From NCBI GenBank assembly GCA_015501585.1, contig JADNRY010000126.1, positions 1-64,000 on the forward strand: a stretch of 64,000 nt of DNA, written 5' to 3'. Below are positions 1 to 64,000 of the stretch, piece by piece. How positions within the stretch are numbered: position 1 is the stretch's first letter; the number at the start of each line of letters is the position of its first letter. The translations under genes and the position numbers were made by a program. Source of the DNA: Rhodocollybia butyracea (Eukaryota > Basidiomycota > Agaricomycetes > Agaricales > Omphalotaceae). The notes beneath the pieces were generated by a model. It saw only the letters and a list, made by a program, of their open reading frames with translations, had not been told where the DNA came from and did no database searches.

Positions 1-92
1 CTAGCAGAGCCTTGATTAGAGCTGAAGAGAGTGCAGGCAAGAATCAAACCCCAATCTGATATATAAATAATAAAAGCTCAAGGAGAAACATA

Positions 93-178
93 TACCCTTG
101 GTGGGGTTCGGACCCACGCCTCTTCAGTTAATGCTGAATCATAGTGGGCACTGAACATCAATACTATTGACTACCCTC
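93..178 (-). other. tRNA-like element 1 (degenerate)
   Basis: On the minus strand the 3' part reads as a T-arm (GTGGGTCCGAACCCCAC) followed by an AAGGGTA acceptor-like end, and an inner stem TTCAGT/ACTGAA resembles an anticodon stem. The 5' half is worn and no clean acceptor stem forms. It resembles the better element at 389-484, so both are probably tRNA-derived. It is unlikely to be a working tRNA. Confidence 0.35.
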
Positions 179-388
179 TACATTCTATTAGCATGACCAG
201 CCCACTGGTCACGCACTGTCTGGTAAGCCCTAATAGCATATGGGTTAGAGGCACGGGATCTTGTTATGACTCATAAGCATTCCCTCCCATGGTTTTGGCT
301 CACGTGATAATCACTCTCATGGCATGCAGGCTCAGATGGGATTCAAACAAGTAAAAATAGGATACACTTCACAAAAAGGCTTGTACAG

Positions 389-484
389 TACCCTTAGTGG
401 GATTTGAACCCACGCCTCCTCAGTCAGAGGTACAGGACATTGACGTTTATAGGACTGAAGTGTCATACACTAGACTATAAGGGC
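389..484 (-). tRNA. tRNA-like gene with intron, possibly Arg (CCT)
   Basis: The minus strand folds as a cloverleaf. The acceptor is GCCCTTA/TAAGGGT with discriminator A, the D-arm is GTC/GAC, the anticodon stem is CTTCA/TGAGG, and the T-arm is GTGGG/CCCAC with a TTCAAAT loop. If the stem is placed this way the anticodon is CCT, with an insert of about 23 nt after position 37 at the usual intron site. The D-loop lacks the usual GG pair, which argues for a pseudo-tRNA or a tRNA-derived SINE. Similar degenerate copies lie nearby. Confidence 0.45.
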
Positions 485-858
485 ATTCTTAAATTTCAGA
501 CGCTGATCTACAACACACACCTTGAAGGTAGTGTATTACAATGCTCAGATCAGAATTAAAGGAAACAAATAGTGAAATTATCCTCCAACGTCTCATGTTT
601 GAGCCATGTCAGTGCATTACTAATTGATGAAGTTGTGTCCGCCCGATCAATGCAAGCCATATGGAATTTGGTACAAGCCGAAGAGGTGCGTGTGTAGTTT
701 CTCTGAGTAAAGTACTTCTTATTAGGAGACCGGGTATGAAAATGTTGTGCTACAGTGTTGGCGAGATGCCATTGAGTGAGCCTGTTGTTTTTATGTGGAC
801 CAAGGTCATGAGTGAAGCACTTTGTTGAACATCATGTTTACCAGTCTCTCAGTACACA

Positions 859-958
859 GTCAGATGGTCAAGTGGCTAAGACACCTTGAAAGCGTGGGAT
901 GTCGGAAAGTCGAAGAATATTAATCTTCCAAGGAGGGGGACGTTCGAATACTCCTTTG
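859..958 (+). other. tRNA-like element 3 (Ser/Leu type, degenerate)
   Basis: An A-box-like stretch (GATGGTCAAGTGGCTAAGAC) and a B-box-like stretch (ACGTTCGAATACTCC) are present. A hairpin GAAGA/TCTTC sits where a long variable arm or intron would lie. A TTGAAA anticodon-loop-like string suggests Ser (TGA). The acceptor ends do not pair well, so this is a tRNA relic or the head of a SINE. Confidence 0.3.
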
Positions 959-1431
959 GGTATTGCGAAGAGTCTGGATTGCACTCTCTAGATGGAATTT
1001 CAAGTTGGTAATTTTTTGATAGAGTGTATTTGCAGTCAGTTCTGTTACCTTGGCGTCTCCTCGCTACATCACAATAGCGATCACATTAGATGACCACAAA
1101 CTCGTCATGCCGTATCATCAGCGTCTCCGCGTTACATGCCACCTTTTTAGTGTTTCAAATAGGCTCTATTAATAAGGTAAATAGCTATCAAATGGGATAA
1201 AAAATTGATAAGACAGCCGAAGAAGGCCCCACTAAGATAGATTCTGGCAGAATTCTGGCAAAATCCAAATAAAGTGGTAGCAGTGTGTAGAGTCGAGCTT
1301 CCTCTGGCGTCACTGTCACACATACATGCAATATTTCCAGGAGGCGGGGGTTCAATTCCTCCTTTGATGTTCCTCAAGGTGAACATTGTAAATCAATAAG
1401 AGGAAAGAAGGCGCAGCAGGGCAAAAAGATT

Positions 1432-1550
1432 ATCAGGTCTCACGTGATAATCAAAACCGTGGCAGGGCATGGTTATGGCTCATCAGGTCTCACGTGATAA
1501 TCAAAACCATGGCAGGGCATGGTTATGGCTCATCAGGTCTCACGTGATAA
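1432..1550 (+). repeat. 50-bp minisatellite, 2 full units plus a partial
   Basis: Units at 1432-1481 and 1482-1531 are followed by a partial unit from 1532. Each starts ATCAGGTCTCACGTGATAA and ends GGCAGGGCATGGTTATGGCTC. The units contain CACGTG, an E-box palindrome. A related CTCACGTGATAATCA string also occurs near 299-314. Confidence 0.9.
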
Positions 1551-1954
1551 ATATCAAATTTGTTTGGCACCGTCCCTGGGCCTTTTAAGTGTATCCAGCT
1601 ACTTCAAGGCCAATGTTTTAGACAGACAATCCAAAGCTCTATTAGACAGTGGCAACATGATTCCAGCGTTGTGGGAAGATTACTTGGCAGTGGTCTGCCT
1701 AGGACAATCTGGGTCTGATATAGATCAGCTTATTGCTCTTGCTTAGAGATGGGCAGGTGAAACGAGCTCCAAGTTAAACTAACATCAGCCTATGGGATTT
1801 TGATTTGAATGACAATGACATCATTACCCCATTAGGTAACCAACAAGAAACCATTCCTTTTTAGGAATATCTATCATTTACTCACAATCATATGCCGCCA
1901 AATAAATTCTTTGAATGTGATTGTTAAAGAAAAGATATGGGTGCTCTTATCCAT

Positions 1955-2032
1955 GGCCTGATGGTGCAGCGGCATTTCGTTCATTCAACTCATCTTATCA
2001 AGATGCTTTGGGTTCGACTCCCAAGCAGGCTC
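1955..2032 (+). other. tRNA-like tail of repeat copy 1
   Basis: GGCCTGA at the 5' end pairs imperfectly with GCAGGCT at the 3' end. A TGGTGCAGCGGC A-box-like segment and a clear T-arm (CTTGGG-type stem around GGTTCGACTCC) are present, with a stem GCATTT/AAGATGC between them. The second copy at 2852-2928 has lost the B-box (GGCTCAACTTCC), showing decay. Confidence 0.4.
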
Positions 2033-2130
2033 TAAGTAGATATTTCACTTGTGATCATATATGACGGCCAGTTTTTTTTTATATCACAAGAAAAATATGG
2101 ATGGGTTGGGAGGTCAACATGGGTCGTAGT

Positions 2131-2217
2131 CATGGCCAGATAGTCTAGTGGTAAATGACAACTTGCTAATTCTAGTACACTCCTACCAAACAGGCGGGGG
2201 TTCAATTCCTCCTTTGA
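2131..2217 (+). other. tRNA-like head of repeat copy 2
   Basis: A good A-box (TAGTCTAGTGGTAAATGACA) and B-box (GGTTCAATTCC) are spaced as in a tRNA gene. The acceptor ends do not pair convincingly. It stands directly before repeat copy 2, so it may be its RNA polymerase III promoter. Confidence 0.4.
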
Positions 2218-2932
2218 TGTTCTTCAAGATGAACACTGTAAATCAATAAGAGGAAAGAAGGCGCAGCAGGGAAAAAATTATCAGGTCTCACGTGATAACC
2301 AAAACCGTGGCAGGGCATGGTTATGGCTCATCAAGTCTCACGTGATATTCAAAACCGTGGCAGGGCATGGTTATGGCTCATCAGGTCTCACGTGATAATC
2401 AAAACCATGGCAGGGCATGGTTATGGCTCATCAGGTCTCACGTGATAAATATCAAATTTGTTTGGCACCGTCCCTGGGCCTTTTAAGTGTATCCAGCTTC
2501 TTCAAGGCCAATGTTTTAGACAGACAATCCAAAGCTCTATTAGACAGTGGCAACATGATTCCAGCGTTGTGGGAAGATTACTTGGCAGTGGTCTGCCTAG
2601 GACAATCTGGGTCTGATATAGATCATCTTATGGCTCTTGCTTAGAGATGGGCAGGTGAAACGAGCTCCAAGTTAAACTAACATCAGCCTATGGGATTTTG
2701 GTTTGAATGACAATGACATCATTACCCCATTAGGTAACCAACAAGAAACCATTCCTTTTTAGGAATATCTATCATTTACTCACAATCATATGCCGCCAAA
2801 TAAATTTTTGGAATGTGATTGTTAAAGAAAGACATGGGTGCTCTTATCCATGGCCTGATGGTGCAGCGGCATTTCGTTTATTCAACCATTTTTATCAAGA
2901 TGCTTTGGGCTCAACTTCCAAGCAGGCTCTAT
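2192..2932 (+). repeat. Dispersed direct repeat, copy 2
   Basis: Near-identical to 1342-2034 but with one extra 50-bp minisatellite unit and a decayed tRNA-like tail. The open frame at 2417-2644 differs from its counterpart at 1519-1746 by only a few residues. The two copies are separated by about 158 bp of unrelated sequence. Confidence 0.8.
2280..2448 (+). repeat. 50-bp minisatellite, 3 full units plus a partial
   Basis: Units begin at 2280, 2330 and 2380, with a partial unit at 2430. The middle unit has ATCAAGTCTC in place of ATCAGGTCTC. The count is one unit higher than in repeat copy 1, which points to slippage or unequal exchange after the duplication. Confidence 0.9.
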
Positions 2933-3115
2933 GAGCGCGCTTTTTTAATCCAGAGAAAAATCTACTGTGAATTATGAGTTGGTAAATCAAAATTCTCACA
3001 GAGATGGAGGACGATCCACCTACTGGATGAATAAGTGCCTTTCACGTGACCCGCACGTGGAAAACCAAACTGGTACAACGATGCTAAATTCCAAGGCAAA
3101 TCAACCTTGGGTCAT

Positions 3116-3143
3116 GTCTGGCACCGCCTTCGGCGGGCCAGAC
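3116..3143. repeat. Strong inverted repeat (12-bp stem)
   Basis: GTCTGGC pairs with GCCAGAC and CCGCC with GGCGG around a TTC loop, leaving a single bulged A at 3123. It lies in sequence with no recognisable gene. The rest of 2933-4098 holds only short open frames that I cannot tie to any family. Confidence 0.7.
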
Positions 3144-4095
3144 CCTAAGTCATGGGATATCTTCAGGTTGTTTGATTAATCTTGGTGGGTTAACCCTAAG
3201 GATAAACCTTTATAACCGTAGTACAATCTTCCCAAGCAGCCCAGATATATTGTTGATTTTTGGGGGCACCCTTCAAACCGGGGGAAATCAAAGTAATGGA
3301 AGTTGTTTTAGCAATGAAAATGAACATTCGGTTAGCCAAAAGTTAGTGGGCAGCTGTTCTTGGTAAGCTGGTATAGGGCTTGAGAAGAAGGGGATAATAG
3401 AGCAAAAAATTATGACTCTGAGAATATAAAGGCATTTAACGAGCCAGGAAGAAAAACCGCTGGCCAAGTTGACAGGCAAAAGTGTTTGAATACTACCCAG
3501 GGCCCTTTGGCGTACTTTGACCTAAGCCCAAGCTGTTCTGTGTAGGTCGCTACTGGTCGCAGAGTTTTTCGGGAGTATTTCACCAAACCCCGGATATAAT
3601 GTCACCGTGTATAGAGCCCAGCGCTCTCAGCTGTTGATTCTTGGAGACAAATATGCTCAGTAGGAGGCTAGAAAGCGACTGATAACAGCTGCATTATTTT
3701 AAGGGTCAGGCAGGGCTGAGTGCAGGCTGTTGAATACCAGCATGTAGTTTTTTTCGGTATTGAGTATAATTCAGGCAATGCACACGTCAATATTGCCATT
3801 GACCTTACCAAGTATACTACCGATACACTCCTAGAGGCCTTGGCAACAACTTTCACCGCAGAGACACACAGCTCTTGACATTGTAGAGCACAATATAGAC
3901 AAGAACACCTTTGAGGGTACTAAAAAATGTGCATCTGAAAGAACAGCCCGTGGAGCAGAGCTTTGGGCCGTACCGGCCCAAAGCTCCTTGACCTCTGGTA
4001 CTTCCGATGTCTGGGAGCACGCCCATATAATTTTTGTGGCCAGTTTGATTGTCAAAGACGCAGCGGTTGTTCGCAAAAAAAAAACCCCTAAAAAA

Positions 4096-4115
4096 CCGAG
4101 TATTATAATACTTGG
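4096..4115. repeat. Perfect AT-rich palindrome
   Basis: AGTATTATAATACT at 4099-4112 is a perfect 14-bp palindrome, flanked by CC and GG that also pair. It stands at the left edge of the structured, GC-richer segment at 4140-4620, just after an A-run with CCCCTAAAA. Confidence 0.65.
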
Positions 4116-4144
4116 GTCAAGTATAATAGTAGGCCCGTAGTTTG

Positions 4145-4392
4145 GGCGTCTCTTCTCTCGGCCTGTCGGCTAGTGACCCGTAGACGCCTGGGGCGCTAAA
4201 CAGGTAGCGCGCTTAAGGTAACGTAAGATTTTGATCGACAGCTGTCCCCGGCGGATCTCGGCGTTTTGTGCTAACCCCACGGGATGTCAAGTGGCTTTGA
4301 TGCTAAGTCCGTCTTCTCGGGCTTCGGTCTTACTATTTAGGATTACGAGTTAGCCGATGCGACCGTACATCGGACGACGCTCACTAAGCGTC
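4145..4392 (+). ncRNA. Hairpin-dense non-coding segment
   Basis: Several perfect short stems follow each other: GGCGTCT (4145) with AGACGCC (4182), GCGCT (4193) with AGCGC (4206), CCGATG (4354) with CATCGG (4368), and GACGC (4376) with GCGTC (4388). No long open frame crosses it on either strand. Together with the ribozyme downstream it looks like a structured RNA, such as the untranslated end of a retroelement. The function is inferred only from fold potential. Confidence 0.45.
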
Positions 4393-4540
4393 TAATGTAT
4401 AAGGAGTATTGTTATCCCCTGGCAGCGTGGGACTGACCAATGGCACTAACAACGCTCGAACATGTGTTCCAAGATACAGGCAAAGTTCGTCAAGTACCAG
4501 AAGTACTATCGACGAGCAGTGTAAGTCTGTGACGATGTGA

Positions 4541-4612
4541 AACAGCCCTGATGAGCTATAAAAGCGAAACAGGATCTGGTGTAAGAAAGTATCTTACACC
4601 CTGTTGGCTGTT
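4541..4612 (+). ncRNA. Hammerhead ribozyme motif, type I
   Basis: All parts of a hammerhead self-cleaving RNA are present in order. Stem I is AACAGCC (4541-4547) with GGCTGTT (4606-4612). The core is CTGATGA (4548-4554). Stem II is GCT/AGC with an ATAAA loop. The second core is GAAA (4566-4569). Stem III is ACAG (4569-4572) with CTGT (4601-4604), then a 5-nt bulge and a perfect 8-bp helix GGTGTAAG/CTTACACC. The cleavage triplet is GTT, so cutting would fall after 4605. Stem I is the open stem, which makes it type I, and it can extend outward by one or more pairs. GUU is allowed by the NUH rule but is usually slower than GUC. Hammerheads are known in Penelope-like retroelements and retrozymes. 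Confidence 0.8.
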
Positions 4613-4654
4613 TTCGCTCTTACCCAACAAACTAACGAACTTGGCCCTTCCAAA

Positions 4655-4689
4655 AACGCCTCGTTCGCTTCGCTCACTCGTCGTTTTTG
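4655..4689. repeat. Inverted repeat AAAAACG/CGTTTTT
   Basis: AAAAACG is followed about 22 nt later by its complement, and the loop is made of TTCGCTTCGCTCACTCG-type sequence. It lies between the ribozyme and the telomere-type tract and may be part of the same element. Confidence 0.5.
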
Positions 4690-4697
4690 TCAGGACC

Positions 4698-4718
4698 AAC
4701 CCTAACCCCTAACCCTAA
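4698..4718 (-). repeat. Interstitial telomere repeat, about 3.5 units
   Basis: The plus strand reads as C-rich CCCTAA units, one with an extra C, which is the complement of the TTAGGG repeat used at telomeres of most filamentous fungi and mushrooms. It begins 86 bp downstream of the ribozyme. Such short interstitial tracts mark old chromosome ends, repair patches, or insertions of telomere-targeting retroelements. From 4719 to 5354 I see no gene or repeat I can name. Confidence 0.75.
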
Positions 4719-5354
4719 GAACTTCTAGAAAGGACCACCAACAAGCAGAACCGAAGCAAACTGCGATTCTTTGCTTGTAGATCGGAAAACAGAAGCTGAA
4801 AGCAACTAGGACCACACCCTTGGGGTAGAACGTGGACCCAAAAGCGTACGACTTCTGTTCCTCGCTGTAGGCAGAGAATACCGCAAAATAGACGTACAAA
4901 AATAGAATATATAAGACAGAGTCGCTATACCAGGTAAAGAGAGTCAGCGGTTGAAGGACGAAGGGGAAGACCCCCCAAACTCGAAAACCTGCCACAACTT
5001 TGGACTAGATGACACCATTGGGGGTAGAGCGTAACTAAGCCTCGGAAGAAGTAGTTTTCGTAGCCTGAGGAAAAAAGGGAACAGGAGAAATTACCTACCC
5101 CGCTGTGAGATCTTGGGCTCAGATCCCGGTAGTGGCCCTGGGAGGACGAGGCGGCCAGAGAGCGATAGGCGGAACAGAGAAGCCAGATCGAAAATGTACT
5201 GATGACCCAGAAGGATGAGAACGCCGTAATGTGAAAGATCCCGGCTGAAGACGGGGTCGATAATTATTGATTGTAATAGGAGAGAACTAATAAACGACGT
5301 ACCAGATTGGCGACAGAGCTGAACCAGCTGATCCCTCAATTAAAAGTTAAGATA

Positions 5355-5646
5355 GGTGAGCAAGCCACTGAGAAGAATAGTAGATCACCTATAGGCTGAA
5401 GACTGAACGAAGGTCGAAGGACAAGAGGTGGAAGCGTGGCGGGTTCCTGGGCAGCTGCAGGCAAATTTAGATAACGGTAGCATCTGAATTCGTCCGGCTT
5501 ACCCAAGGTGTTCTGGGGGATTTTCAGTTACTAACGGAGAGAGATGCCAACAACCTAGGGTAAAAATTTATAAGGGAAGCCAAAGCGGAAAGTAAGACCT
5601 ACTGTAAAACAGGTTGGCAGTTCTCAAGGGAATTGCTAGTGGCGGT
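5355..5646. repeat. 292-bp direct repeat, left copy
   Basis: Matches 7875-8166 over its whole length with scattered substitutions and no apparent net gap. Both start GGTGAGCAAGCCA and end GGAATTGCTAGTGGCGGTA. The right copy lies immediately upstream of the truncated kinase gene (minus strand), so the left copy may be a detached duplicate of its upstream region. From 5647 to 6571 nothing else is recognisable. Confidence 0.9.
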
Positions 5647-6571
5647 ACAACTTTGTTGATTAAGAGGCGAGCGGAGTGTAATCAACAAGTGTTGTGGTGG
5701 GTTCCTAGTAGAATACAGAAGTGGCGAATGCATGCCCACCAACTGCGCGTACGACTAGGGCGGATACTCGATAGGCTCGGCTCTCAGATCGTCTTCCTCC
5801 AGTAGGGCATCCTTGTGTCTTCAACAGCCTTCTGGAAAGTATAATTGGGATGCAAATATTTGGTGTTTGCGATATAATGCTTGATGGGTGTATTGCCGAC
5901 GCGCTGCCAAGGTACAGTGAGTTCTACTGGAGTTGAAAAGCTGCGGAAACAAGTACCGTTCGTAAGGAATAGGGCGTGGTTACACTGTGCATGCGAAAAG
6001 GAACGAGCTCTCAAAATACTGTAATGAAATACCAAAGGAAAAAACTTGCAGGAGGGTATAGTGAGGCATATTGTGAAAGGCAGTCAAGATAGCTGTAAAC
6101 TTGATCAGTATTTCGAAAAGACGTAGAAGATTATTCCCGCCGCCAGGACTCAAAGAAAAAGACCAAAATCACCTGAAGCTACCCCGTATCTGTTCGAGCG
6201 TGGATCTGCCCACGTCGACTTCGAGGAACCTGGTGGCAGGAGAGGCGAATCACCGATTATCTGGATCTGGGGTGGAAAGACCAAGTACTATGCCTGAAAA
6301 AGTCTATTAGCTTCCCGAAAAAAGTTGTAACAATAGCCCCAGCCCTTGAACAAGAAACAAGAAGGCAAGCGCAACGAAGGCTACACCCATGGGGATGAGC
6401 GAGGGCCAAGCCTTGCCAGACATCCGGTTCCACGTTGTGTGATACCGAGGTGTCCAATATTGCTCTAAGATAGAAATATACAGGATACTAAAAACAATAA
6501 GACGATGACATACAAAGATATAAACTTGAAAGCTACAAAAAGAGAATTAAGCTCGCTCTGCAAAACCGCCA

Positions 6572-7745
6572 CTATGTCCATCGCGTCTCGAGAGCCTCCC
6601 CATTGTATGAAGTCATCAATGTCTTCACTTTCTGGTACGTCAACTCACCGCCCAACGTCTCCTGATCAAACTCAACACCCTGGTTCCGATTATCCTGATC
6701 GTGAGCTTGGTTGCGGTAGCCACGCCGGATAATTAAAAACATTGCCTCCAGCCATGGTTCAAAGAAGCGAAAGTGATGCTGGATTGGGATTGCAGACACT
6801 TGACCTCGAGTGATGAATTTGTTTTTGGCGCCCAGAATATCTGCATCCGTTCCGGCAAACCACTTGCTAAACGGCGGGTCACGACAACGTTTTCCGGGGG
6901 CTTCATAACGGCAAGCAAAGCAGAGAATGATATAGAACAATGACTCCAAGTCATGACGATACATATGGCCAAAATACCTGCTGTCATCGTCAAGCAAATC
7001 AAGAGCCATATACGGCCTGGTACCAGTACGCTGGTTCGAAGTCGCGGCTCCAGTTCGTGGAATGGATGAAGCTAGGTCAAAGTCATTTAGGACACCGTAT
7101 ATCTTGTCCTCAGTGCGCCGGAGCATGATGTTGCCAGGGCTCAGATCGCGATGGAGGATTTTGGCCTCTTCATACAGCCAACGGTGTACTAGGGCCAGGA
7201 TTAGATGGAAAATAAAGAGATGAACAACAAGACGTACTTTGAAGAATATCATAAAATATCTGAGCATAGTCCTTCGTGCTCGTCAGCGTATTAAGCGTTT
7301 CCAACTTCTCTAGGGTTGCTACGTGTACCGCGCGTTCTTCGTAGCCAGTAATTCCCTCTGCCTTGGAATGCTCTCTGAGTTTCGCCTGAGGAGTGTCATC
7401 CTTGTAAACAAAGGTGATAGAATCGAGGAGATCGGGAAGATGATTGAGAGCCCAATATGCAGATTTCTTCTCCTGGGCAATGCTTCGAGCTTTGGCGATG
7501 AGTTTGTCTTCAGGTTCTCGGTTTACACCTGGAAAGCTAACTTTCAGGACCAAAGATCGGCCGCGCCAGCCACATTTTTCAGCGTCGCTGCAAATACAGA
7601 TGACCTCGAGAACAACCGACATCCGATCAACGATTCCTTCTGAGCGAAACAGCACAGCTGTGATACGGAGAGTGCGCGTGTGGCCATCGGAACCTTCGAA
7701 TGTGTACTCTGCGTTGACAAGGCTGTCGGTGGATCCGTTCTTCAA
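6572..7745 (-). CDS. FunK1-type protein kinase, N-terminally truncated
   Basis: FunK1 kinases are a large fungal-specific protein kinase-like family expanded in mushrooms; substrates are mostly unknown. Two exons are clear: 7745-7238 and 7188-6572, with a 49-bp intron (GTACGT...CTAG). The catalytic loop HRDLSPGNIM and the metal-binding position as DFD (VLNDFDLAS) are present, as is the family signature around ESLFYIILCFACRYE. It aligns with the C-terminal half of the full-length kinase at 32323-35491 but lacks about 430 N-terminal residues. The frame stays open upstream of the first Met (QTFEELSQGL), so an upstream exon may exist, but I could not find the N-lobe. The gene lies between two 292-bp direct repeats. 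It is probably a truncated duplicate. Confidence 0.75.
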
Positions 7746-7874
7746 ACCTTGAGATAACTCCTCAAAGGTCTGGCGAGGTGGGTGGAAAGAGAGGGCGGAA
7801 GATAAGATGCTCTGAGATGAGGAAGTAGACCGAGCTGGTATGGTGTGAGATTATGAATCTGTGTGGCCATTGCC

Positions 7875-8166
7875 GGTGAGCAAGCCAGTGGGGGGATAGT
7901 AGCTCGCCTGTAGCCTGAAGACTGGACGGTGATCGAAGGACAAGAGGTGGAGGCGTGGTGGGTTCCTGGGCAGCTGCAGGCAAACTTAGATAACGGTAGC
8001 ACCTGAACTCGTCCGACTTACCCAAGGTGTTCTGGTGGATTTTCAGCTACTAATGGAGAGAGATGCCAACAACCTAGGGTAAAAATTTATAACGGAAGCC
8101 AAAGCGGGAAGTAAGACCTACTGTAAAACAGGTTTGCAGTTCTTGAGGGAATTGCTAGTGGCGGTA
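7875..8166. repeat. 292-bp direct repeat, right copy
   Basis: Partner of 5355-5646 and located directly upstream of the truncated FunK1 gene. The 2.2-kb unit between the copies contains that gene. No long terminal repeat hallmarks (TG...CA ends, primer site) were evident, so segmental duplication is the simpler reading. From 8167 to 10060 there is only a poly-C run near 9619 and open frames with no family signal. Confidence 0.9.
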
Positions 8167-10060
8167 GAAAGGCAAGAAAGCAACGTTTGGTAACTCACGT
8201 GCACGCGTCCATTATGTACGGGCGCTAAATCGCCTGCTCTTCAAGACGGGACGGCAGCGCGACGGGTCAGGAAAACAAAAGGTGCTTGGCCTTTCGCATT
8301 AACAACCGAATAAGTATTCTTTTCCGGGGGCCCCCTCTATAGATATTTTGTGACCTACTCTATTAGTGATTTGCTTAGTGGCTTGGAAGATAATTCGTTG
8401 AGTCTCGTCCTCAACTCGTCCCTTCCGAGTACTAAGTATGCGGACAACTTGAGTTCTAAGCCGGCCGTATCAAAACGCAGGAGGGAAGCCCGTCTCAAAA
8501 TCGGAACCTAGGGGCCACCGGCCACTAGCCACTAGCCAGGTTTTCGTTTCGACCGGGTTTCGACCTTGTCGATAGAGAATACTTAATCCGTAAACCACTT
8601 GAGAGTATCAGCATGGATGAGCAGATGAAGTAATAAATATTTAAATACTCACCAGTGATCCGATTCTGTTCCTGCCTTGTCCGTCTCAGTCACAATGTCT
8701 ATGTTCAGATACACGGCATGAGCAGATTATCGATCACAAAATACAACTGCACTCACCAGATCTTTTGCGCACTGTCTGTCTTGCCTCTTGGTTTCTCATC
8801 ATGGGCAAAAGGGTACGTGTGTACGTGTTCTCTATATGCATGTGTCTCCGTAGTTCCTGGTTAATACGCTAACGTGTTAGCGACTGGGATAGGTGGTGCT
8901 GGTGAGGATCAAACGACAATAAGCCGTAAAAAGCGGACTGTATTCAAAGCGCCTAACTTCGGGCCGTTTGTTGGTTTAAGCGCCGACTTACTATTTTTCG
9001 CTCTCTTAAACCCTTCGCCTTTTTGTCGACTTTGGACACACCCTCCAGCCGGCCACTCCATATATGTACACAAGCTACTGCCAAAATTAATGTCATTGTC
9101 ACAGCCATTGATTGAACCGCTGAACGCTGGAACGCTGGAAGACGAACGAGTTCAAGCATCACATCAGTCGATGTTCCTTCTCCACTCTCAATTTTCTCAA
9201 CCCTCGGCAGAGGTTTCTTCTCCATGGAAGGACAAGAGGGAGGATAGAGGACCGTCGTCAGAGGGTACGATAAGTTTTGTATATCATACTGGGCGTCGGG
9301 GAAGTTCCTTGGACTAAGGTATGTTTGAACACCGCTATCCATCGACTACTCTGATTAGCGGCCTTTCCCCAGAACGTATCCCGCTGAATCTCTCAACCTT
9401 GAAATCGAACGGTTGTGTATATTATATTCGTTGGACAACGGCACCCCGAACAAGCTTCTCATCTTCCAAACACTCTCGGATCCGCTGGAACCTCCAAAAA
9501 TGTTATGCGCAGACTAACGATGGCCGCAAAGATCTTGGCTGTGAACGAAGAGAAACCGCAAGGCAGCAGTAGCTGAGGTATGTCCGCGACTTATATTTGG
9601 ATTCCAGCACTAATATCACCCCCCCCCCCCCAGCTCTGTCACGACTCTTCCGATGAATACCTCTCCGCCTACCCGCCCACTAACGGTTTAACCGGCCTTC
9701 GAGCTTTGCCTCCAAGACTTTACCAAAAGCCACCGGCAGAGTCAATCTCTGGCTTTCTATTCTTCAGGTGGGTTGTCCCTCATTGTACCCCTCTTTGTTC
9801 TGCTGTCCGCGCGTTAAATTTTCGGCCCTTCTACCTCTCTGCGCTCACTCCTGGGTGCGAGATCTTTAATGCTTGATTGCTCAAGCCGGAATGCCCTGTA
9901 TTATACGCCTTTCTTCGCATCTTCCTTCATTCATTCGGTGCTATCTTTCAAACTCAGGTCAGCTAAACTCAAGCCCCGTATTCTAGGTCACTCAGAGGTA
10001 TTCCACCGTCGCGAATATCCAGACTACGCAATTCCGGCCGATTTCTTGGATCACCTCCGA

Positions 10061-10588
10061 CTAACTCCCTTTTCGGAAGTCGCTAGGCCTCAGGTACTGG
10101 ACGCAGCTCCCTACTGCCTGGGCCCCAACACCAGCTACCAGCTTTCATCAGCAGTTTTCATCAAAATGAATTCGAAGTTCAAGCTGTTAGGAGCTCGCTG
10201 CAAGTTGTTATCCGATGCTACGTCTTTTCTGTGCAGTCCCAGGGACGTAGGAAATGGTGTCCTCCGAGTATTTAAATCAAGTGTGTATAGTTCGTCCTCT
10301 ATTTCTAGTGTCGATTCTGACCTCTTCATCTCAAGGCCCCGGCTTCTCTTAACTCGGGACGCATTCTCCGACTGAAGCTCTTCGGAGCCAGGTAGTCCCT
10401 CGTATGGTCCTCGTCGGCTCGGAATCGGAGTCCTGGAATAAGAACCTCAGACTTTTTCACGTGAGTCCTTTCCGGGCCTGTCCTGGCTACTCACACTTCT
10501 TCAATGTATTCTCATTTCGTTGCTTCCAGTCCCGTTGGTTCTTCTGGGTGCCGGAATTGTTTTCTGGTCTCTTCACCCGGCTCCCCGA
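10061..10588 (+). repeat. Tandem duplication of about 530 bp, unit 1
   Basis: The unit runs from CTAAC...CGGAAGTCGCTAGGCCT to the matching start at 10589. Conserved parts include GGTACTGGACG and TTTAAATCAAG. A GTGAGTCC...TTCCAG intron-like segment near 10459-10530 also recurs in unit 2, so this may be a relic of a spliced transcript. Conceptual proteins of the two units differ at many non-synonymous sites and one has shifted frame, which argues against a maintained coding region. Confidence 0.75.
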
Positions 10589-11125
10589 CTAACGCCTCTG
10601 TCGGAAGTCGCTAGGCCTCAGGTACTGGACGTAGCGCCCCCTACTACCTGGACCCCAACACCAACTGAAGTCAGCTACCAGCTTTCATCAGCACTTTTCA
10701 TTGAAATGAATTCGGAGCGCAAGCTGTTAGGAGTTCGCTGCAAGTTGCTATCCGGTACTACGTCTTTTCTTTGCAGTCCCAGAGATGTAGGAAATAGAGT
10801 CCTCCGAGTATTTAAATCAAGTGCGTATAATTCGTCCCTCTATATCGCGTGTCACATTCTGACCTCTTCATCTAAAGGCGCCGGCTTCTCTTAACTCGGG
10901 ACGTATACTCCGACTCCTTTTCGAAGCTCTTTGGAACCAGGTAGCCCCTCGTACTTTTCTCATTAGCTCGGAACCGGAGTTCTGGAATAAGGACCTCAGA
11001 CCGTTTCGCGTGAGTCCTTCTTTCCGGGCCTATCCTGGCTACTCACATTTCGTCAACATGTTCTCATTTCGTTGTTACAGTCCTTTTGGTTCCTCCGGCC
11101 AGAATGGTTTTCAGGTCTCTTGCTA
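10589..11125 (+). repeat. Tandem duplication of about 530 bp, unit 2
   Basis: Second copy of 10061-10588, adjoining it directly, with several small indels. Its intron-like segment GTGAGTCCTTC...GTTACAG is conserved in place. From 11126 to 15230 I find no gene that I can support. Open frames at 12320-12772 (minus) and 12724-12981 (plus, acidic) are long enough to note but show no family signal. Confidence 0.75.
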
Positions 11126-14100
11126 CGACTCGCCTTATTGACTTCGGGATTCAATTCCACCGTATGGGAAAGTCCATCTACGCTAGGGAGGGCAGGGCGT
11201 TCAGGAAGCAGCGAAACGCGAAGCGGGCTTGTGAAGTGCCAGGTGCTGTTTTAGAGGTCAGAACGACTCTCATCTCGGAGCTCGAACTCTGCTGAGCGTC
11301 GATTCTAGGCCACTTCCCCTGCCTCATATCTTCAAGCTCCAAATGTGCTCTACGTTTTGAGTCTGGTATGCGAGGTCCGCTAGATGTTAGTGTAGTCTTG
11401 ACGATCTGTGTCCTATTAAATCTTGCGCATCGAATCATAACATTCTTCGTAATTCCTCACGTAGCGATCTCTCCAAAACTGCTAGAAATGTCTCGACCAT
11501 GGCCATTGAGTCGGCTGCTATTTAAAGTTAACGATGTCTCTGACATCCACCCCCGTACGAAGATCCAGTCATAGCTCGTCTCGTCTTGCAAAACCGATAG
11601 CTATATCTCAAATCCCATTGAAGGAACCTATGCGTCCAGAAGTTGAGTGGTGAGGAGGACCTGTGAAACAAATTGAAAATTAGATTTGAAATACAGAAGA
11701 CGAGGTTTGTTGGTGAATGCAATCCCATTCGCGATACTAGGAAGGACAATTGTCAGGCGCGAAAGATAGCGTAGCCGGGTTAGGATATCCATAGGCAGCA
11801 AGAAAAAGATCAGTGAAAGTAGTCGAACATGTGAACTTCGATATGACTTACACACAAGCAGACAGGGCAGCCCTGCTAAGATCGACGGAAGTTCATTCGT
11901 TACCTGTCTGACAGACCTAATTGAATCGCAATAGTGCCAATTGCGAAATATTACATTGATTTCAGAGCTCTATAATAGTGGCCATCTACTACCTTAATTC
12001 GGTCTCACAGGCTCGACACGTCTTCAATATGGAACCTCCCCAGTTCTTGTGACTCGCTCTTCCATCACGTATAGTAAGGCAAAGAGAGATACGGTTCTCT
12101 CGGATGATTCATTGAATGATTCCACTCATGTCATCACCCCCATCTCTTCCTCAGCCACAGTGCTCTCCTTCTCTACCATATCCTTACGGCGGGTGACTAG
12201 TGGAAGCAGTGATCCTAGAAGCTCGACGGGTTGATGTTGATCTCTTCACCGAACTGGAAACCGTAGATACAGTGACATTCCTGGCACTAGGATCAGACTC
12301 GCTGCAGCGCGCTAGGACATCATTCGGGGATACGGGCGGCTCTGCGAGGTACGATCTGAGTAGCAAGAGGCTCGGAGAACCTCAACTGAGATACATCTGG
12401 AGTTCGACTAGTTCCAGCGGGTTTGGGTGTACTGGGAATGACGGGAATACGCATGAGCGACTTGTATAGCTGTGGTCGGTTTGAAATCCCGAGGTTACGC
12501 CGCTCGAAATGAGACACTTGAAAAGTGAGCGCAATCTCTTGCCAAAATCCTTCCGAGAACATCGGGTCATGACAAGAGAACTTCATCTTCCTTGAAACGT
12601 CTTGCCCATGACTATACGGAAGATTGAGATCTAACCCCAACTCCAACGCTATGACTTGAATGGCCTGGTGTAAGCGATGAGTCGAAATATGGTTAAATTT
12701 CCGAAGGCAGGAAGGATAGAGGAGTGCAGGTTGTCTGGGAGACCCCAATCGACTCATGGGATCCAGTGTCAAACTTGAGCGGAGCCGGAAAAGCTGTTGG
12801 TGATGAAGAAGCTAGCGTTACTTCAGAGACACCAAAGGTTATGTCCAGATACCCGCGCCTGGGTGTACCGCAAGGAGTAGAGGGAATGCCCATAACGCGT
12901 CCCGAGAAAGAGCCACCTTCGCTATGGGACCTCGACGCCGATGATGGCTCAGTTGTAATCTCAGATCTGACAGGCTTCTAAACCGAGCAAAATTAGCTCA
13001 ATTAAACAGACTAGAGAAATTTAGCGTACTTTCTTGCCAACGAAACTTCTTCATATTCGCTGTCCACGCCGCCATGCCTTGAACCATGAACGAAGACGAA
13101 GAGGCTAGATGCTCTGCGCATGCGAGAAGTTGTCTCCGAGGTTTTAGGCTTGAGAAGAGAGGGTAGCGTTTGTTTCTGCGCACTCGTAAAATCAAGTACT
13201 CTGTCTCTAGCGAGGATCATGTATCTCCTGGAACGAGCTTGGAGCTTCAGGCTACTTCCTCAGAGAAAGTGAATAAATGTATTGAGCATTCAAGTATGCC
13301 TGGATGTAACCTGGACAATTAAATTAGGAAGGAAATGCAAACGTTGCATATCATCAGGTTGGACGTACGGGTCTCCTAGCGTCTTCGTTTCTCTCATCAC
13401 GTTGATCGCTCCCAGGACCTTCCCCGCAACGCCCTACAAAACACCTCCCATAATACTGCCGGAACTGCTCGATTTCCATCACTCTGCCTCCAGCGCTCAA
13501 AGTGTACGGTACGCCTCAATTAACGCCCTTTCCGACATCTACGGCTATATCTCCCCTTATACCCTTCGCGTGTACACCCTGACCAAGTGCACTGTTCCCA
13601 TCGTTCGGTCACCGCCAAATATGTAATGCTTGCTGGTGTAGTTGGAGCAGGGAAAGTAAGCGTTGTCGACCGTCAGCACATCAAAAGGCCGACCATGGCA
13701 ACCCCTCAACGAATGTCAGGCGGGGCTAGGTGTCTGCAGCAATAACGACCACCGTACCTAAAAGAACAAGTAGATGCATTAGATTAGGAAAGAAACGATG
13801 GGTAACTACTCAAACGTACTATCGATATTAACCAACCGACCAAGACAAAGTGTAGTATTCGCAGTGCCAAGCGGAACGCGGAAAGTCCACAACTAGAACA
13901 TCCAACCCTGGTGCTATGCTCTGAGATACACCCTAAACTGGTCCGTCTGGAATAAAGTCGCTGGACGGCCTTTGGACTACGGGTCTGCACCAAACAGCGG
14001 GTATGTCTTCATCAGTTTGCCGGCGACGAGTCTGGTTACAGCCGGAAGGGAAAGAGGTACGCCATAGACATAGTTCGGATGCTGTGGTTTGTTATTGGTA

Positions 14101-14307
14101 TCAAAGCGCTGTCTGTGAGAGCATGGATGAGAAAGACAAGCAGAGGTGGTAGCGTATACGGTATACAGACTGTGCGTTGGCTCAAGCGTTGATATTGAAT
14201 ATTGAATACCGATGGTGGTTCAAATAAATCAAGATCCAGGATTCCAACGCGTAAACGGTGTGGAAGTAGGGAAAGCGATACCGTCAAAATTACTGAAAGA
14301 GATTAGG

Positions 14308-14517
14308 TCAAAAACTTGCTAATCGACTAGGAGGGCATTCACCTGCAACAGTACTCTTCCCGATGTCACCTTTACAGCTCGAGACGAAATAATATCCTTT
14401 ACTTCGCGGTTCCACGTTTAGGCGGTAAACCACCGCTAATAGGCCCTTGCCGAGGCATTTCTGGGGGTATACGAGAATTTCATAAGGTAAACTAGTTAGA
14501 AAATCCGCAGTGAGCAA
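14308..14517 (-). CDS. Hypothetical exon
   Basis: An open frame with ordinary protein-like composition, including LPYEILVYPQKCLGKGLLAV and YYFVSSCKGDIGKSTVAG. It extends upstream of the first Met in the same frame. I recognise no domain. A neighbouring segment at about 14240-14290 reads FDGIAFPTSTPFTRWNP after a TTTCAG acceptor and could be a further exon. The support is only compositional. Confidence 0.2.
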   Translation of the reverse strand: MLTADFLTSLPYEILVYPQKCLGKGLLAVVYRLNVEPRSKGYYFVSSCKGDIGKSTVAGECPPSRLASF

Positions 14518-15230
14518 CGATTCATCGACATCTTGGACAGAAAATAAATTTTCGGAATAGAGTAATGATCATGAGAAATTCGCTTACAAGCGGGTTTTTG
14601 TGTATTCTGGTAAGGACGAATTGAGAAAAGACCCTCTTTGCGGGTAAGGCGACGGATTAGAAGCGGAAAATAGCAAGGACCAGTGTTTGTGCGATCAAGT
14701 CGGTCAAGGACATTGGACAAGGACAACGGTCTGGTTTAAATAAGCGCTTGTTAAACGCCATGCTAGTCTCGCAATCACGAGAGTGAAGAAAAATCGTTCA
14801 CTCAAGACACCGTGCCTGGAATCTGGATCAAACTCGATTAGGAGTCTGCGCACTATGACTTTCGCCTGGAATAGCGGTGGCAGACAGTTTGTATCATATC
14901 AGATCTGGATCAAAAAAACCAAGGTCGACACCGTCGGATCCAGCCCCTTAGCCGCTACCTCAGCTTCAAGCTTTAAGTTTGAATTTAATCCTCGGGAGTC
15001 TTAAGCTGGACCCTGGTCGCCGCTATCAAATCTTGCTACGAGGTGAACTATCGACTCGACTCACGAGTCATTAATCATTCGATACAGTGTACATTACTTC
15101 GTTTGGCTCGGACTATCTATCAGGAGATAGTACATGGGTATGTAGATGCAAGGGTATGTGGTTACGGAGATGTAAGAGTGTGTAGTATTAGTTGCTCAAG
15201 CGTGCAGCTTAGATATCTATCCATATGTAT

Positions 15231-16730
15231 CTATTTTTCTGCGTTCTTTGGCAATGATGGTAGCTGTCTTTTTGGAATAAGTCGCGACACTGAATCAGAG
15301 GGTGCTATTGAAGCAAAGTCCGGTTCCCATACTGACCCCGGACGGGATATCATCATCGTCTCTGATAAGGGGCTGCCATATTCCAATCGAGAGTCCGATC
15401 GAAATGAAGAGGGTTGCACGGGCGGAACAGTAGCTCTAGGTCTGTTACGTCGGCGAAGGCATAAAAAACCCAGCCACTAGAACAACGACAAGCAAGAGAG
15501 TGCCAAGAGCGGCTCCTACTATGGCTGCCACAAAACTAGAGTGGTCAGAATTATGTATGTTTGCTGCTGGCGTTGAAGAACCTGAAGGACTCAGTGGAAC
15601 TGAAGAGCTAGATGTAACTGGAGAACTAGATGTGATTTCAAGGGTCGAGCACGATGATCAGTCATGAATCACAGGAGATAATTACGGGGTGGGAAGAGCT
15701 CACCCCGAGGAAGCTGTAGAGGTTTGGGACGGCGGTTCTTGGGAGCTGGAAGCTGAAAGTGAAGTAGTGCTTGTAATAGTACCGGATGATGTAGACGGTG
15801 CTGTGGTATCAGACGAGCTTAGTTGACTATTTTGACTATCAGTTTAAAGCCATGTAAACCAGAAGAATGAAGTTACGTTGTAGCCGATACCGTGGTACTA
15901 GACGAGCTCGATTGACTATTTCGATCATCAACTTGCCGTTATGCAAACTAGAAGAATGAACTCACATCGATCCAGATGAGGACGCTTTAGTCCTGCCCGA
16001 CCATCAATTAGCGCTATGCAAACTAGAAGAATGAACTCACGGCGTTGAAGATGGGCTACCTCTGCGACCATTAGCTTGGGTTACGCAAACCAGAAGATTA
16101 AACTCACGACTGCTGAGATGAGCTCTGCCTGCGAGCATTAACTCAGTATTTTGTCGGCCAAACCACAAGACTGAACTTACATCCCTGATCTATTCGGTTC
16201 CTGCGAGTCTTTGGAGTCTTGTGAGTTTTTGGAGTCTTGTGAGTTTTTGGAGTCCTGCGAGTCTTGCGAACCTCTGTGACAATCATTTTAGCGTTTACGC
16301 AAATTGAACAGGGATACCTACTTGGATTTTGAGTTTGAACTCCGGTTGTCAAGTATATCAAAGCTTGAGCTGCTTGTAGCGTCTCTAATTCAGGAACTCT
16401 TCAAAACTTGTGGGATGCAAAGGCGAAACTACGCTTACTGATTCTTGTCCGTTATCATTTGGATACGATAAGTCCTATAAGCTTCGCTTTCAGATACTGA
16501 CCAAGCGTAAAATACGGTGAACAAAACGCACCCTGTCGCGGTAGTTGAGGAGCGAACGTTACAGCCCCAATAGACTTCCATGAGAATTAACAGTTAACAA
16601 TTTTGTGTTGTCTGCCCCTTATCATCATCCTTGATCAACGCCAACGCAAAACTCGTAGGATCGTTGGAGTCTAGACTCCAGTTGCAGTGACTGGACCAGA
16701 TACCGTTGTCGAACTGGAAGCAATGATACG
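15231..16730 (-). CDS. Ser/Thr-rich single-pass membrane protein, multi-exon, frameshifted after the TM
   Basis: The N-terminal domain carries the pattern FDNGIW...CNWSLDSNDPTSFALAL, like the ectodomain of the gene at 50351-51711. Then come Ser/Thr/Gln-rich exons: 16273-16181 (DSKNSQ repeats), 16128-16108, 16061-16041, 15992-15966, 15915-15877, 15826-15704 and the last exon from 15625. Each listed internal exon is a multiple of three and all the introns between them are phase 2. The last exon has a membrane segment (AIVGAALGTLLLVVVLVAGF) and then a run of six T (15463-15468 as A on the plus strand) that throws the frame to an early stop. Removing one T would restore an RRR basic anchor and a cytoplasmic tail that stays open to 15231. 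So this is a recent pseudogene, a sequencing indel, or a truncated form. N-terminal exon boundaries are unsure. Such proteins are likely surface sensors or wall-linked proteins. Confidence 0.65.
15827..16180 (-). repeat. Array of duplicated intron plus micro-exon modules
   Basis: Five introns of 46-52 bp share the 5' part GTGAGTTCATTCTTCT followed by an (A/G)GTTTGC-like stretch, and separate exons of 21, 21, 27 and 39 bp. Module length is about 67-90 bp. The similarity is greater in the introns than in the exons. This is what tandem amplification of one exon-intron unit inside a gene would leave. Confidence 0.7.
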
Positions 16731-19700
16731 AGCACTTTGAGTTCCAGAAATGAAAATAGTCGAGTATGAAAAGATTGTGAGTAGCAGTCTATTATTTAGC
16801 AATATGTTAGGATGTATCAAACGCATGCACAATACACTGACCTGGCTGCGGAAACCATTAGATCTCAAGTTGTTGAGAGGGAAATAAAAGAAAGAGGACG
16901 AAAGTCACTATTTCGGACGTTGTAAGACCTTATATGGAAAAGACAGTCGATACAATGATGGGGACGGTAAACATGGGGTATATATGAAGCATGAAGCAGT
17001 CCGTCTGTCCACTTACTAATAGCTATCAGCAACAGCTGGAATGCTGTTCATCGAACTGCGGTCGCGTCCTCCAAGACATCCAAAATGGGTTTGTTTCGAC
17101 ATCAATGATATTACACTTCATTGATGAGATGATACAACGACGAAGAGCCTGGATGCCACCTGATGCCACATGCAGCAATCCCCATACGATAAATATATCT
17201 TTCCGCAGACCCAGTGTTCAAAGAATCTATTTGCATCGCGCTCAACCGTTCACGGCCTTAAAGCGGGCAACGTTAGCGATACGAAGAACCTAAGCTTTAG
17301 AATACACACTGCATCTTGCCTGTCCCTTCTTAATCGTCCTCGTTTGTCATTTATTATTATTTCTAGATGAGCAAAGCAGTCGTTAAAGCTAGAAGTAGGA
17401 AAAATCTCTGTTCGACACGCCATCCTTCAATAGATGGGTTATTGAAATAGCTAGATTCTCAGTTCATATTTTTTGAGGATGCTCAGAACTCAGAAGGCTA
17501 ATCAGTTACTTTCGCGGTATTCTGCTCAACGGAAAATCAGAAATACAACATTGATCAGTAAGAAATGCAACTCACTTCTTATATCCCCCAAAAGATCCCA
17601 ATCCAACATGACGTCCGTCAAGTTCTCCAAGCCAGTGTTCGTTGTTAGGGAGCGCCAGTAGGCCAAAATTTTCACTGTCGAAGAGACTCAGGCGTGTAGC
17701 CCGCACAGTGTATCACCATGAGGCTACTTGCGTTGAGGTCGAGTGAGCTTCGCAAACCAAACATAGACTGATGGATGGCTCAATGTAAATAGTTCAAAGG
17801 CTAGTGCGAAAGATCACCAGGTTAAAACGGTACCGGGTTTACCGGCTCAGTTAGACGTCAGGTGACACTCGTGTGCATCATTTAAATCGAAGGTTCAGTC
17901 AAGTCCTATAAGTATACACGCCGTACATACTGCATAACACTAGCTATGCTTCTACTCGTAGTATCAATAGGTGTCAATAGGTTTAGTCTACCTTCAGAAT
18001 AATACGCGCAACACTCAAAAGGACTTCCACATGCTCGGACTTCTAACTTATTTTGCTTTTTAGGGCTCAGCTCAACTTTCGCAATACCCTCGTCGGCTCC
18101 CACCAAGATTTGAACGTTTCTTCCATTTTCGATGCCACCATAGTCCCTAAACATAGAGCATGATAATATCGAAAATTGAAAAACCCACCAACGTGCAGTT
18201 TCATCTTTCTCTGGAATCATGCAAGCCACTTTCGCTTTGATTATAATAGGAGAAAGGTGTAATCTCTGCGGGAAAATTGCGTGGACTGAACTAGGAACAA
18301 CCATGACATTGAAACGAATTCAAGTTTTGGCAGAAAATTTACATAGTTCATCGCTGAACCAGGTACTTAGCTTGTCAGACTACGATTTGCGGAGAAAGAA
18401 AGATAGCGGGCAGTACCATATACGAGTGCGCCTCCCCTGGACCTCCGCGGAACAGCGGGTGAGTCAATGCGGCGACGTTAACGTCCGAAAGCCAGCCAAT
18501 ATTGTGATAAACAGTTTCGAGGGGTTGTGATCAGCCAAGTCCTCGGTAATAATTGCAGGCCTATGTAACGTCTTAGTTAATTAAGTACGCCTAGATGAAG
18601 ATAAAGAATCCATACCTGTGAGTGAATTTTCCAAGTATTACGCCCGAAGTACATCGAGCGATGCTGGTCACCGCAATCAAGTTTTGTCTTGCATAGATGA
18701 GATTTGATATCAAGAAAGACGAACCCCATACCGTGGATAACGGTTCAAAATGTCAACAGATGGCTTTCGGATCGATACGAAGTGCTGGAAGGCATGATAG
18801 GAAGCAACGCTCTACGAGGAAATATGTCTTACATACCATACATACCAATGATGTTGAGATTCAAAGTTTATGGTTCACGGTGTTTATAGACGAAGGTCAA
18901 GCTTCCATAGAATTCCGGGCCGGTTCTCTAGCGTATCCCAATCATCCAGTGTTCGACATTGGCCTAGCGGCTGTCGCCTAGAATATGAATAGTAAGTAAC
19001 AGCGGACGGAAGGAAGTAAGTAACTCACTAACCCCATGGTGAATAAAGAGATGACTAGAACGCCTTCCATCCATTCGTGCACTTAATCACCCGCCTCAAT
19101 TATTTCCATTACCTAGCGTCGCATAAGTTTGGGATGCGCCTCAGAATGCTCGGTTTGTTGTCCATTCACCTTGAAGTCCTGAACGACGAGATCAGAGCGA
19201 GCCATTTATTAAATCCGGGTACCCTCTGCTTCTCGTCTTCGAAAGGTTGGCTCAATGAAGTGCCTTGAATTTCTCAATCTATGGACATTCATGTGAGAAC
19301 AAGGGTGTCAACGTTCTAACAAGCTCTAATATCCTAGTTAGGGCACTTGCACACTCAGTCCTTAATAGTTCGTTAATTCCCGTTGTTTTGAAGTGTAGGA
19401 ATGGCATACCTCGCAGCAGAATCGTCATGGTCGGACTCGACGTCTAGCTCTCCATATTGGAATCTGACTCGCTAACTAGCTGTGAATGATAGCAGTTTCC
19501 GAAACGCAGCGCGAACAAACAAGCCCATGAATCTTGTACCGTCGCTAAGGAATTGTTCTAGCTTCACTTGAGGTTAAAGATCGATTCCAGAAAACACCAA
19601 ATTGTTCCATTTGTGTCGATCAAGTTTTGGGAATGGACAGCCGTGGTCATGATCTGGACGGAAATTTGTCACGAAAGATTTACTGTCACGATCTCGAGAG

Positions 19701-21380
19701 TCAGTTGCGTGCTAACCGCGAATAACAGACCTCAGCGCAAACGAAATTCCATTACTTCGTCGTTGGCGCCGTTGCATTTCGTTCTTCAAATGTTTCTGGA
19801 ACACGATCGCGAAAAGCCGCATTGTCGAAGAGTTTTATCCTGCGTACGGCCATCGACACCTTACCACTCTTGTGAAGTGGGACTAATTCGTTGAATTCGA
19901 CGATCCATTCCTAAGTCACAATAGCGACAGGATCGGGAAGGAAGGAAGGAACTTCTTCGGCATGGTCCAAGATCTGAAAATTCTCTCAAGACTCTTCGAG
20001 ACACACGCTTGCAAGACGTCAACTGAGGAGTTTTCCGAGAAGCTGCAAAGATTCTTCAACGGTTTAACGGACTAAGCGCACGTCAAAATGAGAACGCGCT
20101 CACGATATCCGTTCCCCTCTAGGCCCACTCACAGACCACTACCAGCTACAATGAGAAGGACCTTCAGAACGGAGATTCGTTTGATTTCCACATTAGCCGC
20201 AAGGCTATAATGTCGGTCGTATGGAAAAGAATTCATAATAGGAGAAATTGTCTTCCGAGGTCAGTGTTGGGGGGAGTATTTACCAGTTGGGGAATAAGAA
20301 CGGCTTCGAAGGGGCTGAGAGCAGAGCTCAATTAACAACCTCTGGTCGAGTAGGTCTAGCGGTAATTTTGTGAGAGCGATAAGTTTCGCTTCCCGACTTC
20401 TGTGGTCCCTCGGTGAAGCTGTAGGAGTGACGGTACTTGCGAAACCGTCAACATCATAAATGGGAGATAGTGGAGCGGGCTGACGATTCAAATGCGTGGC
20501 TAAGAAAGTTCTGTCATCAAGAATCATCTCCGAACTCCTACAGATTTCATGACTAGACTTTGTGCTACTGCGTGCTGGCGTTTCGTCACTTATTGACGCT
20601 AGAATTGGCAGCTTGGAGACTTGATTTTCGACACCGCTTTGTTCGGCCTGAGAGTTATTGTGACATACTCATTTTGCGGAGCAGATGCGTTGACGCTGTG
20701 GCTATGTTGGGTCGTTTAATTCGCGGAGAGGAATTTAGGGTGTTGATTGTTCCATCTCCTCAATAACAACACCTGTGAGCGTGTTAAACAGTTCAGATTG
20801 GGAGAGATCAAACTTTGAACGAACTTAAGGATCCAAGAAGTTGGCGAGCACGCACTGGCCATCCGAGCGAGCCATTGCTTGTCATCGTCGTCAGTGAAGT
20901 TCATGAGTTCCTCTTCCTATTTGGGAGTAATAGGACAGCTCGGACTGTATTGAGGAGAGTGATCAAATGAGATAAGGGCACAGTTTAGGAGGACGATGTG
21001 GGCGAGAGCAACTGCGCGATGTTGATGGCCGCCGGCGGTCAAAAGTTAAAATTTTAAACGTGACTTGTGATTCGCGCGATATGAGTAACACGTCTTGACC
21101 GCTCTTCCGCACCCATTCACTCACAACACAAGAGAGCCAAAGCTTGCTACATCAATGCCGGTTGCACGTATTTCTGCTCAAAGCGCGCATGTTTATCTTC
21201 TTGGAGTCACCGCAGAACGCTCTTTCCATAAGAAAGGATCAGCGCTCCAGCGATCTCGCGGCATGTTTCATTGAAGACCAACATACGTGCAACTAGGATC
21301 GCAAGCTCGTTAATTTATCATCCGCATTTCCAGCCCCGGTGCATGAGTATCCACCACAGGCAGACCTTACCCTTTGGTTG
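16731..21380. other. Gene-poor stretch
   Basis: No gene is supported here. Open frames at 17906-18304 (minus), 18697-18981 (plus), 19568-19894 (plus) and 20261-20527 (minus) show no family signal. The segment near 18704-18889 reads WITVQNVNRWL and looks protein-like but is short and ends in a stop. It may be an exon of an unknown gene. Confidence 0.5.
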
Positions 21381-21387
21381 TATAAAG
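21381..21387 (+). promoter_or_regulatory. TATA box of the methyltransferase gene
   Basis: TATAAAG lies about 60 bp upstream of the ATG at 21442, at a spacing like that seen before other genes in this window. Confidence 0.5.
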
Positions 21388-21441
21388 AGGAATAAATGCA
21401 GTATGTTTTCTTCATCCTCTTAACAGCATACACATTCTACA

Positions 21442-22651
21442 ATGTCTTCTTCCGAAGATACCCTTTCCGACTTACAGGAACTCACACGCTCTGAACGACG
21501 CGCTGGCTTTGTTGAACGCGGTAATCGATTATACCAGGCGCCCACCATCACATCGCCCTACCCTCTACCTGTGGATACGCCAGAAAACGAAGTACGGACT
21601 TGCTACAATTTATTCATCCTGATTAGCTGAAAGGGCTACTCAGCGGCTTACCATTCTGCACAATGTATTAACAGAGCTGAGAGCAAATACTTTCGGTCCT
21701 GTCGCGGACGTGCTCTCACCCCAGGAAGGGCAGAGCAAATCAGTTGTGGATCTTGCTTGCGGTATTGGTGAATGGTATCTATTCGACGCAGTTCTGTCCG
21801 CTTTGCGTTTGCTTATACATCTCCTCGTAGGGTAATGGAAATGGCGAGAGAATATCCCCACGTTACCTTCCACGGTTTAGACGTCGGTCAGTAAAACATT
21901 TCTACAATCAGCATAATCTTGATACTTTTGTTCAGTATCTATCGCAACCCGGGAACCTGAAGCCAATGTATATTTTGAAATTCATGACATTGGCGATCAA
22001 ACGAGATTCTCAGACGCATCTGTGGACCTAGTACATGCTCGATCGGTGTTCATGACCGTAAGTTTTTGCAGGTTTTTGTTGAGCTGAATTTGACATAGGT
22101 GCATTGTAAAGGTGCGAGATTACAACGTTGTTGTTCAAGAAGCTGCCAGAATTTTGAAGCCCGGCGGCCTATTTTTGTCTGGAGAATGGGGTCCATTCGT
22201 GTCGTTCACTCCCGATGTTCCTGAAATTGAAGGTGAAAATCCTGATGTTCATGTTCCCGGACTGTATCGCTTTTATCAGGCTATCCGTACTGCTTGCAAG
22301 GATAAACTCGGCATTGTCACTGAAGGCATATTCACGATAAAACCGGTTTGGTCTCGTATTCCTGAGTGGCTCGAAAGTACTGGAGCATTCAAGGATATCA
22401 CTCCACATCACTTGTACGTTCCTATTGGTGATTGGAGTCCGGATCCAACTTACAATCGGCTCGGGAATTTCAACCGAACTGCAATGGTAAAATTCATCGA
22501 ATCTGCTCGAGATTTTCTTTTATCTTCTGGGATGACCGAGGCAGAGTTCGAAGACATGTACACCCAGGCTACCGTCGAGATTAATCACAACAGAACTGGT
22601 ATTCCCGGAGTGAGGTCGATTTACTACATGGTGGAAGCTCGTAAAACATAA
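21442..22651 (+). CDS. Class I SAM-dependent methyltransferase
   Basis: Transfers a methyl group from S-adenosylmethionine to an unknown acceptor. Exons are 21442-21591, 21644-21774, 21831-21886, 21936-22057 and 22112-22651. They sum to 999 bp, giving 332 residues. Motif I is VVDLACGIGEW at about residue 84-94, followed by the acidic strand end FHGLDV. FSDASVDLVHARSVFMT and ARILKPGGLFLSGEW are the following motifs of the fold. This pattern fits the LaeA/UMTA-like methyltransferases that are abundant in mushrooms and are often tied to secondary metabolism. It has a TATA box and lies on the same strand as, and 1.3 kb before, the CipC gene. The start was chosen because exon 1 gives exactly 50 in-frame codons to a clean GTACGG donor. 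The substrate cannot be read from the sequence. Confidence 0.88.
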
Positions 22652-23889
22652 TTGGTCTTGTATTCTTTCATTTCCCTCTCTACCTACACATGTACGATAC
22701 CCATGTATCACATCTTATCGCTGGCCGCCCTAGTCTATATATCTCATAGTTTTTCATGAATTGGCAGACTCTTTGCTCGATGAGTGGATTTGAAAGCATC
22801 GACAAGAGTAAAAAATGTTCTCCGGTCGAACGAAGTTCGGTAAGAGAATTAACAAAGATGAAGGGAGAGTAGCAGAGATGATCATCGAGCTGAATAACAT
22901 CCCTCCTCATCCTTGCACCTTGGGGAATATTCCTTGAAAGATCAAGGTGGTGAGGTAAGAATGAGAGAAACAGTCCGACACTGAAGGAGAACCTTCCAAG
23001 GCTTGAAATGATTTGATAATGACAGCAGGCATTGCTTGAATACACCAGCGTTGGAGGAGAAAGAGGTAAAACTTGGCTACTACGACAATAATATAAGATA
23101 AGATTGCTATATCTATAAGCCAACTATGTAATTTTGGCCTGCGAGATCAATGTGGAGTACCGAGTGGATTCGGACAGTGCTTGTGTCACTGCTTCGGGGA
23201 CACACACAGCAATTAGATCGCATATGTATTTAATGGTTACCCACTTGGAGCGGAATAAAAGAGGTTCCTCTACTACAGGAATTGTCGAACGCAATTGGGG
23301 AGAATTGGGGTTAGAACCAGAGGAATCCAAGGTGGAGCGAGTGCGTGCATTGTCGGTAAGATGTATCCGCGTACGCCGCCGCAGAAGAACAACCGGCAGT
23401 GGCAGTGTGGAAAGCACGATCTTCCGACCTGCGAAGGCTCTTTCACAATCCAGTGCATGTTTATCAGTATGACTGCCAAGTGTATCTAATGAGTTTTAGT
23501 GAGGTACGTGATTGCGTTTTGATTCTGGTTCTCCATATTTAATGTTGCAACATGATCAACACACGAAATCTCTTATATACACTAAGTAAAGATCTCGGCT
23601 AAGGGCTAAAAGCGTTTGCTTCAAGCAATCGGACATGTACACTTTCATCGATTACACCTCAACTAAGCCTAATGCAGGCGAAATCTGGTCTCACGACACC
23701 CGAGAGCCCAAGGGCAAGTAAAGACCCTACCGGAAGAACGAATCTCCTGATCTTCTAATTGTACTCTTGTTCATTTCGGTAAGTCGGTTCATTACATGTC
23801 ACGATCGGGAATAAACCAGCTGCGATGGACGCAATCATGATTGTCGTCCGAGATATATATACTTCGGCCTAATTCAATCATGAACATGG
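22652..23889. other. Intergenic stretch
   Basis: No supported gene. Open frames at 22680-23123 (minus) and 23134-23472 (plus) carry no recognisable motif and overlap antisense to each other. The stretch probably holds the terminator of the methyltransferase gene and the promoter of the CipC gene. Confidence 0.5.
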
Positions 23890-23896
23890 TATAAAA
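23890..23896 (+). promoter_or_regulatory. TATA box of the CipC gene
   Basis: TATAAAA lies 75 bp upstream of the ATG at 23971, followed by a C/T- and A-rich leader. Confidence 0.55.
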
Positions 23897-23970
23897 CTCG
23901 ACCAGTATAACTTCAAGTTCCAAAGCCCCACTCACTCACATCAGTCAATCCACACATCCTTTTCAACCAA

Positions 23971-24507
23971 ATGGGCCTCTTCCACCATGAATCCGACGAG
24001 GCTAATGCCCACGCAGAGGTACTACACTAGGATTTTCTCGTCGTACTCGAGCTAAGACTGTATCAGGTCCAGAGTGCCCACAAGTCTGAGATTTCTCATC
24101 AACTTCTTGCAGCGGCAGCTTCCTATGAAGTAGGGCCAGTTCCCCCTAATTGAATTTTGACATTTAATAATTTCTCACTTAGGCTGCAAAGGCATACGAA
24201 AACCACTGCGCTGCTAATGGCAAGCCCGACTCCCATGCAAAGGCGAAAGAGCTCATGTGAAAGCAGCACATTCGCTAAACTGAACTCGATTACTAATTGC
24301 TGTACCTTGTAGTGCTGCATTTTCAGGAGCTTTCGTTGACCGTTTAGTCGAAACTAAAGGAGTAAGTGCTTCTCTGCTTGCCAGCCTAATTTCAGCTTAC
24401 CCTTTTGGATAATCTAGCTCGACTTTATTGACAAGCAGAAGGCAAAACATGATGCTAAGGTAAATACGGAAAGTGCTCTTGAAAACAGTGGAGAATATTC
24501 GACTTGA
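23971..24507 (+). CDS. cipC: CipC-like stress-response protein
   Basis: CipC is a small fungal protein first seen as concanamycin-induced in Aspergillus; its biochemical role is unknown and it is often raised by antibiotics, stress or infection. Exons are 23971-24018, 24067-24129, 24183-24256, 24313-24361 and 24418-24507, giving 324 bp and 107 residues. Family hallmarks are MGLFHHESDEA at the start, the Ala-rich helix HQLLAAAASYEAAKAYE, then AAFSGAFVDRLVETKG and LDFIDKQKAKHDA, ending in ESALENSGEY. Length fits the family. All introns are 48-56 bp. No signal peptide is visible, so it is probably cytosolic. Confidence 0.92.
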
Positions 24508-24637
24508 ATAAATTCGAAGATTGTAAATGTAGTAATGGTTTGATATTTACTGTGAGATAAAATTCCGAAATCCTGTTACACGTCTGTCATTGTACGCTAT
24601 CCCAAGGGGTATGTACCATTGAGCACCGCTTTCGATG

Positions 24638-26265
24638 TCAAATGGACTCTCTCTCGGCACAATATTTCGCAACTTCTTTGGTTAGAGATGTTTGCTGTGA
24701 TCGCATCATCTCCATAATCTCGGTGGTTCCAGGTTCGTTAGCACAGTGCGGCGCGGCCTGAATCATCTGGGCAAATACTGCTTGAAGTTGATTGGGAAGC
24801 CACTGTAGAATTCAGTTAGCAGGAAAGTTACAAGTCGTAGGATATGAGATACGTACGGTAACGATTGGACTACCACCAGTTGCGGTCGGATGAGATGTAT
24901 ACTTGAGAATGTATTCTCGTGTGAAGCACCAGTGGCGCCAGCGGAACTCGCGCACATAGTTCAACGCACGAAGATACAACGATGCAGACACGGGATTGGC
25001 CAGTGCGAAAGTAGCGAAGTGAGCTACTTTGGCATACTCCTTAATGGCTTCCAAGAATTGACGGTGGTTACCGGGCCGATACTGGCGAAAATCTTGGAGA
25101 ATTTCCGTGAGCGGAGTGTCCGGCATAGTGATTTGGAGGAGGTTATCGCAGAGAGGGATCTAACAGTAGTTTCGAACGGGAAGATATGCACGTGAGCGAT
25201 TGTAATAAAATATGGAAAGTTGTAGCGCACCATACTATCGTTGGCACCCGACTCGCCGCGGAAGGACATTGGCTCCGCGCTGACACCCTCATAAACAACA
25301 CCATTTGGGAACATACTCTGACTAGTGATCCCGAAGATAAACGTACGGAAGGTATTGTAACCTTTAGGCTTGCTCTTATTCCACATGGTATCCATAACCG
25401 CATTGATACGTTGCAAGGCATCAAGCAAAGTCGACATTCCATCATTGAATTTCATACGTTGCGCGGCAAGAGCACCATTTAGTGCATCGACAGCGCCTTC
25501 GACGAGTTTTCCCGAGTGCTTGACCATGGCAATATGCACAAGTACGAACCCTGCTTCATCGGAAGTTGGGTCGAGACCTTTCTCGAATGCGCGAATCAAG
25601 CGTAGGTTAGAATATTCAAACCCTAGAGAAGGATTTGGAAGATGATAGTTGTACAAAGCATAAGAACCGGCGTATTCCATGAAAGGTTTAAAACCTGCAC
25701 TTTTGGAAGACTGAATTCAGTGTTTTATAGTAGCCGTATACGAGACTCACATTTGGGAAACCTTGACCATAGGTTTCGCAATCGAAGCTGGAAGGCTCTG
25801 TCTCCCTACCCCATACCCGTCTTCTCCCTTAACGAATCTCTGGTGACAAGGTTCGAGGAGATACGCGCTAAGCAAAAAGGAGTAATCTCTATATATCGCT
25901 GTCATAAGAGTTGCATCGTTTTTGTATTTCTCGACCTCAGAGCTCAAGTCGGGTAACTCTGCCTCGACTGCATCCGCCAGCTTGCCTGCGGCAAGAAGAC
26001 CGGGAGCTCCATTTGCGGTGACAATGGGCATACGAGCTAAGAGGGACTCTAGGGGTGCGAAGGAAGAAGGTAGCGCAACTGGAGGGTCAACAAGCGGAAG
26101 AAAGCCTCGGTGTGTGGAGACTGTAAAAGGCGGAGTACAGGAGTCAATAGGGGTATTCGAGTCAAATACGTGGAAGGGGAAGTTCATAGGAGCTGCCGAT
26201 GTTTGAGTCATTGGTAGTGCGAGTGAGATGGCAGTAGTAAGGCAGGAATGGTAGAGAAAGAACAC
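24638..26265 (-). CDS. IDO: Indoleamine 2,3-dioxygenase
   Basis: Heme enzyme that opens the indole ring of tryptophan to N-formylkynurenine, the first step of the kynurenine route to NAD (BNA2 in yeast). Exons are 26265-25751, 25699-25231, 25159-24857 and 24802-24638, giving 1452 bp and 483 residues. N-terminal family motif: HRGFLPLVDPPVALP. The central part has FRTFIFGITSQSMFPNGVVY and FRGESGANDSM. The C-terminal part has VREFRWRHWCF, whose His near residue 404 is the expected proximal heme ligand, then TATGGSPIVT and WLPNQLQ. All expected blocks are intact. It lies tail-to-tail with the CipC gene (130 bp apart) and head-to-head with the FAD monooxygenase. Mushrooms often carry several IDO paralogues; which type this is cannot be told here. 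Confidence 0.95.
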
Positions 26266-28572
26266 CTTATATGTGGTTGAATGTGAAATGACACGGGATC
26301 AAAAACAAGTTCCGGGAGATTATTAAGACATCCCACTCCTACTATATTTAAGCAACTTGTAAGGGAAATATGCCAAAGGAATAGGAGGAATGTCGACTAT
26401 GGACGAACGTAGTCGCATGCAGTCGCCTTATGCTGAGCTTACGCGCAGGATAAGCTAAATGAATTTGAAATATATTTCCTTGATTATCGAATTCAGACCG
26501 CCGATGATCCTCTCTGTTCAACCTTGCTGCGTCAGCGCCTTGCAATGGCTGTTCGTCCTATGCTGCTCGCGTTCATCTGCTCTAGGTCGTAATCTGACTG
26601 GATTTCTTGAAATACTTGTACTTTGACTGTCCCTGGTCCAGGCCCCGTGGCGGTAGCTTGTGAGTCGGTGATCCGGAACGTAGATAGCTCGTGGCTCGAA
26701 TCTCGAATGAAACACGCTCCGAATTTTCTCGGTCATTCCGAGCTGGCGGTTGTTGAGGACAGCTACGAGGCAGTTGGTGTACCTGTCCGAGTGATGTCAG
26801 TACGAAGCCTGAAGCGTAGAAAAAGCTCTTTTTGCATTTTCCCAATGACAGACGCACTACGTCCGAACGTCAAAAATCACCTCAACACCCATATAAGTTC
26901 AAAAGGCTCACGAGGGAGTAATAATTGCAGGATGTTGCTGGAATAAATATGGTTAATCAAGAGTCTATATACAGCATGAAAATCCCACTGGAACAGCATA
27001 GAATAGGATCACACTGATCAATGCAACTCCGGCTAGATGCAATTTGTGAATACATTGTCCCAATGAGTGCCAACATGTTCAGACTGCGTCAAATTGATAT
27101 ACATATCTGTGTAGCTAGAACCCCCATGAATCCCCAGTTCAATAAAGTACCAACCATCTACTCCGAGGTCAACAATATCAGAGACTGCGATGCTTGTAAC
27201 ATGATGCTCACAATTGGCCTGGTGCTAGATTCATGAGTAAATAAGTCATTTTTCGCTGAAGACCGCTTGATCGAATGAGGCTTACGTCCACGCAATGCTG
27301 GGTATGTTTTTCGGTACTTGGTCGGGTGCATCCATTGTGCAAGGCCAGAGCTACGGGGAGTCACCAGCGGGACTACTCCGAGGTTATGCTTGTGTTAGCC
27401 TTCCGATCCATCTCTATTTTATTATCAAGGGCCTGAAATAATTTTGAAGACACCGCTGTAATTGGGGTGAGTCGGTCGTATACCCGGACCCGGAAATGCT
27501 CTGGTGAAAATTTCATGGAGATGCTAGTCTGATAAGATGGTGGTTCTCTAGTAACAGTTGTTGATTGTTCTCGCAGATTCCTTTCTGATTCTGATTGACT
27601 GCCAAACCTGTACTGGAAAGAATCGACCGCCCACAAGTACTATGTTTTGCAAACCCTAAATTCTCCTCTGAACATTCATTCAAGGACGTGACATACTCCA
27701 GAGACATTAGGATTTCCTGGGAGAACCTGTCCTGAAAAACACTACACCTCCCGCCCTGGGTCTGAGTCTACGCAAGTGCTCTGCGTTCAATCGTGCCAAA
27801 TCCTTCTTACCTGAGCTCATGCCACCTTGTATCGCTGTGCCCTAAATCCTGGCAATTTGTTATGCTCATAGTGAACTTGAGGTCTCTAGCGCTATACAGC
27901 GAACGGAACAAAGTGGCGTAGATATCGGAATCTATCGTCTTGGTGAAACGGGCCTCAGCTGTAATCAAATAGGGTAAGTACGGAAGCCAAGAAAAAAACG
28001 GAACGAAAGGAAAAATCGAAAAATATCGAAACGCACCGTCGTAAGCTGATCCACTGCGAAACTAGAGCTCAATGTTGCCTGAGTGGCGAAACTATGAACT
28101 CTGAGAGTTCGTTGATTTGGATTGATTTTGGATGGAGAATCGGGTCGAGAAATAGCAAGGGGAAGTGATTTCGAGCGCAGACTTGGGTTTTGGTGGTTGC
28201 CCGCGGCTTAGCTAGTGTAAAAATATCTTGAGAGCCACTCTTCCTGATGGGTGTTTTTCTGGATACTGGTGGTAGTAAGATCCGATGCGACCGAGGGGCA
28301 GGAACGTCCTGATATCGATGTTGGGCTGATACTGTAGTACTGATACTTGTGCATAATGAGATATATGAGGTCGCCTGTGTAACACCATTACCGAGGTGAG
28401 CTCACACGAGTCAAGTAGGATATTAGATTACCCAAGGTTGAAAAGTCGAGATTACCTTGGAAGCTTTGGTCACGCTGTTGAAGAAAGCAGGTGAATCAGC
28501 AGGCATTCCATTGAGCTTCGGACCCTAGTCTAGCGCCTTGGGAAAATAGGTCCGGGTCGGTCCGGGGCCATG
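26266..28572. other. Shared 5' region between IDO and the FAD monooxygenase
   Basis: About 2.3 kb with no supported gene. A TTAAATATA-like element lies about 75-85 bp upstream of the IDO ATG on the minus strand. Open frames at 26623-26946 (plus) and 27373-27636 (minus) show no family signal. At about 28000-28045 there is a purine-rich stretch with repeated TCGAAA words. Confidence 0.5.
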
Positions 28573-28579
28573 TATAAGT
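28573..28579 (+). promoter_or_regulatory. TATA-like element of the FAD monooxygenase gene
   Basis: TATAAGT lies about 47 bp upstream of the ATG at 28620. Confidence 0.4.
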
Positions 28580-28619
28580 ATATCGGATGACACTTGACTT
28601 TCTACTTGCTTTCTACTTA

Positions 28620-30419
28620 ATGTCCCACAAGTTCAGAGTTGCCGTTTGGTATGTATTTGCCTCCTTATTGTACAAGCTATTCTGATAAGAAAGAAAAGCG
28701 GAGGTGGAATTAGCGCTCTCACTTTGGCGGTGACCCTTGGACGGTATTCTCAAGTCCCGATTGATATCTATGAGGCAGCTTCTGAGATTGGGACGGTTGG
28801 CGCTGGACTGGCAGTTTGGAAACGCACATGGGATATCATGTGTCGACTTGGATTAGATGCCGAGATGGACAAACGCTCCCTGTCACATCCGTCAGAAGGA
28901 GAGAGTATGCAGTTCAATCGCGAGCTCAACTAGCTGAGTAACCTGTTCTTCAGACTTAGCGCTGATTTTGCGCAGAAGCGACCAGCTCGAAGAGGGCACA
29001 GTAGCGTATCAAGTAGTCTCCTCTTGTGAGTTAACAACGCTCTGTCCTCCGATATGTCTAACGCAATGATAGACTCCCACATACCTCTTCACAGAGCTCA
29101 ACTTGTGGACATGTTAAAGAGCCGTCTACCCAGGACATGCACAATTCACACGTCGAAATGTCTAGAATCATATACTCGCTGCACCGACTCTTCTTATATT
29201 TTGCGATTCACAGACGGGAGCACTGCGACTACTGACGTCCTGATTGGTGCTGATGGGGTTCGGTCTGCTGTACGAAAGTCTATGTTTCAAGACCTAAGTG
29301 TACAGGGAAAACTTCCGCCTGATCTTCTCTCTCCAGAAGCGTTTCATAAAGCTGTCGAACCACAATGGTCGGGCATTACGGTGTACCGTAGTCTCATTCA
29401 ATCTCAGAAACTTCGAGAAATATCGCCAGACAATCCCCTTTTCAGTGCGAAAGCACCAATGAACGTAGGCTACCGTTCTGCAATACGCTGAATGTCGTTA
29501 ATACTCAGTTTACAGTTCGTTGGAAAGGGGAAGGTACGCTTCAACAGTTCCCGATCAACAAATTTGTGCGATAAATATCTAGCATATCATTGCTTATCCG
29601 ATCTCCAGTGGGACCTTAATCAATTTCCTCGCATTCGACACTGATCCTGACGGAGAAGGGAAGGAATTCCAAGGAAAATGGGTCTGTGACACACCTAAAG
29701 AAGAGGTTCTCAATCTCTACAAGGGCTGGGAGCCGTGCGTTCAGTCATTGCTTGAGGTTAGCGTTGTCACTACCGTCCGAACTTCAGATAAAATTGTAAC
29801 CCTTTTGAGTAGTCGTTGGATGGTGTTGTTTCAAGATGGGCAGTCCATGTCGGTGGATCCCTTCCGTTGTGTGTCTCGGACAGTGTTGCACTGATAGGTG
29901 ATGCGGTAGGTTCGAATGTTGGATTGTACATATATACTTACAGTGTTACTGTAGGTCCATGCAATGACTACGCATGCCTCTGCTGGCGCCGGTCAAGCTA
30001 TGGAGGTGCGGTTCTATTGTATTTGGTGACCGTCATCATACTGATACGCTATGAAGGACGCTTACATCCTTGGCCGCCTTCTGTCCGATGAACTCACTAC
30101 TGAAAGCATGGTTCCGAAGGCATTGAAGATCTATCAAGATATTCGACTCTCTGTAGCAAACAATGTCGTGGCAATCTCGCAAGACTTGGGAAATATGTAT
30201 GAGTTCAACTTTGGCCCGTACGATGGAGAAGATAGGGAAAACAAAGATGCTATCATGCGATGGGGACAAGCTATCTTCTCAAAGTGGCGTTTTCATTGGA
30301 TTGGTATCCCAGAGGATGATTGGAAGACTGCACGGAGGCGCTTGACAGATGAAGAGAATACTTTTTGTCAAACCGAGATAAGATATGATAAGATAAGTAA
30401 ATCTCTACCTGTCGCGTGA
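28620..30419 (+). CDS. Class A FAD-dependent monooxygenase (salicylate hydroxylase type)
   Basis: Flavoprotein that would hydroxylate an aromatic or similar substrate using NAD(P)H and oxygen. Exons are 28620-28648, 28699-28904, 28954-29025, 29073-29464, 29516-29533, 29583-29756, 29813-29905, 29955-30005 and 30057-30419, summing to 1398 bp and 465 residues. The dinucleotide motif is VAVCGGGISALTLAV near residue 7, the DG motif is VLIGADGVRSAVR near residue 160-170, and the GD motif is VALIGDAVHAMTTHASAGAG near residue 323-342. The acceptor of exon 3 could also be 6 bp later. Exon 5 is only 18 bp (FVGKGK) yet is needed to keep the conserved HIIAYPISSG strand in frame. The substrate is unknown. 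Kynurenine 3-monooxygenase belongs to the same superfamily, but the motifs resemble the salicylate-hydroxylase branch more. Confidence 0.9.
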
Positions 30420-31980
30420 CCTAACGCGGTCTTTTTCGTCTCTTTCCCTCTTTCCTTTCTCCTTTTCCTACCAATTAGGGTACCATTCGGAACACGAGCG
30501 TAAAATACAGAACAATTCTGAGACACGTTGTTACATGCGCATGCGAGGGATCGATGTCCATTCACTTATAGTTAGCACTCAACTTTCGGATTCGTCTCTT
30601 GATCATGTTTATGTCACCCTAGAGTCTTTGCCCTAAGGAATTTTGCCAGCAGCCCATCAAAACGATAACTTGGATGGATATGGTGTCGCAGTTTCTCAGC
30701 TCTACGTCCTCCTGGCATGTCACAGAAAAGATACTTAAAGGGAGTGGAACTATGCTGAATATCACTGATCGGGATCGAAGTTTCGTCAATCCAACCTTAC
30801 TCTAAAGAAGATGAGGACGAGGTTGACTTCTCAATTTCGGTTTTTCTCTTTTCACGTCACTGATCTGTACTTTATCTGCAGTCATCGATTGACTTTATGC
30901 CCATTACGGGCTCGTACAAACCACTGTCCACATCGTAGTGGGTGGGACGGTGGAATATCAAGATTTCGTAGGTTTCCTAGGATCACTCGGCAAGTCTTTT
31001 TGTACTCGACTCAACTATATCTGATGGATGGATCATCTACCTGACTCTGCGGCCCTAACGCTGAAGAATTTCGTGTTGAGTGAATATGCGTCTCGAGTTA
31101 GCTATGTCTTGTCTAACACAGAACCGAAATTTGGGCAAGTACGTGTTCGACCGACTGATGGAGCAAATACAGTCGGATTAACCTACATCCGAGTGCCTGC
31201 TAGAGATGCGTCACTTAATCTCATTAGTCCTTAACAGTTTAAACATTCCTCATATGCCGCCATCTGTGTTGAAGTGTTGAGAGACAGTCAATCCGCTAAC
31301 TATCTTCTGAAGTATTGCTTTAGGATTTTGTACAAAAACGCATGACCTCACCCCACCTTTGAGTTCACCCTTCCCTGGGTTACCAGCAGCGTATCCGCGG
31401 TCCAGATTGTCATTGTTCTCCGACTCTCTACATGATAGCATGCTTGGATGAAAGATAACAACACGATGAATGGGAGTTCCTTCAAACCTGATATGATTAC
31501 ATTTTTGTATGATGCATGATTAGAGATTGCTCGAAGCGAACGTTTTGAGATTTGCATCTTTCGCCAGATTGAGAGGAACATTTATCACTCTCGACGGCAA
31601 TGGGAATTTGAAACTTAAAGGTGCCGACAGCTGCATCAGTGCGTGTAGCAAGCTTGTGGGCGTTGGTCACTGTAGACGGTAAAGGTCCACACAGGACTTT
31701 CATCCAATAGCGCAAGCTTCAAGGGCTATCTTACCCGAAGATTACAGGGACCTTTTGGGATACGTATCGTATGGGCTCGTTCGTCACATGGTGGAACGGT
31801 GCAAACGACTAGCTACGGTACTCAATCGAAGTTTTGAGATGTGAGGCCCGCACCTATTGTTGTGTTGAGTTGATTCTCAAGTTTACATAGGGAACGATAA
31901 CGCTTCTCAAGATTGGAACCCTACCTCGGTAACTGCATGTATCTCACTTAGAGGCGTGCAGGTGAATTAGTGGGAACTAT
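30410..31980 (+). pseudogene. Decayed block A, related to 35658-38012
   Basis: Starts within the last codons and 3' flank of the monooxygenase gene with GTCGCGTGACCTAACGC. It shares many segments in order with 35658-38012, including ATATGCGTCTCGAGTTA and TTAGAGGCGTGCAGGTGAATTA. Conceptual translation gives broken pieces such as SAALTLKNFVLSEYASRV, which resemble the leucine-rich part of F-box proteins. Stops and shifts interrupt it throughout. It is a relic; the family assignment is tentative. Confidence 0.5.
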
Positions 31981-32140
31981 GTGTGTCAGTGGTACTTGAA
32001 TAGGAGGGTCTTTATACCGCAATGGACACTTATTTCTTTTTTCTTTCGACTTTCAGGGATGCACCGGGATACGCAGTGGAATTTCCATGCTGAAAGGTAC
32101 AGAGATTAATACACATGTATCAATACTAAAATATACAAGC

Positions 32141-32252
32141 ATGTCGAAAGCGAAGGAAATAGCGAAACATGTTGAAAGCTACATGCTACAAAGATAGATA
32201 CACATGGATCACAAGCATTTCGAAAGCGAAGGAGATAGCGAAACAGGTTGAA
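32141..32252. repeat. Short direct repeat, period 76 bp
   Basis: TCGAAAGCGAAGGAAATAGC at about 32144 recurs as TCGAAAGCGAAGGAGATAGC at about 32220, both followed by GAAACA(T/G)GTTGAA. It lies just 3' of the kinase stop codon and may fall within its 3' untranslated region. Confidence 0.75.
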
Positions 32253-32322
32253 CAGGAAGGGAAGACACAAGTTGATAGTATCAATGAGATGGAAGCAGTA
32301 GAAAAGAACACTGGGAACAGAA

Positions 32323-35300
32323 TTACAGCCTCCTCGACTTAGACTTGGACTTTATCCTGCTATCAAGGTAAACTTGTCGCTCGGGGTTCCTTGTTTCCAG
32401 GCGCGCGTTATCAAGGGTGTGCATAATCTGAATCATCGTGTCGTATGTGACGTGGCCATTGAGTGTTTCCTCGTTGAATTCAGGCAAGGGTTCATCGTCA
32501 TCCACCAGACCAAGATTAATATTCCTTTGTATTAGCCTGAAGTCCTGAAGTTCCCTAAATCCTGAATACAACGCACTGTGGATTTGGTACAACCATGCAT
32601 CCAAGCGGCCGAAGTAGGACTGAACTGGTGGGTTCCATGAACCGTTAGTGATTATGTCACGCTTTGTTACATGAAGATCCTTGTCTCCGGATACCATCCA
32701 GGTTTCGTACTGCGTATCAAGTCCTGTGGCGATAACTTTAACACTAGGCTTCTCGTAAAGGCAGGCCAATAGTAGAGTAACATAGAAAAAGGATTCAAGG
32801 TCGTGTCGAGCGCGATGTGGGCCTTTCCAGAAAAAACCATGCTGTTCATGGCTCATAAATGGCCTGAGGGGGTGGAGGAGAATCGTGGAAGGCAGCCGAA
32901 AAAGTTTAAGGACGACAGAGGACCGAGAGGGAAAGGAAGAGATATACGTGAGGATAGGTATAACAAAAACAAATATGCACACACCTAGTGCCAGTCCGAT
33001 GGTTTGAGGTCGGCGTGGGATCATCTCGCTCAACGAGGACGGCAAGATCGAAATCGTTCAAGACCCCGTACTTCTTTCCGTCGATAGTCCTGACCATCAT
33101 GTTCCCCAGGCTGATGTCGCGATGAAGGATACGAGGATATTTGTGAACCCATTCATGACCTGGGTACGTGTACATCAGGCAATGAAAAGTAAAGCAAAGT
33201 GGAACGCACATTGAAGAATATCATAGATAGCTTGCCCGAACTCCCTGCAAGTCTTTAAAGTCATTAGACCGTCGAGTCTGGACTGAATGGACCCGCGCAC
33301 TTCGCGCTCTTCGTAGGCGTCTTTGAAATACTTTTTCAGTCTGTACTGGACAGTCCCTGGACCGAAGGGTACAATGAACGAGGCGTAAACTTTGGGAAGA
33401 TGGTTAAGAACCCAAGCATGTTTTGGATTTTGCGCCGCTAGCTTAGTGCAGGTGTCAATGAGATCGCCTTCAGCGCATCGACCTTTACTGAGAAAACTGA
33501 GCTTCATCACCAACTGGAGATCCGCCCAATCACATCCGTTGAGGCAATGTTCATACGCGCATGAACAGGTGACCTCGACAACAATCGTGCCACGGCCAAG
33601 AATACCGTGAGGACGAAAAAGAACTTTTCCTAATTCCACTCTCCGCAGTTTACCATCACTGTCCGTAAACGTATAAGAGCATCCTGCAAAAATTCCGCTT
33701 GATGGAAACTCGTCCTCTGAAGTATCCTGCTCCGAGTCGTCGGCTAGTGGCGCAGCAACTTTCTTTCCTTTCCCTTTGTCTGACGAAGCCTTCTGGTCCT
33801 TGACTAGCGTCGCCTTGGTTCCAAAAAGGCTGTTTGGATCTCTGATAAACGGCGCCTGAAAATTCGAGATAATTCCGAGAGTTTCGGGTGGTATGCGGTG
33901 TATCTGGTCTATCATCATGTAGAATATTTTCTGGAATTTGGAAACCCGGAGGTCAATGACCTGCAAGAAGAGTCGTAGAGTAAGCTCAATAGAGGACGAA
34001 AACAAAGCATAAACGCTCACGTGGCGCTTACACTGTTATTTAAGCGCTTACCTCTGACTCAACAATAAGGCTATGATCGTACAGAACAAATTGCACAAAG
34101 CAGTCATCAACCATGGGCAGCAGCGCGTGGCTTCTGGGCACACCATAGGATAAAAGATCGCGAGCATAGCCTGCTACTTGCCGACGCAACGCCGCAACCG
34201 GATTCGTTTTCTTCTTCTCAGTGAGATACCAAAGAAATCTCCCTGATTCCGAGTGAGTCATCCTTGACAAACTGGGAACCTTAAATAAAGACTGGTTGTC
34301 AGATGCTTCAGGAATGGACTGGAGCTTGATTGGTTCCTCCAATGGCGAGATGTCCGTTTTCCCTTCATCGCGAGCTCGACTAGACGAGCTACCCTCTACC
34401 CACCGAGGTAAGTAAAAAGATAGTGTGCATCCCAAAAAACAGCCCATACCTCTACTTTCCCCTTCTTTTGTTGTTGGATGTTGAGTTTTGAGCTTTGTTT
34501 TAGGCGGGTGGCCTTTGTCGGAGTCTTTCGATTTGTCTTCGTCTGTAAAGCACGCTTAGCGAGCTTATGGAGATGGTAAAGTTATTCCGCTCACCCTCAG
34601 GTTCATCTTTTCGAGGACGCTTTGTCTTGCTGCCCGACGCACGCTTGCCACTAGCAGTATCAACAAGTCGTGAAGATCTTCCAGTTGGACCCAGTTTGAT
34701 CTCGCGAAGACCTGGTAGTAAACGAACATCAAATCCATTTTTTACGAAAAGAAAGATCAGATTAAATTACGTTTGTCCGCGTCGACCTCTAACAGGAACC
34801 CCCCAGTGTGTTTCAGCTCCACGAATGAAAGAGAAATGCCATAGTAAACACGGCATCCCTCGTTATTCTTCATCACCTTCCATATATCACGCCTTTTTGC
34901 AAGTGCGGCGTAAAGTAGCCCAAGATCTGGTTTTTGTTTAACTCGGGATCCTTTTACAGGATATGGATCTTGTTGATAAAACACCTTCTGGTCATCTTTG
35001 TGTACGCCATGACCAGCACTCTTTACCGAATTCAACACATCCAGGAACGGCTGATACAAATCTATCTCCTTTGTTTTTGGCTGGACAATCAACTTTAGGT
35101 AGGTTTCCAATGCTTGGCTCACAGCGCTGGGAATCTCGACTTCCGAAACTGCGTGCAAGTCCAAGTTCAGCGCAATCTCACCGAACTTTGAGATAGGAAC
35201 GTCGGTCTTTCGCGTATCGATATCGACTTTCAGAAAGAAGTTGGTGTCGTCTACCAAATTCTTTTCGTCCCACCAAGCAGCCAGTTGATAACTTCCGCTG

Positions 35301-35491
35301 TGATGGCTAAGAGGAGTGCTCGAGACAGTGGTAGAGGTGGAGACGGGTGGGGTTCCACTAAAACTTTGCTGTTCTTCAGGAAGAGGGTACGTTAGCGAAT
35401 CGCTGTTGTCGAGCATAGTAGTAAAAAGGAAAGAGGGATCGATGTTATACAGTGAGTTCAATTCGGTCTTTATACCCATGTTTTTTTGCAC
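32323..35491 (-). CDS. FunK1-type protein kinase, full length
   Basis: Fungal-specific kinase-like protein; targets are not known for most members. Exons are 35491-34771, 34711-34595, 34542-34450, 34395-34052, 33960-33210, 33159-32985 and 32863-32323, summing to 2742 bp and 913 residues. The N-terminal half carries family blocks such as GVHKDDQKVFYQQDPYPVKG and SRVKQKPDLGLLYA. A Lys- and Glu-rich linker follows at about residues 260-310. The catalytic loop is HRDISLGNMM near residue 687, with Leu where the other copy has Pro, and the metal-binding site is NDFDLA. The C-terminal part has HDLESFFYVTLLLACLYE and ends in a basic KSKSKSRRL tail that could be a nuclear signal. DFD in place of DFG is shared with the truncated copy at 6572-7745 and fits the family. 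Confidence 0.9.
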
Positions 35492-35657
35492 GGGACTGCG
35501 ATCTCAAGATAACAGCACGATGAGACCTGATAATCGGACTGCATTTATTTAATCGATTGTAGACTGAAGCAGGGTTCCGAAAGAAGCCACTTGACTCTTC
35601 AGATGTACTTATGAAGCTATGATGATATTCACTTTCTGATGAGATAAGCAAAATCCG

Positions 35658-38012
35658 TCGCGTGACCTAACGCTTTCAACTCTGAGTCTTTCAAGTTTTC
35701 TAAGTTTCCTTGCTTTTCCTACAGGATACTCGGAACCCGCGCCAGTCAATACAGCGGAGTCTGCAAAGAACTTCTTTTTCAGAGAAGCATGATCCAAGCG
35801 ACGCAGCTCCTTTGCATGTGGCGGATTTTCAAATGTTCATCCATTTAGCACTCGGCTTGTGTTCAATTTTCGGGCTCATAGCATTGGCCTTCTAAGGGAA
35901 TTTCTGCTTCCAGCCGATCTTTAAAACAATGACTTGGACCTGCCTCAACCTCTCAGCTCTACTTGGTTGCCTCTCGGCGTTACGGATTGGAATGACGCAT
36001 TGGATACCTGCATCTGCATCGGATATCGAAGTTTTCGTCAAACCAACTTTCTTCGTCCGACTCTTTACTGACCCGTACTTAATCTACAGTCATCAACTGT
36101 ATGCCCACTATGAGCTCGATGCCAACCAGTGACTACATTGTGGTAAATAAATGAAACAGTGGAATAACAAAATCTCATATGTTTTCGAAGGATCGCGCTG
36201 TAAGTCTTTTTGTATTCGCCTGCAACCATATATTAATAGACCATCTAGCTGACAAGTGTGCGGCTTTAACACTAAAGAACTTTAGCGTGTCGTGAATATG
36301 CGTCTCGAGTTATCCAGGTCTTATCCATCTTATCCAACACAGAACCTGAATTTGAGCAACTGCTGGAATCTGCTGGAATCCGAGTGCCAATAGGCGCGTC
36401 AGATTCTCTGCTACAGGTCGACTATTATGTTCTCTTATTGCACTTGATCTTATTAGTCGATCTAAATGGTGATACATTCCTCGTATCCCGCCATGTGCCT
36501 GAAGTGTGAAAAGACATACAATCCGCTGACTATCTTTAACAGGTATTGCTCTAAATCTGCTGGAATCCGAGTGCCAATAGGCGTGTCAGATTTCTCTGCT
36601 ACAGGTATGTCAACCATTTTCTTCCATGCGTCGATCTCTTGCACTTGATCTCATTAGTCGATCTAAATGATGATAGTCCATTTTCGACATTCCTCGTATC
36701 CCGCCATCCGCTTGAAGTGACTTATAATCCATCGACTATCTTCTACAGGTATTGCTTTATGAGTTTGCACGAAAAATGCATGATCTCACTGCACCTTTAG
36801 GTTCGCATCCTTCCTGGTCACTGGTCCAGAGGTCACTCCTTGCTGATTCTTTGCATGATACCGTGCTTGGATGAAAGCTAACAACACGGGGAATCGAAGT
36901 TCCTCTGGACCTGATATGATTATACTCTATCTATCTTCTCAAACTCGTTCAAGGCAAGAAATAGGGTTTACTACTTCTCTACGCTATTTTGATTCAGATA
37001 CACGAGAAGGCTCTATGACGAAGATAGTATATGACGTCTGTCTATTAATCTTCAAAGCTTCATGCGCGGAATGAACCACAAATCTACGATCCTGTATATC
37101 CTAGTTGGGCCTTTACACCAAATGTAGAAGGACGGATAGGCTCTGCATTACGATCGTTGTTACATGTCCGATGTGAAGATTACCGGTTAAGAAGTAGATT
37201 GGATTTGTCACGCTCTCCCCGAGTGACTGGGAATATTTTCCAGCATATTGGGGCTTCATATCCGGTGAATCTCATGCAAGATTATTTGGGGGACCCTCGA
37301 ACATGGTAAGTCTTCATAATTTTGTCCAGTGGATGCAACTCGCCTAATGCATTCGCGGGAGTAGTATATGTGTTCTATTTTTCTTTCTCCAAATTCTATT
37401 TATCTTTTCAACAGATTCCATTGCTACAAGTATTCAATTCCAGAACGCTAATGAGTGGTGGTCTCGTCCTAGTTCGCTCAAACTTCCGACTCCAGCTTTG
37501 GCAGTGGTACATCGACAACCTGTGAGATTGCTTGGGCGAACGTTTCAAATTTTTCGCTATATGGTTTATGCTCTTGATAGTTCGGTCAATCCGGTCAAAT
37601 GTTTCAGGAATCAAGGTTGAACATTGCTCTTGACAGCAATGGGAATCCGAAACATTCAACAACTATGTTGGTGGCTGTAGAGCGTTGGTCACTGTAAATA
37701 TGCACTCAGCCAGGAATTTTATTCCATCGCGCAGGCTACGAAGGATATCTTACCCGAAGATTATGAGGGACCTTTTGGAACAAGAATTCACGTATCGGTT
37801 GCTGATTCTAGAGTTGGCACATACGTCACTCGGCCGAACAGTGCAAACAACTGGCTATGGTACTCAATCGTGGTTTTAAATTAGGACGCTCACATCAAGT
37901 TATTGTTGAAACTGAGCTCAAGATTACATAGGGAACGATAACGCTTTTCAAGGCTGGAATCTTACTTCGGTAACTGCATCTATCTCGTTTAGAGGCGTGC
38001 AGGTGAATTAAT
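35658..38012 (+). pseudogene. Decayed block B, related to 30410-31980
   Basis: Begins GTCGCGTGACCTAACGC like block A and ends at the shared GTGCAGGTGAATTA. It is longer than block A because it carries an internal duplication of about 190 bp: 36369-36560 and 36561-36770 both start CTGCTGGAATCCGAGTGCCA and end TCTTTAACAGGTATTGCT or similar. Fragments such as LNLSALLGCLSAL and VFVKPTFFVRLFTDPYLIYS suggest an old F-box or LRR gene with introns. No continuous frame remains. Confidence 0.5.
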
Positions 38013-39440
38013 TATCCTACATTTCTGGAATACTCATTCGTCGATGCTGCAGGCTCTATAATACGTTCCTCGTTAGTGTAACCGCCTTGTGATGGTATGC
38101 AGCACCTTCGACGTCATGAACGCCGTCGATGCGAACAATTCATCGAAGTTCTATCATTCTACGAGGAATTTACAATATTCGCATGAATAGTGTGCTACCT
38201 TATCATCGTTTATTCACATAATGATACAAACGTATGACTCCAGACTGCACTCTTTCTTTCGACCGCCGTCGGTGCCTACCGCATGTGGCTGACCCTGTAT
38301 GCTACATACGCGCGCGTTACGATCTTTTTATGTATCTGTCTGCATCTGCCTGGAACCTTTTCAAGCGTACAGATTAATTCTTCGCTAACGACTTTGTTTC
38401 GAGGCGCAAAACTTCGCGGCAGAAGCCCCGTACCTTCCAACAGATTCGGGCGTGTCACACACGCGAAAGCATTTCATGTTTGCATGAATTTTTTAAGGTT
38501 TTTCTTCATAATACGTACACTGAAGTACGGTGGCTAACCAGTCCATGGCCAGGCATGGAGGTAGATGCTAGGTACGATACACAGACCCCGCTGGACTACA
38601 CACTACACCCTACCTGCATACTGAAGCTGATCGTCGCCGGCTCGCCCCCCGCGCTTTACATGGTACTTAAGCTTACTCACATACCAGTAGCTAGAGAGTT
38701 TTTCGAAAAAATGAATCAGAGCATCAAAGAAGAAAAAGAGCATCATTCCTGTCATTCAACCGGGCCGCCTCAAAATTTCTTCCTTGTTTCTTGCTTCCAT
38801 CATCGTCATTTTTCTGATTGGACTGTTGCGACTTCGTGTATACGCGCGCGCTCATTTCAAGAAGGTAAGCTGCCGACATCCATGTTTCTTTTCGAGTCAA
38901 GTCACTGAATGATTTATGTCAGAAACCTGTTATAACAAAAACCATGCATTTTCAACGTGTTTATGAACCCCCTCGAGGCCTGCGTCGGCTACAAGGAATA
39001 GAAAACATACCGAATTTCTACGATATTACCTCATCGCTCGCAGGGCTTCTGCGGTCCGACAGGTCTGAAGTTCTACGAAACGCGCCTCCGAAATGAATAA
39101 ATCTTCCACCGAAATGAAGGGACAGCCGTTTTTGGCGGAATTATTTCAGACGTGAAAGGATTAGAGAGGGGAAAGACAGGTTGGAAGCTGGCTCAAAGGT
39201 CTTGGTAGGATTTCTGATTGGAGCTGTTTCGCCAACTGCAGGTCCATCATCTGCCAGGACTGTAATTTAACGGCAATCGGCTGTAAACACCAGTCGGTAT
39301 GGCCGAGACGCTTTAACCGATGTGGAGCGCGACATTCAGTACGCTATTACAGCATTCTCTACATTTTGGAGGCTAACCGAGATGAAGACTCGATCTGCAT
39401 AGACCGTCCCTATTTGGCAATCGACAGCTCGGTACCTCGG
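38013..39440. other. Intergenic stretch
   Basis: No supported gene. The open frame at 38480-38908 (plus) has no recognisable motif and uneven composition. Confidence 0.45.
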
Positions 39441-39448
39441 TATAAAAG
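39441..39448 (+). promoter_or_regulatory. TATA box of the DUF6699 gene
   Basis: TATAAAAG lies 76 bp upstream of the ATG at 39517. Confidence 0.55.
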
Positions 39449-39516
39449 TACAGCAATCACTGGTGTTGATTCGTTATCGCCCCACTCTGACTTTCCCCAG
39501 TCTTTCACCACACCTA

Positions 39517-40800
39517 ATGGCGTCGTATATACGGAATTTGTTTGGTGGAAGTAATAATGCGTCTTCACGTTCCTCATCTAAAGGGCGCTCAGAAGGCTCG
39601 CACTCAAAAGGCCACACTCGCTCGCATTCCACTCCCAAACCAACCGTCGTATACACCACTACTTCTTATTCTACCTCAACTTCACCAGCTCCCAAGCCGA
39701 GTCCTATACGCAATGCCAGTCCTTCGCGAACCCAAAGACCTTCACCTTTGCGTTACAATACCTACGATTCTGCACCAATATCGTCCAAGACAAGGCCTAC
39801 GCGTCCGCTCGAGCTACGCTCGGGGACTGTCAGCTACCAATCTGGTGATACGTGTGAGTCTCTCCGTTTTGCTTTCTTCTTTCGCTTATCATACAACACA
39901 GTCACTCCTTACCCAATTTATACACCTGACCTTTCGAGCCGGTCACGCTCAAATTCCAATACCTCTCTCTATCCAGCATCCTCTGCCTCTGGCCACGGAC
40001 ACAGTTATACTTCGAGCCAACACAGTCATTATCCGATACCTCCGCGGACATCCAGCTCAGGAAGCGTTCCTGCCAGGCCAGCATTGAAACAGACGAATAC
40101 ATGGCATGCCGGAGAGGCACCCTCTCGTAAGTGGTAATCCCTGCATGTATGATGAATCACCCTGACCTCGGCTATAGGCCCTCATGCTCATGTTTCTTTC
40201 GTGAATCCGAAGCGGCGGGCAACTCTCCACATGCACCCTCTTCTCGCTGCCTCACAGTTCAGTCGCGCACCCATCTCTTACGACGTTTCTCTCCCTCCGT
40301 CTTCTCAAACCGTGGTAGATCGCAGCACGCGTACTGCAATTCCAGCACATACGCTCAATCAGCCCGCTACAGACCCTCCTACTATGTCTCGTCTGGTCCT
40401 CCGAAGCAACAAATTTCCCTGGCCAGTCGTAGTAAACGCCGGATGTTCCTCGAACAAAAAAACGGTTCCAAAATTTTACTTGGGTGGATCTTCACCTACT
40501 AGTCCTCATTCCCCATCTCATCTCCCAGTTTCTTGCGCGGACGTGCTACATGCGGTTCATACTACACTTTGGCAGGCCGCTACGCCCGAAGAGTGGGCAG
40601 CGCTCGGACCTGGAAGTCATGCTCAACGCAAGATTTCACGAGCGTACGATCGCAGATGTCGTTCACAGGGTGCCGGTTGGGAAGGTGGGATTAGAAGAGT
40701 AGATTGGCTAGGCGACAAAATACGCCTCGTTGGAGTCGAGGTCGTTAGGGATTCCGGTTCTGGTGTCGGAAACCTCGTTTTTGGACGGCTTTCAAGATAA
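39517..40800 (+). CDS. DUF6699-domain protein with Ser/Pro-rich N-terminus
   Basis: Exons are 39517-39853, 39902-40126 and 40178-40800, summing to 1185 bp and 394 residues. Residues 1 to about 185 are low-complexity Ser/Pro/Thr/Tyr with His-rich patches, likely disordered. The C-terminal 200 residues match the DUF6699 pattern of mushrooms: a start LHMHPLLAA, a beta segment FPWPVVV, then ADVLHAVHTTLWQAATPEEW, a basic R-rich part (SRAYDRRCR) and the end RRVDWLGDKIRLVGVE. The function of the domain is unknown. An insertion of about 30 residues (GCSSNKKTVPKFYLGGSS...) sits between the WPVVV strand and the ADVLHAV helix. It stays in frame and could be a retained intron, but no good donor is visible. 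Confidence 0.82.
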
Positions 40801-41678
40801 TAATTGGCACTATATATGCTGTGGCCGTCCGGTTCTCTTTATACTCCCAAAATCTGCTGCGTCTCACATTCTTACTTTTTTCTTTTGGGTAATATCTCGG
40901 GCATTTCACGGCATTGATTGTAGTTACTCTGATATATGGACAGACAACATTTGTACATACGACTTTTACTCACATCTGGCATACTTACGATACACATTAT
41001 CCCTCGCAGGTACTAGTGCGAACAGGACACGTACACTAACACGAAGTACTTACTAGAAAACACTAGTTATGACCACGTACATACATATGATTATGATTTC
41101 AAGGACGAGAAACGCGAATTATAGTTTATGGATTGTTTCTTCGAAGTAGAAGATTTCGTGTTGACAGCTCACATTGTTTGGAACAATAAACTATAGCTTG
41201 GGAAGAAAATAAGCGCAAATCCCACATTAAGTCATCAAATTGCCATTGTGGAGGTCCAGATATTTGACGCGACGAGCATCAGTCGCATATCACGGTACCG
41301 CATCACGAAACGAGGACAATTATTCCGCACCATGCTTGCGCCGAGTAGCTTCCTACCTATATGTACAAATGTTGTACTTGAAAACTTCGAGTCCGGAAAA
41401 TGGCAATGTAGAGGGTTTCTTGTACAGCTCCTAGATGTACATTGCTATGCGCAAAGCTGGGAAGACATCCTCGAGCTCTACTTTGAATACAAACAGAGGA
41501 AAAAACCCGGACCCCGTATCACCTATTATAGCCAACAAAGAATCAGCCAGTTTTCTTGTCACAAATATTGATGGGACAATAGGCAAGCCGATCACCCACC
41601 GAGTTCAACAATGGTGGCTTATGCATTTAAGAATCAACATTATTTAGCTTCCAACATATCCTGTTCTCCCCTCGTTCT
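40801..41678. other. Intergenic stretch
   Basis: Nothing recognisable on either strand; presumably the 3' region of the DUF6699 gene and the 5' region of the F-box gene. Confidence 0.5.
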
Positions 41679-43490
41679 ATGATGTTTTTGAATCTGGACA
41701 AGAAACCCAGTCTCCTCAGTCTCCCACCCGAGCTCTGGCGGCTCATTGCAATCGAACTAACCGACGATGTAGCCAGTTTGAACGCATTCCTGCAGTTGAA
41801 CTACGAAGCATTCGCTATCAGCACCCCACTCCTTTACCAGGACGTCGATCGGCCTGAAGCTCTGGGTACTCTGGCACTCCCCAGCAGCGCCAGGTTCGGT
41901 AATAATATATCCGTATATCAGAACCGACACACCGCAGTACACCCCGCGAGCTTCGTCAAGACTTTGAAGTTCGACTTCAGAGGTCCCGAGTATGAAGAAT
42001 GCGAGGGAATGTCACAGAGTCTTCATATGAAGTTGAAAAAAGCGTTTGCCAATTTCGCTAAACATGCGGCTCGCAGGCCCAACGACATGGACGTGGACGA
42101 GTCGAACGCCCCTCGCGTAGAAAAAGTCCCAGCATTAACGGAGTTCAACTTGATTTTCCCGAATTCGCCGTTCTTTGACATTTTCGAAGGTATCGACTTT
42201 CAACCATTCCAGTTCAGAGAGCTCGACATTCGGTGTTTGGCCCCAAGCCCAACCATGGAGGTGGACGATGTGGTAAGATGGGGAAGTTTTCTAGTTAGTG
42301 TCTTTCAGCCATAGGATCGGGGTACATCTACTAATATATTTTATAACAGGCTACGATGTTCAAGCCTTCTCTCGAGCACCTCATCTTTTCGATCGGAAAT
42401 GGTACTCCATGTTAGTGTTTTCATCATGTATACTTCGCAACGAACTTATACTGTTTCAGCTCTTGCGTCATCCTACAGCGCTGTAATATTCCGCCAAATC
42501 GCTCAATCAGCTGTACGCCTGCAGGAACTCCACCTCTGCATCCCAATGCCTCTCGACAACGAGTCTGACGAGCGCATTGTCTCAAACCTTAATTCAGTAT
42601 TCCACTCTAACGATTTCTCATTCCGGAATCTCCGTTCATGCACCATTATCGTAAACTGGTTCCTGCACGCACCTCCCGACTCAGGTCTGGACCTCGCACC
42701 TTTCCTCCTCCGCCACCCCAATCTCGATTATCTCGCGTTCTACATCATCAGTGGAAACAACCTTATTCGCGGTCCGCTATCCAAGGGTGACCTCTCGCGC
42801 CTGACATTCTGCAAATCTGGCCCTGAAGACTGGCTTGCGATATGCAATCCTAGCATCGCTCCTGTGCCGAAACTTGAACACCTCGAACTTGTCCTTGTTG
42901 ATTCCATTCAGGAAGAACTAGAAGAACAAGTTGTAGAGACGTTTCAATGCATCGCCACCTCTCTATATGCTCTTTGTATCAGTGGACACGACACAATCAT
43001 TCATGATGAAGGCCCCCGATGGTTAGATTTTTCATTTTCACATATTTCGATATACGAGGACATATTCAAGGCGTGTACAAGGCTTAATTATCTGGAATGC
43101 CATGTCAATCTCGACATCCTCGAGGTAACAGAGTTTCTATCGTTACGCTAACTAGAATTTGGCTAACATGGTTGTTTATAGGCAGGGTTCCTCGCGTTGG
43201 TTATCAAACACCTCCCGAAACTCAATAGCCTGACGTTGGCGATAACTGACGACCGACAATCATGCTCTGTGTCGAAGGCGGAAGAAGTCCTCTACAAAAT
43301 CTGGGATGAGCTCCACAACAGTTCGGCGCTGCGATTGCTAAAGCTCCCGACCTGCGCCGTCGATTATTATTTCCACGCCGAAGATTCGCACTTGGGCTCT
43401 AAAGTTTTCACGCAACTGGGGTTCAGCGAAGCTCGGAGGCCTCGGATTGTATCGTTGGAATACCAGTCTTTGGGTGACGTAGTCGCCTAG
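41679..43490 (+). CDS. F-box protein
   Basis: Probable substrate adaptor of an SCF ubiquitin ligase; the target is unknown. Exons are 41679-42272, 42350-42410, 42460-43124 and 43182-43490, summing to 1629 bp and 542 residues. The F-box is near the N-terminus: LSLPPELWRLIAIELTDDVA followed by LNAFLQLNYEAFAISTPLLY. The remaining 450 residues have leucine-rich segments typical of mushroom F-box proteins, for example LQELHLCIPMPLD, PKLEHLELVLVDS and LPKLNSLTLAI. Each intron is 49-77 bp. A broken copy of the whole gene follows at 43950-45730, so this is the retained member of a tandem pair. Confidence 0.85.
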
Positions 43491-43949
43491 AGCCTTGTGC
43501 TAGTAGAAATCTATTGTTCAGGTTATCCATATGTGCAGATATGTACTCAATAGGTCAGAATGTCAAAATGAGGATCAATCTTGACCATAATGACCATGAA
43601 CCGATCCATCCGTTGCCATAGTGGGGCTGCTCTTTGCTGCCCCCGTGTCATAAAAGTTTCCGTTACGGACGCTGTTATATCTTTCCCATTCTCCAGCGAG
43701 AGAAGCTCGGATCCGGACTCATTTCATTAGCTATACCTCGACTCGTAAGTAGTAGTTACGAGACTGACACGTCACGGTATCGCGTGGTATCGCGTCAACA
43801 ATATATGTCACATGTGCGGACTTGAAAACGATTCCTTTCTTTGACCACCCAACAAAGATGTCTTTCCGACAGGTCAATTAGGGCAATAGACAAGCTGATC
43901 TAAACCACACTAGCTCAAGCATAAATAGTCTGTTCTCCTCCTCCAATCT

Positions 43950-45730
43950 GCTCTTAGATATGGTTCGTCCCAAATTCTCTCTCCCAACTCTCTCCTCAGT
44001 CTCCCATCCGAGCTCTGGCAGCTCATTGGAATCGAAGTAAAATGATCGAAGATCTAGCCAGCTAAACACCTTTATGCAAATGAACTATAGAACATTCGTT
44101 ATCATCGCCCCACTTCTTTACCAGGACGTCGATGAGTTGGCATGAAGCTTTGGGTACTCTGTCATCTCCCATCCCAGTGACGGGCTCCTTGATAATATAG
44201 CCACCTATCAGAATTAACACTCCACAACACACCCTGCGAGGGTTGTCAAGAGTTTGAGGTTCTGCCTTGAAGACGCAGAGAGTGAAGAACTTGGTCAGAC
44301 GATTTCGCTGATTCTTCGAGGGAACTTACAAACAAATGTTTGCTAATTTCGCTAAATATATCTCTGATATACCCAGCGACGCTAACTTTGACACCAACAG
44401 CGTACAGAAAATCCCTGCATCAACGACGCTGAGATATTTGAAGGTATTGACTTTCGGACTTTCCGGCTGAGAGAGCTTCAAGTTCCGTGTTTAGCCCCAA
44501 ACACGAACATGGGGCTGACAGGTGGTGTAGATTTTTGGTGAGTGCGCGCAGGCTCCAAATAGTCATCTAATTAAGACTGTCTACAGGCGATATCTAAGCC
44601 TTCTCTCGAGGAACTCACGGTTTGATCAGTAACAATATTGAGTCACCCATGTCAGTGTTTTTACTCTTAGGCGCAGCCAAACTTATACCGTTTAGCTCTC
44701 TCGTCAATCTATGGCTCGGTAATCGTTCACCAGATCGCTCAATTAGCTGTAAACCTGCGAAAGCTCAACCTCTGAATCCCAATGTCTCTCGACAATGAGC
44801 CTGACGAGCGAATTGTCTCAAGTTTCAATGCAGTCTTCAAATCCAACAATTTCTCATTCCGAATCTCGGCCCATGCACTATTATCGAAATTGGTTCCTGC
44901 GCGGCACTCCCGAATCAAGTTTGGACCTTACACCCTCGTCCGTCACCCCAATCTCCAATCTCTCTGGAGCTATATTATTAGTGGAAACAGCCCTATTCAC
45001 GGTACGCTGTGCCATTTCTCGTATCTCACATCCTGCAAAGTGGTCCGTCATGCACTCATAGCTGGCTTGCGATATGCAATCCTAGCCTCTCTCCATTGCC
45101 AAAAATCAAACACCTTGAGCTAGTCCTTGCTGATTCTATGCCGGAAGAATTAGAAGGACAAGCTGTTGAGTCATTTGAGTGCATCACCGGCTCTTTATGA
45201 CCTTTCTGTCAACGGAGACAACGCAATGGGGAATGGCGACGGCCTCAGATAGCTACTTAGATTTTTCATTTTCACACATCTCGATATATGGGGAATATTC
45301 AAGGCTTGTAAGGCTTAACTATCTGGAATGTTATGTCAACATTGAGATCCTCAAGTTCACAAAGTTTCTACTGTTACGCTCAGTAGCAAGTCTTGAATCT
45401 CTCTAACATAATGTTCCTAGGCAGGGTTCATCACGTTGGCTGTACCGGAACTCAAGACCCTCAGGATATTGACGATAACTGACGGACGACGACAATCTTG
45501 CTCTATAAGGTTAAAGGAAGGCGGAGAAAGTCCTCTATAGAATTTGGGGTGTCCTCCAGGCAAATTTAGCTGGTCTCTACCTGCATCGTTTTCACTCAGA
45601 GTCCCAGTTCATCGATATCTTCACGCATCTGGAATTAAACGAAGATTGGATGCGAGTATCCAGGATGCCCCGCATCGAGGCATTCCAATACCGGAATTTG
45701 GAAAATACGGTAGTATTTCACTAGCACTGA
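43950..45730 (+). pseudogene. Decayed tandem copy of the F-box gene
   Basis: Follows the intact gene in the same direction and keeps its order of blocks: the F-box (CTCAGTCTCCCATCCGAGCT), TTTACCAGGACGTCGATGA, the SLDNEPDERIVS block, and SLDLTP with the HPN segment. It is interrupted by stops and small indels, for example a shift right after the Leu-rich start (TCATTGGAATCGAAGTAAAA) and another at CGATGAGTTGGCATGAAG. Several open pieces survive (44782-45123, 45009-45200, 45179-45406). Confidence 0.88.
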
Positions 45731-45828
45731 GTAGCTCAGAGCTAGGATCGATCTTGATCAGTAGTCAAGAATCGTAGCGGACCCGACGTCGACATTAACT
45801 CCATCCAAGTATGTCCGACAAAAAGCAA

Positions 45829-45921
45829 TGGACACACTGGGAATTGAACCCAGCACCCCCCGCATGCTCAAGCGTTGCCACCTTGCTAAGCGGATGTGAT
45901 AACCAACTACACCATGTGCCC
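45829..45921 (-). tRNA. tRNA-Ala (AGC) with intron
   Basis: The minus strand gives a full cloverleaf. The acceptor is GGGCACA/TGTGTCC with discriminator A, the D-arm is GTG...CAC with a TAGTTGGTTAT loop, and the T-arm is CTGGG/CCCAG with loop TTCAATT. The anticodon stem is TCCGC/GCGGG around TTAGCA, which places AGC at 34-36. About 19-20 nt between the anticodon and the 3' stem form an intron at the usual place. All other arms are canonical, so this should be a working gene. Confidence 0.85.
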
Positions 45922-46090
45922 GCACTTCCTAACATAATTTTCCATAGATCGGATGAAGTTTGTACCGGCATTGGTTACTAAACCCGATGATTAGGCCTTT
46001 TATTTGAACTGCCATCTGCTTTCCAAGTGGTTGACCAGAAATCCTGAATTTTCTCTTGCTTCTACACGTTAAAAGCCAGTAAATGCGTTC

Positions 46091-48437
46091 ATGGAGCAAG
46101 AGAAAAATTCAAAGATCGACAATGATAGCAACGGCGCCACAGGAACAAAGGCGAACTTGGATGAAAAATCTTCGCGTTCAAGTTTGACTAGCGACGAGAG
46201 GAAAACTAGCAGTAATTATGGCTCATTTTTGAAACATATCAGTAGTAGAGCATTGCGTTGGGGCATCGAGACCCATGGGTATGTATTTTTGTCGCTCCAG
46301 CTTGCTTGCAATTTACATGTTGGACTCTAGAATAACACCTACAACGACTGAAGAACGTATCGACACACGGATGTGGCAAATGTTTACGGTGTGGTTTTCT
46401 GCGATATTGAATCTCACAGGGTAATAGTTCTTTCCTCTAAAGATATTTCCCAGTGGTTCATCCGCTTCCATAGGATGAGTACAGGCGCTCTTGGACCAAT
46501 TTTCTTCTCGTTGAACTTTCGAGAATCAATCATTGTACTGGTTATCGCGGATGTAATGTAAGCTCTCTTTCGTTCAGTATTCACAAGTATCAGTAACAGC
46601 TGTACTTTATCTAGCTGTTGCCTTGTTCCTTCGTATTTGTACGTGCGGTTCTTTTCACTTCGTGTGCATTTGATGAACATCCTTGTTCAGTGTAGTCTTC
46701 GGTCCTAAACTTGGAACACGCTCGATGGTGCAGAGCCGCTATTCTTTTGGGTACTTGTGTTCTCCTGCTTTGCCAATTAATTTATGACGAACTTTTCTCT
46801 GCAGATATTATGGCGCTATGCTCCCCGCCGCCCTCAATGTTTTTTCCCAGATCGGATGGCTCGTCATCAACTCCATTGTCGGCGGACAAGTTCTTGCCGC
46901 GGTATCGACAGATGGGCATTTGAATGATACAGCTGGGATCGTTATTATTGTAGTTATTTCCCTGGTGGTAGGAACATATGACCTCATCTGAACTTCTTTC
47001 ATTCTAACATCCCGTTTACCCCACTAGCTCTCCTTCTGTGGCTACAAAGCGCTCCACTGGTATGAAACCTATATCTGGGTACCCAGTGTAGTCCTTTTCA
47101 TCGCTTTACTCGGTGTTGGAGGGAAACAGCTCATGACGCAGATCCCGATCCTCAATGCATCCACACCAGCTGCCTCTGCAGCCATGCTAATCACATATGG
47201 AACCACAGCTGGGGCCTCGGACTTGACGTGGAGCTCCTACTCCGCTGATTATGGTATATATCATCAAGAAAAAGCGAAGACGTGAGTACTTCAGTACGCG
47301 TTCTATTTTTACCTTCATATCTACTTCTGGTCGGTATCATGAATCTATGTCGGAATTTTCGGAATTGTCTAATGTGATCCTAACATTCCTAACAAGGCTT
47401 TCGTTCACAGATGGATAATCTTTGCGTGGGCTTATGCTGGAATTTTTACTTCTGCGGTAAGTTCTATCGTCCCGGTAGATTATTGCTCGTACGCGCGTAC
47501 CTACGTCTCCTCTCCCCAGTTCATCGGCCACATAATCGGAGCAGCCTTCGCTGCTGCCGCACCTGCTATCCCTGCTTGGTCTACTGCTCTTAACGCCGAT
47601 GGTGGGAACGATTTCGGTTCGTTCCTCGTAGCGATACTCGAACCAGTTGGAGGATTTGGTAAATTCCTGGTGGTGTTGGGAGCGTTGACTGTTACGGCGC
47701 CATGCGCAATTACGATGTATTCGTTTGGTGAGTGATGAGTGCGCTTGTATCTCAATTTCATTCCGTGATGCTTATCTGTCCTGCAGGCGTTAGTTTGATG
47801 AGTATATCGCCTATATTCGTGAGGGTGCCGAGATATATCTATTCTCTTATCTGTACCGCGATGTATGTCCTCTTTCCAAATTCCGAAGCCGGTACTCATA
47901 ATTCCACAAAGTGTTATCCCAATTGCGATCGTTGGTGCTACACACTTTTTCACCGCTTTCGAGGACGTGCTGAGTAGGTCTTGAAATTTCATTTCAGATA
48001 TTCCCGATTCTTGGTTGATTTTTCATAAACTAGATCTTATCGGCTATTGGGCGACTTCCTACTCCTCCATTGTCCTCTGTGAACACTTCATTTTCCGGCG
48101 GAATGATTTCTACAACTATTCGAACTATTTCGGTACATATACGCCTATAACAGAATCGTGGAACGACCCTTCCAAGCTCCCTCTTGGAATAGCAGCTGTG
48201 CTTTCCTTCCTCATCTCCTTCGCAGTCATCGTACCCAGTATGAATCAACCGTGGTATGTTGGACCGATAGCGAATGCGGGGACGGGAGATATCGGTTTAA
48301 TTACCGGGTTCTTTGGAGCGGGATTGTGTTATCTTGTGCTGAGGAGCGTCGAGCTTAGAGTGGAGAGAAGATTCAGAGGAGGTGGAATGGGGAGAAAGGG
48401 AGAAGGAGGTCTGGAGGGCGTGAAAGACGGCATATAG
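46091..48437 (+). CDS. NCS1-family nucleobase permease (purine-cytosine permease type)
   Basis: Proton-coupled importer of purines or cytosine in the plasma membrane, like yeast Fcy2. There are twelve exons: 46091-46278, 46331-46420, 46474-46557, 46615-46638, 46691-46750, 46805-46967, 47028-47281, 47411-47456, 47520-47727, 47787-47862, 47912-47973 and 48034-48437. They sum to 1659 bp and 552 residues. Family motifs are RALRWGIETHGI before the first helix, MSTGALGPIFFSL, FGPKLGTRSMVQSRYSFGYY (helix 3 region), SADYGIYH, RVPRYIYSL and NLIGYWATSYSSIVLCEHF. Multiple hydrophobic helices are spread as expected for 12 membrane segments. The exon of 24 bp at 46615-46638 is short but its frame is required. 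The exact substrate cannot be told. Confidence 0.92.
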
Positions 48438-50350
48438 GAGAGTTGAAGTTGGATTCTTCTTTAAGAATGGGACAAGAGTGTAGCACGTCGCACTTTGTAC
48501 GTGGCTTTCGGTATTTTGGCTTCAGGTTGTTGGCTAATGTTTTAGTTTTACTATAGGCCGTACTAGGCATCGAGAACCGTAGGGACTGTGATTTCTAGGC
48601 CGCCAGTTCCAACAATTCAGAGGAGTGGTTATATATCATGTTTCTGTTCTGTTTCGTTGTCTAGTAGCGCTTGTACAAACCATGGATGTCAGAACACCAA
48701 AAAGGTTAGATTGTGAGCTGGTTAGTATTTGCCTCAAGTAGAATCACTGCCGCTTGAAATATGGAGGCCTTATCACGTATTCGGTATCGTGAATACCGAC
48801 CATATTCAGACCGATAGAAAATGTACATTCAATGCAGTAACTATCCCGCTAAATCCGAAAGTGTAAGTAAACCACCACGTCATGGTCGTAAATTATCCAG
48901 AATTGCTACGAGTAAGCCGCAGCACGAGCAGCGTCGACCACGTTTCCCAAGCCTATCATATATATGGTGCAAAGCCAAGCGAAGGCGATGGATATGAATA
49001 CCAGCTCGCGAGATCGGAGAAACACATATCGTAAACAACATCGAGCGAACAGCACCAACCGTTTTGATACTAAGCGACTCTCCTGATGCGCAGCAGCTGG
49101 CCCTCGTTGTTCCACTGTCAGCGCCCCGTGAGATCTCTGGCATGCTCGCCGCTGTACGCCCTCCAGTCCACCACTCCATCGTCACTCCGAGTCTCCGACA
49201 TGCCTTGAGCATCTCATTTCATTCCACAGCATGGCTCAAAGCTGCCGAGACGGATCCAGAGAAACTAACATTACCCTCCTGCTTCTATCGGAGGCTTGTC
49301 TGTTTGACCAGCACTAATATCCCTCATCGCATCATTGGCCCTTCTTGTTTCGCAGACATGCGTGTTGGGTATCATATATCATGCCTCACAGACATCGTTG
49401 GCTGGAGTTGACAAGACTGCTTGGCGGCTTCGGCCTTTGTTGGAGCTGAGCGCTGAGTGCTGACTCGTAGTGTAAGGCCATCTATCGGAGCGAACCAGGC
49501 CAGTCAGTACAATTTACAGGAAAAAACATAGCAGATACTCAGCCAAAGAGCCTGCACCTAATCAATCCTACAAATCTGCACAATATAGTATCTGCAGGAT
49601 ACTATTTCCTGGCCCGCCAACAACGCGTTCAAATGACCTTCGAGTTTTATTCGAGTCGTACTGACGAATGATGAAGGATACCAGGGTCTGATCCAGTGCT
49701 GTGTAACTAATGTTCCCGCAAGATGGGTATGAGAGCGTCGTTAAGATGTGGGTACCCAGTCGGGAACGGAGTTTTCGAATAGTCGAGCTCAAGGTCAACC
49801 AACATAGAAGGAAAAAATAAAGCAGCACATAGTGACAGTCATAGCTCAAGCGCTCAAGCGCTCAAGAGTTACTGAGCGCGTTGAAAACCGGATTCAAGTC
49901 CAAGTCCGAAGAGTCAGGGTATATTGAGCGGGACGAGTACCTGGTTGCAGATATATCAGCATCGTGGACCAAGGCGTTCCAGAGGAAAATTTACGCACCT
50001 TCAGGTCACCACTGTGGTGTAGCTCGTCCTTCAACAACGGTTCCAGTGAACTAGCAGGCCTCAGCCTCAGCCATTGAGCACCGCCTGTATAAGTGGACGA
50101 TCAGGATGGCGGTTACAAGATGAGATTGTGATTAGCGCCTTGGTCGGCTTGGCTCTGATCAACTCGCCATGAATTGCAACTCACTTTCGATCTTGACTCG
50201 GCAGATGATGGAGTTGCAACTAACATCTCAGCACAGGCCTACTGGCGTTTACTCTTTACTTATATATACCGCAATCATTGGCCATTTCAACTGTTGCCCA
50301 ATTTCAACTTCTACTTCTCTGGTCAATCGTTCCGTCGTTATTTTCCCTGG
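48438..50350. other. Intergenic stretch
   Basis: No supported gene. Open frames at 48880-49212 and 49568-49849 (both minus) have no family signal. A short tandem CTCAAGCG repeat lies at about 49852-49868. Confidence 0.45.
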
Positions 50351-51711
50351 ATGTTCCCTTCGTTACTTGTGTGAGTACCTTCACCCTGCTCAACTATTGT
50401 CCACTGTCGGCTGACTGATGGCCACAGGGCACTTTTTATCAAGGCTGCTGTAGCACAACAGCTGTCTTTCGGACCCATTGGAACTGGAAACCTGACGCAG
50501 GGGCAAACCGTTAATTGGACGATCAGCGGCGAAAGAACCTCTCCATTTGTAGTGTTATTTTCAGATATAACCAATGCTACGGTCACAGCTATAACCACAA
50601 TCACACCTACCCCTGCTGCTTCAGCAACCACAACACTCGCCCCTTCTGAGCCTTTCAATTTCACCGTTTCTTTGGTTATTCCGTCATTTAAGTGAGCTTA
50701 TTTTCATCGCCTCAGGGTATAAGGATAACTCACTTCCATTAGTGGAACTGCTGTAGTCTTCGTCAGTGATTCGTGCGTATTTCTCTCAACAAAATGGATG
50801 ATGTTTCAATACCGAAAAGTGCGCTCAGGGATAATGCAAATGGCCCATCCCCCATCCAAACCGTAACAATGGCAGTCCAGACTTCCGAGTTAGTAGAAAC
50901 CAGAATCCAAGAACGTTACTTATGCGTTAGATATTAGGCCGACAACTAATACAACCTCTCTAACCTCTCCGTCGTCATCTTCGAGTAATGTGTCGTCCAT
51001 TTTCGTAACTGCTTCAACTTCCTCAGGATCGACCATTGTCAGTTCATCCTCCACGTCAGTAGTTTCTCCTCCATAGACATAAAGACCAAAGCTTATTGGA
51101 TGAATAGAACTCCCGCGTCAGCTGCCCCCAGTCCTCCTACGAGGTGAGATACACCATTTCTCAAAAATCCGAGTGCTTAGAGTTCATCTCGTAGCCCTCT
51201 GCCGCCGCAATCGTCTTCAGCACCGACGAGAACAAAAAATATCGGAGCTATCGTTGGTGGAACAGTTGGCGCAGCAGTATTAGTTCTGTGCATTCCCATT
51301 GCTCTCTTTTTCTGGAACCGGCGTAGAAAGGCAGTCCCGACGAGGTTTAATAAAGATAGGATGGTCAGAACTACCATGTCCCAAAGATATTCCTTGGAGG
51401 CAACCCCCGCATTAGGAGCACACTCGCGATCTACGAGCTCGGTTAATTTCCAGGACGAAGGGGATACAGAATATTCTGGTGCTACCATGGATAGGGAGGG
51501 ATCGCGCCGACTATCCCAAACAGATCGTCAGAGGGACGTTGAGGAGAAGATATATCATCTCAATGCACTGTTAATGTCTCTCGAGAATGATAGCTCGAGT
51601 GATCATAAATTCCAAAGGGATCATGTTGAAGCCAGGATAGCGCGCTTGGAGGATTTACGGGCCTCGAACTGGGCACGAGGGCTTACGAACGAGCCGCCAG
51701 CTGGTCTGTAG
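50351..51711 (+). CDS. Secreted-domain single-pass membrane protein, Ser/Thr-rich
   Basis: Exons are 50351-50370, 50428-50691, 50743-50772, 50829-50888, 50938-51054, 51108-51143 and 51183-51711, summing to 1056 bp and 351 residues. A signal peptide (MFPSLLVALFIKAAVAQQ) decides the start. An ectodomain of about 80 residues follows, with GQTVNWTI and PFVVLFSD. A Ser/Thr/Pro-rich stalk comes next and then a membrane helix (IGAIVGGTVGAAVLVLCIPI) with the stop-transfer WNRRRK. The cytoplasmic tail is about 130 residues and contains a probable coiled coil (VEEKIYHLNALLMSLEND). The architecture is common in mushrooms and resembles the gene at 15231-16730. The role is unknown; wall sensing or adhesion is a guess. 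Confidence 0.82.
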
Positions 51712-52236
51712 ACTTGGCTGGAGTATTGTATATTTATATATATGACCGTACGTAGCCGTACGTTCTGACAAAACATTCATTTGATATCACTGGGACTATA
51801 ATTGCACGTTGGTTTCGTGTCGTGATGCGAACCGTCACGATCATGTGATTTCCGCGCTGTGTCGGGCTGCGTTGTTTCTGTCAGGCTTCTGAATCCTGAT
51901 TTCCATCAATGGCAGTACATCATGCATCAAGGTCGTGATTGCAGATTCAATCCTCAGCTGGACAAAGCTCGAGGGCCAACGCACGTTCGCGCAAGGAATG
52001 ATCGCCAATGACAGGATTTTAACTTTTGCTTACAGTACAATACTGCACACTCCGGTGCTTGGTAGAGACCGGATATCATTCCAGAAGTACTTATTCATAT
52101 TGAATATTGGGGCTAAAAGTAAACTACCCTTCCCGAGCCCGTGGGGACCGGTTGACCTTGTAACGAAGATTAAGGCAACCGTCAACGAAATCGTTTGTGC
52201 GGCTTTGATATACCGCTGCTGAAACACTTGCTACTT
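51712..52236. other. Intergenic stretch
   Basis: No supported gene. The open frame at 51935-52222 has no family signal. Confidence 0.4.
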
Positions 52237-52243
52237 TATAAAG
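52237..52243 (+). promoter_or_regulatory. TATA box of the zinc-finger gene
   Basis: TATAAAG lies 86 bp upstream of the ATG at 52323. Confidence 0.5.
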
Positions 52244-52322
52244 GGTTGGCGATCCATTAACAAAAATATCCTATCCAAACGCACTTCAGTAACAATTTCT
52301 CGATCCTTTGGCCAACGATTTC

Positions 52323-52949
52323 ATCATGAAGCTCAATCACGAGCCCGCAGTTACAGCTGCCTCACTCCCGAGTATCGATGAAATGTTTCCCTGTATGTTC
52401 CGGCGTCCAAATAGCTACATCAGGATTTACTGAACCTTTTCAGTACACTTAATAGCTATACCCCCAAAACGCCGACTAGAATTGCTGGTCAGTTATCTTG
52501 ATTCAGTACCATCTTCCCTGGAGTAATGACCACTTTCTTTACAGAAATGCACACATGTGGAGGAAGGGCGGTCCGTCGCGCAGGTGCTTACTCCCCAAGG
52601 CCGAAATAGAACTCCATCCCCCCCTCCAGTGAATCCTCATTCTCCGACCCCTCCAGTGAAGCCTAAATCAAATGTTCATCAAGATGAACGGTCCCCGAAC
52701 TTGAAAAAGAAATATATCTGCACTAAATGCTCAAAAGGCTTCAGTCGTCCCAGCAGTCTTCGGCTCCATATAAATGTCCACACAGGAAATACCCGTGAGT
52801 CCCTCCAACAGCTCAGGCTTTTCAGATGGACTAGAGGCTCACCGTCGATCCGTACAGCTTATCGATGTTCATTCCCTGGCTGTGGGAGAGAATTCAACGT
52901 CAGCTCAAATATGCGCCGCCATTATCGTAGACACAACCGTCCATCTTAG
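52323..52949 (+). CDS. C2H2 zinc-finger protein with two fingers
   Basis: Probable DNA-binding regulator in the nucleus. Exons are 52323-52392, 52444-52487, 52545-52794 and 52858-52949, summing to 456 bp and 151 residues. Finger 1 is CTKCSKGFSRPSSLRLHINVH (start at Cys; spacing C-2-C-12-H-3-H). A TGEK-like linker is split by an intron (HTGNTPY). Finger 2 has CSFPGC...H with spacing C-4-C-12-H-3-H and ends RRHYRRH. The N-terminal half is Pro/Ser-rich (TPSPPPVNPHSPTPPVKPK) and likely disordered. The protein stops right after finger 2. Such small two-finger proteins are common in mushrooms; no target is known. Confidence 0.88.
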
Positions 52950-53310
52950 TGGCATAGTTTGACAACAAGAGAAATTCCGCCCAGTCGAGTCCCGGAGGTA
53001 AATCTCCCGTGAATTTCCGCAACTGAGTCACTTTGGATACATAATCAAAAGAATAACCAAGGTCCGGTCTACTAAGTACTGTCCAGCCTGTGTAGAGCTA
53101 AATAATACGATGTAAAAATAGAACTTTATGGATCCATGAAGCTGTAACCTGTTGGAAATGTATTCTCTACTAAGCGGGAGACCTAGGCTGGATCCGAATG
53201 AGCACCAGCCGCAGTTCGAGTATCAAGTTATACATACATTGACATAATCAATAGCAGTGATTTTCTCTTGCGAAACCAGGATTCCGGATACTAGTTCCAG
53301 CGGAATCAAA

Positions 53311-55074
53311 CTAGAGTTCATTCAGCCAAATAAATAGGACTCGGAATACCTTGTCTACTCTTCGAATCGATCTCCGAGTCCGACTAGAAGATAGTATGCA
53401 TTTTTTGTGGAATATTGTAGAAAATGTAGCACATACATCGGGCATAATTTCCCCAGAAAAATCTGGGAAAGCTTGTATGGTGTCCCTTGTAATGGTTAGA
53501 TGTCTCCCTTTTCGGGTTTTGGAGTTGGAGAGAGATCGACGTATGAAGTCGGAATCAGTCACCGGTTGGGATAGGGTTTCGCGGTGTCTGGACCGTGAGT
53601 TCAACCTGTCATGATTTAGTCCGGCCGAGTGCCAGTACAAGAATGGGAAATTTACATTGTCACTATTGCAGAAGGATACTTCAGCCTTCAGCTTTATTAG
53701 TGTACACCAGAGGAACTCACACATCGTGATAACATAGATTTTATCCAACGTCATGTGGAATATCATCCTGAAGTCCATGGATCGTGGATGTTACTACCAC
53801 AAGACGATATATAAATGATTACGCACCATTTCAGACTCTGAGGCTGAACTTGAAACATTACTGCTGCCAGAATTTGAGCCACAACAAGGAGAACGCCTCT
53901 GGTCACCGCGAAATTCACTATATCTTGGAGGACGGACTGGGTTCTGTTTCGAGGATCCATCATCTACCGAAACAGATTATAACACCGAATTAAATGCGTA
54001 CTTTTTTGTGTATGCAAGGCTACTTCGATAAGCCCGGCAGATCGTAGCTGAGCCTATGAAGGCCGTGCATGCCCGAAGTATGTTTTGGGCAGAGATTGGA
54101 GACTGTGGATGGAACTGTCAAAGAGGGCCAAAGACGAAAATTAGATATAGCTTAACCTTGACCCAAGGGGAAGAGAGATTTTGTCTTGTGGGTACGTTAA
54201 ACAAGAATCCAGCGGTTACTGTTGATGTAATTAGTAGGGACGATGAAAGTGAGAGCAAGGTAGTCAGCACCACATCCACAAGCTGGATTTTATAAGATCA
54301 GAAAATGATTAGTGGCATGATATATTCGAGGGTGCTCACCAAAAGCAGCAAAGGCCATGACAACCTGATATTTCATAAGTGAATAATCATGAGATATCGT
54401 CTGCAAAAGACGCACAATGATATAGGAAAAAATGCGGTAGCCTTGGCTCGCTATATGATTGAAGAAGTGCGTCAGAGAGACGGAGGAAGCCTGACGAATA
54501 AGAATTGCTCACAATGATAGATCTTTGATGCGAAGAAAAAATCGACTCTGTGTAGGCCGGACAGTCAGTGCTTTCGGGAAGCGGAGCAGCGTTACATTAC
54601 ACACATGAATACTGGTATGCCACTGACGACTAGTTCCGCAATAAAGTATCTACCAGAAACTTAGAAGGGCAGCTTAGCCAAGTTCAATAAACCCACCGTG
54701 GAAGCAGGTCTATGCTCCCATGAGCAACCTGTATGAGATGATCAGACCTATTCTGAATGACATTTGGGAAAACTGTCACCGTATAGTTGAACGTTGTAGC
54801 GATGTCAAGGAAGTTGGAAATGATAACGAAGAGGCTACGGAGCATTGGTATAAACACGATCTGATTGTTTTGTGAAATCTTACTGAAGTGCTGCGACCTG
54901 GACGGAGGGGTTAATATAATTTAGTGTCATGAATTACGTGGGTCAGGGTAGGGCACGGACGGTAACCTGAAGCACTTTATTATCGTCTTTTTTTCGATGA
55001 AAGTAGGTCCAGACTTGAGACGCCACAGTTCCAACAAGTCTTTGCCGAAGATAAGCCCTATCATCCACCAATCC
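53311..55074 (-). CDS. DUF6534-like multi-pass membrane protein, boundaries uncertain
   Basis: DUF6534 proteins are mushroom-expanded membrane proteins with about seven helices and unknown function. On the minus strand the expected blocks occur in order: VASQVWTYFHRKKDD at about 54982-55035, a LFVIISNFLDIATTFNYTVT segment near 54790-54850, VDFFFASKIYH near 54540, a hydrophobic LLSLSSSLLITSTVTAGFLF segment near 54210-54280, RTQSVLQDIVNFAVTRGVLL near 53900-53950, TLDKIYVITM near 53730 and LNSRSRHRETL near 53590. The family's LNSR-type motif is therefore kept. Splice sites between blocks look plausible, but the first exon and some frames could not be fixed. It may be intact, diverged or starting to decay. 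Confidence 0.5.
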
Positions 55075-58000
55075 TTACACGTATGGCTTACACAGCGGAA
55101 AGAAGCATTCCTAAAGGAAGTGAGCACACCGACTTCGTGGTCACAGAATGTACACACCGATAAAAGGTCCCAAAAGTAGACTTTGAGATGAAGCATCCAT
55201 TGCTGAGGACATCACAGGAGAAAGAAACGTGAAAGCCCTTGTTCATGTTTGTTGTCGATATATCTGTGAAGCGATAATCAGATCATCAGTTTCTATAGTG
55301 GTAGGATGTTGAGTTGGGTTCCAATGTTGAAGCATACAGCCTTTCTTGTTTGATGATCAAGTACCAACAGCTGGGCTGAACGGGCCAACAGCTCCATCTG
55401 CTACCGATGTGACGGGGTAACACCTATGTAGTTGAGGCATGATCGAGAACTGTGGGCATTCTCATGAGCAAAGACGATGTGATATGACCAGAACATTTGA
55501 ATACTAAAAGAAGAGGGAAAGGAAAGACAACAGCGTTAAGCGACATCTCAGACTTTTAGTTGGTTACAAGTCAAATAACAGATCGAAGATGAATTCATAC
55601 TTGCTATTGGCATAAGTAAATTTAACGAGGAATGACCCATTACTTGAAGCATATTTATCCTTTGAATCCATTGTCCAGGGAAAGTGACGCTGAGGCTCCT
55701 CACAAAAGTTGAGGTCCTCGATGCGCGTAGTCGGGGTAACGTGGACTAGCGATCGGAAAACGAGCAAGAACCACTTAGATGAGCTACACGTCGCCCATCG
55801 CATCCAAAGAGGAATATTTCTGGGGTGGAATCAGATAAAGAAGTGGGAACGCCTAGCGCTCATGATCAGATCCCCACTTTGGTCGGTTATGTGATTTAGA
55901 TTGAAAGAGGTTTGTAATGAGTCTCAAACGCTATAGCAATCAGTCCAGCGTGCTGATCGTTCTTCTGTCTGGGTCCAAGAAGGACATATAGAAAGAGGTT
56001 CATTCGACGCTTCGTCCAGATGGTACTATATCATTTCGTAATGGTCACTCGTAGTGGGAGCCATGTCAAAACAACACTGGAGTAGTTTGTAGTATGGTTT
56101 GGTAAACGCAGTGATTCCCGCCGTACAGATCGGTGTTGTTCTATCGCCAGCCTTAAGTACTAAACGAGCTTGGAACTGATGAGAACACGTACCTAGGGAC
56201 AGACATCCTCTACTTGCGCAAGCATGACGGCGAGTACATGCAGGTCAAGCGAATTTAGGCTGGGTCGGAGAGAGAGAAACTAACCTGTGATAAATGTCTT
56301 GCTGCTTCCGGCGATATCTTGGGAATGAACGTATCAAACATAAGGCCTTGAGGCCTTCCATACATTGGAATGCTGTTCTCCGAGTTCTCTGGTGCCTTCC
56401 TTCGTCAATTGGAACCAGTGTTCAGCAGCGTTCTAATGTAGCCCAGTACAGCACCTTCAGCGCCGAATCGATTTTTGAACACTTCAAAGATGCGAAAAAA
56501 TTCTTCAGAACTGCGGCAGAGGTTGAAAAGCTGATAGAAGAGACGGAAATGCGGAGGGAGGAGCATGGCACAGCAGAGCCCCCCAGATGTTCAGGCCAGG
56601 ATTTGGAGTCGGGTTAGACAATAAACAGAAGACATAATGAAAATGGTTTGAATCGCTGCCTAGCTAGCGTAAGCAAACGATATCGATAAGCACGTGGCGT
56701 TCTCTCTTTCTACCTTTTACCACCGAAATCTATAGCCCAGCGAACATCTAATCTAGACTTCTCTTTTATACCTGCTCGTAATTACTAGCTCTAGAGCCCT
56801 AGAGCTAGAGCTAGATATCGATGTTTGATCAGTTTTTGGCAAGATTCCGCCGTTCACGCGCATGGTTCGACTAGAGTGGTAGGGTTGAGTGTATCAAATC
56901 CATAAGCTCGATTGCTTCGACTCAGAGCAAAGGAATATGCGCTGCTTTCGCTGCCGGTATGACGAACACCGGTTGTCATTCTATAACAAACCAGGTACGC
57001 ATGTTTTTTCACTTATATAACTCAAATCTAGAATTCAGATATCAGACTCCCAAAGCATTTATGCATATGGCTTCACTGGAAACTTCCGCCAATTATCTAC
57101 TTTTTTCCCCCTCGAATTCACTAAAACCACACTCGTTCCTTATCCTCAGTCTCTCGGCTCTCAAAAACGATGGCTTCCGTGCTGCACGTCCGAATCGAAG
57201 AAAGTTGCTCTATAAACTTCCCCTTGCGTCGAACAGAGCCTTCCCAACATTCTTCGTCCTCCTAGGGTATCCATCTACTTACAAAGCGACGCCATTCGAG
57301 GGAACAGCTACTCGGACAACTCGACTAACCGAATCTTATCGATTATCTTCCAATCCGTCCGTTGAACCCGAACCGATAGCGGGGATGCTTACATTGGGCG
57401 TGGACGATGATGCGACCTTGGCCAAATCTCCACCTTCAAGCTAGCAAGTTTAAATAATGCATCATGCATCGCGCCTCAAAACCACTTCCCCTATACGTCA
57501 AGAAACGTTCCGGTGTTTGGTCCCTTCGGTATATCCTTCCTCTTGCCGTCATCTCTTTTAACATGATTAGCAGCTCATCCATTTCACCCACCCACCTTTC
57601 TGTCTACAAGGCCTCAGGCCTCAGACCTCAACGTTCAACGTTCAACTCTGACCAACAATGCTGTACCGCGGGCCTAGCCGAGAAATTCTTCATCAGCCTC
57701 CACTCGCCATTCGCGAAACATAGTTTACAGAAGCGCAGAATTCGAACTTGCTCGCGCAGCTGAACTGACTCTAAGTAGACTTGGATTGGTCGTCTCTTAG
57801 GTGCGTTTGTCGTCATAAGGGTTATCTTGCTAATAAAGAGTCGTTACAGTGAAAGTACAGTGGCTGAGTATGCTTCTACTTTGACAGTTACGCGCGCAAA
57901 CAGAACCGATTGTATGACGATTGGGGCAGTACACCCGTTCGACAGTTAACGACAAGATTGAAAGGTTTCAAGGTTCGGGTTTTAGACTATATAGCACTAA

Positions 58001-58352
58001 TGTAGCGTTCATTTTGAAGGTACACCGAGTCAAAGTTGTCTGATGAATGAATCGTATCTTGTATACTCATTTTTGTAGAATGTGGACGTCTCGCGTGCTC
58101 GGAAAGATTGAGCTAGAAAGGTAGAATATTCAGTTGAAGCATTTGATCTCCAACTTTTCAGCCCACATTCCCCCACCTTTGCTCTCCCTCAACCGTCAGC
58201 AAAATAGCCCGAGGGACCCGGGACTCAGTCCCCAACAACATCCTGTAGTTCTCCACTCATAAGGAATACTGTCTTCCAAAACGATTGTCAAACCATACAA
58301 TATATACAACAGCCATATAAATACCACATAAATACATCCAACGACTCTAAGA
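55075..58352. other. Gene-poor stretch with a relic exon
   Basis: No complete gene is supported. At 56455-56617 (plus) the frame reads FSAESIFEHFKDAKKFF then an acidic-basic helix. It parallels the last exon of the secreted gene at 62516-63182 (FDADTIIKGFKNAKDVF), so a broken copy of that gene is likely here. The open frame at 56959-57444 is unrecognised. CTAGAGC words are repeated at about 56789-56813. Confidence 0.4.
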
Positions 58353-59208
58353 TTAATGTCGCGGCGATCCTGGGTTGGAGCTAGCGGGTGAACCGCCTTT
58401 ATGAGGCGAAGGCGAAGTATTGGGTGTGTGAACTGGAGTACCAGCCCCGCTGCGCTTAATTTCTTTCCGTGGGCCCCATGTTATCTCTTCCTTCTTCCCC
58501 ACCTCTTTTTTCTTCACCATCAAATACGCTTCGACCTCCTCAATGTCCTCATTCTCCAAGACGGCTGGCCATTCGTGGTTGTTCCAAATGTTCTTCTCAG
58601 GGTCGGGTCGAACTCTGTGCCAAAGACCAAGAAACCCTTTTTCCCGGTCGGCTTGGAGTATTCAGCGAATGCAGCGCAGACGGCAGCCCACTCGACACCG
58701 GGTTTCCACTGCGCCGTGTGCCCCTTGAAATGGCTGGCTTCCTCGGACTCAAGGACGTCGAAGACTGTGTGCGCTCCGTGTGTTCCGACGATAGCCTGCA
58801 CCTTTTTAACCTTGTTGGCAATGCTCAAGGCGCCTGTCCGGTCAATCTTACCCGCCCAGAACATGGGGGCAGGCCCATGCATTATTGTGGCCTTGGACAT
58901 ATGTTCGATGAATTGCTTCGCAGCGCTAGAGAGGCTCACATTAGCTTGGTGACGTCGATCAACGAAATGGAACACCTACGGGTGGATACCGGAGGGGATC
59001 TTAACTGGCCCCCGCCTGCCTAGATGCTGCAAAAGATATCAGTGAGATATAAAATCGACGACGCGAATAAACAACATACTGCGTGTGGAGGAAGTGCACA
59101 TTCGCCAATAATATCAGGATCATGCCTGGGAGCAAGAGGACTGGCGTGAACTCCGTTGATAATGGAGAATAGCGCAGCTGTTAACGAGAGAAGCATAGAT
59201 GAACGCAT
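58353..59208 (-). CDS. Small secreted protein, frameshifted near the C-terminus
   Basis: Exon 1 (59208-59080) encodes a signal peptide (MRSSMLLSLTAALFSIINGV). A 104-bp intron (59079-58976) ends in CCGTAG, and exon 2 starts at 58975 with VFHFVDRRHQ. The body contains GPAPMFWAGKIDRTGALSI and EWAAVCAAFAEYSKPTGKKG. Near 58610-58630 the coding sense moves to another frame: RPDPEKNIWNNHEWPAVLEN continues in a different frame and runs open to 58353 with a Lys/Glu-rich, then Ser/Pro-rich tail. No plausible intron joins the two parts without losing conserved residues, so a one-base indel is likely. Function unknown; extracellular. Confidence 0.55.
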
Positions 59209-62200
59209 TATTGCTCTTGTTTACACTAGATGACAAGAATAAGATTTCGAACAAATGTGAAAAAAAAAAACGCGTGCGTACAGGTTGCGAATAGGCGCGC
59301 AAGGTCGTTGAGAGTCGTATGGAATGAAAAGGTTTTGGTAAAATTCGTGATGAATGAAAATCAAGAATCGACCTGGGAGGCTATCAGTGATTAGAAATAG
59401 ACGATGAATGCTTCGGTTGCTTGCCTGCGATGTCTTGAGAATGAACGTATCAAACGTGAGGAGTAATTCCCTTCACAGAGTTGTCTTTATAGTCGACGGC
59501 CGGACCGGTTTGACTTCTATCCTGCGTTGGAGCAGCCTGGAATATCGTGGTCTGAGTCCTCCCGAAAAGGAAGTTAAGAACAACTGTCTAATGTTTATCA
59601 GTGGCCCTTCCGTGAATGAATTACGCTTTCTCATGATTACAAGGCTGGTCCACACAATATCGATGCCTCTCATGCAACGATCAATGTAGATTTAATTTAA
59701 ATGTCAGACCTATGTCTTGACCTACTTATGTACCGCGGTGCGTGGTGACCAAGCACGGCATTAACGTCCAACGCCCAGCGGAGCGGGAAGTGAAGGGCTG
59801 TGCCTGTGCACTTGCGCACAGAACAGAACCAAGTTGGATTTTCTTCTACTGTGACACCACTTCAAGATGACCGTGGAGGTTTTCTCTTGGACCTATTGTG
59901 ATATCGGATCGGATGCAGGGACTTGTTTCAGACTAGAGGGGGCTCAGGCGGGCCCTCGTCCATAATTTCTTTGCAATTTTTACTGTACTGTACTTTCTTG
60001 AAACGTCATCGACCTTCCTAGGTTGCTCAGAGTTTTTTTTGTACGACTTTCCCCAGTTCCCCCAATTCCCCCTACTTACGTTGGATGCACGTTTTTTTTT
60101 TTTCAATGCGTACTAAGACTGGGGCACCATATTCGAAAGTCCAATTCGCACTATGTAGAGATAGGTAAGTAGAATATTATGCTCAGACCGCCGATTAATC
60201 CAGGCAAGAGCTATGAGGAACTGTGAACTTCTAATATCAATTCGAAACCGGATACACCAGTTACACACTGGTTCAAATCACCTGGCTCTCCACTACTATA
60301 CGACACAGTATTAATCTCCACTTTCTTAGCAAGATTTCAACAACCATCGAAGCCTGAATGGGGATGGGTGATTGGGCTACTGTTACTCTGGCACATTTTG
60401 ATACGTATAATTTTCCGTTTTCCCGAGATTTCGCCTTGATGGCTCTTCGACCCACAACCGCCAGAACACCCGCGCAAGCGCTCGAACTTCATTAACTCCC
60501 AACGAAAAGACGCTTTGAGCTGTTATAGAGTCAATTTTTGGGCAGCTAATATTGATCAACATAAAGTATAATCTCAGCCAGTCTTAGCCCTGCCGACTGT
60601 GGAAGTGGAAGCTCACGTTAAGATTATATTGACTCGGAAGGAAAGAAGGAGGTGAATGAGATGGCTATCAGGCCTACATTACACTGGTGACTGCATGAGC
60701 AAGTTGGAATGAAAAAAAAATATAATACAATCCAACCATCAATGATGTGTGCTTTGTGTCTCTTCTAATGAATTCGAATATTCTGCGCTTGGCATCCAAG
60801 CCTATGCGAGCCTGCCATGAGCAAGTGAGCAAGGTGGAGTCCGCGGTCCTGGTCTGATTGCGAGGCGTTGGACATAAGTAGCGATTTTGTGGTCTTATCA
60901 CCGCCGCTTGCAGATACAAATCCGGCCTTTGATCTTATAGTGGCTCGTACTAAGACTACCGACTCGTGGATCTGTGTAATCATTGAATATTGGAATAAGC
61001 TTTAATATGGCTATTAGTTAGTTGTTGCATGTATGGGTATACATGGTCGCTGTGTAGGACGAGTATGAAACGAGTACCGTATAGAATTTACCGCTCACTT
61101 TTCCATACTTTGCTAATACCCAGTCACTATGCCTTTCAAGTTGCTGATGACTGGGTGTGGTTAAGAGCGTGAGAGAGGATATGTCGTCAGCCGATTCTCT
61201 GCTGCCTAGAACTCGGCCGCCATTCATGAAAGCTCGGACCAAGTGCATTTTTTTTATCCCAGGAAACTTGAAACTACGCAGTAATGCGTGTGGAACACCC
61301 ACTGGTTATATGATGTCCCTCGATTTTGCATTGATTCAAATGATTGATTTCGCAAAAATATGTTGATAACTTGATAAGGTCCCCTCTGAAATATGTATCG
61401 GTGCTGTGTTAACCACTTGGGCAACTTAGCATCCAGTTACTGAGTTGAGCTACGCATGTTTAACTCTGCACTTTCGTCTCTTTGGCCGTATCTGCGACAT
61501 ACGCCAACAGCGCCAACGCGCTGCAATTCGTGGGTATCATCAAACAACGTATACACCAACACAGCTCGACCTTTTAAAAAAAATGCAAAAATTCATCCTT
61601 CGTCTATGTAATATATCCTACTTCGAAAAAAAAAAACAACCGGCCTATCCAACAAGCCGTCATATACCCAACCACGTCCCAGTCGCGCTCGCATGCCCAT
61701 TCTCATTATATTTTGGATGGTGCCGAGTAATCTACTTCGTTCCTCCCTTCCTTCCATGCTGTTCATTAGCTCCAAAGCGCGCTACATAGGGCTACATATG
61801 TAGGCTAGTCCGTTTATGATCTATTCACTTCAACTTGCGATAAATTGTAGCATATATGAGATAAAATCGCTGTTATCAGAATGGCATCATTGCTGTAATC
61901 ATTTCATTATTCTGAGCATTCGGTAACACAGCGTGGACGTTGTTCGCCTAAATCAGGATCGTTTGTGTTTATACCATTCCAAATCGAGCACAATGACCGT
62001 TTGGAAGACTGCGCACTCCTGCCTCAATCGCTGTACAGTGTCAGATCCTAACCAAACTCTAGTCTACATCAGCTCCAACGAAAACAGACCAGGAGCAAAG
62101 ACGGGGGAGGGAAAACCAGACTGTGGATAAGCTTCTCGCAGAAACACCTCACCAGAGCACACTACTTCCCGAGTTTAAATTATTGGCGGAGGAGGAGGAG

Positions 62201-62515
62201 GAGTATCATGTACATAATGTTTGAGCCTAAGTAGCTTTCGTTTGTATAAATATCATTCGTTCAAGGACAAGTCCTTACGCGTTTGATACGTTTCATCTCA
62301 AGATATCGCAGGTAAGCGAAAGCTTCAAGGGCTCTGGTTCTCCATTGACCAATCTCGTTTCAGGTCGATTCTTGATCCATCGTACAAATTTTAAGACCAG
62401 CTACCTTACTTTGGTTTTTCCCAAAAGCACCCGTACGTCTTGCATGGAGACCGCTCTGTTCTGAGATTATGCGGAATCTAATTCGTTTCTTGCATTATTT
62501 GTTCACTCGGCAGAT
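59209..62515. other. Intergenic stretch
   Basis: No supported gene. A segment at about 59410-59460 (GAATGAACGTATCAAAC with flanks) also occurs at about 56320, so both places share a small repeat. Homopolymer runs of T (60094) and A (60712, 61626) and a (GGA)n stretch at about 62190 are present. Confidence 0.4.
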
Positions 62516-63182
62516 ATGCGTTCTTTTGTGCTCTTTTCGTTGGCATGTCTCTCTGCTATAATGGGAGCTCAATCTTTGCCGACCGCCTCGTCTGACCTCA
62601 GAGTCGATGCACCAGCGGTAGGCGCATAAGTAACAGTCTGATGTCGTGGATTACTAAAGGCATTTCTACCTATTTCAGGGACATCTGCGAGGGCGAGCAG
62701 GCCCAGATCTCTCCAAGTACATGTTACATCTGCATTTGAACTGGGCCCACCGATCTAACGTGAATATTAGGGCGGTCCTTACACATTGCTCAAAGGCTTT
62801 AGCGGCAGCTCATACAGTGTACAAGCCTCGGTGGAGGAATCCGGCATTATGGAAGGACAAACAATATACGGTGACTCAATTGTCTATTATGAACTTGGAA
62901 CTTGCGGAGTGACGGCTTTCTGACATTAGACACCTGCGCTCTGGCTTGTTGAACAGCTTGATCCTCGTGGTATGGACGGAAATTTCGTGAATGTGTCACT
63001 TAGACCCCGATGATGGTAGCCATTTTCCACCTGAAGGATTCGACGCCGACACCATCATTAAGGGCTTCAAAAATGCGAAAGACGTCTTCGGGAGTCCGGA
63101 AAATGTTCAAAGGCTGATAGACTTGAGGGAAGAGCGGAAGAAGAAGGAGTTGGGCACCTGCTCAGGATCTGACTCAGGTTAA
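62516..63182 (+). CDS. Small secreted protein, hypothetical
   Basis: Exons are 62516-62617, 62679-62870, 62930-62969 and 63004-63182, summing to 513 bp and 170 residues. The start gives a clear signal peptide (MRSFVLFSLACLSAIMGAQS). The mature part includes HLRGRAGPDLSKYMLHLHLN, one Cys in THCSKALAAAHTVY, and a C-terminal amphipathic helix FDADTIIKGFKNAKDVF followed by a Lys/Glu-rich end. The third intron would be only 34 bp, which is at the lower limit for fungi, but it joins LDPR to DPDDGSHFPP in frame. I recognise no domain. A relic of its last exon seems to lie at 56455-56617. Confidence 0.5.
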
Positions 63183-64000
63183 ACAATGACACAGGGTAAA
63201 GGACATGTGCATTTCACGTATAAAAATCTTGTTCGATGGTGAGAAGCGCAGTGCATGTGAGGAAGGCGTGACTTGCGGACCACGCAGCACCTTACTCGCG
63301 TCGAAAAGAAAGCTTTGAGTCTCTGAGACAAACACAAACGTATCGCTGACATACAATCAGCTCACGAAGTATTTCTGTGCGTCCGCCCAGGTCCGCCACT
63401 TGCCCACACCCCGGGCAGGGACGTATGCAGAAGGGATCGAAGATCAAGATGCATAACTGGGCGATTTCTAGTCAATGCTATGCGGACCTCAAGTGACAGA
63501 TGGCCCGCGTCGGCTCAACTTAGAGGCCTAAGAATGAATATTTTGGTTTTTGCTAGTAAGTATGGAAAGTACACCCACATTCGGGTTTTGAATTTGAATG
63601 TTTGGACGATGAGTATAAATACGTATACACTGTAGTCGCTAGCTATCCCGAGAAATAAGTGTGAAACAAATCAAGGTATGTGTCCAAAAACCCACCTCGC
63701 CGACAAAACAGTCGATATGGGAAGCTGTGCTCCCAACCCCTTTTCCTTCCTTCACAATTCCTCGCCTCCCAAGTTATCAAGAGTTAGAGTTAAGCAGAGT
63801 TGAATGATAAATAAGTGGAGACGAAAGTGAGAACAGACAGAGGAAGGACATGCCGCGGAGAGAAACGCCGCAGAGAGAAACTTGACTATCAATAAGCAAC
63901 GACAAGCAAGACACAAGAGACAACTTACGTCTGAGTTACCTAGACAAGTTCCACCTCCGTGACTAGTGTTATGCTAGAGGACAAAGAGGGAGTTTCGATT
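63183..64000. other. Right-end stretch
   Basis: No gene or repeat that I can support. Confidence 0.4.

Follow-up and report, generated by a model that had tools for sequence, protein, structure and literature searches.

The start of one Rhodocollybia butyracea contig carries the 5'-truncated 3' end of a retrotransposon, with a predicted type I hammerhead ribozyme close to its 3' terminus and telomere-type repeats directly beyond it (Table 1). As judged from its sequence, this retrotransposon is very probably a telomere-attaching Penelope-like element that lacks an endonuclease. Overall, we consider the best explanation, and on balance a probable one, to be an element of this kind whose hammerhead would cut the read-through RNA of head-to-tail arrays. 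The window, by which we mean the whole stretch of 64,000 nt analyzed, is the start of contig C290 in a genome of 95.6 Mb and 1381 contigs. The motif lies 93 nt from telomere-type repeats, a proximity that was not mentioned in the initial annotation and that points to the class of the element.

Table 1. Features of the retrotransposon 3' end, its predicted ribozyme and the adjacent repeats (window coordinates).
Feature	Coordinates	Strand	Evidence or remarks
Type I hammerhead ribozyme motif, whole (predicted)	4539..4614	+	Anatomy; 20 copies aligned; pair counts; lower variability than flanks
Stem I, 5' strand	4539..4547	+	Pairs with 4606-4614
CUGAUGA core	4548..4554	+	Intact in 20/20 copies
Stem II and loop	4555..4565	+	GCT/AGC, 3 bp; 5-nt loop
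GAAA core	4566..4569	+	Intact in 18/20 copies
Extended stem III	4569..4604	+	Pair counts across copies; variability compared with flanks
GUU cleavage triplet	4603..4605	+	Predicted cut between 4605 and 4606
5'-truncated 3' end (3' untranslated region) of retrotransposon	4130..4698	+	Matches 3' regions of other copies
93-nt tail, from predicted cut site to element 3' end	4606..4698	+	Ends GTCAGGACCA; full in 14/20 copies
Telomere-type repeats at 3' junction, CCCTAACCCCTAACCCTAA	4700..4718	+	Same type as contig-end arrays of C983 and C545
Dispersed repeat unrelated and external to the element, abutting it on the 5' side	3601..4134	+	10 genome matches

The sequence anatomy agrees with the type I topology that was initially proposed, and both cores, the three helices, the extended stem III and the GTT triplet are all present. 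The motif had been drawn somewhat too short, at 4541-4612 with a stem I of 7 bp; stem I comprises 8 Watson-Crick pairs and one G-U, and the motif reaches from 4539 to 4614. Stem III starts with a basal A4569-T4604 pair followed by 3-4 bp; above these come a bulge of 4-5 nt on one side, a helix of 8-9 bp and a loop at 4587-4591. The features that define type I were identified, namely CUGANGA and GAAA cores, three surrounding helices, an NUH triplet and an open end at stem I. Assignment to type I by topology is thus supported and self-cleavage is predicted, presumably at 4605/4606 according to the general rules for hammerheads. The long stem III should permit activity as a monomer. Fungal hammerheads of Penelope-like elements were reportedly found by Cervera and De la Pena in 2014 to be stable as monomers.

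The genome search suggested in the initial annotation recovered further copies with conserved cores and a compensating stem change. A query of 4501-4720 gave 23 genome matches and, after removal of three fragments (19-43 nt), 20 motif copies on 16 contigs. Both cores are intact in 18 of these, for which self-cleavage is predicted; in C1083 the first G of GAAA is altered, and in C470a one extra A is inserted in the same core. In 11 distinct rows and 25 pairs, all 271 of 271 cells hold standard pairs, compared with 35-52% after sliding of the partners. Eight rows have G-C at pair 4579-4599, and three (C423, C573 and C1083) have U-A. Covariation is limited to this single pair. In a shuffle test, the counts of changed pairs and types were equalled by 316 of 500 shuffles and the covariation score by 2 of 500. 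Columns are variable less often within the motif (4/76) than outside it (69/434; Fisher p 0.007), in a test on the 14 copies that span 4130-4650, with six shorter copies omitted, columns treated as independent and the C470a insertion uncounted. Of the four variable motif columns, two belong to the compensated pair, a third falls in the bulge and the last corresponds to the altered core of C1083. A covariance model built from the copies recovers 20/20, by construction. The same model also gives weak opposite-strand matches at copy sites (at most 20.8 bits), as expected because the stems are palindromic. The exact 23-base core was absent from the viral contigs searched.

Chance formation, considered unlikely from the outset, was set aside as an origin of the motif. 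A descriptor requiring stems of at least 5/3/4 bp plus both cores identified a single motif in the window, that at 4539-4614, whose stems measure 9/3/5 with the upper helix in addition. Across 300 random sequences of 64 kb with matched dinucleotide composition, it gave one match (four at a looser 4/2/4). Beyond this control, a chance origin is unlikely because the motif recurs in 20 copies over 16 contigs, 18 of the copies retain both cores, one stem III pair is changed on both sides, and there is less variation than in the flanks.

The Rfam check that was also suggested gave an unfavorable result, as no hammerhead family reached its gathering score. The best match, to Hammerhead_3, was far below the cut-off (15.7 bits vs 48.5, E 2.5) and in the wrong register, and Hammerhead_1 did not match the motif. 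A genome search with RF00163 found nothing; we give this little weight, as the model was equally silent in all 14 control genomes. The Rfam models may miss variants that combine a long stem III with a short stem II. The folding energy of the motif lies far under that of shuffled sequences (z -4.0 and -4.7). The minimum-energy fold, in which a stem III strand is paired with part of the core, is not the active one. The latter is 2.7 kcal/mol above the minimum (1.4 with further pairs allowed), and its stem III base is present in 12-24% of the ensemble.

Most copies are 5'-truncated 3' ends of one retrotransposon. Their 5' ends vary (4293 in C1349, 4337 in C1326a, 4451 in C25, 4487 in C470b and 4531 in C80). 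All 17 matches to 4135-4500 and all 19 to 4606-4698 sit in hammerhead-bearing copies. The tail is complete, ending GTCAGGACCA 93-97 nt past the predicted cut, in 14 of the 20 copies and is shorter in six. We did not identify any copy, among the 20, that starts or ends at the predicted cut site. A terminal hairpin is not indicated in the 93-nt tail, which folds no better than shuffles (z -0.66; 46/200 equally good). The dispersed repeat on the 5' side has six matches at 99-100% and four at 85%, and abuts the element in both C290 and C478, at different element points. The match between the window and C478 breaks at 4134, which is also where the query that gave the ten matches ended.

At the other side, 17 of the 20 copies continue directly from their 3' end into one to five telomere-type units (CCCTAA or CCCCTAA), which are lacking in the C423, C573 and C1083 copies. 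Contigs C983 and C545 end in arrays with the same mixture of three-C and four-C units. The 3' end is directed away from the nearer contig end in 16/20 copies and on 14/16 contigs (p 0.002; C201 and C470 are the exceptions), and 13/20 copies are no more than 10 kb from a contig end, compared with at most 29% of the genome; p-values for contig-end position are approximate, as some flanks are common to several contigs. Head-to-tail pairs occur on C201, C455, C1326 and C470, which are all four of the two-copy contigs. At the end of C1326 (L026:1-44), TTAGGA rather than TTAGGG repeats occur directly 5' of a copy starting TTAGGATTA; these reflect either slippage or an artefact.

Longer copies, on 7 of the 16 contigs, encode a reverse transcriptase of one family upstream of the motif. 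This, with the 20 copies, supports the mobile-element origin proposed initially. The window copy is 99.7% identical over 579 nt to the C983 copy, in which this region lies downstream of the reverse transcriptase frame. Recent spread is likely, given copies up to 99.7% identical to that of the window; the initial reading of a live or recent mobile-element RNA is upheld in this respect and is partly supported as a whole. The longest of the few long copies observed is ~4.6 kb (C201), and no accessory genes were found. There was no match to a GIY-YIG endonuclease in eight reverse transcriptase frames or seven relatives. Relatives outside this genome, including those in Lentinula, Armillaria and Psilocybe, were examined as proteins. 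The predicted fold of one relative ranked telomerase first, in line with the telomerase-like reverse transcriptase fold of Penelope-like elements, and the tandem and partial-tandem copies typical of such elements are also present. Scans of viral and genome contigs identified no relative of the reverse transcriptase, and PDB sequence searches no clear one. A T5orf172/GIY-YIG-like frame near the telomere-type array of C545 (L034:7018-7509, minus strand) was rejected as the element's own endonuclease, as its family has 68 genome matches.

The class assignment follows from the combination of a telomerase-like reverse transcriptase without a detected endonuclease, a hammerhead at the 3' end with C-rich telomere repeats after it, truncation at the 5' end and head-to-tail arrays. 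These features have been described together for Terminons, or telomere-associated Penelope-like elements (PMC6431247). We regard the element as likely a new fungal member of this kind, a placement based on sequence features. It resembles the Terminons/Athena of bdelloid rotifers in all of these respects. Unlike them, it has TTAGGG/TTAGGGG-type repeats, an extended stem III and a spacer of 93 nt (or ~40-50 nt) between the cut site and the telomere repeats. Its longest copy examined, ~4.6 kb, is also small relative to Terminons of up to 40 kb, and the accessory genes of Terminons were not found here.

Fungal telomere-associated Penelope-like elements named Coprina are said to have been described by Gladyshev and Arkhipova in 2007. 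Our element is likened to them by description, in its fungal host, its position near contig ends and the lack of a detected endonuclease. The chromosome ends of Agaricus bisporus bear Penelope-like elements (PMC7473861). Hammerheads of Penelope-like elements are usually minimal, without helix III, and may act as dimers (PMC7761336, PMC6155905). The motif shares with them its type I topology and its location in the terminal region of the element, and differs from the usual form in its long stem III. Hammerheads in both Penelope-like elements and Terminons are already published (PMC7761336, PMC6155905, PMC6431247), and their role in Penelope-like elements is described as unknown (PMC7761336). 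Five type III hammerhead matches are listed for Pleurotus ostreatus, with no element named in the part of the source available (PMC5040776). We found no description of a mushroom telomere element with a hammerhead in the literature searched, which was available in part and does not cover key works. The present analysis adds a census of junctions, the 93-nt spacer, the finding that no copy identified starts or stops at the cut site, and two natural variants with a broken core.

The following sequence of events is proposed. The C-rich 3' end of the element RNA would pair with the G-rich chromosome overhang, and the reverse transcriptase would extend the chromosome end using this RNA as a template. 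The new copy would usually be 5'-truncated, after which telomerase would heal the end. In arrays, cutting by the upstream unit's hammerhead may separate the units, so that the RNA of the downstream unit would begin ~150 nt ahead of its coding region. RNAs that are uncut, or re-joined, at the 3' hammerhead would retain the tail and could act as templates. For the ribozyme itself, we suggest this trimming of read-through RNA in arrays only tentatively.

In C201, the cut site of the upstream unit's hammerhead lies ~150 nt before the downstream coding region, an arrangement seen once. Neither the motif variant nor the tail is the same in the two copies, which are thus separate insertions; the pair therefore does not show that a unit's own RNA starts at the cut, and a rolling-circle origin of the pair was rejected. 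Judging by the copy junctions, the cut end takes no part in integration. Sequence past the cut site is retained in integrated copies, from which we infer that templates must have escaped cutting at this site or been re-joined there. Findings for Poseidon of Anolis carolinensis are in agreement: hammerhead mutants still insert, insertions end where reverse transcription starts, and the cut site is neither the first nor the last position of any RNA read (PMC11167929). Poseidon also has its hammerhead near the unit junction, and, unlike the element described here, it has a GIY-YIG endonuclease and AT-rich targets.

The main rival to array trimming is a pure docking role: at the 3' terminus, the folded RNA would offer its telomere-complementary end to the reverse transcriptase, and cutting would be incidental. 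This would fit the finding that 0/20 copies end at the cut site and the position of telomere units just 3' of the fold in 17/20. A similar idea has been published for rotifer Terminons (PMC6431247), and insertion in vitro was unaffected in hammerhead mutants of the Anolis element (PMC11167929). Docking is nevertheless somewhat unlikely, given that the catalytic core, needless for a mere scaffold, is intact in 18/20 copies and that a 93-nt spacer separates the cut site from the telomere units.

We consider it unlikely that the motif is a dead relic that resembles a hammerhead and does not cut. The sub-threshold Rfam score and the competing fold are compatible with such a relic, whereas the intact core, compensated pair and reduced variability argue against it. 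A more speculative view, rather improbable in our estimation, is that the ribozyme is intentionally slow and acts as a fate switch, restrained by the competing fold, that sorts transcripts into cut and uncut RNAs. The cut RNAs would be capless messages minus the telomere-docking tail, and the uncut ones would be tail-bearing templates that extend chromosome ends beside telomerase.

If the subterminal copies had spread from one chromosome end to another chiefly through recombination or break-induced copying, and not through retrotransposition, this could account for the 3' flank common to C423 and C573 and for the upstream repeat common to C290 and C478. In most copies, however, the 3' flanks differ, the 3' end falls at one of two fixed points and the 5' end varies. 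Such a pattern is the signature of reverse transcription that starts at the 3' end, and we hold recombination to be decidedly improbable as the main route. Least probable is a retrozyme, a non-autonomous 0.6-kb unit spreading as self-cleaved circular RNA: the window copy is non-coding and ~0.6 kb, head-to-tail pairs are present and circular templates would explain junctions downstream of the cut site, but a small non-coding unit without reverse transcriptase is largely refuted by the longer copies, with the same 3' end downstream of a one-family reverse transcriptase on 7/16 contigs, by the variable 5' ends and by the C201 pair, whose differences in motif variant and tail point to separate insertions and not to one circular template.

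The 20 copies include two natural core-broken variants (C1083 and C470a) that can be used as controls. The host of one relative is Lentinula edodes, which is cultivated. Provided that the host or a relative is amenable to culture, the question of what the ribozyme does at telomeres would be open to direct test.

A second Penelope-like reverse transcriptase family was identified on C503 (L050:1012-3342; 27% identity), interrupted by stops and found at a single place if weaker matches to the first family are disregarded. It has its own hammerhead core ~290 nt past the frame, which matches Hammerhead_3 at 30.0 bits (E 1.1e-4, cut-off 48.5) and was rejected by the descriptor scan. Possibly, one genome contains two families bearing different hammerhead types.

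Also present in the window are several other features. Past the telomere-type units, the flank at 4719-5400 is part of a further repeat family, which has 26 matches when each piece is counted. A 50-bp tandem repeat forms two arrays, at 1432-1550 and 2280-2448. A similar array in C478 has CCTGATGAGCC on its minus strand, but the repeat was rejected as a hammerhead because its unit lacks GAAA. Two tRNA genes with apparent introns (long inserts in the anticodon arm) were identified at 389-484 and at 45829-45921 (minus strand), as was a fragment of a fungal protein kinase at 6572-7267 (minus strand; Pfam Pkinase_fungal, E 8.8e-26).
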